Of a stretch of 64,000 bases of DNA, positions 1 to 64,000 are shown piece by piece. The stretch's first letter is position 1, and each line of letters starts with the position of its first letter. Position numbers and translations under genes: made by a program. The DNA comes from Piscicola geometra (lineage: Eukaryota > Annelida > Clitellata > Hirudinida > Piscicolidae), in assembly GCA_943735955.1 (NCBI GenBank), contig OX030962.1, positions 6,123,120 to 6,187,119 of the forward strand, in the 5' to 3' direction. The notes under the pieces were generated by a model. That model was not told the DNA's origin. It worked only from the letters and a program-made list of their open reading frames with translations, and searched no databases.

Positions 1-1068
1 GCCTCACACTGTCTTTGTGCAATGACGTGCAGTGTTCCAGTGCTGCGGTTGGATCTGTGATAGTGGTGCTGCTGGTGGTAGGTGCTTCATCAATGGCATG
101 ATGATCATCATCACTATTATATATCATCATCATCATTTTCTCTTTCATCATCTTCACCCTAACCATCATCCCCATCACTCCTATCACCACCACCATCCTC
201 CCTACCAATATCTTCATCATAATCACCACCACCCCAGCATCAACACCATCATCATCCCCACCACTAGCACCCCCATCAGCATCATCATCAAGACCTGGCA
301 ACTGAGTGACCCTGCCATAGCAGTTGAGGAATGCTGACTCGGCACTTTTACTCCTGCTCGTTAGCGAGTCGATCTCGCCCTGGAAGCTCTTCAGCAAGGG
401 TGCTACTAACTTCCGCAAGTCCTTGCGGGAGGGGGGGGGGGGGAGAGTGGCCGACATATCGAGTGGGTTTAAGTGGTTGCCGAGTGCTTGAGTGGGTTTG
501 AGTTTGTGAGCGATTGGTTTGAATGGGTAGAGTTTTTCAATGGTTGGTTTTTAATAATTTTTTTAGATTTTATTAATAAATATTGTGAACAAATCTAGTA
601 TATTCATCAGCATCATCACCATTATCATCATCCTCCTCCTCTTGACCTACTTCGGGAGTGTTCTTTTTGAACTCCCTGCTCAGCTCCACCAGCCTCTTCC
701 TGTTTAGTTCACTTTCATCCTGTCTAATGGCAATCTCAGACGCGTCTCTGTCCAAATTTTTCTATGAAAGATTTTTTACAGAAATTAATATTGAAGATTT
801 ATTTTGCATTTCTTTATATATAAAACATAGTATTGAACTTGGTTAGGTAAGCGATTATAAACTATTTTAAAATTTATAAATATTATGAAACTCTTTAATT
901 TCATACAACAGGAATAGTTTCCTTAATAATAAAGGTCCTTTATTAAAGGATTAATTATAAAATTTAAATAGTAAAGAAATATTTTAGATAATAACAATCT
1001 TTTACTTGTAAACCAATCAAATTAAAATCTTTCCAAAATTCTAAATTTTTATTCAAATTAGCAATCAT
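1..1068 (-). CDS. CUX1: CASP/CUX1 N-terminal region, 5' part of gene, truncated by window start
   Basis: Exons in transcript order: 1068-1006, 761-651, 421-295, 54-1 (continues past position 1). Each joins in phase: donor CAA|gtaaaag to acceptor catag|AAA; GAA|gtaggt to gcaag|GAC; CCAG|gtcttg to cacag|ATCC. The joined protein has [12 protein letters not shown], then [45 protein letters not shown] and LPDPTAALE. These follow block by block the N-terminus shared by vertebrate CASP, a coiled-coil Golgi membrane protein, and long CUX1 forms. Whether the gene continues as the Golgi CASP form or as the CUT-homeodomain transcription factor cannot be decided because the rest is outside the window. 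The start is the internal Met at 1068; the same frame is open to an ATG at 1230, but the added residues look non-homologous. The intron at 55-294 is full of CAT repeats. Confidence 0.88.
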
Positions 1069-1409
1069 TGTGTCATTTAAAACTTCACTACATAAAACTT
1101 TAAAGGAAATTATTGTCTTATTTCTAAAGTGATTCAAAAAGATAAATCTAAAGGTTCCATTTATTAAATTAAATACTTCAAAAATATTAGTTTCATTATC
1201 ATCATCACTATTATTTTTTGCTATTTTCAAGCTGCTCGTTCATAAGCAATCAGGTTATATAACATAAATATTAATTTTTCAAGAATGAAAACAAAAAAAT
1301 TCCTTAGGACAGTTTCTTTAGTTGTCTTTATTCAATAAAATTGTTCAAATGATTTAAATCGTTTTTTCCACCATCAAGTTTCCACTCAACCACAGCTTTT
1401 TCTGGACTT

Positions 1410-2523
1410 TTACACTATGCCATTGGAAAAATTACCCAAAAACGTTGTAATGAACTCATTGAAGAGTTGTGGATAGCATTGGATGGAATTTTGTTTAAAG
1501 AAGTCTGGCAACGGTGGGGGAAAAATAGGTAGAGTGCTGAAAAAAGAAAAATTATTTTTGGAATCCGAGCTTTCGTCGCTGATCCTGCTCACATTTTGCT
1601 TCTGCTTCGTTGACTCTTTCGACCTGCATTCTTGAGTGTTGGTTTCTTTGTCTTCTGTAAATGCAATTCTAATTAAGTTTTTTAGCAACTACGCGCTTAG
1701 TTTAATAAAAAAAATAGGAGCGAAATATGTATTTATATTTGAATTTGTTTCAAAGCTAGAAGAAGAAGGTTTTGGTTCACTTTGGTCAGGTCTGTAGCGT
1801 TGGACACTCGCTGGTTTGTTCTTTCTCCTGGGCCGGTATTTGTAGCCTGGATGGTTCGACATGTGCACAATCCTCAACCTTGTCAATGAAATCGATCGAT
1901 AATTATAGCATCGGTAAAACTACTAAAAATAAAGTTTGAAACAATTTATAATTCGTTTTTTAAAATTATAATTGGTCCTGTTAGATTTGGAAGATACAAA
2001 TCTCCTTCGCCACTCACCTCTTCGCCTCATCAATGTAAGGACATTTCTCTTCGTTCTTCAGCTGCTTCCACTCATGGCCCAGGAGTTTCGAAATGACAGA
2101 ATTATGCATCTTTGGTGTCATGAACGACATCTGCCTCCTCCTCCCACGTGACCACACCATGAAGGCGTTCATTGGTCGCTTGATGTGGCCCTCAATGGAT
2201 GCTTCCTTGTCTTTGTGTCTTTCTCTGCATTTCACTTCTTCTACTTTTTCATTTCTTTGCATTTTAGCCCCATCTTCCATGCGTTCATCTTGTGAGGAGT
2301 CATTCACTCCATCGTATATTGTTGTGGGACACTCAGCAGAACTGAAACCAACGAAACCAACTCCAGGATTCCCCATCATTCTCATTGTATCCACCACAAC
2401 AACTTCTCTTTCATCCACAACCTCATCTATTCTTCCCGTCTCGTTTGCCTTCTTTTCTCCCCCACCACAACAGCGGTAGTGGTAGGGAAGGTAGTGGTAG
2501 TTGCAACACGGTGTTTGGGCCAT
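1410..2523 (-). CDS. SOX-family HMG-box transcription factor (SoxB-like)
   Basis: Three exons, 2523-2018, 1878-1781, 1654-1410, give about 282 residues. The first junction is certain: AAGAG|gtgagt to acaag|GTTGAGG splits the HMG box inside EAKR-LR. The second (CAAA|gtgaac to tttacag|AAGAC) is phase-consistent but less sure; without it exon 2 reads to a stop at 1689. The HMG box (about residues 113-191) has the SOX signature [15 protein letters not shown], then PKMHNS, ISKLLG, EWKQL, YIDEAKRLR and KYRPRRK. The PKMHNS and KYRPRRK blocks fit group B best. Some positions are divergent: MSFMT before PKMHNS and LL where SoxB usually has RL. The N-terminus is acidic and low-complexity, and nothing outside the box is recognisable. 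SOX boxes bind the DNA minor groove at ATTGTT-like sites and bend it. The gene lies upstream of, and co-directional with, the CASP/CUX1 gene. Confidence 0.9.
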
Positions 2524-4047
2524 TGCTAGTTCTTTACAAGAAACGCCTAGCGAGATATTATTTTAATTGATTTAAACGAAAATATTTACAATTTATAGTG
2601 TTTTAAAGGTTTTAAATTTGATATAAAATCAATAAACATTAATTCTTTATTCAAGTTTCGATAAATACTTACTTTGATGATTATTCTTAGAACGTAATTG
2701 AAATAAAAATGAAAATTAATCTCAAACAAAGCCAGAACCTCTTCTGAAGAGTCATCCCCTGACCCTTATATACTCCCGTCGAGATCTTGTATGAAGATTA
2801 TGGAGAGGGAAGGAGGTGTAAGGAGGTGGAAGGAAGGTGGTGATGGAACGTCGGGGTTTTTTTGGAATGAGTAAATGGTGGTGGAAAGAGGTGAAATGGT
2901 TGTGGGGAGAAATTGGAAGAGATGAAGGGAGAAGGTAGGAGAGAGCAGAAGGTGAAGGTGGCATCGATGGTTTGCGGCAAGAACTGATTCATAGAATAAA
3001 GTTTAGATTAATTAATGTTTTGAGGTTAAATACTTTGGTGATGAGCAATTTATAGATAATTAATTGAGAAGCAAGGAAATGCAAGAAAGAAAAATGATAG
3101 AAAGATGATGGAAAGATGGTTCAGGTGGTGGTGAAGGGATCAAAAGGATGAATGAATGAGAATAATCGCTTGTGTGTAGTGCAGTAATTGAATGAGAGAA
3201 CACACAAGACAGAAACAAACATGAAAAGTCGCCTGTAAACGTTTTACAATTCTCATTATTTCATACATACATACAACTTCCATACATTCTCTCGCGTTAT
3301 TGTTTATTTGTTTGTTTTATTCGAATGTATATAAATGTCTAAGTTTTATAACAGAATATGACAAACTTGCGAATATGCTTTTGCTTAACTAATAAATAAT
3401 ATTTAATAATTAATTTGTCTTTATTAACATTTCGAAAAAAGCTTTTGAAATATAGTTAACAAAAGTTGGCAGTTATGAATAAAAGAAAAATTATAATAGC
3501 AAAAATAATAATGGAAGGGTAAAAAATGACTTAAGGAAAGAAAGGATTCAACTTCCCTTAAAATGACACTTTGAAAAAGTTTATCTACCTTTTCAAAGAA
3601 CACATTTCAATAAAAAAATAGCATATTTCTGAATAATCATACTATTTTGTTGTATTTTCACAATTATTTATAGAAACACTTTTTTCCAATGAGTAGCATG
3701 AACTCTAATGAAAACTCTCAAATCCTCTTGAACTATTCGTAAATGTGAATTTGAAACTACAAAAGATAAAATCTGATCTCTGTAAATGAAGCCATGGAAA
3801 ATTGAAGCTGGTCAACAGTGTTATTAAAATTGAAATGTTTTAGATGAAAGAGTTTTGTCAAAATTAATCTTCTATAAGTATATTTTAGAAATAGAAATTT
3901 CAAATCGTTTTCGTAGAAATTGAAAAATATTAAATTTGAATTATTGTTTACTTGACAGCCCTGTTTTCAAGCACTATTATCATTAGTAACCATCGTAAAT
4001 TTGAAATTACATTTTAAATTTTAAGACTTAAAATTTAAGTCGAAATT
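2524..4047. other. Intergenic, no gene seen
   Basis: This is AT-rich spacer between the divergent SOX and SPATA2-like genes. Positions 2795-2960 are strongly purine-rich on the + strand (GGA/GAAG runs). No coding segment or RNA gene was recognised. Upstream control elements of both genes should lie here, but none could be named. Confidence 0.5.
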
Positions 4048-7000
4048 ATGAATAGATCTGAAATATCTGGATATTACAACCAACTAATAATATACGATTT
4101 AAAATTTAAAATAATTTCACCAACGAGTTCATTCTACTTTCTTAATTCTTCAAGTGAATTCGACAAAAACCTCTACGATCTTCCAGCTGATATCAATCAA
4201 AACTACCTCACCGAAAAGAAATTTCACGATGTGGTTATGAATTATTTAAAAACTCACCAGACACTAGGACGTCTGGTGAATTGTGTGAACAAAATTCTTC
4301 TGGAATCTCTGAACATTCCAGGGGGAATCAGGAAGTTGGTTGGAGGTTTGGTGGTGCTGGAGATGTACTTGAAAAATCTCATCCAGAAGCCTTGGAAAAA
4401 AGAATTTCATCAGATAAGTGTTAGTATAAACTAATCTGTGTTGTTTTAATAAAGTTAAAGTTAATACAAGAAATAATTTATTTCTTTATGAATAAACAGT
4501 TAGATTCTGGAATGTACTTGGGTTGGGTGAAAGGCCTGATTGGGGTGGATGATTTCTTTGAAAGTATAGGATATGTGAGAGAGGATAGCCACATGCTTCT
4601 GCAACGACCGCCACCAATTCAGCAGCTGGAGTCGGTGTGTTTGAACGTTCGACTGGCCATGGTGCAGTGTTTCATGGCGCACCACATCCACCACCGCCTC
4701 TCGCACAACCACCACACGATCACTCTCTCCCAGGCCCTGCTCATGCTCCAGAACTACCACCCGCACACGCACACACACTCCTTCCACACTCCTCCCACCA
4801 ACTCATTCACCACACACTTCACTCCATCCTCTCACCTATCGTACAAACCACCAACCTTCCTCAAAAATCCCCCCACCAGAATCCTCCCCACCCTACCCAC
4901 TAGAACATTCCACCAACAACAACCCTCTCTCCAATCACACCTATCTCCCACTGAACTTTCTCTCCCTCATCCTTATCTCACCAACCAGCCTGTCTACCAA
5001 GAAACCACCATTGAAGAAGACAATTCTCAGTTCTTTGCTGGTGCTGATGATGATGATTGTGGGTGTGTTGGGTCTATGGTGGAGGATATAAATGATTATG
5101 AAGCTGATGATAATGATGGTGGTGATTATGAAGTTGATGATAATGATGGTGGTGATTATGAAGTTGAGGATGACATTACAAAGAGTGAGGGCATGATGAA
5201 GATACACAATGTTAAAACAGGTGGTTTAAATGATGATGATGTTGATGATGATGATGGTAATGATGATGATGGTAATGATGATAGTTGTGTTGTTTTTAAA
5301 GGGTCTTTAAGTGGTGGAGATGTATCGAAGGGGGATGGAGAGGTGGAAGAGGGTGGTGGGAGGATGGATGCAAGAAGTAGTAGAGATGTTTGCGATTTAG
5401 TTGTTGGTGTTGATGATGATGCTGTTGGAAATGATGATAGTAGTGGAGGTGGTGTTGCTGTTGATAATAGTAGTGGAGGTGGTGTTGGTGTTGATGATAG
5501 TAGTGGCGGTGGTGTTGGTGTTGATGATAGTGGTGGGGGAGGTTTTGGTGTTGATGATAGTATTGGGAGTGGTGTTGGTGTTGATGATTATGTTATTAGT
5601 GGTGGGGATGGCGTTGGCGCTATGGTTTTTGAAAAGGAGCTTGTTACGGATAGTGGGGATGGGGATGTGAAGGGTCATGATAATGATTATGATATTGTGA
5701 GAAGTAATGATGATGATGATCGTCTTAATAAAACTCGTGATGAAAAGGCTCAAAAAGACGACATTGCGATGATAAATGATGGCATTGGTAATGATGGTGG
5801 TGGTGATGGTAATGATAATAGTAATGGTAAAGGTTGTGATGATGATAATGATGGTTTCTCAGGTGGATACCACATTACCTCATTTTCTAATAACAGCTAC
5901 TACGATATCTCTAATATTGTTGAAATGAGCAATAACAATCCCAATAATAATAATCATAATTTGAAAAATCATAATAAAAACAAAATTTATAATAATACTG
6001 ATGATAATGATAATGTTGAAATAAACATGAAAGAACAAAATATTGTGAAAGAAAATAAAGATAATAATACTTGGGATAATAATAAAAATAATAACACCAA
6101 TACTATTTTGAATAATGTTAATAATAAGAATTTAAATAGTATTTTACCATCCTTGCATCATAGGTCTGATGGAATTAGTGGTGCTGATAATGATGGTGGT
6201 AGTGATGTTGCTGATAATGATGTGAAAGGTTTAAGTGTTTATAATAGTGCTGCTAAAGCTGGTGCTGATGCTAGTTGTGGTGGGGGTGGGGATGAGGGTG
6301 TTGGAGGGCTGGAAGGGGGCGTTGAACTGATGCGCATTAAAGCCACAGAGAAATGGATAAAAGAAAATCAATATAATTGCTACAAGAAGGTTGATGATGG
6401 AGGAGTGGTTGGAGGGGATGGAGAGATAGGTGGGATGAGTGGGAGGGTTGAGATGAAAGAGGTTGGAGGTGTGGATATAGGAGGGGGGATGGGAGTGTTT
6501 GAAGGGTCAGACATTGTTGGGATGGGGATGGTCGGAGCCCTGGACGATGGGGGTGGGATGGAGTTGGTTGAGGGGAGGGATGTGACAGATGGTGGTGTGA
6601 GAAAAGGGGATGATAATCAATCTGATGAGAGCAAGGGAATCTACTATGGCTTTCCAAACGCTGCAAGATGCAGGGTAAACAAGGGGGAGATGGTTTTGAA
6701 GGGAGGGGGTGGGGAAAGGGTGGGAAGTGAGGAGAAGGATGGAAGAAGGGGGGGCAGAATGAGTTTTCAGATGAGAGACCCAACTAAGTTTATCGACCAC
6801 CAAACGATCACTTTTTCAACCTTCAAACAACCATCTGAGGCATCCTCCCATCCTCCTCTCCCACCACCCCCTCCTCCTCCTGTCTTTCAAGCATACCGCC
6901 ACTATCCACCCCTTCCTCCTTCCCACCAACATCATTATCATCATCACCCTCCACCTCAACCCCTACAGCAGCAGCAGTACCACCACCCCCAATGCCATCA

Positions 7001-7106
7001 CTACCAGCACTGTCCCTCCACCTCACAAACAGCAAGGTCTTCTGACTCCCTCATCAACCAACTCATCCTCAAAAAACTCATGTGTAATGACTCATCAGAC
7101 GTGTGA
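4048..7106 (+). CDS. SPATA2: SPATA2 / tamozhennic-like PUB-domain protein
   Basis: Two exons, 4048-4419 and 4500-7106, encode about 992 residues. Donor ATAAGT|gttagt and acceptor aaacag|TTAGATT join in phase 0 across an 80-bp intron. The conserved part is the N-terminal ~200 residues: helices ending in the SPATA2 signature KPWKKEFHQI, then MYLGWVKGLIGVDDFFESIGY and ESVCLNVRLAMVQCFMA. In vertebrate SPATA2 (PWKKEF, then YYVKS) this region is a PUB domain that links the deubiquitinase CYLD to the LUBAC ubiquitin ligase; Drosophila tamozhennic belongs to the same family. After about residue 220 the protein is low complexity: H/P/T-rich, then D/N-rich with ~10-residue GGGVGVDDS repeats at 5400-5590, N-rich at 5930-6140, G-rich, and finally P/H/Q-rich. 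I could not find the C-terminal cysteine-rich zinc-finger part of vertebrate SPATA2. AATAAA at 7265-7270 is a candidate poly(A) signal. Confidence 0.75.
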
Positions 7107-9384
7107 TGATGATGATGATGATGATGATGTTGGCGATGGCGATGATCATGATGAAGGGCTTTACTAAAATGAAATTTTATTTGAAGTAATAAGATGGTGA
7201 ATGATAACAATAGCTTTAATTAACCGAAAACTCATGATAATGAGAGATAATATTATGGACGATAAATAAAAATAAGGATAATAAGAAAATGATGATAAAA
7301 ATGATAATAGGAATGATGGTAGAAATTATGATAGGAACGATGATAGGAATGATGATAGGAATAACGTCTTCAACCTCCAAGCACTCAAAATCTGCAGCCA
7401 GGAATTTCATGTACAGTTTAATGCATAGTTTAGTATTCATGATCTTCGCTCTAGTCTCTTTGCAAAATACATTTTCGCGCGTTTATCTTGTATTTGAATG
7501 ATAACTTGTTATTTGCAAAGCTAGTCGAGATAGTTGTAACGAGTAATTTTTCCCACTTTTTACAGTCATTCTAGTCTTCTTAATTTTTCGATGTTTTTAT
7601 ATTTTACATTCGTATTTGAGGTTTTTGGTCTTTATTTTATGAAAAAAGATATCAAATAATGAATATATAATTATAATTGCATATCGTATGTAAAATATAG
7701 TTTAACAACAAAGTATTTTGATATCAATCAACTTTTCATAAGCTATAAAACAATGTTTGTAAGACAATTTAAATCATGTTAATTCGGTCTTTCAATAAAA
7801 TATTATCACTCGGCTCCATAATAATCAATTTGTAAATATTTAAAAAAATTTAAAAGATAATTTGACTTTTTTAAACTTTAATATTAAAAATCGATTTTTA
7901 ATAATAATAATAATATAGCGTCTTAAAGTTTTCTATTTTTTCGCGGTGATATGAATAAATTGCAAATGAAAACACGGTCTCGTTTTTAATTTGATTGCTT
8001 ATTATTAATAGACATTTTAAATTCAATTTCATTTTACTTTTATATATTTGATTTACTAATCAAAATCTTTAAAATAACATACAAATTTATATATAAAAAA
8101 GCTGAATTATAAATTTTGATCACATGCTTTGAAAATATTTTTTCTAAATATAAATTTGTTCATGATTATTGCTGCAAAACTTCATAATTATTAAGAAAAT
8201 TAATAATTAAAAATACTAAAATAATTCAAGCATCACTCTTTAACTATTAAAAAGAAAAAAATATTTAAAAAATATGTTTCTAAAACTGGAATATTGAGAT
8301 TTATACAAAATAATGTTTAATTGCTTTAAATAAAATTAAATAAATGGATATATAGAAGATTATACTATTACACACTATCACTGATTAGGAACCGGGTGAT
8401 TAAGAATGGTGACTGACTGCTCTGAGAGTTGAGGGCTGCCCACAATATAAACAGTTAAGTTTCCAAGTGAGGATGCTTGATAAACAAAATTTGCATAAAT
8501 TTGCATGTATGCATATTAATTCTGTTTAGTTGTCTGAATAAAATAATCTATTCAAAATTCTGTATATTCTTTAGTACAAATATTTCAAAAATGAAGGGAA
8601 AAAATACAAGCTTAAATTATACAATTTTTAATTTGAATTTATAATAAACCATGCGAAGAATATGTATGAATACTTGAAACGTGCAACATTTCTCAAGGAA
8701 TTTAACAACAACAAAAACTTTATGATAACTAGTATCATCACTCTATGTAGGACTTTTGACACGCCTTGAAAAACCGTTGTAAAGTAAAAATAAGAAAGTT
8801 GCTGAATCAAATGAAAACTAGTATGGCTGTGTGGAGGAAGAGTTGATGGAAGGATAGATGGACGGGTCATAATGAAATGATGATTATTATTATTATTGGT
8901 GTTGATCATGATGATGGTGATAACGATAATGATGTTGGTGATGATAACGACGATGAGTATGATCATGTTGCGTAATTTCCTAACAAGAGTACAAATGAGT
9001 CGTTGAGTTTTCCTATGAACAAATAAGCAGACGATTTACTATAGTTGAGAATGTAATTTGAACGAATACTGCCTTTTTCAGGGTACTGCATGTATAAACT
9101 AAGTGATGGTTATGATACTTCGCAAGAGGGATACTCTACTCCCCATTTATGCATTTAAGACTTCAAAAATAAGACACTGTGACGTCATTGTTCGAATACA
9201 ATTTAACAATTTCCGCAAAAGTAAACTGTTCCAAAAAAGATCTACCTGAATTCTGGTATTTATCTATAAAAAAGTACAGTAGAAAACTTTGAATGATGAA
9301 AAATTTCAACCAAAATCGAACGAAGATCAGTGTCCGGTGAAACTCAGTGTGGAATAAATGATTCAGAAGCAGCAAAAGCGATGA
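7107..9384. other. Intergenic, AT-rich with GAT/ATT repeats
   Basis: This separates the convergent SPATA2-like and JUN genes. It holds a GAT run at 7104-7130, a degenerate GATAGGAAT repeat at 7285-7365, and ATT/GAT tracts at 8880-8960. The remainder is AT-rich without a supportable gene. Open frames here, such as 8628-8966 on the minus strand, are translations of simple repeats. Confidence 0.5.
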
Positions 9385-11124
9385 TCAAGAGGGTAGCAGA
9401 TCGTTGTGGTGGTAGGCGGAATGCTGAAGGATGCGACAGCCCTTGGAGACGTGGGCGTTGATGGAGGTTTTGAGGGCATCGACGGCGCTACGCAATTCGT
9501 CGGTCTTCTCTTGGTACTTTTGATTCCGTTCGCGGAGTTCTTGGACCTTCTTCTCCAGATGTTGGATCCTTTCCACCTTCCTCGTCTGGCACTTTTGAGC
9601 AGCAATTCTGTTTTTGGCGCGCTTGCGTTCTAGCCGGAGTTTTTCTTGTTCTTCTACATTCAAACTGGAAAAGTCTGTGATGTGGTGATTAATTAGTAAT
9701 AATGATAAGTTACGATGGTAGGTTTTTATGATTATTATAATTATTTTAATAATTAAATAACAGTTAAATGTATAATAATTAAATAATAGTTAAATGTATA
9801 ACAATTAAATAATAGTTAAATGTATAATAATTAAATAATAGTTAAATGTATAATAATTAAATGATAGTTAAATGTATAATAATTAAATAGACGCACCAAA
9901 AACAAACGATAAATCCTCCAAGTAATTTTTAATTCTTAAAAATTTAATTGACTTCTAAAATAGAAAAACTTAAAAATAATTAAAGTAAAAATATTCACTT
10001 GTGCTCGCTTTAGAAGGGCCCTGGAGCGGAACGAATGGATGGTTTTGAGGAGTGAGAGATGGAGGGTTGTAGGGGGGCAGTTGAGGGGGTGAGTTGAGGT
10101 GCTGGGATGTATTCAGGTTGAGTTGCTGTTGTTGTTGTTGTTGGAAATAGGGTTGACTGTGTGGTGCAAAAGAGTGATTTGAAAGAGTTTGCGAGTAAAG
10201 TGATTGTTGTCCTGGGAATGGGTTGTTGTTGTTGGTGTGGTGAGGAGACATGGTGAAGAGAGGGGATGGATGATGTACGCAAGATCCACTGTTGAGATTG
10301 GTGTAGACTGGCTTGTTGTAGATGCTATTGTTATTATTGGTTATATTATTATTATTATTATTATTATAGGATTTGTTGATGAATTGGGGTAAAGAGGCTG
10401 TGGTTGAGAAGTTCTGAAATGAATGAAGAACGAATGGAGGTTGGTAGTTGTTAGATGCTAGGCTCTGCTGCGGTACTGTATGAACCAGTTTTGGAATGTT
10501 ATTTTTAGAATATGAAAAAGATGGGTTGTTGCTATTAAGAGTTTCAATTTTTGGTTTAACATCAGCTTGAAATGTTGCCATTGAGGTTGAGAAGGCATTT
10601 GTTGATGTAGTTGTTGAACTGAGATTTGTTGAGAGAAGAACAGAGGATATAGTGTTGAAAGATTCTTTTGTTTTAATATCATCATATGCAGGATTACTAC
10701 AAGATGACTGCTGCAAATTGGATTTTAATTTTTGTTGTTGATTAGAATTTTGTTGTTCTTGTTGTTGTTGCTGTTGTATGCAATGTTGTTGCAGTAGTAG
10801 TTGTTGCTGTTCACAACTAGGGTATCCTTCTTTCTTGTACAAGTCTTCAAGCGCCCTTGAGAATCCCCTGGCATACTCCTCTTGTTCTTGTGTCACGTGG
10901 CGTGGAAAGAGGATCTGGGTTGGTGTGAAAGTAGTGGAGAGGGGTGTGGAAGAGGGCGTTGATGATGAAGAAGACTTGTTTTTCAACTTCTTCAAGCCTT
11001 CGAGACTCAATTGCGGTTTGTTTCGCCTGGAAGTCGACTTTTCGTCGATTGAAAAAACACTGTCTGTGTCTTTATCTGTCATCTGATAGTGAATGGCGTT
11101 GGCAGGATATTCAAAACACAACAT
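9385..11124 (-). CDS. JUN: JUN bZIP transcription factor (AP-1 subunit)
   Basis: Two exons, 11124-9999 and 9674-9385, encode about 471 residues; donor ACAA|gtgaat to acceptor atcacag|ACTTTTCC is in phase 1. Exon 2 encodes the bZIP: basic region RLERKRAKNRIAAQKCQTRK, leucine zipper with regular Leu at LEKKVQEL and ELRSAV, and the JUN-type tail HVSKGCRIL. JUN proteins pair with FOS/ATF through the zipper and bind TGA(C/G)TCA and TGACGTCA sites. Exon 1 contains TPTQILFPRHVTQEQEEYARG followed by FSRALEDL, matching the conserved JUN block TPTQFLCPKNVTDEQEGF, and a QLSLEGLKKLK segment resembling the JUN N-terminal region. Between them lies a long Q/N/S/T-rich activation-type region with poly-Q and poly-N. 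A second in-frame Met at 11082 (MTDKDTDS) could be the true start. The intron has a 26-bp tandem repeat. Confidence 0.94.
9750..9892. repeat. 26-bp tandem repeat in JUN intron
   Basis: Five to six copies of an AT-rich 26-bp unit (core TAAATAATAGTTAAATGTAT) sit in the JUN intron, with single-base differences between copies. Confidence 0.85.
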
Positions 11125-11414
11125 TTCGCCTCAGAGCTTCATGTGTATTTAATTGTAACTTTTTTTATCCTTTTTACGCCTATTTAAAACTGAAATACTT
11201 GTTATTACTAAATAATCAGTAATGTCTGTAATTACGAGATAGTCAGAAACTGCGTTGGGAGTTACTCAGCGCTTGTGAGAATGAAACTTTGTAGTCTTAA
11301 AGGCGGAAAACTGCTTCAGAGAGTGAGGAATGGTCGAGTCAGTGGTACATTCATGGATTCTACTTAGCGAATAAATGTTACTTCCGATTTCTTGACTGAT
11401 ACACCGCCTCATTT

Positions 11415-11535
11415 CTTTATATACGGAGCCCTCCATAGATTAGCTCACACTGCGAACTATTTATAGACGCACAGCTGAAGACCAATCGGAAACGATACTC
11501 TTTCTATTTATGGCAACATTTCACGAAATGACGTA
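11415..11535 (-). promoter_or_regulatory. Putative JUN promoter: TATA, MEF2, CCAAT, CArG-like and ATF/CRE-like sites
   Basis: Read on the minus strand toward the gene, the order is TACGTCA (11535-11529), CCATAAATAG (11513-11504, CArG-like), an inverted CCAAT (11486-11482), CTATAAATAG (11466-11457, a perfect MEF2 site) and TATATAAAG (11423-11415). The ATG candidates lie about 290-340 bp downstream. The proximal promoter of mammalian c-jun is known to have a MEF2 site of the same sequence (CTATTTATAG), a CCAAT box and CRE-like AP-1 sites within about 200 bp of its start. The sites are seen directly; their function is inferred. Confidence 0.6.
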
Positions 11536-11811
11536 GGATATTCTGACAATTGTAACTTAACAAATAGGTCTACTTTTAAAAGCAAATTTTTACAAATTTG
11601 AAAAAAAAATAATAATAAATAAATTTTTATTGTAGTATTTTTGAAATAAATAATATGTTATCTATCTAATTCCAGCTTGATTTTCCTTATTTTAGAATGC
11701 ACTTTTAGCCACATATCAAATTGCATTTAAGAGCAATTGTAATAATATAAAAGAAATGTATTTGACTAAATAAACTATTAAAACCAGCAATGGTTAACTG
11801 AAAAAAATAAA

Positions 11812-14800
11812 ATGCAAACGATAATTCCAAAAATAGCTCCACAAATTTCGTACACCCTTCCTCCACTTCTTTTGAAGGAAGGAGAAAGCGCTTCAATTCC
11901 AGTCAAGATAAACGCTTTTCCTTCTCCTTCTGTTGAATGGTTCGTCTGCCAGCAACGCGTAATAGACTGCAAAGATTTCAAAGTATCGACGGGTCCAGGC
12001 AGACTGGGGAGGCCAGACGAATGGCTGACTGTCCTCGAGATCAAGAGGGCGCATCAGGCTTTGGAAGGAAGGGTGGTCCTCAAAGCATCAAACCCGCATG
12101 GAACAGACGAATTTCGCATCCCGCTCAAGGTTTACAAGCTGATTGGAGGCGTTCCTGCCAAGTCTCCACAGGGTTTTCTAATTATTTGTTTCAAACTTTA
12201 CAAATTAAATTAAAACGTAGTGTTAATTTAATTTATTTTAAAATTTCCAAATATTTTACAAATTCGTTTTTAATTGAAAATTATATTTTGTATATTGTGG
12301 TAGATATAATCTCCTGCAGCGGAATATTTGGCTTAAAATTTTTGTTCATGCAGGTTATTTGTTTATTAAGTTAGGGTTAAGTCCTTGGGGTAAGGGTATT
12401 GTTTTTTTTCAAATCACTATAATAAAAAATCTGTTTTTATCCTTGTATTATAATAATTTTGAATGTTTCTTGAATCATCTTGCTAAATTGAAGTGAAAAG
12501 TAAATTCATAAAAGAAAAAATATCGTAATAAGTCATTCAAACAACTCAATAAATGGGAAAAATAAATAAAAATGTTGAAACATAATTGATTTACAGTCCA
12601 TAATGACTGTCACAGTGGTGTTTTCTTAGCATGTTATGTCACACCAGTTTCTGGATAATTGAGAAATAACTGCGAAAACAACACTTGATTATAGAATTCA
12701 CCACTAAAATAATAAATATAACAGTTATTACTATTTTTGTTATTGTTATTATAATAATAATTATTATTATTATAAGAACCAAAGTATACATTTCCCCATT
12801 ACCATTATCATCATAGCAAATATCATAAGAGTTTCAAAGCAATTTAAAAAGGGGAAAATCTTTTTAAGAATTAGATTAAATTTTGATTATGAAATTATAT
12901 ATTGTATTTTTTATGTTATTATGTATTGATTATGATAATAATAATAATTTATCTATATATTCACATCAATTATTATCTTTCCCCAGCAATGAGAAGTGTC
13001 CAATGGGGTGGAGAGGGCAGGCTTGGTGGTGGTGGTGGTTGCCATGGCGCCGAGGTGGACGATGGAATGCAGATTGCCCTGATGAAGGAGAAACTACTGA
13101 ACGAGAGATTGGCGGAAGAGAGGGTGGCTGAAGGGATGATGATGATGATGAGGAAGAGGCATGGAGAGAAGATGGTGGGGGATGGGATGATGAGGGATCA
13201 AGGGATAATGGATGGAAAGACGATGATGATGGATGGAGGGATGGTGATGATGGATGGAGGGATGGTGAGGGATGCAAACGTGGGTGGGTCGATCACTATC
13301 TACCCCGCCTATGCTGGACAGGCAGGCGTGGGGGCAGGGGTTGAGGGAGTGAGGAATATGGGGGTAGAGGCTAGGGGGATTGAGACTGGGGTTAGTGGTA
13401 GAGGGAAGGAATATGGTGGTTTTGGTAGAGGGAGGGGAAAGGAGGATGGGGGTAGTGGTGGTGGTAGGGGGAGGAAGAATGGGAGTGTTGGTAGGGGGAG
13501 AGGGAGGGAGGATGCAGGGGGTAGTGACTTGTCGTACAGAAGCCCACCTTTCTACTCACCCAAGCAAGAGGTGGATGAGGCTTGGAGGAGGGAAAGTGAG
13601 TAGCTTTCAGATCTGCAAATTGTATCACTTTAAGTCAATTTGCATCCTGTTAGATTATTCCGTATTGTTTTGAATTGTATTGTATTGTATTTCATTGTTT
13701 TACTTTTTTTATTCTAGAAGCCTTAGTTTCATAGAATCAACATCAACAACAAACTAACTGATTGATTGATCGATTGATAGATTAATCGATTGATTGATTG
13801 ATTGATTGATCGATTGACTGACTGACTGATTTATTGATTTATGGATTGATTTATTTATTTATTTATTGGTTGATTGATTGGTTGATTGATTGGTTGATTG
13901 ACTGACTGACTGACTGATTGATTGATTGATTGATTGATTAATTGATTGATTGATTGATTGATTGATTAATTGATTGATTGATTGATTGATTGATTAATTA
14001 ATTGATTAATTGATTTCTAGTGGAGAGAAGAAACGCCATGAGATCAATCGATGACATCATTGACACCCTCAGGGATGACGATGATAGTGGTGATGATAAT
14101 GATGGTGGTGCTGATGATGATGGCGGTGGTGATGGTGCCGATGTTAAGTTCATGATAAATAAAGCTGTGGAAATAGCTCAAAATAAGAAGATAAATAGTA
14201 ATAATAAAAATATTATTAATAATAATGACATTAATAATAATAAAAATAATAGTATTAACATAGTATATAAACCAAAAATCTCGAAGCGGAGTTACCGTTG
14301 GGGCGCTTATTCCAAGAATATTCACATTCTCCCGCCACTTGGTGGTGCTGGTAGTAGTAGTAGTGTTGGTGGTGCTGGTAGTAGTAGTGTTGGTGGTGCT
14401 GGTAGTAGTAGTGTTGGTGGTGCTGGTAGTAGTAGTGTTGGTGGTGCTGGTAGTAGTAGTGTTGGTGGTGATTGTGGTGGGGGTGGTGGTGGTAGTGGTG
14501 GTGGTGGTAGTAGTAGTGTTGGTGGTGCTGGTGATGGTGGTGGTGGTGGTAGTAGTAGTAGTGTTGGTGGTGCTGGTAGTAGTAGTGTTGGTGGTGCTGG
14601 TAGTAGTAGTGTTGGTGGTGCTGGTAGTAGTAGTGTTGGTGGTGCTGGTAGTAGTAGTGTTGGTGGTGCTGGTAGTAGTAGTGTTGGTGGTGCTGGTAGT
14701 AGTAGTGTTGGTGGTGATTGTGGTGGGGGTGGTGGTGGTAGTGGTGGTGGTGGTAGTAGTAGTGTTGGTGGTGCTGGTGATGGTGGTGGTGGTGGTGGTG

Positions 14801-16191
14801 GTGGTGGTGGTGGTGGTGGTGGTGGTGGTGGTGGTGGTAGTAGTAGTGGGGCTGGTAAAGGTGGTCATGATGATCGTATAATTAAAGGAGTTCATAATAA
14901 TGATAAATATGTCAGAGGTGATGGTGATGATGATGAAAAAGAAGATAATGAGAATGCTAAGGTTGATGATAACGATGATGGAGGTGATGATGATTATGAT
15001 GATGATGACAAGGGCGAAGGATTGTGGTGCATGGATGGAACAAGATTGAGCAAGATGTGTGGAAGGTTGCTTGGAGGCTTTAACCAACAACACTACTCCA
15101 CTCACATGTCCATGTTGCAACAACAACAGCAACAACAACAACAAATGTTGTTGTTGCCACAGTCATCTCAACAATGGCAGTTTTTTCCACAACAACAAGA
15201 ACAGCAACATCAGGCTTTTCCTTATTTTAAACAACAACAACAATTCAGGCAATTGCAACCAAATTTATTGAATCAACAACAACAAAGTTATTGCGACCAA
15301 CCGCATTCAGAACAACGACAACGACATTTTCAACAACAACATCAACACGGCAACAAGAATGTTCAACAAAACGAAGCTCAAAGTATGCAACCGCAAATTC
15401 AACAACCCAGAAGGCAGCATATACACGTGCAACAACAACAGCCTCCGAACATACAGCCAGAAGTTAAACAGTTTGCAAACAATTTTGTACAACAACAACT
15501 TTCACAACAATCTCAGCAACAACAACAACATTTTCAACAACAACAACAACATTTTCAACAACAACAACTTCAGCAACAACATCACATGAACAGCTTCACA
15601 CCACTTCCAAAGGCATACATAATCTCCCAAAAGACCCACACCATTCTAAGCAAGACTGCAACACCAACAACGCAACAACCCGTCACCATCAATGCCACCA
15701 TCATCAACATCTTCAAACCTCAAACAACAAACACTACTAGTACTACTACTATGACCACTACTATGACCACTACTAGTACTACTACTATGACCACTACTAT
15801 GACCACCGCTATGTCTACCGCTACGACCACTACACACAACAACAACAACGCCACCATGCAAGCCTCACAACTCACTTATGCATTCAATAAGGACGCAACA
15901 ACAACAACAACAGCAACAACAACAACAGCAACAACAACAACAGCAACAACAGCAACATTCACAACACCGACCAACCTAGCAACGGCAACCTTCGAGGCGA
16001 CTGCAACAACAACATTCTGCAACTTCTCAACAACAACCACCCACGATTTCACTCTTTCACCCGAAAACCATCTCTCCATCCAACCATCTTCCACCATCCG
16101 TCAATCCACTTTTTCTTCCTTCAATAACTGCACAACTCAGGCTACTACTACCACCACCACAAAGAAGCCTACCACTATCCTACCTCCACCA

Positions 16192-16255
<64 letters not shown>

Positions 16256-16257
16256 AA

Positions 16258-16331
<74 letters not shown>

Positions 16332-18582
16332 AACTATTTTTAAAAGTTCAACACTTTCCAACCTTGCTTCAACTACCTCGTCATCATTATCATCAATTCT
16401 ATCGTCGTTGTCATCATCATCATCAGCATCGTCAGAAGCGAATGTTTTGTCATTTTCCAAAAAGCTTGATAAACTCACTCAAGAGCTTGATAATGATCTT
16501 AAAGAAGATGATGATGATGATGATGAGGGCAGGGGTGATGATAACAATTACAAAAGAGATATAAATATTAAGTATGACTATGATTATATCGCTGATAATA
16601 AGAATACTAATAACATTAAGTATACTAATAATATTAAGTATAATAATAATAATAAATATAATTATGATGATGGTGATGATGATGATGATGGGCAGCGGCA
16701 GCATCTTGAAATGGTGTCACTGCTTGAGAAGGAGAGGCGTCTGATGAACAGTTTGAAGGAGAGTTTCAACGCTTGTGGTCGCTTCGATGACGCCACAACC
16801 ACCACCCCAGAATGCAACAACACTTTCAACAACAACAAAAACAACAACAACACTTTCAACAACACCTCTGGAGGGGACAGCATTACAGGTGCATGCAAGT
16901 CGATATTGAAGCTATCATTATCATCACCTTCATCATCATCATCATCATCATCATTGCTATCACCATCAGCATCATCATCATCTCCCTTATCACCATCATC
17001 ATCGGTCGTCACAGTGATCAGCAACCCCATGAAGCCTCTCCTGCCACCTAAACCCAAGTTCTCATTGCAACAAAAAGTCTCCATGCGCCTCAGACCATCA
17101 GCATCATCATCATCACCATCATCATCAACACCATCATCATCAGCACCCTCATCATCATCAGCATCATTAGCAGCAGCAGCATCATCAACATCAGTATCAT
17201 CATCATCAGCATTTTCCACTTTTGATTACTTGTCTTGTAAGAAAAACGTCAGAGCAATTGAGTACGACGATGAATTCACTCATTGCTCCAGCCACAACAC
17301 TCCTCAACACTACCAAAACACCCCCTCTAACTACCACATCAGCAACAACAACTACAGAATTATCAAAAACAACAACAACAACACGCCCATCAACAACAAA
17401 ACCAACATGCCCACCAACAAGAACAGCGACGAATTCAACATGCTACTCGGCAACAAGAACAGCGACGAATTCAACATGCTACTCGGCAACAAGAACAGCG
17501 ACGAATTCAACATGCTACTCGGCAACAAGAACAGCGACGAATTCAACATGCTACTCGGCAACAAGAACAGCGACGAGTTCAACATGCTACTCACCAACAA
17601 GAACAGCGACGAGTTCAACATGCTACTCACCAACAAGAACAGCGACGAATTCAACATGCTACTCGGCAACAAGAACAGCGACGAATTCAACATGCTACTC
17701 GGCAACAAGAGGGACATTTACTACAGTCTCGAAAAACTTCCGCTCAAAAAGGGTTTCTCTTCACACTCCCTCTGCACCACCCGCGCCAATCGCTCGTTCA
17801 GGCAGCGAGTGCAAGTCCTTACCACAACCACACGTACCGAGGAAGAGGTGCTCGTGGTGGGTGGAGGAGGGCGTGGTCGTGTGGTTGTTGTTAGTGGTGG
17901 TGGTATTGATGGAGGAGGAGGGAGAGAGTGTGGGGGAGGGGTTGGTAGGAGTGGGGCAGGGGCAGGGGTGGGGGGAAGGGTTGCAGGGGCCTGGAGCGAC
18001 TTGGACAGCAAGGCGGTGTGCCACAAAATCAATGGAGAGAGGAAGTTCTATTATGAGACCAGGAGTTCAGATAATAAGAATAATAATAAGAATAATAATT
18101 ATAATAATACAAGCAATAAGAGCATCATCATTGGTAATGAAGGCAGTTCTTTCAAGGGCAGAGAGAAGAAGACAAAGAGAGCGACATTTAAGGAGGAAGA
18201 CAGGGTCTTTGAGAGGGACATGCAAGAACTCAAGTCTGACCAGCAGTACCTGGTGTACTATGGCATGAGTTCGACTCCTTGCGATGCCAAGAGAAGGGGA
18301 GGAGGAGGAGGAGGAGGAGGAGGAGGAGGAGGTGGAGGAAGAGGAGGATGTGGAGAAAGAACTAGAAGTTCTTCTGTATCGCCATATGGTGTTGTTGTTG
18401 CCGCTGGAGTAAAGGAAGATGAAAGGATGAGTGGAGAGACGAGAAAGAATGAAGAGAGAGGGCAGAGGAGAGAGTTGAAGGAGAATGAGAGGAGAGAGAG
18501 TGAGTTGAATTCGGCTCAGAAGCTGTTCAAGTTGCTGAACGAGAGTCGACTCTTCCAGGAGGCAAGTACCGATGCGGACTGA
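11812..18582 (+). CDS. Large Ig-domain (I-set) protein with long homopeptide and repeat regions, unidentified
   Basis: Model: exons 11812-12172, 12987-13595, 14021-18582; about 1843 residues. Junctions are in phase: CAGG|gttttc (weak) to ccccag|CAATG, and GGGAAA|gtgagt to tttctag|TGGAG. Residues about 10-110 form one I-set-like Ig domain (PPLLLKEGESASIPV, PSVEWFV, WLTVLEIKRAHQALEGRVVL, ASNPHGTDEF). It keeps the core Trp but lacks the usual disulfide cysteine pair, as in intracellular muscle-type Ig domains. Exon 2 is Met/Gly/Arg-rich with GRGR stretches. Exon 3 contains an acidic start, a Ser/Gly/Val repeat (14339-14850), a poly-Q region (15115-15590), poly-Thr (16196-16329), Ser-rich runs, and eight exact-length copies of a 12-residue unit at 17416-17703. 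No signal peptide or membrane segment is evident. The gene is divergent from JUN, which supports 11812 as the first coding exon. I cannot name it; a sarcomeric or cytoskeletal Ig protein is a guess. Confidence 0.6.
13755..14015. repeat. (TGAT)n tetranucleotide tract
   Basis: About 260 bp of imperfect GATT/TGAT repeat fills the end of intron 2 of the Ig-domain gene, up to the acceptor at 14020. Confidence 0.9.
14339..14850 (+). repeat. Coding GGT/AGT repeat (Ser-Gly-Val protein repeat)
   Basis: An imperfect repeat of about 27 bp (core GGTGGTGCTGGTAGTAGTAG) encodes SSSVGGAG units and ends in an uninterrupted GGT run near 14775-14838. A larger duplication is visible: the block at 14469-14540 recurs at 14709-14780. 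Confidence 0.9.
16196..16329 (+). repeat. Coding (ACT)n encoding poly-threonine
   Basis: This is an almost perfect ACT run with one AAA interruption near 16255. It is in frame as Thr in the Ig-domain gene. An unlinked (ACT)n tract lies 2.5 kb downstream at 18838-19058. Confidence 0.9.
17416..17703 (+). repeat. 36-bp coding tandem repeat, 8 copies
   Basis: Eight head-to-tail 36-bp copies encode the unit NKNSDEFNMLLG. Copies 5 and 6 end in Thr instead of Gly and have GAG instead of GAA for the Glu; otherwise they are nearly identical. The array keeps the reading frame of the Ig-domain gene. Confidence 0.95.
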
Positions 18583-20572
<1,990 letters not shown>

Positions 20573-21460
20573 ATGATTTCAAACAATGCTGAAGCTCCTA
20601 TTCAGCCGATCTTTTTGGAATACTTGCAAGTTTTAATCCACACCTATTTGTACCACCGTGAACTTTATCCACTAGAAAGCTTCGAGTTGCAAAAAAAGTA
20701 TTCCATCCCTGTGAGGATATGTACACACATTGAGGTTGCCGACTACGTTTCCAAGGTGTGCGAGGCGACAGGCCGAATCTTGGAGGGGGATGCCATTGAA
20801 GAAATCAACATAAGCAGTGAAATCAACGGAACCATAGTGGAGAAGCTGGTCATCAGACCGTTGCATCTCGAAGGCATCAAAGAGCAAGAAATAACATCTC
20901 AGTTGTTGTTCAGTCTGCAAGAAAAACTTCGCTGTTCACTAATTGTTTTCTTTGAAAAACTAACTTCTCTCCAATCTCTCGCCTCTCTCTACCATATTCT
21001 CGTCAGCAGTCACACTATCATGCATGAAAAATCTACGCAGAATTCACTTTTACACACTCCCACTTCCACTTTGAGATCACCACCAAAACAACCATCTTTT
21101 TCTTCCTCCTCTTCATTGGCACCCTCCTGGAAGGTTTCCGTGGTGACGAGCAGAGATGCTCACTTGAGAGTGCTGCAGCAACAACAACTCAACAACAACT
21201 TATTCTGGATGCTTGCTGATGTTGATGATGACGATCACGACGATGATCATCATCAACATCGCAATGATCGTCCCGCATATCATAATCATGACAACCCTTC
21301 CAATACTGACGTCCCACTAGCTGGATGCTCCTATAATGATGGAATTGATTGCATTAGTGGCTGTACAATGGAGGGAAAGTGCAGCTGTCAGTTGCTAGTT
21401 AGGGTGGAGTCTAAATACATTAAAACAGTGGTTTACATTGTACAAGGTGATAAGCCTTGA
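20573..21460 (+). CDS. MAD2L2: REV7/MAD2L2 HORMA-domain protein
   Basis: This is a single uninterrupted 295-residue frame. FLEYLQVLIHTYLYHRELYP and then KKYSIPVRICTHIEVADYV match the start of the human MAD2L2 HORMA domain (LEFLEVAVHLILYVREVYP...KKYNVPVQMSCHPELNQYI). WKVSVVTSRDAHLRV and FWMLADVDDDD match the later TFTVLVHTREA and FPWILADEQD blocks. REV7 is a subunit of translesion polymerase zeta with REV3 and of the shieldin DNA-repair complex; its C-terminal seatbelt traps partner peptides. Compared with the ~211-residue vertebrate protein this one is longer, with a Ser/Pro-rich insert around residues 150-185 and an Asp/His/Asn-rich insert around 215-245, before the C-terminal MEGKCSCQLLVRVES strand. 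The ATG lies 6 bases after a T-rich stretch ending in aag, so a 5' UTR splice acceptor is likely. The coding sequence itself has no intron. Confidence 0.88.
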   Translation: MISNNAEAPIQPIFLEYLQVLIHTYLYHRELYPLESFELQKKYSIPVRICTHIEVADYVSKVCEATGRILEGDAIEEINISSEINGTIVEKLVIRPLHLEGIKEQEITSQLLFSLQEKLRCSLIVFFEKLTSLQSLASLYHILVSSHTIMHEKSTQNSLLHTPTSTLRSPPKQPSFSSSSSLAPSWKVSVVTSRDAHLRVLQQQQLNNNLFWMLADVDDDDHDDDHHQHRNDRPAYHNHDNPSNTDVPLAGCSYNDGIDCISGCTMEGKCSCQLLVRVESKYIKTVVYIVQGDKP

Positions 21461-22198
21461 TGTGATACAAGACCTTCTATCTATCATAATCATAATCATC
21501 CCATATTTCATCTTTAGTTATCTTCGTCATCATCATCCTCATCTATATTTTATTATAGCATGAGTTTCAAGAATGGACTCACATTTTTTTAGCATTTTTA
21601 TCTTTTTAACTTTCAATTTCAAACTGAATATTCCGAGTGTATTTATTATTCGAATAGCTAAAAACGTTGAAAAAAAATTGCATAGTCCTTATTGTCACAT
21701 GACGTCCAATCATACTTCTCTATAATAAAAATAATAACAATCATCACCATAACCATACTCCTTAATTGTGGAGTATAACTAATTGTGATAGTGGCACGGA
21801 AGGGTGCGTGGATGCACCTACCCAGTTCGAAGATTATCAAATTTAAATACAAACAAGCGGTGTACAAATGTTCAGAGACGACAAATTTTTCATAATTTCA
21901 AATAGACCTCCACCAGTCATCCATCGCCAGTCTTTCGTCTCCACTCATCATCCACCATCAGCATTCCTTTTCCACAACCGTTTTTCACTAGCTCATCACA
22001 ACCACAGCTCCATCATCAAAACTATTTAACCACCATCATCATAACCACCACAACACCCCCATAACCACCCCCCATCATCATAACCACCACCATCATAATC
22101 ATAACCACCATCATCATCATCATAACCACCACCATCATCATCATAACTACCACCACCATCATCATCATAACCACCACCATCATCATCATCACCCCCCC
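21461..22198. other. Intergenic, CAT/AAC/CAC repeats
   Basis: This is AT-rich DNA to about 21890, then CAT/ACC-rich low-complexity sequence to 22198, densest at 22025-22195. It separates the convergent REV7 and cathepsin Z genes. No gene was seen. Confidence 0.6.
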
Positions 22199-23860
22199 TC
22201 ATGGCACAATGGGGTCAGCGAAGGAACAGGCCTCTTCAATCGCCAGGTTGTACTTGTCACCTTGACCTTCTTTGTAGGCACTCGTCACGATCCGGAACCA
22301 ACCATCCTCACCCTGTGGTGGTGGTGATGGTAGTGGTTGTGGCAGTGATGGTAGTGGTAGTGGCAGTGATGGTGGTGGTGATGGTTGTCAGTGTCAGTGG
22401 TGGTGTCAGTGGAAGTGGTAGTTATCAGTGGTGATAGAGGTGGATCAGGGATGAAATAGAAATCATCTTGTTGTGTCAGTGGCGGTGGAAGTGGTTGTCA
22501 GTTAGTGGTAGTGATTACCACTTAGCTGATTGGTGTCTATTTGTGAATTTAGTTCAATTTAATTGTAATAACTGCTTAAATGAACGTCATTAATTCTAGT
22601 ATCCGCTGAATTTATTTTTAATGATTGATTAACGCATTTTATTAAATGATAATGATTATCTATTGGTTTAATGATAATTTTTTAACTATTTTCTTAAAAA
22701 TACTTCTCAATATACAGATTCAGCTTCCTATGAGTAGCTACAAAAAATAATTAATGAATGAATGCTTCATGCATATTAATTCCTAACCCATGGTTGACCC
22801 CATGAATTCCTGCCGATCCAGTACTCAACACCATCTTCATCCACGCCCCACCCTGCCACAGAGATGATGTGGTTGATCTGGCAGGGTGGGTGGAAAAGCG
22901 GGTTGAATGACTAATGAATGCATAAATTAATTACTTTATAATTTGTGTTGTTGAATGAATTACGCATCAACGATCTATTCACTCTAAGTATAGTAATTTT
23001 TCAGCCACCTAAGTAACCAATTGCGTCATCAATGCATCATCACCATAGCAACCAATAGGCATCACCATCACTATAGCAACCACTACTACCACCATTAAAG
23101 CAACTACTACTACCCTCACTAAAGCAACTACTACTACCATCACTATAGCATCATCACCATATCAACCCCCATAGCATCATCACCATCACCATAGCAGCCA
23201 CCATCACTATATCAATCCCCATAGCATCATTACCATATCAACCACCATAGCATCATCACCATCACCATAGCAGCCACCATCACCATATCAACCACCATAG
23301 CATCATTACCATATCAACCCCCATAGCATCATCACCATCACCATAGCATCATCACCATCCCCATAGCATCATCACCATCACCATAGCATCATCACCATCA
23401 CCATAGCATCATCACCATCACCATAGCATCATCACCATCACCATAGCATCATCACCATCACCATAGCGACCTCGGCATCATCGTGGTACTCTTGGTAGAC
23501 TCCTCCTGTGTACTCATCCAATCCCTCAGTCGCCATGATGCCACAGCTGTTGATGATGATGATGATGACGTTGATGATGATGATGTTGTTGATGATGATG
23601 ACGATGATGATGATGATGAGGATGATGAGGATAATGAGGATAATGATGTTGAATAAATTGAAATACTATTATACAAAAGTCGTAACCCTCTTTAAGCTTC
23701 ATCATTATCAACATCTCATCAGCAGCAGCATTATCATCATCAGCACCATCATTATCATCATCATCACCTGATAGGCCCTCCAGTGTAGAGCTCCTTCATC
23801 ATCTTCTCCCTGCCGCTCACTGGCCCAAAGTCTCCAACCTTCCATCTTGTGTAGTTATCC

Positions 23861-23935
<75 letters not shown>

Positions 23936-25630
23936 TGTGTGTGCTTAGGCGCTTCCTAAATCATTTATATAATGTATCAAATGCATAGAATTCAGACAGA
24001 TTTGTGTCGTTTTATAATAAAATTAGATATTTTTTATGGTTTTTTTTAAAATGTCAAACAGACCTTGAAGCACGTTCCGAAAGTGGTGCATGTGCCACAC
24101 TGGTTGAATGTGTCACACTCTGTGTTGGTGGGTGGCAGTGCGTGGGAGGGTGCTTGGGCAGTCGCCATACACTTCAGCAAAACATCAAAGATTGTGACGA
24201 ATGTAATACTTAATAATTCGTGTCTAATTTTGAATTACAATTACCAAAGCAACTACATGATAGACACCCTCATCAACACCAAGATTCCTACACTATAGAC
24301 AACTCCACAACTTAGACACCCTCAAGCACACAATAGACACCCTCATCACCTAGAAACCCACATCCCCTGGACATTCCTCCCACCCCACTATGAATAACAC
24401 ACCTTGATCCTTGGCTTGGTAGTTGTTGCACGTCTCGTCGGGGATGCCGTGGTGGTGCGCGTAGTCGTAGACTGGCAGGTCGTTGCCCCCGTGGCATGTG
24501 CCCGCTCCCGCACAATCGAGAACGTTCTGCACTGAGAGGTATGCCGATGGCCATGCTCCTTTCCTGTTGGGTTCGTGGTGATGGTGGTTGTGGTAATGAG
24601 GGATGATGGTTGTGGTAATGAGGGATGATGGTTGTGGAGATGAGGGATGTTGGTTGTGGAGATGAGGGATGTTGGTTGTGGTGATGAGAGATGATGGTTG
24701 TGGTGATGAGGGATGATGGTTGTGGTGGAGTAGGTTGGTGGTTGGGATGGTTTTTGAGATAATGATTTGGAAGGGATTGCTGTTAGTAACAGTGATAGAT
24801 TGGTTAAAAAATTTAATAAGAAATATCATGAGACAAGTGTGAAAAAAGTGGAATGAGAGATGATGGATGTTGTAGGCTTGATTTGAAACCTCTTGATATT
24901 GATGCGGTCAGCAAGGGCACTCGTTGAGCCATGAGCCCAGCAGGAACCACAGTCTGAAGAGTTTTAGTTTATATTGAGAATATGCTTAGTGATTTTTAGT
25001 AACTCAACTTTTATTTTGATTTTTTTTCGCCTTTTTGAAAATATTAATTTACTGAATTAAAAATAACTATTTTGATCTTTTATTATTTGTATAGCGTTAT
25101 CACTTGGTGTGTAAATCAGTTATTTAATTTTCCAAATGTTAGTTTCTAATAAATAACATGTAAATTTGAGCCATAAAATAGATGACCAACACTGTGGGAT
25201 GTGCTGGTTTCGGGTGGTGCTTGCGTAGTTGATTCCCTTGACATTCCTCCAGTCCCACTCCTTTGGCAAGTCATAATTCACCGCTTCCCATATCCGTGGC
25301 CTTGTTCTAAGTATTTATCATAAATTTTAGAAAATTTCTCCTTTTTATCTACATGTGAGTTACTTAAATAGGTTTAAAATTCATTTTTTAAAATAAAATT
25401 GGAAACACTTTAATTAATTCCTTATATTTAAAATTTAAAGATAAGGAATTAATTAGAGTGTTACCAATTTTATTTATAAAAACTAATTTTATTACATTTA
25501 TTAAATAGAATGATAGTAACTTTTTGGGCAGGGCTTTGTAACTTGCGTCGTAACAACCTCCTCTACGACTTGGTTTCGCGAAGACAGCAAGAGTATTTAA
25601 CAAAAATAAGCCTAAAATTACCGATTTCAT
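22199..25630 (-). CDS. CTSZ: Cathepsin Z (cathepsin X), C1A cysteine carboxypeptidase, complete
   Basis: Nine exons: 25630-25521, 25300-25191, 24953-24890, 24563-24403, 24119-24064, 23862-23768, 23546-23471, 22877-22788, 22312-22199. All junctions are GT/AG and in phase; product 291 residues (human 303). Residues 1-18 are a signal peptide ([18 protein letters not shown]). The propeptide is very short and keeps one Cys (GGCYDASYK), typical of this family. The mature enzyme starts near [13 protein letters not shown]. Catalytic Cys is in CGSCWAH, His in [11 protein letters not shown], Asn in RNSWG. The HIP mini-loop just before the active site (TRNQHIPQ) gives cathepsin X its carboxypeptidase specificity. 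Further matches include [36 protein letters not shown] and [16 protein letters not shown]. The expected place of action is the lysosome or secretion. Introns hold (CA)n (acceptor of exon 6) and a 20-bp CAT-rich repeat (intron 7). Confidence 0.97.
23038..23466. repeat. CAT/ACC minisatellite in cathepsin Z intron 7
   Basis: Variable CATCATCACCATCACCATAG units (20 bp) become regular at 23320-23466 and reach within 5 bp of the exon 7 splice donor. Confidence 0.85.
23863..23930. repeat. (GT)n microsatellite next to cathepsin Z exon 6
   Basis: In the transcript orientation this is (AC)n running directly into the acceptor cacag|TTGG of exon 6, so it takes the place of a polypyrimidine tract. Confidence 0.9.
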
Positions 25631-26213
25631 TTTTATTTATTATCAGTTTAGGATTTAAAGCAAAAAAATATTAACCCTGTACTAAGATAGACACCTGTTT
25701 TCTAAATTATGAGATGTAATTTTTCCGGGCACTGCAAATATATAGCTTTTAAGACTCACAAGCGACCTCATGTGATAGTGAAAAATCACATGATGAAGCC
25801 TTAAGCATATATGCAAGCTAGAAAAAACTTTTTATTCTAATTATATAAGTCAATTCCTCGGGCATTTTAATATCTATTACCTGAATTTTATAATTATTTG
25901 TTTTAATTTTTTATTTTATAATTATTTGTTTTAATTTTTTTAAAGTTTATATTTTTTTATTGACTTATTTCGTGAATATAAAATAATTCAGTCGTTCACA
26001 TATGTTAAACAAATATATTATATATTACATTAAAAAAACTTTTAAGAGCACAAATGTCCACTCCAACATAGTCAATGATTATGTATATGTAACTTACACC
26101 ATCAACCAATTGAATATACCCTTTTTAAATTAAATTAAAATATATATATTCTAAAAAACATATATTTCATCTTCAATATATATATTCGCACTCAAAAATT
26201 CTAAATAGAGCCA

Positions 26214-26589
26214 TCAAGAGTTGGCTTTTTCACAAGCATCCACCCAATCATTATAGACATCTATTGGTTCAGAGAGGGGAATGATGTGTGTTTGGAAGTC
26301 CTCAGAACAAATCCTGCAGCTTATGTATGCTGTCTTGCTCTGTCTGTTCCTATCATATGAGTATTAGTCATTATGATACTATATTGAAGTTTATAATTTA
26401 TAAGTTATAAAAAACTATATTAATTTTTCAATTTTAGTAACTCCTATAGATTCTATACTATAGAAACACCCACATTTTGACTTCACAAGACTTGTCATGG
26501 TTGCAGAAGGGACAGTTGAAGAGTGTGTCTAATGGCTGTAGTGACTTTGCCTTTGTAGGAGCCTTTCGTGCCTTCTTTCTTCGACCCAT
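26214..26589 (-). CDS. ELOF1: ELOF1 transcription elongation factor 1 homolog
   Basis: Two exons, 26589-26474 and 26349-26214, joined at AAAAT|gtgggt and gatag|GAAC, give exactly 83 residues, the human length. The N-terminus is basic ([15 protein letters not shown]). The zinc-binding cysteines fall at residues 26, 29, 50 and 53 (CPFC and CRIC), the positions of the human protein. The C-terminal half [20 protein letters not shown] then VDACEKAN matches human [28 protein letters not shown]. ELOF1 binds RNA polymerase II near the Rpb2 lobe, promotes elongation and is needed for transcription-coupled repair. The frame is too short to stand out as an open frame and was found from the exon sequences. 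An AG lies 4 bases before the ATG. Confidence 0.97.
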
Positions 26590-27182
26590 CACACTGCATG
26601 CATTGGATTTAGAATGCTGATCTTCACTTATATACTTTCACAAAATCTATTCATCAAGTCTTAATGCTTCAAATATGTCTTGAATTAAAATAATTAATTT
26701 AAAAATGCCACAAAAATACTTTTTTAATCATTTATGAGAGAATGACACTAATAGATATAGAAATTTAGAAATTATATAATATAATATAGTGTATGAGATT
26801 AATATTATTAAATTTCTAATATATAGAATGTATTGAATTGCTATATAAACTTTATATTATGAATTTAATTTAATAATTTAATCCTGAGTTTTACACGAGT
26901 TCTTTGTGAAAACACGATGACTTGTCATATATTCAGAACTATATTGAGTTTTCTAGTTTGATTAAAAATATTTATTTAAAACTTATCTTTTAATATTTTA
27001 TTTGCAAATAAAAGCTAGCGGGGGTTGACTAACTTTTAATAACAAAGAATTGCCATCATGCTAATTATTAAAATAAAATATTACAATTGTAAAGATTTTT
27101 TACGGAATAAAATGATTTGCTTGTGTTTATTCGTGTAGTAAGTGAATAAATCAATTCAGTGAAAACACGAATATTTTTATTA
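26590..27182. other. Intergenic, AT-rich, no gene seen
   Basis: This very AT-rich spacer lies between ELOF1 and the upstream BPI-like gene on the same strand. The spacer between cathepsin Z and ELOF1 (25631-26213) is similar. Confidence 0.5.
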
Positions 27183-29281
27183 TTACACAAATCTGTAATC
27201 CAATGCAATACCTACCCAGCCATGTTCCAAACGAACTATTGCATTATAGAAATCAACGTTCTTCATCTTGGGAAGTGGAATTCCCATTTTCATGCGGGAA
27301 TTGATTCGCTCTGCACAGTAGCTGATGACAGAATCCGCAGTGTTTTCTATAAAATCCTTCCTCAAACTCTCCCTTCTTTCTATTTCTAGGACTGCGTCCA
27401 ACCTCATTTTTTCAACTTGAACAACTAAACGATTATTTACAACCTCCAATTCAAATTTAGCATTAAGACGCAAGTTCCACGAAGCCAGTGTAGTTTCGTC
27501 ATTGTCTGAAGCCTGAACGACGAGGGATGCTCTGACTGGCATGATGGACATGAAAAACTCTGGAGTGATGAAGATCTCAGGTACAGAAGTTACTTCGAGT
27601 TTAAGAATAGCGTTTGATGCTTTGTGTTTTGAATTTACTTTCGTCACCTCTTCTTGCACAAAAGCCCTGATTTTCTTATGAGTGAAGCATGAAATGACAT
27701 TAATGCGATTAAAAAACAAAAGTTTTTTTCCCCATTTTTTATTACCATCATTCTCAAAACCAACCACGCACAAACCTCAATCTTGTGCAACTCCAAATCT
27801 TCCCTGCAGAGACCTCTAGCGAACAAACCTCGTATAGCACTCTTGAAGAATCCATCGGAGATCGACATTGCCATCATGGAGATAACCGGGATTCCAGGTA
27901 GAGACGTCTGCCAATGGGAATGATACAATGGGAAAAAGACATTAAAAGTAAATTATGTAATAATAATTCAAAATTATGGGTTTTTAATTTTTTTAATTGC
28001 ATTTGTTCATTTGTAACTAATCTTATAATCTTTTAATTTCAATAAAACAAAATACTAGACTGATCCTCAACGCACTTCATTCATCATCAATGCATCTCCT
28101 TCGACAAATCCAACATGACGAGTTTCAAGGTAAGTCGGAGCATAAATTGGTGATGGTGTTTGTGGTGTCTGGCTGAAGGAATAGTCGATAATAAAGTCGT
28201 CAAAAATCTTTCCTTTAAGCTCCAGATTCGAAAGAATAATATTGCCGTTCGTGCTGACGGCTTTCTTGATTTCGTCGCATTGAAAAGTTTCCATTCGGGA
28301 TTTTATCTGTTTTTTAACATGCCTTAATGGTATGAATAAGTATGATTATATTTAACATTTTTTGAATATGACTACGTTTAATTCAAGTTTGTTCGTTTCA
28401 AAATATCAACTGATCTCACTCACCCTTTGAGAAATGGCGTGATCAAACCACCGCCATTGATTCTGACCAACAACATTCTCATTTCAATTCTGCAGTAATT
28501 GACCTCAACCTCAAGCACTCCCTTGTGGTTAAACCTAGTCTCCGCAACGACGTACGATGAAACATCTCCTGACCAAGCCGTTACGTTTCCACTCTTGCTC
28601 ATCAACCGGTTCTTATGCATCCAATCTCCACTAAGAGTGAAGGCTCCGCTTATCAGCTTCACTAGGAGACCCTCCCCTCCGCTCTTTGTAGTGTATGTCC
28701 GAGGCTTTTTGAAGCGCTCGATCTGTTAAAATATCGTGTGTGGTTGGTGTCAACTTAAATATAATCTATTTTTTAAAATAGATGTAAAAAATATTAGTAT
28801 AAAGTAAAATGATTTATTTGAGACAATTAATTATGTGTATTATAAAATTTATAATTTATACATATAATTAAGGATACGAATAATTTAACAAACGTCCTAA
28901 TAGAGCAAGCACCTTGATGTTTCGGATGCTGTACGACCCCATCTTGCTTCCGTCGATGTCACCAAACCTCCCGTTCCAAACACTTTCCACAAACTTCTCG
29001 ATGATTGCGCCTGTAACATAATTGAGACCCTTCTCGCTCACAAACACCCTGACGTTCGGTGCTGGACAGAGGTTGCGTGAATAATTATGATATATTCAAA
29101 AGATTTGTGACTTTAAAATATTATATTTATATTTTAATAGATTCATTCAAATTTTGGACAACTTTAAAATGCTCTCAAACATGCACCACAAGCAGTTGTT
29201 TTTCATGAAACAAATGTTACCTTGAGAGCCAACGCTGTGGAAGAACAGAAAAACGCCAAAAAAGATGAAAATATAAGACAT
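27183..29281 (-). CDS. BPI/LBP/PLUNC-family lipid-binding protein (possibly with disrupted frame)
   Basis: Exons: 29281-29221, 29061-28913, 28722-28424, 28306-28076, 27907-27776, about 27666-27183. Exon 1 encodes a signal peptide (MSYIFIFFGVFLFFHSVGS). Exon 2, APNVRVFVSEKGLNYVTGAI...GSYSIRNIK, matches the N-terminal barrel start of BPI (VVVRISQKGLDYA). Exon 4, IDYSFSQTPQTPSPIYAP, resembles the central hinge. Exon 6 ends INSRMKMGIPLPKMKNVDFY then VGIALDYRFV, like the BPI C-terminus ([23 protein letters not shown]...GADVVYK). Family members bind lipopolysaccharide or other lipids, extracellularly, in innate defence. Oddities: exon 3 ends in phase 2 (AAAGG|gtgagt) while exon 4 starts in phase 0, and exon 5 ends in phase 0 (GAG|gtttgt) while exon 6 (atcag|GGCTTT) needs phase 2. 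For the latter, an alternative donor GCGTG|gttggt at about 27764 would restore the frame. For the former I found no fix. Confidence 0.75.
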
Positions 29282-30086
29282 TTTGTTTGAAAAACATTTT
29301 TCAAAAGTAGAATAAAGGTCTTATATAATATTTTTGAAATCAACTTATTCGTCCTAATTAAATGAGTGTTAATTTTAGAATCTCTTAAGCTATTCAGAGA
29401 TCTTTGTGGCATTTTAATAGATCCAAAAGTGGTATTTTGAGCCCACAATTCATTTTATGAGACCGTTTAAATGGGGAATTCTGATTAGAATTAACGTTCA
29501 ATTAAATAGTGAAGAAAATTTGGAAAGAAGTAGAGCATGGCGAAAGAGAAAAAATTTGATTTATGGAAGAAGGGGAGGCGGGTAACTGTTATCCTACAAA
29601 GCGACATCCCACTCCCAAGCGAACGAATATTAGCGGCGTACAACCAGTGGCCTGGAAGTCATATTGTTCAAATATTGTTTAAACAATTTTTCCATTCTTA
29701 TTTTGTTATTACCACGGATAAAGTTACTTGAAACTTAATCAATGTGCCTATGATTGTTTGAAAACGCCGATTAAGGTTTGCTTGTTCGTGAATAATTATC
29801 CATTTTTTATATAAATCTATCATTTCCCTTGTGAAAAAGTCTAATTAAAAATACTGAAATTTGTGGTATGTATATTAGAACTGAACTGACATAGTTAATT
29901 ACATCAACCTTGCTACTACATCATGTGCATGTGAACTTTAGCCAAAGGAAAAACTTTATAACGCAATTTATAAATTACAGGCACTGAAAAATGATCAAAA
30001 TTCAGGGGCTAACATATGGAATGGCTTAAGAAATATAAATTCTATTCTGATTATTAATAATAATCGTTTAATATCTATTAAATCTT
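29282..30086. other. Intergenic between divergent BPI-like and CHDH genes
   Basis: This is AT-rich. A 64-codon frame at 29537-29731 (+) begins with a plausible MAKEKKFDLWKKG, but I recognise nothing in it and see no convincing donor. No other feature was seen. Confidence 0.4.
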
Positions 30087-32076
30087 TTGATTAAACTGAA
30101 TTTTTCCAAAATTTTGCTTCGATTCTGTAAAAGTAATCTTTTAGAAGAGTTGCATCATCGATTCATCAAACACTCAAACAAAGTTTCTAATCAAAGGATT
30201 ATGTATACGCACAAACTATGCCGACTCCAGGCTCACGCCAGCATGGCACCACAGATGCGTCGGCTGCTATCGGGAAAGACTGTTGAATGCGACTACGTAG
30301 TGATCGGAGCTGGGTCGGCAGGCAGTGTGGTGTCTAGTCGCCTAGCACAAGGCTCCAACGATGAAGTGGTGGTGTTGGAGGCAGGCGCGAAAGACACAAC
30401 GTGGAAAATCCAAATGCCAGCAGCCCTCATGTACTGCCTCGACAACCCTCGCTACAGCTGGTGCTACCATTCAACACCGCAGAAAAACGTCGATAACCGC
30501 GTGATGTTTCAGCCCAGGGGCAAGGTGTGGGGCGGGTCTTCTTCACTAAACGCCATGGTCTACATCAGAGGTCACCCACTCGATTATGACCGGTGGGAGA
30601 GCCAGGGAGCACAGGGCTGGTCGTATGCGGACTGTCTACCCTACTTCAAGAAAGCCCAGTGCCACCAGCTGGGAGAGGATGACTACAGGGGAGGGGATGG
30701 GCCTTTGTATGTGAGCAGAGGAAAATTGGAAAACCCGCTTTTTGAGTGCTTCATCGAGGCTGGAAAAGAAGCCGGTTATGGCTATACGGAAAACATAAAT
30801 GGCTTCAGACAGGTTGGTGCACCAATTTTATGCGCTTTCATCTTTTTATTTCAACTCAAAAAATAAGAATTCATGATTAAAGATTTCTTTTTTTTTAATT
30901 AGTGTGTACCATATTTAAAAAATAATAATACACTCGAAGGAAGGTTTTGGTCCGCTTGACAGAACGATCAAGAACGGCAAAAGATGGAACACTTCAGCAG
31001 CCTATTTGAAACCCACTCTGGCTACGCACAAGAACCTCTCTATCCTCTCAAACTCTCACGTGACCAGGATTTTAATGAAAGGCAGCAAGGCTGTAGGAAT
31101 TGAATATTTGAAAGGGAAGGAATTGAAAAAGGTTATGGCTCGCAAGGAGGTTATCTTGTGTGGTGGTTCCATCAACACACCACAGGCCCTCAAGTTGTCA
31201 GGCATCGGAGACTCCAAAGAACTCAAAAACTTTGACATTCCCGTTGTGAGTCACCTTCCAGGTGTGGGCAATAATCTGCAAGACCACATCGAAGTGCACT
31301 TGCAGTACAAATGCTCGCAGCCGATTACGCTGTACAAGTACCAGTGGAAGTTTCCCGTCACGATGGCGATGACAGGACTACAGTGGTTCTACAACCAAAC
31401 AGGAGCAGCCTCGAGCACTCACTTCGAAGCCGGTGCATTTTTCAGAAGTACCGCGGATAAGCCGCACCCCGACGTACAACTCCACTTTGTGCCCACCTTG
31501 GTCATCGACCATGGGAGGAAAATGGGTTCATGCCACGCATTCCAGGTGCACTGTGGCACTTGTAGGGCGTCCAGTGTTGGAACTGTGAAACTCAAGTCAA
31601 AGGATCCCCTCCAGCACCCTGAAATCGACTTCAACTACCTCTCTACGCCTGAAGACGTTGTCGATTTTCGAAACTGTGTGAAGCTGACAAAGGAGATTGT
31701 TGAACAGAAGGCGTTTGAAAAGTACAGAAAAGGTTTCTATGACGATAACCTCAAACTGGATACTGATGAACAAGTCGATAGATTCTTCAAAAAGAATTTG
31801 GAAACGGCTTACCACCCGTGTGGAACGGCAAAGATGGGCTCTGAGAGTGATGTAAATGCAGTGGTCGACTCAGACTGCAAAGTGATGGGTATTGAGAACC
31901 TGCGTGTGGTAGACGCTTCCATAATGCCCAGCATCATCAGTGGCAACCTCAATGCTGCGGTTATCATGATGGCTGAGAAAGTGGCTGACAAGATCCTCAA
32001 GAAACCACCACTTGCCAAAGCCAACGTGCCTGTGTGGAAGCCCAGCAAGCCAAATCTTCAAAGAGAAGGAGTTTGA
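30087..32076 (+). CDS. CHDH: Choline dehydrogenase (GMC oxidoreductase), mitochondrial
   Basis: Two exons, 30087-30812 and 30940-32076, joined in phase 0 (AGACAG|gttggt to tcgaag|GAAGG), give 620 residues (human 594). CHDH oxidises choline to betaine aldehyde with FAD on the matrix side of the inner mitochondrial membrane. The FAD dinucleotide-binding motif DYVVIGAGSAGSVVSSRLA is at residues about 70-88. GMC signature blocks are GKVWGGSSSLNAMVYIRGH and CGGSINTPQALKLSGIG. The C-terminal active-site region YHPCGTAKMG is followed by VVDASIMPSIISGNLNAAV. The junction reads NGFRQ-EGFGPLDRTIKNGKRWN, as in human CHDH. The N-terminal ~65 residues are basic and Arg/Lys/His-rich without acidic clusters, consistent with a mitochondrial presequence; later Mets at residues 39 and 53 are alternative starts. 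AATAAA at 32205-32210 is a likely poly(A) signal. Confidence 0.95.
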
Positions 32077-32204
32077 GAAGAGTGTTCTGAAGGTTAAAAG
32101 TGCAGTTTCATAATAGATATTCTTTGTAGTTCTCGCATAAAACACTGGAACATCGTTTGTATTATTTAGTGTCTTTATAGTTGTGTATGCATTTTTATTT
32201 GTTA

Positions 32205-32210
32205 AATAAA
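32205..32210 (+). terminator. Candidate CHDH poly(A) signal AATAAA
   Basis: This hexamer lies 129 bp after the CHDH stop codon, in the convergent space with the eL43 gene. Confidence 0.5.
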
Positions 32211-32793
32211 CTAAGAAACCAAAGTTCATTCTTTCTTCTTCCTTATATTCAGAGCACTAGCGTGTCGACGTAGACAATAAACGTCATCGGTCTTTGCGCT
32301 GCCTGTGTAATCGTTCGTGGTTTCTTCGTATTTTGAGAATGCTGCCAATCACCATGTTGCTCATGGGGGCTCTGTTATGTTTGCTTAATCTTTTCAGAGT
32401 TTTTTTCTACCTTATCTTAGAATGCATGTTTTAGAAGGCAATCGGGAAAGCGAGTAAGGTGTAGTGACATTTTGGTTAACAGGCTACCAAGATTGAACTC
32501 AAGTCTATGGCTGCTCTCACTCTAACGTGCTGAGGTCAGGGCTATCCAAGTTATATGAAGCTGTGTTTCTGTTCTCTACTTCCTTGACCGGTTGTCCAGT
32601 TTGGTGCCTAATTACCATTCATTGTCTTCAGTTCGTTTTTTTGCAAGACGGGAAGGATTAGGAAGACAATACCCATAGGACCAAGACGCCCTTTATGGGG
32701 CAGATACTTGCAACAGAGAAGCCTTAGTTTGTTAAAATCTTTTTAACCCCAGCACACCATTGAATGTAAAAAATTCAAAAACGTTTTAAAGGT
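32211..32793. other. Intergenic between convergent CHDH and eL43 genes
   Basis: This is moderately GC-balanced sequence unlike the AT-rich flanks, which could be an old transposon, but I see no coding remnant, terminal repeat or RNA gene to support that. Confidence 0.35.
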
Positions 32794-32799
32794 TTTATT
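32794..32799 (-). terminator. Candidate eL43 poly(A) signal AATAAA
   Basis: Minus-strand AATAAA, 24 bp after the eL43 stop codon. Confidence 0.55.
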
Positions 32800-32822
32800 G
32801 AGGAAACGGACATAGTTGTGCT

Positions 32823-33975
32823 TTAGACATCCCTGTTCTCCTTCAATCTCTTCAACGAGGACCTAGCAGTAACTGCAGCTGGAGTGCTGTAAGGAAAGGA
32901 GGAAGTTGACTAAAGATCTAGAAATAATATTCTTAACAAGAAAATGAATACTTTATTCTTCAATTTTAATGAAAAAAGAAAACAGGTATTTTTGAGTTAA
33001 GAAATAAAATTTTATGAAAATAAAAACATAAGTTTCAGATGGAAAACATCTAAAAGTATTCTTGATAAACATTTTTGATTTTCAACCCTTGAAACTATTT
33101 TTCAAATTTTTATTTTTCTGGTATAATATACTAACGTGAAAGTGTAAGCTCCTCCGGCAACGACCTTCTTACAGGCCTTGCAAGCCCAGATGCCAACACA
33201 AGTCCTCTTCATAGTATCCTGTTTGATTAAGATCACAACTAATGATAGTTGTTTAAAGTATTAATAAATAGGCTTTTATTGAGCTATAGTTTTTGATGAA
33301 TAAATAAAAGTACATTTTATATTTTAAAACTAGTTTTAAATCCAACGAACCTTTCCACAGTAAGAGCAGGTGTACTTGGCGTGCTGGGTCACCTCCATCT
33401 TTTTGATATCCTTACGCAAACTGGCACCATATCTGGTACCGTACTTGCCACAGATTCCTACCTTCTTCGTTCTTTTCGCCTAAAAATCAATAAGTTTTCA
33501 AGTTTCATAAAGAATATCAGAAAAATATACTGATTCATCAGATTGAAGTTGACAGAAAAAAATATTTTAATATTCTTAAAAATAGAGATGCATGAAGATA
33601 CAATTTTCTGTTCCCTTAACTAACCATTGATTCGAGAGGAAAAAGAAAAAGAAAACAACATAGAGAATACAACTGTTTTCAAAAAACTAAAAAACTTTTT
33701 GAATTTCGAAAACTGTTTGTATTTAAATTTACAAATTTATTTATTTTATTTAACGTTTTAAATTAATCTTAAAACATCGTATTTAGATAGTGTTAGGTCA
33801 TGAAACTATGTCAATGTAAATAAAATATAATAACATCTTAAATTTTAAGACTTAAATTTTAAGTCTTAAAACTTTTGGAAAACTGCATTACTTGAGAAAT
33901 CTGATTTATTTTGTGTTCATTACAAAAATCAATTGCACTTTAGAGAATTATAAAAAGTCAAATTTTATTTACCAT
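32823..33975 (-). CDS. RPL37A: Large ribosomal subunit protein eL43 (RPL37A)
   Basis: Four exons: 33975-33973 (the ATG alone), 33479-33351, 33218-33136, 32886-32823; 92 residues. Junctions are ATG|gtaaat to tttttag|GCG, GGAAAG|gttcgt to aaacag|GATA, and TTTCAC|gttagt to ttacag|CACT. The product [20 protein letters not shown], then [25 protein letters not shown] and SLKRLKE is eL43. Zinc-ribbon cysteines sit at residues 39, 42, 57 and 60, as in human. An intron directly after the start codon is a common ribosomal-protein gene design. On the minus strand the leader contains CTTTTTG 15-9 bases before the ATG, which fits a 5' TOP (terminal oligopyrimidine) start site used for growth-dependent translational control. 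Coding exons are GC-richer than the introns. Confidence 0.97.
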
Positions 33976-34004
33976 TCTTTTCAAAAAGCCATAGAATATT
34001 GATG
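33973..34004. promoter_or_regulatory. Compact bidirectional start region of eL43 and PTPMT1
   Basis: The eL43 start codon (33975-33973, -) and the PTPMT1 start codon (34002-34004, +) are separated by 26 bp. Both are fixed by strong homology beginning at or just after them. At least one transcript must start inside the other gene or its intron, or PTPMT1 must acquire its 5' end by splicing (a catag acceptor-like site ends at 33994). Confidence 0.7.
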
Positions 34005-35155
34005 GGATGCATTGCTCAAACCTATTTCTACACTTCTTTGGCGTACAACCTTCTTATGCACAGAATCAAAGGAAATCCATGGTATAGCAGAATCGATAAT
34101 ACGGTGCTTTTAGGTGCTCTGCCCTTCAGATCCCAAACACAGGAGGTTATTGAAAGTCTTTCAAGCTTTACAAATAAAGATTTAAAATTCAAGATAGACT
34201 ACCTTAGAATTATATTTTAATTTTAAATATGATAAATTAAAAAAATATTTTTCATTTTTACAGCTCATAGATGAAGGAGTTAGAGGGGTTGTGACAGTGA
34301 ATCAGCCCCATGAAACAAAGTTTTGGGTTAACACATCTGAGGTATTTTGTAAAAAAATATTGTTGAATGCTATTTTTCAACAGTTTTCATGTTTATTATA
34401 TAATTATCTTTTTGCATTAGTGAACCATAATATTTGGTACTATATGCTTCATAATATCATTATAAAATTAATGATATTCAAATAAATTTTTACAATATAA
34501 AAATTGACAATCAAATTTGTATGACTTTCAAATATTATCCATTTGATTAATCTCACAAACCCTCTTCTCTTCCACCACCACCTCGTGCAGGAGTGGGCAT
34601 CCCACGGAGTGAAACATTTGATCCTCGACACTCCAGACTTGAACTCCGTTCCGAGTGACATGAATATTCATCGAGGCGTCGAGTTCATCATGAACATGCG
34701 CGACCAGACCTACCCGAACAACGTGTACGTGCACTGCAAGGCTGGTCGATCACGCAGTGCCACCATTGTCATCTGCTACATCATCCGAGTGAGGAGAATA
34801 ATAAACATAAATAATTATTTTTAAATAAATATTCTGTTTCTATTATTATTCATTATGTTTTCTATGATGCTGACCAAATGTCACTTCTCAAGAATGCCTG
34901 ATAATAATAATTTTATTCTATAAATTTCTTCTTTTTATTTCATATTAAGTTTAATCATTTCAATGACGCCATGACACCCAACAGCTGCACAGTTGCACCC
35001 CCCGAGAGGCGCTCAAGATTGTGGCTGAGTGCAGACCTAGCATTCGAATCCTTGACCGCCATTTTGATGCAATTTCTCGATACTATGACAACGTTGTCTT
35101 GAAGCCTCTTCATTTCAAACTTAAAAACTCTCTGAAAAATTCACACTTAAACTGA
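34002..35155 (+). CDS. PTPMT1: PTPMT1, mitochondrial dual-specificity phosphatase (phosphatidylglycerophosphate phosphatase)
   Basis: Four exons, 34002-34145, 34264-34341, 34591-34788, 34985-35155, all joined in phase 0; 196 residues (human 201). PTPMT1 removes phosphate from phosphatidylglycerophosphate on the inner mitochondrial membrane, a step of cardiolipin synthesis. Exon 1 gives NPWYSRIDNTVLLGALPFRS, exon 2 GVRGVVTVNQPHETKF. Exon 3 carries the catalytic loop VYVHCKAGRSRSATIV, with Cys and Arg of the HCX5R motif present. Exon 4 includes AECRPSIRILDRHFDAI, which replaces human KIRSYIHIRPGQLDVL. The hydrophobic, basic N-terminus (YFYTSLAYNLLMHRIKG) fits mitochondrial import. Introns are 118-249 bp and AT-rich. 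Confidence 0.95.
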
Positions 35156-36484
35156 TCCCTTTTAACACTTAAATACCATCAGCTCTGACTCAAGTGTTTT
35201 CAAATTGATTAAGCTAGTCTGAAACGGACTAAATTTTTTTAATAATCTGGATTCTACGTTTAATCACAGACGCAATCATTGTTCTAGAATTTTGTTTACG
35301 GGGTTTGGTAGGACTGAACCTGCTAAGCTGCTGCCACTTTTCTAAGAATTTCTTAAAGTGGGATTCAAGCAGTTCACTCCTTAAGCAAGCCATTTATCAC
35401 CTAATAAGACCGTGGTGCCTTGATTTAGAGTTAAGAAATTGATCTAAAAAAAGAAATTCTAAAAATACTAAGGTTTACGAGGTTAGACGAGATTAGAAAT
35501 TTGTATAGCAGAAGGAAGGCGCGTGTGTAAGACGTTTTGCTGAAAAAGTTTGGGATGGTTTGGACACGTGCAAAGGAAGAAAAAGAATTATATCGAGAGT
35601 AGAGTGCTGAAGATAGAACTAGAATGAAAGGTAACATGAAAAGAACACGAATGAGGTAAATGCACAGTGGGAGAGAAGTGGGAATAGAGAAAAATGCTGA
35701 AAATGGAGTGGCTTTGAAGTAAAAAAGACTTTAAAAGAAGGATGTGCGTTGACTATTTTGGGGGGTCCAAGGGTCCGAAACTCTCTTTCTTTTAACATCT
35801 ATTGTTATACGAATGTTTGAGTAAACAATGAAAAGTTTTATTTAAGACAGCTATAACTATAACTAAACATACTTACAATTTATTAATATGTAAAAAAATC
35901 TGTTTTATGCCATGTTTGACGATTATGTTCGTATTAAAAGAAGATTAAAAAAATTTTATAGAAAAAAGTGGAGGGGGGGGGTCCTCATTAAGGCGGACCC
36001 CAAGAGCCCCCAAGATCGCCGCCCATGCTGGCCACTCAAGCATCGTCACAATTCTCCCAATATACCCATCTACCCCATGAAATTGTATTCATTTATATGA
36101 CATATTTGTATTTCTATTTCTAACTGCACAGTCTCAAGCTTTGAACCTGGATTGGAAACTCTCATGAATGCACTCATTTTACAATAAAAAACTTTAATCT
36201 CTGAGCTGACTAAATCTCTGAATCTCTTTTCGATTCTATTTGTCACTTCTATGACAACGTCGTCTGAAGACCTTATGACGTCATATATAAAAAATCATTA
36301 AAAAGATTCACATATAATATATTTATTCTAAGTACTTTGATAATCATTTTTTATTAATCTGATATTATTAAAAATATGTGATTTACTTTTCATTGAATTC
36401 AATTTTTAAACTTTCTATTAGTATCTTTTAACTTAAGTTTTATTTTCACAACCTTTAACACAAGTTTACACATTTCTGATTATA
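35156..36484. other. Intergenic with decayed retroelement
   Basis: This spacer lies between PTPMT1 and the NUDT7-like gene. Apart from the LINE-like remnant listed separately it shows nothing convincing; a 62-codon frame at 35912-36100 has no recognised similarity. Confidence 0.4.
35490..35760 (+). mobile_element. Decayed non-LTR retrotransposon ORF2 tail
   Basis: The + strand frame around 35545-35620 reads SLGWFGHVQRKKKNYIESRV followed by LKIELE and a stop. This resembles the C-terminal RWFGHVxRR...R(V/M)LxxEL tail common to many LINE-type reverse transcriptase polyproteins. Stops interrupt it before and after, and no reverse transcriptase core is left. The assignment rests on this one motif. 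Confidence 0.5.
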
Positions 36485-37213
36485 ATGAGTTTAGCCAGAC
36501 AAGAAGTTTTAAATAGAATAAAAAGTTTGGTTTTCGAAGAATATGCTTCAAACAGACTTTCTAGTGCTTTCAGTCGCCTACCACAAGCGGCCGTTTTAAT
36601 TCCTCTGATATGGAATTCAAAATCTTCACAACTCGACGTTCTGCTCACCAAAAGATCTCAGAAGGTTAATAGCGACAAAGGCCATATTTGTTTTCCAGGC
36701 GGAAAACGTGACGAATCAGACAAAGATGAAATAGAAACTGCTTTGCGAGAGAGTGAGGAGGAGATTGGACTGAAGAGAGAAGAAGTCGAAGTTATTGGAA
36801 GCTGCGTGCCGTTTTTGAGCAAAAGGAACATTTTGATGAGGACTGTTATCGGCTTGGTGGATGAGAATTTTGAGGCAAAGCCGAACGATGAAGTGGAGTT
36901 TGCCTTCACTCTGCCTGTGAGTCGTTTCCTCAGCCATCAAGGGCACAGCTGCTCCGAGTACAAACACTCCATCACACACCAATCAAGGCACATCCACTTC
37001 TTCCAAGACACTGTTCTCAATGATGAATCAGTGCAAACCTTTGGAATAACTGCCCAGATTTTGGTTGAACTGGCTGTTGCCATTTTCAGAAAACAGCCTG
37101 ATTTTGAAGCTTTCGATAATGAAATCTACTCTGATCACAGCCCTTTCCAGTATCAACAAAAACTACTTGCAGAAATAATTAAGATAGAACCTACTCTTTG
37201 TGGAAAACTATGA
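36485..37213 (+). CDS. NUDT7: Peroxisomal-type CoA diphosphatase (NUDT7-like Nudix hydrolase)
   Basis: Single exon, 242 residues. The CoA-pyrophosphatase signature LLTKRSQKVNSDKGHICFPG runs into the Nudix box GGKRDESDKDEIETALRESE then EEIGL, with the metal-binding REXXEE core intact. Human NUDT7 aligns block by block: LPLV, [32 protein letters not shown] versus GLVDENFEAKPN. These enzymes split CoA and acyl-CoA into 3',5'-ADP and 4'-phosphopantetheine in peroxisomes. Human NUDT7 ends with a PTS1 signal; here the last residues are LCGKL, so the terminal GKL is only an atypical PTS1 and targeting is uncertain. No intron interrupts the coding sequence. The gene is flanked by AT-rich spacer on both sides. 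Confidence 0.93.
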   Translation: MSLARQEVLNRIKSLVFEEYASNRLSSAFSRLPQAAVLIPLIWNSKSSQLDVLLTKRSQKVNSDKGHICFPGGKRDESDKDEIETALRESEEEIGLKREEVEVIGSCVPFLSKRNILMRTVIGLVDENFEAKPNDEVEFAFTLPVSRFLSHQGHSCSEYKHSITHQSRHIHFFQDTVLNDESVQTFGITAQILVELAVAIFRKQPDFEAFDNEIYSDHSPFQYQQKLLAEIIKIEPTLCGKL

Positions 37214-38272
37214 TGTACTTATTTCACAGGGTTTTTATTAATAGAAATAGTTCAAATTAGGTTAAATAGTCTTTTTCATTCATCTCAACGCAATACAATC
37301 ATTTATATATAGTATATGTATATGAATACAATACATATGCTCATATATGGATAATATGTGCTATTATTACCTTAAAAAACAGTAAAAAATATGTTTAACC
37401 ACCATGCTTCTTTTTAGCATATAATATTTATAGTTCTTGCCCCGTTGATGCTTAGTATTTGCATAAATGTTTCACTAATTTATGCTGATTGAAACTTCAC
37501 AATGATGACCTCTTTATTCAAACATCTGTCGTTTACAGCCCTAAATAGCTTTTTCAACTGCATATCGTTAGTAAGCTCTTACGCAAGAATTGGTTCTTTA
37601 AGAATAAATCTTTTTATATATAATTGACTTCATTTCACCATTCATGTACGCATTTTTAAACAATTAATTAATTAATACTTTTTTCGGTTTTTATTCAATA
37701 CTTTTTGGTAATGCAAAATAAATGAAAAGGCCATGTTGGTTGTCAATAAGCAATTTTTTTATAAATGATTTTTAGCCTGGTGGGAAGTTTCACTGTGGTG
37801 CCCAACGGTGCTCCAGGCTATGGAAGACTGACTGAATGCCATTCATCGAAAACAATTAATTAAGGCAGTTATAATTTAAAAAAAGTATATTGAGTTCAAA
37901 CCAAGAAACACTTTGTGAAAGTTGAACAGTTAAACCCGTGAGAAAATAGACTGGATGCCTATTCCAGCTCATGGAGAACTATTCCAATTTCCTCCAAGCT
38001 AACTGTAGAACATTGTAAAAAAATGTATTATTTTAATTTTTATATTTAAATGCTTTTTGTAACATAGTTTCTTGATTAATATTCTTCATTCTACATTCTC
38101 TTGAATGGTAAGTCTTTGTTTTGCCGCACTTTTCAAGTCGATAATCTAGTATTATGTAATCGCTACATTAGTAATGAAATTACGTAATTTCGGAAATTAA
38201 GGCGCCTTCCAAATGTATAAATAAATTTTAGTACTTACTTATATTCAGATTAAAAAGTTACATTAGGTTGTG
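37214..38272. other. Intergenic, no gene seen
   Basis: This is AT-rich spacer between the NUDT7-like gene and TWINKLE. Positions 37775-37850 are less AT-rich, but no RNA gene or repeat family could be recognised. Confidence 0.45.
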
Positions 38273-41200
38273 ATGATCAGATCTCAGCAGTTGAAGCTTG
38301 CTTTAAGTAACCTTTCTCAACTTAACGTTCTAAATCATAATTTATTTGGACGTGTTTCTAGCAACAATAATGTAACTTCGAGCGCTGGAATTAGTAACAC
38401 TAGTCAGACAAAAATCAACGAAGGAAAAACACAAAATGTCAATAAAAAGGTTTGTCTCAGTTTTTTCATTCCATCTTCAAACTGTCTATCTTAAATTACA
38501 ATTTTTAATCCTATATATTTATATAAAATCTAAAATACGCAAAAATTGCAGCTACAATTGGAGTTGGTGAGCAAGAAGGAGATGGTGCGACTTCTCACCA
38601 GACTGAGATTAAGTCACCTAGATGGCCATACGTGCCTCACGACATCATGCCTCAAAAACTCAAGATCCAAACTCAAACTTGACCTTCTTTCCAAGGTTCA
38701 CATCAACTCCACCACTGGTCAGTGTTGCTTGAGTTGTCAATGGGTGTGATGGGAGTATATAAATAAATAAATAATATATAATATCTACGTGAATGATATA
38801 AATTCAAATAAAACCTAATTTTCAAACATTCTCAAATAAAACCAAACAACAACATCTAAAATCTAATTTTGCATTATAAAATACAAACCTCAAAAAACAA
38901 AAACAAATGCAAGCGTCTGTTCCACAGGTCATTTCGTATGCGAGAACTGCATGATGAGCGGCTCGTGGCAGACGTGGGTGGAGAGCTGTCAGCACTTTGA
39001 GGACCTCCTCGAGCACAAGAAGAGGTCTGTGCAGATGGCGTCTCCTTGCTTATTAACAATAGTAACAAGAATATAAAAATAATAATAAGAAAACTATTTA
39101 TAATAACTGGGAACTAAGTTATTGCTACCTTGATTATATATTTTTTCTTGATATTTTTATCATAAGTGTAGCATTATCATACTCATTCAATCATCTATAC
39201 CACTACTATCATTATCATCACTGCCATCATCATCACATCCAAGGTTGCCTTCATCCTGTTTCACTGAGGAGGCCAATGCTGAGAATATAACCGAGAACCC
39301 ATCAAGCCTCCACGCCCAACACACATACCTCCACCACACGCTCAGTATTGCCGATTGTGACGAGGCCAAATTAAGTTCACTTTTAAACAACCTCAATCTA
39401 CAAGTGGGTTTCTTGAGAGGAATATCTGATTAATTTGATTATCGGTTTATTTATTCAAGTCATTATGGTATTTTATTTATTTTAGTACTGAATTCAATTA
39501 TAAACTAGCTTTAATCTTTCTCTCCTCTCTTCTTTCCCTCTCAACCTTTTATTTTTTCCCACCCTCCACTCCTTCCCCTCTTCCCACCACTCCCTCACAC
39601 CTCCCTTTCTCCCTCAAACCCAACCCACCATCTCTCCACCTCCACCAGCACCTGCACCCTTCCACACTCGAGGCCTATCTCGTGAGGGTTTCTACTCAAT
39701 ACAACGCCCTCCTCCTCCCTCTATTCTCCTTCAAGAAGATCCTCACAGCTGTCAAGATTTTAAGTATTGAGGAGGAGGAGGAGGAGGAGGGAGAGAATGG
39801 AGTGGAGGGTGGTGCTAGTAATGATGTTAGAGCAAGTAGTGGTGGTAGTAGTTTCATTGGTGGTAATGAAAATAGTGGCGGTAATAGTAATAGTCCTAGT
39901 GATGGTGATGCTAATAGAGGTGATGGTGGTAAAATGAGTGTGAGGACTTGCAAAGCTGAGGGGGTGGATAGTGGAGGGGTTGATGGAGGGAATGAAAAAG
40001 AATGTATATTAAAAAATAATAGTAACAACAATAATGATGATGATACTAATCAGGATGATGGGAATAGTGAAGATTGTACTAGTAATGATGATGGTAAAGA
40101 TGGTAATGATACTGGTAAAGATGGTGCTGGTAATGATGGTTCTAGTAATGATTTTTTAGAAAGTGTACATGATGTGGCTAAGAGATTTTCAATTAAAAGC
40201 ACCATCATTCCAAGGTGAATCCATCATCCACATCATCATCATCATCATCATCGTCATCATCATCATCATCGTCATCATCATCATCATCATCATCATCGTA
40301 ATCGTTATCCACATCATCATTTTCATCAACATTATCATTATCATCATCTCCATCATCATTGTCATCCACATCATCATCTCCATCATCATCTCCATCATCA
40401 TCTCCATCATCATCTTCATCCACATCATCATCATCATCTCCATCATCATAATCTCCATCATCAATATCATCCTTCTTATCAGCATAAATATTTATGTTCT
40501 TTCAGAAATGTTAAGCTATTTATAAATGTTCGATACAAAGATGAGAAATAAAGACAATTCATGATTTAGAATTACGAAAAGTGCATTTAATTTAATGTAA
40601 TCAAGCGCTTCAAAATCACCCTCAACAACCTTCCAGCCCCGACGTATGTGGCTTGTTCGGTTATCATTTGCTGCTACCGAGCAAGAGCAACAACAAAAGG
40701 TTGTCCAACAACAACAACAACAACAGCAACAACAACAAACTCAACAACAACTACAACAAGCGGAGTGGCAAAGATGGTGTGGTGGTTACGTGCAGTGAGG
40801 TGGACGCGATGTGTGTCTACCAAGGAACGTCGCGTGTGGCTGTGGCGTTGTCGCAAGGTGGTTCGGTGCTCTCGCAAAAGGTGATCTTTGAGGAGGGGGT
40901 GAGGGTTGGAGGAGGGGGAGTTTCGGTGTATTCGGGTTGTTATTATTGGTTTTATTGGTGGGATAGGGTTTGGATGTGGAGATGGATGAGTCTTTAATCA
41001 ACTCATCCATCCACCCTACCCATCCAACACTCACCCATTAATCTACCCATCCATCCACCTGTCTACCCATCCATCCACCTATCTACCCATCTACCCATCC
41101 ATCCACCACCCTACCCATCCACCACTCTACCCATCCACCACTCTATCCATCCACCACCCTACCAACCCACCACCCTACCAACCCACCACCCTACCAACCC

Positions 41201-42938
41201 ACCACTCTACCCATCCACCCACCCATCAGGTTCTACCCCTATTAGAAGGGCAGGACAAACTGGTCTTGTGGTTTGGCGGTGATCAGAACACGTGGCAGAA
41301 TATGAGGATGTGCGCTCGGAAGCTGAATATCAAGAGGTGTCATCTGGTCAGGTGGGTGGGTAGGTGGGTGGTTGTCGGGAAGGGGAAGGGGTTTGGTTTG
41401 GGGGGGGGGTGTTGGTAGATGGGATGTTGGGGGGTATTGTGTGGAGTTGTTGCTGGGATTGGTTACTGGGGGGGGGGGTAGTAGGTGGTTGTTGGAGGAG
41501 GGGTGGGGTGTTTGGGATGGTTTTCGAGGAGAAGTGGGATGTGGTTGTTGGTTGAAGGCAAAGGTGTGAACGGGATAGACCATCATCACTATCATCATCA
41601 CCACTACCACGACTATCATCATCACCAGACCAGACAAGGGCACGCCGACAGAGGCGGTGCTCAGACGAGATGACCTTGAGAAGGTGCTAAAGTCTTCAAG
41701 GTCAATCACACACCAGTCCATCGTCACCTTCCAGCATCTCAGGTGAGAGAGCGTTGGAAAATAAATTATTACTTTATTTTTATTATAAAAATTATTATTC
41801 TTAATATTATAATTATTATTTTTAATATTATAATTATTATTTTTAATATTATAATTATTATTTTTACTATTATAATTATTATTTTTAATATTATAATTAT
41901 TATTCCTAATATTATCATAATTATTATTCTTAACATCATCATAATTATTATTCTTAATATTATAATTATTTTTTTTAGTAATATAAATACATTATTTCAT
42001 TGTTAAATGTATGACCCATCGTCTTATGCCGTAAAATGTAAAGCATTAAGTGTACAGTGTACAGTGTACATCAGTGTGTTTTGTGGTGTAGAGATACAAA
42101 TGCTAAAGTATGCAATAAATGTTAGGTTATATTCTTTTCATAATATGTGTATGCACTTAATTTGTGAGTTTGTATTCGTAACGTGTGATGAGCACTTAAG
42201 AATGTTCATTCCACTTTTTTTACATTTTGTAATTTAAAAAATGGTTTGTATGATCGCACGGGTGATGTGTGCATCAAATACAATCCAATACAATACAATG
42301 AAATACAATACAATACAATACAAACAATACAATACAATATAATACGAATACAATACAATACAATACAACGACGGACACAATACAATACAATACAATGACG
42401 AATATTATTGACGAGACGTTGATCATCAACCCGTTTAGAGAGGACTTGTTGGCTCAACTCTCAGATGGAGAAGCCATGGCAGGAATACAGGTGAGGTGTG
42501 GAGTGCAGGTGGTTGGGAGGTGGAGGTGGAGTGGTGAGGTGGTGGAGGTGGTTGGGAGGAGGAGTGGTGAGGTGGTTTGTTTGTGGAGATAACATAACAT
42601 ACACACTTCAATCACCACACACACACACAACAACCACCACCACCACCACTACTACAACCCCCCAGTGGACCAGGTACCCACACCTGAACCGCCTGTTGAA
42701 GGGGCACAGGAGGGGGGAGTTGACCGTGATGACTGGACCCACCGGCTCCGGCAAGACCACCCTCATGTCAGACTACTCACTCGACCTCTCCATGCAAGGG
42801 GTTTGTATACATACATATATTCATACATACATACATACATACATGCATACATACATACATACATACATACACACAAACACATACATACATGCATACATAC
42901 ATACATACATACATACATACATACATACATACATACAT

Positions 42939-42987
<49 letters not shown>

Positions 42988-43411
42988 AAACCACATACAG
43001 GTAAACACACTGTGGGGTAGTTTTGAGATAAACAACATCAAGCTGTTGAAGACGATGCTCTCTCAGTTTTCAAAGTCTGTTGAATGTGGTGTCGCTCTTG
43101 CTCTAACTACCACATACAACTCAAACCACGCTACAACAACTACCCCACTTTCCACCACACCAAACCACTCCAACCAATCTAAACTATCAAATTAAACCAT
43201 ACACCAAACCATACAAAACCAACAACACCACAGGCCACCGCACCAACCACACTGACCAACCACACCAAACAGGATGGACCTGAGCAAGCATCTGGAGCAC
43301 TTCAACCACCACGCCGACCTCTTCGAGAAACTGCCCATCTTCTTCATGACCTTCCATGGTCAGGAGAACATCCAGAAGGTCATCGAGGTTTGTGGCCTTT
43401 TCAGTCTCCCT

Positions 43412-43482
<71 letters not shown>

Positions 43483-45382
43483 ATAAATCACTAATTATTT
43501 TTATAGCGCTCTTTACGAAACGAACAAAGTTTTATTACTCTCTCTTCCTTACTCTGTCTTTAATTATTATTTCTTTTTTCTCTTTTTCATTATTCTCTTC
43601 TCTTCTGTCTTTTATTATTTTCTTTTCCTTCATTTTTATTATTATTCTCTTCTTCTTTCCTCTTTCATTTTTCTCAACTTCCTCCTCTTTTATTATTATC
43701 TTTCCTCCTTTTTCCACTTTTCTCTCAATCCTTCTCCATCTCCTCCACTCCAACACCACCACCACCACCACAACCACCACTACCACCACTATTCACACGC
43801 ACACAGACGATGTCTCATGCGGCGTACGTGCACGACATTGCACACGTCATCGTCGACAACCTCCAGTTCATGATCGGTCTCGAGGTGGGACAGGGGGTGT
43901 TTGGGGGCAGGGGGTCTGTTAGGGGGGGTGGCTGTTTAGGCTTTTAAAGCACAAAATCACTACTGCAACACATCATTGCCAACACACCACCACAAAATTA
44001 CTTCACAGTATTATCACTTCACTACCCTACTGCACCACACCATTACCAACACACTACCCTTCTGCAACACACTCCTCCACACCACCAACACATTCTCTTC
44101 CATAGATCTCTTCCACACCACCAACACACCTTTTCACACCACACTCTTCCCTCTTCTCCAACCTCCACTCCACTCCACCCACCACCACGACCACCACGAC
44201 GACCACCACCACGACCACCACCACGACCACGACGACGACGACAGGACGGCCACGACAGGTTCTTGAAGCAGGACCTCGTCATCTCAGCCTTCAGGAAGTT
44301 CGCCACACACACCAATTGCCACGTCACACTCGTGATCCATCCTAGGAAGGTAGGTCATGATGATGATGGTGGTGGTGGTGGTGATGATGATGATGGTGGT
44401 GATGATGATGATGGTGGTGGTTGTGGTGATGGTGGTGGTGATGATGATGATGATGGTGGTTGTGGTGATGATGATGGTCGTGGTGGTTATGACGATGATG
44501 GTTGTGGAGATGATGATGTTGAGGATGATGATGGTGATGATGTTGATGATGATGATGGTGGTTGTGGTGATGGTGGGAATTTTATGAATTAATATTGTTT
44601 TTATTCTTTTATTTTGTTTTAATTTTATTTTATAGCCTTATTTTGCGATTAAGTTTAGCCAGGTCTCATTTAACTCCTTTCGTTCAAAGGTGATTAATCC
44701 TCCATTTTTCAATAATAAATACTCCATCTCCATCTTTTAACAAACAGGAAAAGGAAACAGAAAACCTGTCGATATCTTCGATCTTTGGTAGCGCCAAGGC
44801 GACACAAGAGGCCGATAATGTGCTCATCTTGCAGGATAATCGACTGTTGATGAGTCATAACAGGAAGTTTCTGCAGGTGGGTAGGAGGGTGGTGGTGATG
44901 ATGATGATGATGGTGGTGTTGGGGACGTGGTAAGGTGGTGGGTGTTGGTGGCGTGGTGAGGGTGCTGGGGGTTGATGGTGGTGGTGGTGATAATGATGTG
45001 GGTGATGGTGGTGAGGTTGATTATGTGGTGAATTTGTTAATGATGATTGTTATTGTATTGTTGGTGGTGGTGATGGTGGTGAGGTTGATTATGTGGTGAT
45101 GATGACGATGAGGAAACCAACATGACGTCATAGGTGGCGAAGAACAGGTACGATGGTGAACTAGGAGTGATGAGGTTGAAGTTCAACAGGGAGTCTCTCA
45201 CTTTTTCATGCCCTGATGACCCTCCCCCTTTCCCGTCTGACCACTCCCCCACCCCTCCGTCATCATCATCACTATCATCATCATCATCATCACCATCTTT
45301 ACCAAAACTTATAAAACCTCCACAAATACCTCCCCAATCACGCCTTCCATCACTTATTCCCTTAGTCCGAAAGCCGTCTTAA
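38273..45382 (+). CDS. TWNK: TWINKLE mitochondrial DNA helicase, complete
   Basis: Sixteen exons: 38273-38449, 38552-38717, 38928-39024, 39244-39403, 39649-40214, 40637-40880, 41230-41351, 41629-41742, 42439-42490, 42666-42800, 43001-43074, 43273-43387, 43807-43884, 44245-44349, 44748-44876, 45134-45382; 2583 bp, 860 residues, all phases agree (human about 684). TWINKLE is the hexameric 5'-3' replicative helicase of mtDNA. The N-terminal primase-like half includes LDGHTCL and [16 protein letters not shown]. The middle has [29 protein letters not shown] and IKRCHLVR. The RecA-like helicase domain has [20 protein letters not shown], Walker [28 protein letters not shown], Walker [52 protein letters not shown] and [11 protein letters not shown]. 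Two insertions are absent from human: about 135 acidic/Asn/Gly/Ser-rich residues in exon 5 and an Asn run in exon 6. The tail is Ser/Pro-rich. Confidence 0.96.
40217..40490. repeat. (CAT)n tract in TWINKLE intron 5
   Basis: CATCATCAT with Val/Asp-type interruptions starts a few bases after the donor at 40215. Frames through it on either strand are repeat translations. Confidence 0.9.
41004..41228. repeat. CCATCCACC/CTACC-rich minisatellite in TWINKLE intron 6
   Basis: Irregular CTACCCATCCACCA units reach the acceptor of exon 7. Confidence 0.8.
41779..41990. repeat. AT-rich ~22-bp repeat in TWINKLE intron 8
   Basis: Repeated TTTTTAATATTATAATTATT units with small variations. Confidence 0.8.
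42285..42398. repeat. (AATAC)n pentanucleotide repeat in TWINKLE intron 8
   Basis: ACAATACAAT repeats with a few interruptions end 40 bp before exon 9. Confidence 0.9.
42808..42985. repeat. (CATA)n followed by (CA)n in TWINKLE intron 10
   Basis: The tetranucleotide run changes to CA near 42955 and leads, after a 15-bp linker, into the acceptor catacag|GTAAAC of exon 11. Confidence 0.9.
43413..43482. repeat. (CAAT)n tetranucleotide repeat in TWINKLE intron 12
   Basis: About 17 perfect CAAT copies lie 25 bp after the exon 12 donor. Confidence 0.95.
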
Positions 45383-46122
<740 letters not shown>

Positions 46123-46527
46123 ATGTTTGCTTTTTTCCGGAGGTTCCTGGACTGGATAAAGGGCCTGTTCTGGAAGCAGGAAATGGAGTTGACGCTCATA
46201 GGACTGCAGAACTCAGGAAAAACTACCTTCGTCAACGTCATATCGGTTGCTAGGCATTATTTCAACAATGTTTTAAGTAATTAATCTTCAAATATTGCTA
46301 AGATTTATTTCAAGAATACCTTATAAAATAGAGGCCAAAGGATCTTATAAAAAAATAAAATGCTATATTTTGATAATAAAACTTAAATAATATTCCATTT
46401 CTCATTTACTTAGATGTTTACCACCTAATGCACACATCACAGTCAGGAAAATTCTGTGAAGACATGATTCCCACTGTGGGCTTCAACATGAGGAAGGTCA
46501 GCAAGGGAAACGTCATCATCAAGGTTC

Positions 46528-46618
<91 letters not shown>

Positions 46619-47940
46619 ATACACAAACACACACAGGTGTGGGACATAGGTGGTCAGCCAAGGTTCAGGAGCATGTGGGAAAGATACTGTAGAGGAGTGC
46701 ATGCTATTGTGTAAGCGATGATGATGATTATGGTTGGTGATGATTATGATTAAGTAAAGGATGAATGGTGGTTGAGTGAAGGAACTTTAGCAAAGCATGC
46801 ATTTTGAGATTACTTCACACTCAAACACCTTCACTGCCCTCTCCACCCTTCGTCTCTTCACTGCCACAATATTTTCCCAAACTCCCCTCACACATCTTTT
46901 CCCACCCCCCCATCTCATTCTCTCTTCCCCCAACACCATATCCCCCCTCTACCCACCATATCCTATCCCACCCCATCCCTCCCCTTCCCCAGTTACATGC
47001 TGGATGCTGCCGACCACGAGAAGATCGACGTGGCGCGGCAGGAGCTGCATTCATTGGTCGAGAAGGACCAATTAGCGAACATCCCCATCCTCGTGCTAGC
47101 CAATAAGAAGGATCTGCCCGGCGCCCTCGACGAGAATGACGTCATCGATCAGCTGTGCGTTTGGGTGGATGGGGGTGTTTTGGGGATGGGTTGTTTTGAG
47201 GGGGGGGGGTTGTTGTAGTTGGGGGATGAAAGGGTGTGGTTTGTGTGTGTAAATAATAACAAAAGTGTGTGTGTGTGTAGGTGTGTGTGTGTGTGTGTGT
47301 GTGTCTGTCTGTCTGTGTGTGTGTCTGTGTTATTGCACTTTCCAACCTCAATTACCCCACACAGGAACCTATCAAACATCAGTAATCGCGAAGTGAGTCA
47401 TTCGACATCGCAATTCACTTTTACCATGTTTATAAATATAATTATAAATATAATTTTTTAATTCAACTGAATCATATTCTTTTAAACTACCTTCACTTTT
47501 ATTCAGGTGTGCTGCTACTCAATCTCTTGCAAAGAACAGCATAACATTGGTGAGTCATCATTAGTATTACTGTAGACTAGTATTATATTAGTATTATACC
47601 ACTTATCTGCCATGCATCATTATCCTATCAATACCAATTAACCACTCTACACTACCATGACCAATTAACCACTTCACAATAGTGAACTTTCTACCAGACT
47701 TCTATGCATTTAACTTTTACTTCAACCAAAACCACTTCAACCTTCACAAAAATCTCTACACCCATTACCTCTGTAACCACCGCTACAACTTCTACCACTA
47801 CTACCACTGCAACCACCACCACCACCACTATAACTTCTACCACCTTAACCACAACTACCACCAACACCACCACCACCACCTCTGCAGACATCACCATCCA
47901 GTGGCTGATCAATCATTCAAAAAATCGTGAAGCTGCCTAA
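46123..47940 (+). CDS. ARL8: ARL8 small GTPase (lysosomal positioning)
   Basis: Seven exons, 46123-46245, 46443-46523, 46637-46710, 46993-47154, 47365-47392, 47507-47549, 47888-47940, in phase; 187 residues (human ARL8B 186). The N-terminal amphipathic helix [21 protein letters not shown]-loop [10 protein letters not shown], switch [13 protein letters not shown], switch [22 protein letters not shown], guanine-base motif NKKD and [10 protein letters not shown] (SCK) are all present. Identity with vertebrate ARL8 is very high. ARL8 recruits kinesin through SKIP/PLEKHM2 to move lysosomes and synaptic vesicle precursors, and it is membrane-bound through its N-acetylated helix rather than myristoylation. 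Residue 2 here is Phe, compared with Leu in vertebrates. Introns 2 and 4 contain CA/GT microsatellites; intron 2's (CA)n runs straight into the acceptor. Confidence 0.97.
46528..46636. repeat. (CA)n microsatellite forming the 3' end of ARL8 intron 2
   Basis: An almost pure AC run fills the 113-bp intron from just after the donor aag|gttcac to the acceptor acacag|GTGTGG. Confidence 0.95.
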
Positions 47941-49534
47941 ACTCACAAAAAACAAGACCATCGTCATCATCATCACCACTATCACATTCATCATCATCAT
48001 CACCGTCATCACAGTCATCATCATCATCATCATCATTACCACTATCAAAATCTCAATCGTTATTATTAAATGCCTTGGTTCATTTTCTCGTCACCATTCT
48101 CTTCTTAGCTACATCTTAAACTCATTCGTCGTTTATCGTTTTACTTGCTTAATCATTATCAATACTTTCAAAATCATCATCGCCTTCATCATCATCATCA
48201 TCATTATCACCATGGAGATGTTTGCAATCTGATGTTTTAATAGACTTAATGTTTATCATCACCATTGAGGTGGTGGTTATAAACTGAAATTATTACTACT
48301 TCTAATCTTACAAATACTCTTACTTGTACCACTACTACTACTACTACTGCTACTACTACTACTACTACTTCAGCTAATATTAATACAAATGAGGCTATTA
48401 TAGTATAAAAAATCGGAAGACAAAGTAATGGGATGGTGTTAAATGGCTGAAGAATGCTTAAGAATCGATTTCCTTAAATGAAATTAAGACTAATTGCTTT
48501 ATTAACTGTATCAAGTGCATCAATTATCTTCCATCGTGAGGACATGGTTTCTTCAATTACAGAGCTTTAATTTAACTAACCTATTGTCATTCTTCGTCTT
48601 TATTTGTTGTTTTTTTATTAATGAGATTAAATGAAAAAAATGTTTTCAATTTCTATAAATTTGGCACTCAAATTCAACAGCTTAGCTGAATTTTGAATAA
48701 GAAATTATTGTGTTCATGCAAAGAAAGTTTAATCGAAAAAATGCATATTTTATGTTTTAGCGATTTGTGACTAAAACTTGATGACGTCATCATTTTTTAA
48801 ACCATAGATCATGAATCTATCGGTTCAGAATTAGTTTCATTAACTCTTATAAAATCCTTGAATAAAACAAAGATGATGGTTGCGGCCTTTATTGAAACTT
48901 GCCACAACGTCCGAATCAATTCACAAAACTGCATTGTGCCACCATTTAATGAATAAGAGGCGAGCTTTAAAGCTGCCTTTATCTTTGTACATTGATAATT
49001 CCTAAAAGGGCGCGAAGAATCTTCAGGACTTCAAATGCTTCCAAAATAGAAAATATTATTAATGCGCGTATGCCACAATACCATGAGCTAAATCTTCTTT
49101 CACGACCTATTCATAAATAAAAAAAGCCGAAAATTCCTAGGGTATTAAATAATATTTATTTATAATAATTAATAAAATATTTATAAAATGTTAATACATA
49201 TTCATCATCTCACGAATAATAGTTCACATGAGCAATCCTCTTGAAATAAATGAATGAAATTGTAAGACGATAAGGAAGATTTTACGAATAGCGGATTCAT
49301 TAACAAACCTTAAAAAAGGATGGCATTCTATGACCCTATTTAAATTAATAAATATAAATTAATATTAATACTTATTTGATTTTATTTATTCCACGATTTA
49401 ATTAAAAGTATGAATAATCAAATAACATTAATGCCAATATAATGAATTAAATATTTTAATAAAATTAAATAAGTTTCTTATTTAACATTGTCTTGTAAAG
49501 TGCTTTTAAAGGGTTCAAAAAGGAGGCATCAGTG
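47941..49534. other. Intergenic, no gene seen
   Basis: CAT repeats at 47955-48050 and 48170-48215 follow the ARL8 stop, with a TACTAC tract at 48325-48370. From there to 49534 it is AT-rich without recognisable genes. Confidence 0.5.
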
Positions 49535-51060
49535 GTGGAAAGGAGGGGTGGATGTAGGATGGAGATGAATGGGTGTGGGGTAGATGTAGGATGGAGATGA
49601 ATGGGTGTGGGGTGGATGGAGATGAGTGGGTGTGGGGTGGATGCAGGATGGAGATGAATGGGTGTGGGGTGGATGCAGGATGGAGATGAATGGGTGTGGG
49701 GTGGATGTAGGATGGAGATGAGTGGGTGTGGGGTGGATGTAGGATGGAGATGAATGGGTGTGGGGTGGATGTAGGATGGAGATGAGTGGGTGTGGGGTGG
49801 ATGGAGATGAGTGGGTGTGGGGTGGATGCAGGATGGAGATGAGTGGGTGTGGGGTGGATGTAGGATGGAGATGAGTGGGTGTGGGGTGGATGTAGGATGG
49901 AGATGAATGTGTGTGGGGTGGATGCAGAATGAAGATGAGTGGGTGTGGGGTGGATGGAGATGAGTGGGTGTGGGGTGGATGCAGGATGGAGATGAGTGGG
50001 TGTGGGGTGGATGTAGGATGGAGATGAGTGGGTGTGGGGTGGATGTAGGATGGAGATGAATGGGTGTGGGGTGGATGTAGGATGGAGATGAATGGGTGTG
50101 GGGTGGATGTAGGATGGAGATGAATGGGTGTGGGGTGGATGCAGGATGGAGATGAGTGGGTGTGGGGTGGATGGAGATGAGTGGGTGTGGGGTGGATGTA
50201 GGATGGAGATGAGTGGGTGTGGGGGGGATGCAGGATGGAGATGAATGTGTGTGGGGTGGATGCAGGATGGAGATGAGTGGGTGTGGGGTGGATGCAGGAT
50301 GGGGATGAGTGGGTGTGGGGTGGATGCAGGATGGAGATGAGTGGGTGTGGGGTGGATGTAGGATGGAGATGAATGGGTGTGGGGTGGATGTAGGATGGGG
50401 ATGAGTGGGTGTGGGGTGGATGCAGGATGGGGATGAGTGGGTGTGGGGTGGATGGAGATGAGTGGGTGTGGGGTGGATGCAGGATGGAGATGAATGGGTG
50501 TGGGGTGGATGCAGGATGGAGATGAGTGGGTGTGGGATGGATGTAGGATGGAGATGAGTGGGTGTGGGGTGGATGTAGGATGGAGATGAATGGGTGTGGG
50601 GTGGATGCAGGATGGAGATGAATGTGTTTGGGGTGGATGCAGAATGAAGATGAGTGGGTGTGGGGTGGATGTAGGATGGAGATGAGTGGGTGTGGGGTGG
50701 ATGCAGGATGGAGATGAATGTGTGTGGGGTGGATGTAGGATGGAGATGAGTGGATGCAGGATGGAGATGAGTGGGTGTGGGGTGGATGTAGGATGGAGAT
50801 GAGTGGGTGTGGGGTGGATGCAGGATGGAGATGAGTGGGTGTGGGGTGGATGTAGGATGGAGATTAATGGGTGTGGGGTGGATGTAGGATGGAGATGAAT
50901 GGGTGTGTGGTGGATGGAGATGAGTGGGTGTGGGGTGGATGCAGGATGGAGATGAGTGGGTGTGGGGTGAATGCAGGATGGAGATGAATGTGTGTGGGGT
51001 GGATGTAGGGTGGAGATGAATGGGTGTGGGGTGGATGCAGGATGGAGATGAGTGGGTGTA
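49535..51060. repeat. 32-bp minisatellite, about 48 copies
   Basis: A G-rich unit (core GATGAGTGGGTGTGGGGTGG plus ATGTAGGATGGA) is repeated over 1.5 kb. Variants include ATGAATG, GTGTGTG and GCAGGATG, and several copies have a shortened 20-bp form lacking the TAGGATGGA part. Because 32 is not a multiple of 3 and the unit lacks stops on the minus strand, a 567-codon minus frame exists that repeats every 96 bp. It is Pro/His/Ser-rich, has no recognisable domain and is not regarded as a gene. Confidence 0.95.
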
Positions 51061-51666
51061 TGTGGTGTAGAGATGGAAGGATGGGTGAATATATGGTGGA
51101 AAAGGGAAAAAGAAGTGAATGTGGGAGGAGGGGGGAGGAGAAGTAAAGGAAAGAAGGGATTCATGTAGGAGTGGAAGAGTGCATAACTGGGTAGCTTGCG
51201 AAGAGAGAATAGCAACACTAGAGAAAGTATAGGGTGAGAATATTGGGAGGAATAGGTGAATAAAGATGGGAAATTGATGAATATTTATTATTTTAAAAAT
51301 TTGGACGATAATGAAGTGTTTAATGAAAGATTGATTGAAGAAAGAAGGCTATACAAAGAGAAGAGAGAATAGTCTCTAGTGGTTTGGAAAAGACTAAAAA
51401 TAATGGATAATATTAATAAATTAAGATTCTTTTAAATATATTGATGATAATAATGATAATGCAAGTCTTTAAAAGTAAATGAACCATAATAATACGTAAA
51501 ATCTTTATATCGCTACTACCAAGATTTAATAATTTAATTTAATAATTATAAATATAATTAGAAAAATTTGATAAAAAGGTTTAAAAAAATAGTGGAAAAA
51601 AGATTAATAAAATAATATGAAAATATAATAATAATAATAAATAATAAAAGCGATAAAAATAGATGA
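51061..51666. other. Intergenic, no gene seen
   Basis: This is AT-rich, with AGA-rich sequence next to the minisatellite. It is downstream of the CDV3 stop codon, so it includes its 3' UTR. Confidence 0.4.
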
Positions 51667-53177
<1,511 letters not shown>

Positions 53178-54282
53178 CTTTAAAGGAAGAACAGATCTAA
53201 GCACACGACTTTCGGCACCCTCGTTTTTGAGCTAAAGTATTTATAATGGATATACTATCAGTCTATTTTTACTTTATTATTATTTATAAATTTTAACTTA
53301 TTTTTATAAACTTTTGTTAATTTTGACGTTTTAATTTTAAAATAAATTTTTATAAATTTATTTAAAATGTAATATTTCAATAATTTTTAACATTTAAATT
53401 CTTTAATTTATTAATCTTAATTACGCAAAGATTGTCAAAACCTAAATTAATTGACAATATATGTGATTTCAGCATGTTACTTCATGTTATTTAAATGCGA
53501 GACAGTGATATTATAATAAGATCAATGTGAGGGTTGCTGTCTGGTTATGTTAACAGTAAACTAAGTGTTTTTAATTAAATATAATATAAAATAAAGAAAA
53601 GATTAACATTTTGGATTACTTGATAATTCACCTAAAAGTGGGTCAATTATTTTAATGTAAAAAAAGTAATAACATGGAAGCATGAGGGTGTAAAGTTTAC
53701 TGTAAACTCCACTGTAAAGGCGTATAAATAAAGCGTGTCCTGGAACTAATCCACCTTATAGTGCCCCTTGCTGCTTGCAAAGATCATTTTTGTTTTTTTT
53801 AGTTCGCTGATGCTTTCGATAATTTCGCTTTGAATCTTTTTGGGGTTAAATTACATTTTTACCAGTTATTTCTATAAAATAAAAGATTGTTAATTATAAG
53901 TAATTAATATGTTAAATAAATATTAAATTTTTTAAATAAATATTACTTTATGAATAAGTAATGTACTAAGTTTGATAAAGGACCTAGATGATAATATTTT
54001 ATTTAAAGTTTAAATAAATGAAAGTTATTATTTCACTGCAGTATCTTGTTTTAGTTAATTATAAAGCATTAACATGTTAATCTCATGATTGAAAATAAAT
54101 GTTATGAACAATGTATACACTTTGAAAATATATCCTTTTCTTGTTAAAAACTACCACATTCAAATTGAAATAAATTTTTTTAAATAATTGTTCATTTGGC
54201 CTATAAAAATTTAGTTTACACACACACAAACACACACAGACGCATGTACAAACTCACACACACCCACTTGTACATGTACAAA

Positions 54283-54374
<92 letters not shown>

Positions 54375-54392
54375 GTTTAAAAGTCAAAGGGA
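53178..54392. other. Intergenic between divergent CDV3 and KH-domain genes
   Basis: This is AT-rich, with a (CA)n microsatellite at 54217-54375 that ends in cacag just 19 bases before the KH gene ATG. No gene was seen. Confidence 0.5.
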
Positions 54393-57053
54393 ATGGCATC
54401 TTCCCAACTACGCAAACTCCTGCTCGCCATCTCCCTGCCACTGACACTCATCTTCTTCTACTACCTCCTCAAACAGGATGAAGGTTGGGTGGACTTTAAA
54501 GGCTTTGAAAACAAATATGTAAATGCACACACTCATTAACACATGTACATAAATACACATAAACACACATACATAAATACAACTAAAAAATACACACACA
54601 CTCATAAAAATACACACACAAACACAATCAATCTCAATAAAATCCTAAATCATCGAAAAATCAATACTTCCCACAAGAATCAAACCCATAACTGAAACGA
54701 TCAAATAAAATTCAAAACAAATTAAAATAAATTCAACGTCAAATATTATCAACATGGCTTGCACTCAAATGAGCTTCAAGACCACTCTATTATCAATAAT
54801 GACGCAACTCAATTAAAAGTTTTAATTGACTGTTTAATTAAAAGTCCACCCTAACCGACAGTTATAATTGAATAAATTAAATAAAAACTTAAACCATTTA
54901 ATTAAAAGTCCACACCAACCAACTGACAGAAGAGAAGAAGGGGGAGGAGGAGGGTGGAGGTGGAGGCAGGTTGACGAGGAAGGTGCCACGCAAGGACATC
55001 TCACTGGTTGTTGGTCATGGAGGGTGCAACATACGTGAGGTTGGTTGGTTGGTTGTTTAGTTGGATGGTTGGTTTGTTGGTCGGTTAGTTGGATGGTTGG
55101 CTGGTTGGTTGGTTGGTTGTTTAGTTGGATGGTTGGTTGGTTGGTTGTTTAGTTGGATGGTTGGTTGGTTGGTTGTTTAGTTGGATGGTTGGTTGGTTGG
55201 TTGTTTAGTTGGTTGTTTAGTTGGATGGTTGGTTGGTCAGTTGGTTGGTTAGTTGGATGGATGGTTATACCATCACCACTACTGTTATCACAACCACTAT
55301 CATCACTACTAGTACTACCCTCACCACCACCACTACCATCACCACTCTCAGATCCAAGAGAAGACAGGTACACGCATAAGTGTGCTGGAGAAGTCGAGTG
55401 ATGAGTGGGAGTTGGTGGTGAGGGGCAGGGATGTGGAGATGGCTGGACAGATGATTGACATCTCAATCTCCGCCCACCCTGTCCTATCTGACACTTCTTT
55501 GGCTCTCTACGTGCCAATCATGTTGGCCGACCTACTTATGGGTAGGTCGTAACATCCAGCCTATATCTAACTATAATCATCACCAGCATCATCACTCCCT
55601 CCCTCGCAATCCACCACCTCCTCCCCTTTCTGCCAGAGAACCAAGGTTTCTTACTGAAGCAAGTGTCACAGGCGTCAGGGGCGCGTGTGAGGGTGGAGGG
55701 GGGTGAGAGGAGGGGCAGGAGGTCGTACGTGCAGATCATCATTACCGGGAACACATACGCCACCAAGGCTGCTAAGGTTCGCTTTTAAACAACAGTTTTT
55801 TAACTCGGTTTTCATAATTTGGAATAATCTTATATCATATAATATATAATATATCAAAGAATATATAATATAATATAATATAATATAATATAATATAATA
55901 TAATATAATATAATATAATATAATATAATATAATATAATATAATATAATATAATATAATATAATATAATATAATATAATATAATATAATATAATATAATA
56001 TAATATAATATAATATAATATAATATAATATAATATAATATAATATAATAACATGAAATACAATATAATATAATATATTAACATAAAATAAAATATAATT
56101 TAATCTATTAAAATAAAATAAAATATAATTTTAAACGTTTGAAAGTATAAGAAAAATGCTATTCCGACTAATAAAAACACGAAATATATATGTAAATAAT
56201 GTATGTAATATATATGCGAACAAGGATGTTGACTTCTTGCCGAAACTTTGAAAATTAGGATAGCAAACATCAAGGCTTAAACTTTTGTGCAGACTTTTTT
56301 ACAATCTTATAGTCAGATTTAGTGCCAATAAAGTGGGGGTTTTGAAATGTGTCCCATGAAACTGAAATCTTGGAATAAAAAAAGAAATAGTGGAGTCTTA
56401 AAGAATAAATGCAGGTTTCAAAGTTATCTGATGGTTTAATCGGAACAGATTTAACCTATTCGTAACTGACCTCCCAGTACAGAATATGTACTAGATTCAA
56501 TAATTTCAATATTTGGTACACCTCTAAGAAACATAAAAGTAGTCATAATAATAATAATAATAATAATAATACAACGACGAATATTATTAACGGGGTGTAA
56601 ACCCGGACAAGCGTCAAGGCAATGATGATATGTTTTACTACAAAAAAATAATGTTTTAAATTATGTCCTTGAATATGCATCCACCATGACAGAGGGCCAT
56701 CATTCACCAGATGTCACTGCTGAATAAAAAGACATCACTATCAGGTATGTCTGATCAATCGATTATTACTCACTCACCCCCTCCATCCACCCGCCCACCC
56801 TGTTATCAATACTTTAGTAATAATGCTAGTATTTTTAGTCTCATTAGTTTGAATTGTAGCAAGTCAATATAGGTATACTGTATACCGTATTCATTGTACA
56901 CTATACACTTGTGTACATTTATATATTTAGTATTTGGTTGTTTCGTTTCATCTTATTCAAAGGCAATTGAAAGTATATTTAGAATTTGAAAATTTATCAT
57001 CATCATCATCATCATCGTCATCATCATTCTCATCATCATCATCATCATCATTC

Positions 57054-57084
<31 letters not shown>

Positions 57085-60000
57085 TCTCATCATCATCACC
57101 AACATCTTCATCATCATTAATATCGTCGTGCTTTCATCATCATCATCATCATCACCGTTAAAACCAACCAAAGCTTTTATTTATCAACAACTGGGGTGAC
57201 AAAAAGTAGAATCAAAACTTTGATTAATATCATTTACAAATAAAATCAAATAACTGATATCATTTCATTTTGTTTCATTCAATTTAATTAAATTAATTTA
57301 TTTATATATAGAATATCGATTTAATTTGTTAGTCAAAATTTGTGATTTTGTGACATGCAGATTACGAATGAATTTGTATTATTGTACACTTCACCACATG
57401 CACGCCTCACCACGTTCCACCCTCTGATTAGTATCTCTAATTGGTTCCATGAGACGATCATGGAAGCACCACCAATACCACCACACGACCACCACGACAA
57501 TTCTCCCTACCGCCATCACTATTACACCATATCTGTGGCACTTATCCCATCCCACCATCACACACCACCATTGCACCTAAGCCATCATCAGCACCACACA
57601 ACTATCATCAGCACTACACAACAATCATAGCACTATCACCACCATCATAGCACTATCACCACCATCATAGCACTATCACCACCATCATAGCACCATCACC
57701 ACCATCATAGCACCATCTCCACCATCATCAGCACCACCACAACCATCATCATCACCACCATCAGCACCACCACAACCATCATCATCACCACCATCAGCAG
57801 GTCAGCACTGGAGGTTGAGGGAGGAAGTGACGGGGGAGGGCGTGGAGAAGGTGTGGTTGGAGGAAGCTACTACAAATGACGTAGCCTACAGCTGCTACAA
57901 AAGTGGAGGAATGAGAGGAGGAGGAGGAGGAGGAGGAGGGGGAGGAGGAGTGAAAGAAGAAAGAAGAGGAGGAAAAAAGGTGGAGGTCGAGGATGAGAAA
58001 GCGCTCAAGAATGAAGTTGATGGAAAGAAGAAGAACAAGGAAGAAATGAAAAGTGAAGAGGTTGATGGAAAGAAGAAAATGAACGACAATAAAAAGAAGA
58101 GAGTGAATGAGGGCAGTTTGTACGAAAGCATATGTGCACACAGAGTAGGAGGGGGAGGAGAGGGGGAGGCAGTGGACAGTTACTACAGCGACGACTTCGA
58201 GAAGATCTACAATGGGCACGTGGCCTTCGAGAAGGCGCATGAACGGGAGGGCAGGGTGGCTTATAGGGAGACCGACTGGTCAGAGAAGCTCGTGGTGGGT
58301 GAGCAGCATGCCGTCATCGATGGCAGTGGAGTTTTCTACCAGAGTGCCAGTTTCATCTCACCTGTTGAGGGTGAGAAGGGAGTGCTGAGGAGGGAGGAGA
58401 AGTCGATGGCGAAGAAGATCATCAGGACTGACCGGGACATCGGCGTGATCCGACAGCTGGACGTGGAACTGCTGCTCAGCGAGGACCTGCCACTCGCCTA
58501 CCCCAGCGTCAAGTACTTCAAGGCGCTCAACCAACTGCTGTGTCTGTACAGGGAGATTGGAGAGGAGAATTATAAGAGGTACCCCTCCATTAGGAGGACT
58601 ATCATCAAGGGTGTCGAGAGGAGTTGCTATTTAGAGGAGCAGAAGATGTTTAGTCGCAAAAAGAAGACTGGGGTGAAATCAAAGTTTTTATACGAAGAAA
58701 AAGAAGCTGAAATAAATAATGATAATAAAATTAGTTCAATCCAGATAAAAATTGGTGATAGAAATAAGAATAAAACACATGTGGAGTGTGAAGAAGTTGT
58801 GGAGGAACATTGTCAAAAGGAGCAGAAGAATAATCTTACTTCAGCGCCATCTGGGATCGTCGTTTCATCAAACAAAACCGAAAGCGTTCATGCAACAGAA
58901 GATAGAACAGATAACATTCTTGTTCACGATGCTGCTGTTACGTTCACAAGTTCTGTTCCAGTAGAAGAGAACATCAACACGAAGAAGAGCGAATCAAAGA
59001 AAGTTTCGCGACCAAGACAGTTGTCTGAGAAATCGGATGGCGCTTGCACTAAAGACAGCGTTGATGCCTCGAAGACGCAAACGACTTGGCTGGCAGAGGA
59101 AGAGGAGGTGCTTGTGCACAGAGATGCGGTGTCCGTCTTGAGCCGCTTGGAGCAGTGTGAGATGGGAGTGCACAAGATGGACGTGAAGACGTTGCTGACG
59201 TTCATTGAAGGAGGAGAGAAGCAGCAAGCAACAAGCACACAAAATGCCCCTCTTGCAGGCAAGTGTTCTCACTCGAAGAAGACACACGAAGGTGCCCTCA
59301 GGAGGGATGTAGGCGTCAAGAAGGTAGCATCGATGCCTCTGGCCGACCTGAAGAAGCAGAACATCATGCCAGATCAGGAGTATCTGGACAAGGAACTGCA
59401 AGATGCACTCGAAGCAGATTCGGCAGAGTTTGTCACTGTGGTGAGGAAGAGGAACAAGCATTCGGAATGCGAAGATGTCCAGCAGAAGAAAGATGCACTG
59501 AGCTCTGGCTCGCTCAGCATAGAAGATAACCACGTCTCTCAAGCGCCATCTGGCGTCGTCGTTTCAGCGAAGAAAACCGAAAGCGTTCATGCATCAGAAG
59601 ATAGAACAGATAACATTCTTGTTCACGATGCTGCTGTTACGTTCACGAGTTCTGTTCCAGTAGAAGAGAACATAGAGGAGAAGAGCGAATCACAGAAAAT
59701 GTCGCGACCAAGACAGTTGTCTGAAAAGTCGGATGTCGATTCATCACACAAAACCGAAACCGTTCATACATCAGAAGATAGAAAAGAACAAATTCAGGTT
59801 GACAAAGTGGCTGTTACGTTCACAAGTTCTGTTCCAGTAGAAGAGAACATCAACACGAAGAAGAGCGAATCAAAGAAAGTTTCGCGACCAAGACAGTTGT
59901 CTGAGAAATCGGATGGCGCTTGCACTAAAGACAGCGTTGATGCCTCGAAGACGCAAACGACTTGGCTGGCAGAGGAAGAGGAGGTGCTTGTGCACAGAGA

Positions 60001-63000
60001 TGCGGTGTCCGTCTTGAGCCGCTTGGAGCAGTGTGAGATGGGAGTGCACAAGATGGACGTGAAGACGTTGCTGACGTTCATTGAAGGAGGAGAGAAGCAG
60101 CAAGCAACAAGCACACAAAATGCCCCTCTTGCAGGCAAGTGTTCTCACTCGAAGAAGACACACGAAGGTGCCCTCAGGAGGGATGTAGGCGTCAAGAAGG
60201 TAGCATCGATGCCTCTGGCCGACCTGAAGAAGCAGAACATCATGCCAGATCAGGAGTATCTGGACAAGGAACTGCAAGATGCACTCGAAGCAGATTCGGC
60301 AGAGTTTGTCACTGTGGTGAGGAAGAGGAACAAGCATTCGGAATGCGAAGATGTCCAGCAGAAGAAAGATGCACTGAGCTCTGGCTCGCTCAGCATAGAA
60401 GATAACCACGTCTCTCAAGCGCCATCTGGCGTCGTCGTTTCAGCGAAGAAAACCGAAAGCGTTCATGCATCAGAAGATAGAACAGATAACATTCTTGTTC
60501 ACGATGCTGCTGTTACGTTCACGAGTTCTGTTCCAGTAGAAGAGAACATAGAGGAGAAGAGCGAATCACAGAAAATGTCGCGACCAAGACAGTTGTCTGA
60601 AAAGTCGGATGTCGATTCATCACACAAAACCGAAACCGTTCATACATCAGAAGATAGAAAAGAACAAATTCAGGTTGACAAAGTGGCTGTTACGTTCACA
60701 AGTTCTGTTCCAGTAGAAGAGAACATCAACACGAAGAAGAGCGAATCAAAGAAAGTTTCGCGACCAAGACAGTTGTCTGAGAAATCGGATGGCGCTTGCA
60801 CTAAAGACAGCGTTGATGCCTCGAAGACGCAAACGACTTGGCTGGCAGAGGAAGAGGAGGTGCTTGTGCACAGAGATGCGGTGTCCGTCTTGAGCCGCTT
60901 GGAGCAGTGTGAGATGGGAGTGCACAAGATGGACGTGAAGACGTTGCTGACGTTCATTGAAGGAGGAGAGAAGCAGCAAGCAACAAGCACACAAAATGCC
61001 CCTCTTGCAGGCAAGTGTTCTCACTCGAAGAAGACACACGAAGGTGCCCTCAGGAGGGATGTAGGCGTCAAGAAGGTAGCATCGATGCCTCTGGCCGACC
61101 TGAAGAAGCAGAACATCATGCCAGATCAGGAGTATCTGGACAAGGAACTGCAAGATGCACTCGAAGCAGATTCGGCAGAGTTTGTCACTGTGGTGAGGAA
61201 GAGGAACAAGCATTCGGAATGCGAAGATGTCCAGCAGAAGAAAGATGCACTGAGCTCTGGCTCGCTCAGCATAGAAGATAACCACGTCTCTCAAGCGCCA
61301 TCTGGCGTCGTCGTTTCAGCGAAGAAAACCGAAAGCGTTCATGCATCAGAAGATAGAACAGATAACATTCTTGTTCACGATGCTGCTGTTACGTTCACGA
61401 GTTCTGTTCCAGTAGAAGAGAACATAGAGGAGAAGAGCGAATCACAGAAAATGTCGCGACCAAGACAGTTGTCTGAAAAGTCGGATGTCGATTCATCACA
61501 CAAAACCGAAACCGTTCATACATCAGAAGATAGAAAAGAACAAATTCAGGTTGACAAAGTGGCTGTTACGTTCACAAGTTCTGTTCCAGTAGAAGAGAAC
61601 ATCAACACGAAGAAGAGCGAATCAAAGAAAGTTTCGCGACCAAGACAGTTGTCTGAGAAATCGGATGGCGCTTGCACTAAAGACAGCGTTGATGCCTCGA
61701 AGACGCAAACGACTTGGCTGGCAGAGGAAGAGGAGGTGCTTGTGCACAGAGATGCGGTGTCCGTCTTGAGCCGCTTGGAGCAGTGTGAGATGGGAGTGCA
61801 CAAGATGGATGTGAAGACGTTGCTGACGTTCATTGAAGGAGGAGAGAAGCAGCAAGCAACAAGCACACAAAATGCCCCTCTTGCAGGCAAGTGTTCTCAC
61901 TCGAAGAAGACACACGAAGGTGCCCTCAGGAGTGATGTAGGCGTCAAGAAGGTAGCATCGATGCGTCTGGCCGACCTGAAGAAGCAGAACATCATGCCAG
62001 ATCAGGAGTATCTGGACAAGGAACTGCAAGATGCACACGAAGCTGATTCGGCAGAGTTTGTCACTGTGGTGAGGAAGAGGAACAAGCATTCGGAATGCGA
62101 AGATGTCCAGCAGAAGAAAGATGCACTGAGCTCTGGCTCGCTCAGCATAGAAGATAACCACGTCTCTCAAGCGCCATCTGGCGTCGTCGTTTCAGCGGAG
62201 AAAACCGAAAGCGTTCATGCATCAGAAGATAGAACAGATAACATTCTTGTTCACGATGCTGCTGTTACGTTCACGAGTTCTGTTCCAGTAGAAGAGAACA
62301 TAGAGGAGAAGAGCGAATCACAGAAAATGTCGCGACCAAGACAGTTGTCTGAAAAGTCGGATGTCGATTCATCACACAAAACCGAAACCGTTCATACATC
62401 AGAAGATAAAAAAGAACAAATTCAGGTTGACGAAGCGGCTGTTACGTTCACGAGTTCTGTTCCAGTAGAAGAGAACATCCAGAAGAAGACCGAATCAAAG
62501 AAAGTTTTGCGACCAAGACAGTTGTCTGAAAAGTCGGATGTCTATTCATCACACAAAACCAAAACCGTTCATACATCAGAAGATAGAAAAGAACAAATTC
62601 AGGTTGACGAAGCGGCTGTTACGTTCACAAGTTCTGTTCCAGGACAAGAGAACATCAACACGAAGAAGACCGAATCAAAGAAAGTTTCGCGACCAAGACA
62701 GCTGTCTGAGAAATCGGATGGCGCTTGCACTAAAGACAGCGTTGATGCCTCGAAGACGCAAACGACTTGGCTGGCAGAGGAAGAGGAGGTGCTTGTGCAC
62801 AGAGATGCGGTGTCCGTCTTGAGCCGCTTGGAGCAGTGTGAGATGGGAGTGCACAAGATGGACGTGAAGACGTTGCTGACGTTCATTGAAGGAGGAGAGA
62901 AGCAGCAAGCAACAAGCACACAAAATGCCCCTCTTGCAGGCAAGTGTTCTCACTCGAAGAAGACACACGAAGGTGCCCTCAGGAGGGATGTAGGCGTCAA

Positions 63001-64000
63001 GAAGGTAGCATCGATGCCTCTGGCCGACCTGAAGAAGCAGAACATCATGCCAGATCAGGAGTATCTGGACAAGGAATTGCAAGATGCACACGAAGCAGAT
63101 TCGGCAGAGTTTGTCACTGTGGTGAGGAAGAGGAACAAGCATTCGGAATGCGAAGATGTCCAGCAGAAGAAAGATGCACTGAGCTCTGGCTCGCTCAGCA
63201 TAGAAGATAACCACGTCTCTCAAGCGCCATCTGGCGTCGTCGTTTCAGCGAAGAAAACCGAAAGCGTTCATGCATCAGAAGATAGAACAGATAACATTCT
63301 TGTTCACGATGCTGCTGTTACGTTCACGAGTTCTATTCCAGTAGAAGAGAACATCCAGAAGAAGAACGAATCACAGAAAGTTTCGCGACCAAGACAGTTG
63401 TCTGAAAAGTCGGATGTCGATTCATCACACAAAACCGAAACCGTTCATACATCAGAAGATAGAAAAAAACAAATTCAGGTTGACGAAGCGGCTGTTACGT
63501 TCAAAAGTTCTGTTCCAGTAGAAGAGAACATCAACACGAAGAAGAGCGAATCAAAGAAAGTTTCGCGCCCAAGACAGTTGTCGGAGAAATCGGATGGCGC
63601 TTGCACTAAAGACAGCGTTGATGCCTCGAAGACGCAAACGACTTGGCTGGCAGAGGAAGAGGAGGTGCTTGTGCACAGAGATGCGGTGTCCGTCTTGAGC
63701 CGCTTGGAGCAGTGTGAGATGGGAGTGCACAAGATGGACGTGAAGACGTTGCTGACGTTCATTGAAGGAGGAGAGAAGCAGCAAGCAACAAGCACACAAA
63801 ATGCCCCTCTTGCAGGCAAGTGTTCTCACTCGAAGAAGACACACGAAGGTGCCCTCAGGAGGGATGTAGGCGTCAAGAAGGTAGCATCGATGCCTCTGGC
63901 CGACCTGAAGAAGCAGAACATCATGCCAGATCAGGAGTATCTGGACAAGGAACTTGAAGATGCACTCGAAGCAGATTCGGCAGAGTTTGTCACTGTGGTG
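54393..64000 (+). CDS. TDRKH/papi-like KH-domain protein, mitochondrial anchor, with giant repeat exon; 3' end outside window
   Basis: Exons: 54393-54483, 54930-55039, 55352-55541, 55637-55776, 56693-56744, 57801 to beyond 64000, all in phase. Exon 1 is a membrane anchor ([20 protein letters not shown]). Exons 2-3 give KH domain 1: [20 protein letters not shown], with GxxG loop GHGG. Exons 3-5 give KH domain 2: [20 protein letters not shown], with a degenerate GxxG loop, then QASGARVRV and YVQIIITG. Anchor plus two KH domains is the TDRKH/papi arrangement; those proteins sit on the mitochondrial outer membrane and act in piRNA 3' trimming with a Tudor domain. AKAP1 (one KH plus Tudor) is the alternative. 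No Tudor domain is visible before the window ends. Exon 6 starts with [20 protein letters not shown], a G/E/K-rich stretch, a unique charged region (58180-58830), then at least six copies of a 292-residue repeat. The frame stays open to 64000, so exon 6 alone codes more than 2060 residues. Confidence 0.75.
55022..55265. repeat. GGTTGGTTGGTT/GTTTAGTTGGAT repeat in KH-gene intron 2
   Basis: Units of about 28-36 bp made of GGTT blocks separated by GTTTAGTTGGATGG start overlapping the exon 2 donor GTGAG|gttggt. Confidence 0.85.
55855..56056. repeat. (TAATA)n pentanucleotide satellite in KH-gene intron 4
   Basis: About 38 almost perfect 5-bp copies in a row, degenerating after 56050. Confidence 0.97.
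57601..57800. repeat. CACCACCATCATAGCACTAT 21-bp repeat ending at exon 6 acceptor
   Basis: Repeats of ACCACCATCATAGCACTATC type shift to CAT/CAC-rich units that themselves supply the acceptor catcagcag|GTCAGC. Confidence 0.85.
58830..64000 (+). repeat. 876-bp coding tandem repeat with nested ~177-bp module
   Basis: The segment coding [14 protein letters not shown] recurs with start points near 59263, 60139, 61015, 61891, 62944 and 63820: spacings 876, 876, 876, 1053, 876. A nested module ([11 protein letters not shown] through [11 protein letters not shown]) occurs at about 58937, 59636, 59812, 60512, 60688, 61388, 61564, 62264, 62441, 62617, 63316 and 63493, that is 1, 2, 2, 2, 3 and 2 copies per large unit. 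The odd 1053 spacing equals 876 plus one 177-bp module. Units differ by only a few bases and all lengths are multiples of 3. Confidence 0.95.

Follow-up and report, generated by a model that had tools for sequence, protein, structure and literature searches.

Proteins that carry many in-frame tandem units within a single exon are known. In filaggrin (FLG) such units follow a front of the S100 type, while the units of mucins are dominated by Pro, Thr and Ser. Between the repeats of FLG a high nucleotide diversity together with purifying selection has been described (PMC5225520), and mucins were reported to contain a large exon of variable-number tandem repeats (PMC13345508). A second group of interest is the TDRKH/Papi family, in which an N-terminal membrane anchor is followed by two KH domains and a Tudor domain, the mouse protein having 560 residues (PMC6411938). 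In Bombyx Papi a disordered C-terminal auxiliary region controls KH binding; Papi lacking the Tudor and auxiliary regions still binds RNA by itself, and when present these regions both inhibit the KH domains and direct them (PMC8938449). Among the titles and abstract openings listed for TDRKH/Papi, filaggrin and giant repeat exons, none refers to a KH protein with a comparable array.

The DNA analysed here (the window) is a stretch of 64,000 nucleotides corresponding to C8:6123120-6187119 of a 171-Mb assembly with 66 contigs; positions beyond 64000 are given as window equivalents. Towards its end a 292-residue unit recurs in one frame. This array, with 30 unit starts in a predicted single exon, is read here as a repeat exon of the filaggrin or mucin kind, attached to an unusual, putatively membrane-anchored RNA-binding front end. 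In contrast to FLG the predicted front consists of a transmembrane segment (TM) and KH domains, and the units look near-neutral and are 1.7% apart on average. With the mucins the locus shares a large exon built of tandem repeats, whereas its unit is not dominated by Pro, Thr and Ser and its front carries KH domains. As in TDRKH/Papi, an N-terminal anchor preceding two KH domains is predicted; in contrast to that family no Tudor domain was found, and the predicted length of ~9660 residues far exceeds that of the mouse protein. The novelty lies in the unusual combination and in the scale. We consider it about an even chance that a single animal gene joins the membrane-anchored TM-KH-KH front to one giant coding exon, whose ~30 units would have arisen via unequal exchange. 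The likelihoods attached below to other readings are not mutually exclusive. The features of the locus, with their basis in brackets, are:

54393..54483, + strand: predicted exon 1 with the start codon and, at the N-terminus, the hydrophobic segment [19 protein letters not shown] (model, hydropathy)
54930..55039, + strand: predicted exon 2, first part of KH1 (model, Pfam KH_1)
55352..55541, + strand: predicted exon 3, in which KH1 ends and KH2 starts (model, Pfam KH_1)
55637..55776, + strand: predicted exon 4, KH2 (model, KH profile)
56693..56744, + strand: predicted exon 5, probable end of KH2 (model)
57801..64000, + strand: predicted giant exon 6, which runs on past the window as far as window-equivalent 86200, for 28.4 kb in all, or perhaps only up to the strong donor at 85967 (open frame)
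57801..58873, + strand: unique front of exon 6, ~357 residues, a Gly/Lys-rich and then a charged region (open frame)
58874..59029, + strand: leading single module, its start like module A and its end like module B (module alignment)
59030..64000 in the window, ending at ~85.4 kb, + strand: array of 292-residue units (marker and genome matches)
61658..62710, + strand: long interval, 1053 bp or 351 residues, that holds one 59-residue module more than the others (marker spacing, module alignment)

The repeat array and its reading frame

An open frame of 9509 codons runs from 57671 past the window edge to window-equivalent 86200. Within this frame the unit marker [10 protein letters not shown] is found at 30 positions from 59030 to 84611, corresponding to six unit starts in the window (59030, 59906, 60782, 61658, 62711 and 63587) and 24 beyond it. 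The marker intervals measure 876 bp (292 codons) in 28 of 29 cases and 1053 bp (351 codons) in the remaining one. The initial annotation, which had described at least six units spaced 876 bp with one spacing of 1053 bp, is reproduced exactly by the in-window values (876, 876, 876, 1053 and 876 bp), and its module count of 1-2-2-2-3-2 is likewise correct: a single module precedes the first unit, each unit has two, and the long interval has three. In total 62 module starts were counted, the last module being truncated, and the final unit grades into unique sequence at ~85.4 kb. This observation of the array is confirmed and was understated: the frame described as open up to 64000 continues to 86200, and the repeat domain put at more than 2000 residues is present with a size of ~8800 residues. 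The array contains no N. A genome-wide protein search with the unit (63 of 63 candidates scored) placed all 61 matches with E<=0.001 at this locus and in one frame, 30 of them at full length; at this threshold no copies of the kind left by a dispersed satellite or transposon were detected elsewhere in the genome.

Between 57803 and 86197 the + frame is free of stops, compared to 243-400 stops in each of the other five frames. Because the units are copies of each other, the unit consensus and the unique flanks provide the fairer coding tests. The consensus contains no stop versus 7-12 in the other frames, the front of exon 6 (57803-58840) none versus 6-29 in the other five, and the unique tail past the array none versus 10-16. 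Both unique flanks are open in the same frame as the array, across whose ~26 kb no frameshift occurs. The tests on the whole exon, the unit and the flanks all support coding, and the open frame of the array is not due to chance. The GC content amounts to 48% in the array as well as in the front of exon 6 and to 37% in positions 1-57000 of the window. Poly(A)-signal hexamers are found downstream of 86200, the first at 86664.

No family exceeded its cut-off in Pfam or NCBIfam for a 687-residue stretch of the array; the ten Pfam families obtained were all below their curated scores, the best being a transposase DDE model (23 bits versus 27 needed). One unit gave no match below E 0.1 in the PDB, and a similarity to yeast CGR1 (E 0.12) was set aside as a probable composition or helix effect. 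The same effect probably explains why the exon 6 front matched designed PPR solenoids in the PDB (E 8e-6), for which no stretch passes alone and where four of the five matches listed are designed PPR or alpha-solenoid proteins. For the front of exon 6 (58028-58828) no Pfam family was obtained at E<=1, a 186-residue piece of it matched itself as the one hit in the genome, and single-sequence structure prediction yielded a mean pLDDT of 39, too low for a structure search, with an average of 72-73 over the first 20 residues alone. Rfam gave no match within 57671-62000. Homologues were detected neither for the exon 6 front with units nor for the front end of the protein among the best 8000 candidates, nor for the KH region alone among 324 candidates; these empty searches say little, the share of animal proteins in the collection being unstated. 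With S 12.3%, V 10.6%, E 10.6%, K 10.3%, T 6.8% and P 2.7%, a mean hydropathy of 0.411 and a net charge of 0.034, the unit lies slightly past the charge-hydropathy boundary towards disorder, and from this composition we infer a disordered tail.

Gene model of the KH front end

Starting from the start codon at 54393, six exons can be joined in phase to a predicted protein of 9660 residues without internal stop. As the splice sites were picked by eye from the frames and the KH continuity, the phase agreement of the exons is weak evidence alone; the result of Pfam KH_1 on the spliced front end (E 6.5e-17, two stretches, the best at residues 48-102) appears to be the stronger evidence. The proposed order of a hydrophobic N-terminus and two KH domains was recovered, with two KH_1 stretches whose exons allow in-phase splicing to the array exon and, in exon 1, a best 19-residue Kyte-Doolittle mean of 1.96 at residue 9 (hydropathy only). 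An in-frame stop is located directly upstream of 54381. The GxxG loop of KH1 is kept as GHGG, and KH2 of the model shows ENQG where GxxG is expected, i.e. a degenerate loop. The open frame of exon 4 matched a small custom KH profile with E 3.3e-17, the profile including this sequence and hence not being independent.

With respect to the splice sites, the model has five donors, of which three score weakly (AAG/GTTGGG in exon 1, GAG/GTTGGT in exon 2 and AAG/GTTCGC in exon 4), the weights used for scoring being approximate. The exon 6 acceptor (CAG/GTC at 57801) is in phase but embedded in a simple repeat; the frame ahead of it, from 57671 to 57800, is microsatellite-like. Such a junction could also separate two neighbouring genes, namely a short TM-KH-KH gene that stops short of 57801 and an independent array gene starting upstream or at an early in-frame ATG near 57911. 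No domain links the two halves and no homologue with both was found among the best 8000 candidates, which would suit this arrangement; however, exon 5 ends in a well-scoring donor (CAG/GTATGT) in the phase that exon 6 requires, and without this junction the KH gene would have to use another 3' exon; we regard two genes as rather unlikely.

The designation of exon 6 as the last exon is unproven because a donor-like site at 85967 (CAG/GTGAGA), which lies within the open frame, scores above all five donors of the model. Within the unit the best donor-like score of 7.9 is ordinary compared to synonymous shuffles (mean best 7.3), and donor-like sites occur at 1.17 per kb in the array versus 1.88 and 1.65 per kb in the flanking DNA.

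If the single gene is transcribed as modelled, its coding exon would measure ~28 kb and the predicted protein ~1.07 MDa, and a membrane-anchored RNA-binding front would be an unusual place for a filaggrin-like array. The locus could then be used to test the splicing tolerance of a 28-kb exon, recombination that alters protein length with the frame kept, and the substitution of a folded partner-binding domain by a disordered repeat arm.

Variation among the units

For the comparison of the units, 28 standard units were considered, resulting in 378 pairs. The pairwise difference is 14.9 of 876 bases on average (1.7%), with a maximum of 28 and a minimum of 0; units 1-3 are identical to each other and eleven pairs are exactly identical. 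The statement that the units differ by a few bases is therefore correct for some pairs and too low for others. In total 65 of the 876 positions are variable, distributed 21:22:22 over the codon positions. The 67 changes from the unit consensus comprise 46 nonsynonymous and 21 synonymous ones, compared to 45.9 nonsynonymous, 18.5 synonymous and 2.6 stops expected under neutrality with the same base-change spectrum. This corresponds to a relative pN/pS of 0.88 (P for as many synonymous changes 0.29), and the complete lack of stops has a P of 0.07. The dN/dS values between modules are ambiguous, amounting to 0.70 for the A versus the B consensus and 0.43 for A versus the leading module (few changes in both cases) and to 2.24 for B versus the leading module, the latter on 1.5 synonymous changes.

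Selection for the protein sequence of the unit does not emerge from these near-neutral changes, and a sequence-specific role of the unit consequently lacks support. The initial annotation had considered selection for the open frame likely: the missing frameshifts and stops are a mild sign of the frame being kept, whereas the pN/pS value is close to neutral. An array that is neutral altogether, with an open frame inherited from the founding unit and a functionless tail, would be compatible with the other readings and would agree with the pN/pS, the even distribution over codon positions and the P for missing stops. We nevertheless judge it unlikely with respect to the frame that stays intact over ~26 kb and to the unique tail downstream, which is still open.

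The variable sites are unevenly distributed, as the first 243 bp of the unit contain 4 of the 65 (Fisher P 1e-5), and in 0 of 2000 shuffles was any circular 243-bp window as invariant. This block encodes the two helix-prone pieces, for which conservation and a possible function as binding sites had been proposed. Little variation is indeed observed there, but the four changes are all nonsynonymous and synonymous changes are absent too. Since amino-acid constraint alone would leave synonymous changes, the conservation is at the DNA level and marks no binding site by itself; the cause is more probably an element acting at the nucleotide level, a tract of conversion or the boundary of a recombination event.

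Relation to TDRKH/Papi and growth of the array

As far as can be judged from the sequence, membership in the TDRKH family, as assumed initially, fails on the Tudor domain, one of the tested features; the N-terminal transmembrane segment and the two KH domains are predicted, the latter with the degenerate KH2 loop. Pfam Tudor was found neither in the front nor in the 687-residue array stretch nor in the tail, and the Tudor family search at E<=10 gave none near the gene (20 candidates scored). Past 64000, a profile search from the array to C8:6277000 (68 kb downstream) yielded no convincing Tudor match, the best one having E 0.58 and 8.7 bits on the minus strand; the profile is small and was built from this genome's Tudor exons, which it hence recovers. 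When scored for a Tudor domain, the exon 6 front and the unit gave -1.2 and -0.5 bits. Intron-split Tudor exons could escape these searches.

When the front end was compared to the PDB with phmmer, the KH domain of TDRKH (1we8) was matched with 17.5 bits (E 0.028) over residues 48-115, and these 68 residues are the longest stretch among the 58 matches listed. Since PCBP2 scores higher, with 27.2 bits from two short stretches, and H chains of photosynthetic reaction centres, which are unrelated, reach nearly as much (15.6 bits), the TDRKH score is close to background. Among the 47 matches of the genome-wide KH family search, a single KH, in a gene on C2, was found within 100 kb of a Tudor match, and no other KH-KH-Tudor gene was found by the KH and Tudor family searches and local scans. 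In KH-profile scans of 20-30 kb at C2:11354811, C4:11582283, C4:839170 and C16:1437340, only the C2 KH stood out. These negatives are soft because the KH family search also missed the KH exons of the present gene, which are split by introns. The C2 gene (about C2:11340600-11345600, minus strand), which we take to be AKAP1-like, has the order TM-linker-KH-Tudor. It resembles the present gene in its hydrophobic N-terminus and KH domain and differs in having one KH followed by Tudor, a long linker before the KH and no array seen. A further KH at C4:3139061 is presumably hnRNPK-like.

It appears improbable that the gene is a TDRKH/Papi orthologue in which a megadalton repeat polymer, tuned by recombination, has taken the place of a lost Tudor domain; if true, a mitochondrial piRNA-type scaffold would rely on its length and multivalency rather than on Tudor-methylarginine binding, and the copy number would be a fast-evolving dial. 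An orthologue with the array inserted before a Tudor domain that persists in downstream exons is quite improbable. The domain order TM-KH-KH, the long 1we8 stretch, the lack of another KH-KH-Tudor gene in the searches above and the strong donor-like site at 85967, which permits further exons, would be in line with it, but neither the 68 kb downstream nor the family search revealed a convincing Tudor domain, and PCBP2 outscores a TDRKH match near background.

For the preferred single gene with a giant repeat exon, the protein plausibly works like an anchored KH protein. Its front end would hold it on a membrane, perhaps the mitochondrial surface, a location derived solely from the resemblance to TDRKH/AKAP1-type anchors, and KH1 would serve for RNA binding. 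The tail, charged and low in hydrophobicity, may form a long, mostly flexible and multivalent arm spacing or gathering partners, with the recurring short helix-prone piece as the likeliest partner contact. By analogy to Papi, the Tudor-less KH front could bind RNA constitutively, and the long charged tail could serve as spacer, steric brush or multivalent arm.

Within units 5-29 the identity is highest between neighbours (98.8%) and drops to 97.9% at >=10 units apart, with a second peak of 98.7% at an offset of four units that includes an exact run of 3633 bp. Units 16-18 are exactly the same as units 20-22, units 19 and 23 are 3 bases apart, and units 13-14 resemble 15-16 with 2 and 7 differences. 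As multi-unit blocks recur, the sameness of the units is attributed to local unequal exchange, and the decay of identity together with the recurrence of blocks is the pattern expected of such exchange with block duplication. The 292-residue unit would thereby have been amplified to ~30 copies by repeated exchange, including multi-unit blocks. Since the unit has a length divisible by three and sits entirely within one exon, each exchange would keep the frame, and the tail could grow or shrink at little cost. That the unit number was inflated or scrambled by assembly, for which the eleven identical pairs and the exact repeat at the four-unit offset could be taken as signs, is very unlikely, as the array is free of N and its 65 variable sites form a mosaic with nested blocks and unique ends, of which a simple looping error is an unlikely source.

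Sequence variation within the 876-bp unit

Across the 28 compared units of the tandem array in the giant predicted exon 6, variation was unevenly distributed: unit positions 1-243 exhibited 4 variable sites out of 243, none of them synonymous, and the remainder of the unit carried variable sites at 61 of 633 positions.

59030-59272: first copy of the low-variation block of the unit (unit positions 1-243)

The 3' end of the exon 6 frame

Downstream of the array, at ~85.84 kb (L003; window numbering is continued here into the adjoining DNA of the contig), the C-terminal tail contains a basic cluster, PKKRRKRPKKKGK, which by eye resembles a nuclear localisation signal or an RNA-binding patch. A strong donor-like site, CAG|GTGAGA, lies within the open frame at 85967 (L003:2086); the frame 3' of this site is charged and coding-like at its start and exhibits CATCCCTCCAC-type repeats at its end.

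AKAP1-like gene and further features

Elsewhere in the genome, an AKAP1-like gene was located, whose hydrophobic N-terminus opens a 696-codon frame and precedes first a KH and then a Tudor domain.

~C2:11340600-11345600 (L033), minus strand: AKAP1-like gene

Simple and compound repeats are very numerous in the window, one of them being a 1.5 kb minisatellite at 49545-51059 with periods of 32 bp and 185 bp. On the upstream side, position 1 is adjoined by a run of 2500 N (the last 2500 bases of L006). Further downstream, one reading frame stays open for 228 codons or more at 96315-96998 (L004:2434-3117; scan end at 97000), and its predicted product, judged by eye, looks like a hAT/ZMYM-type protein.
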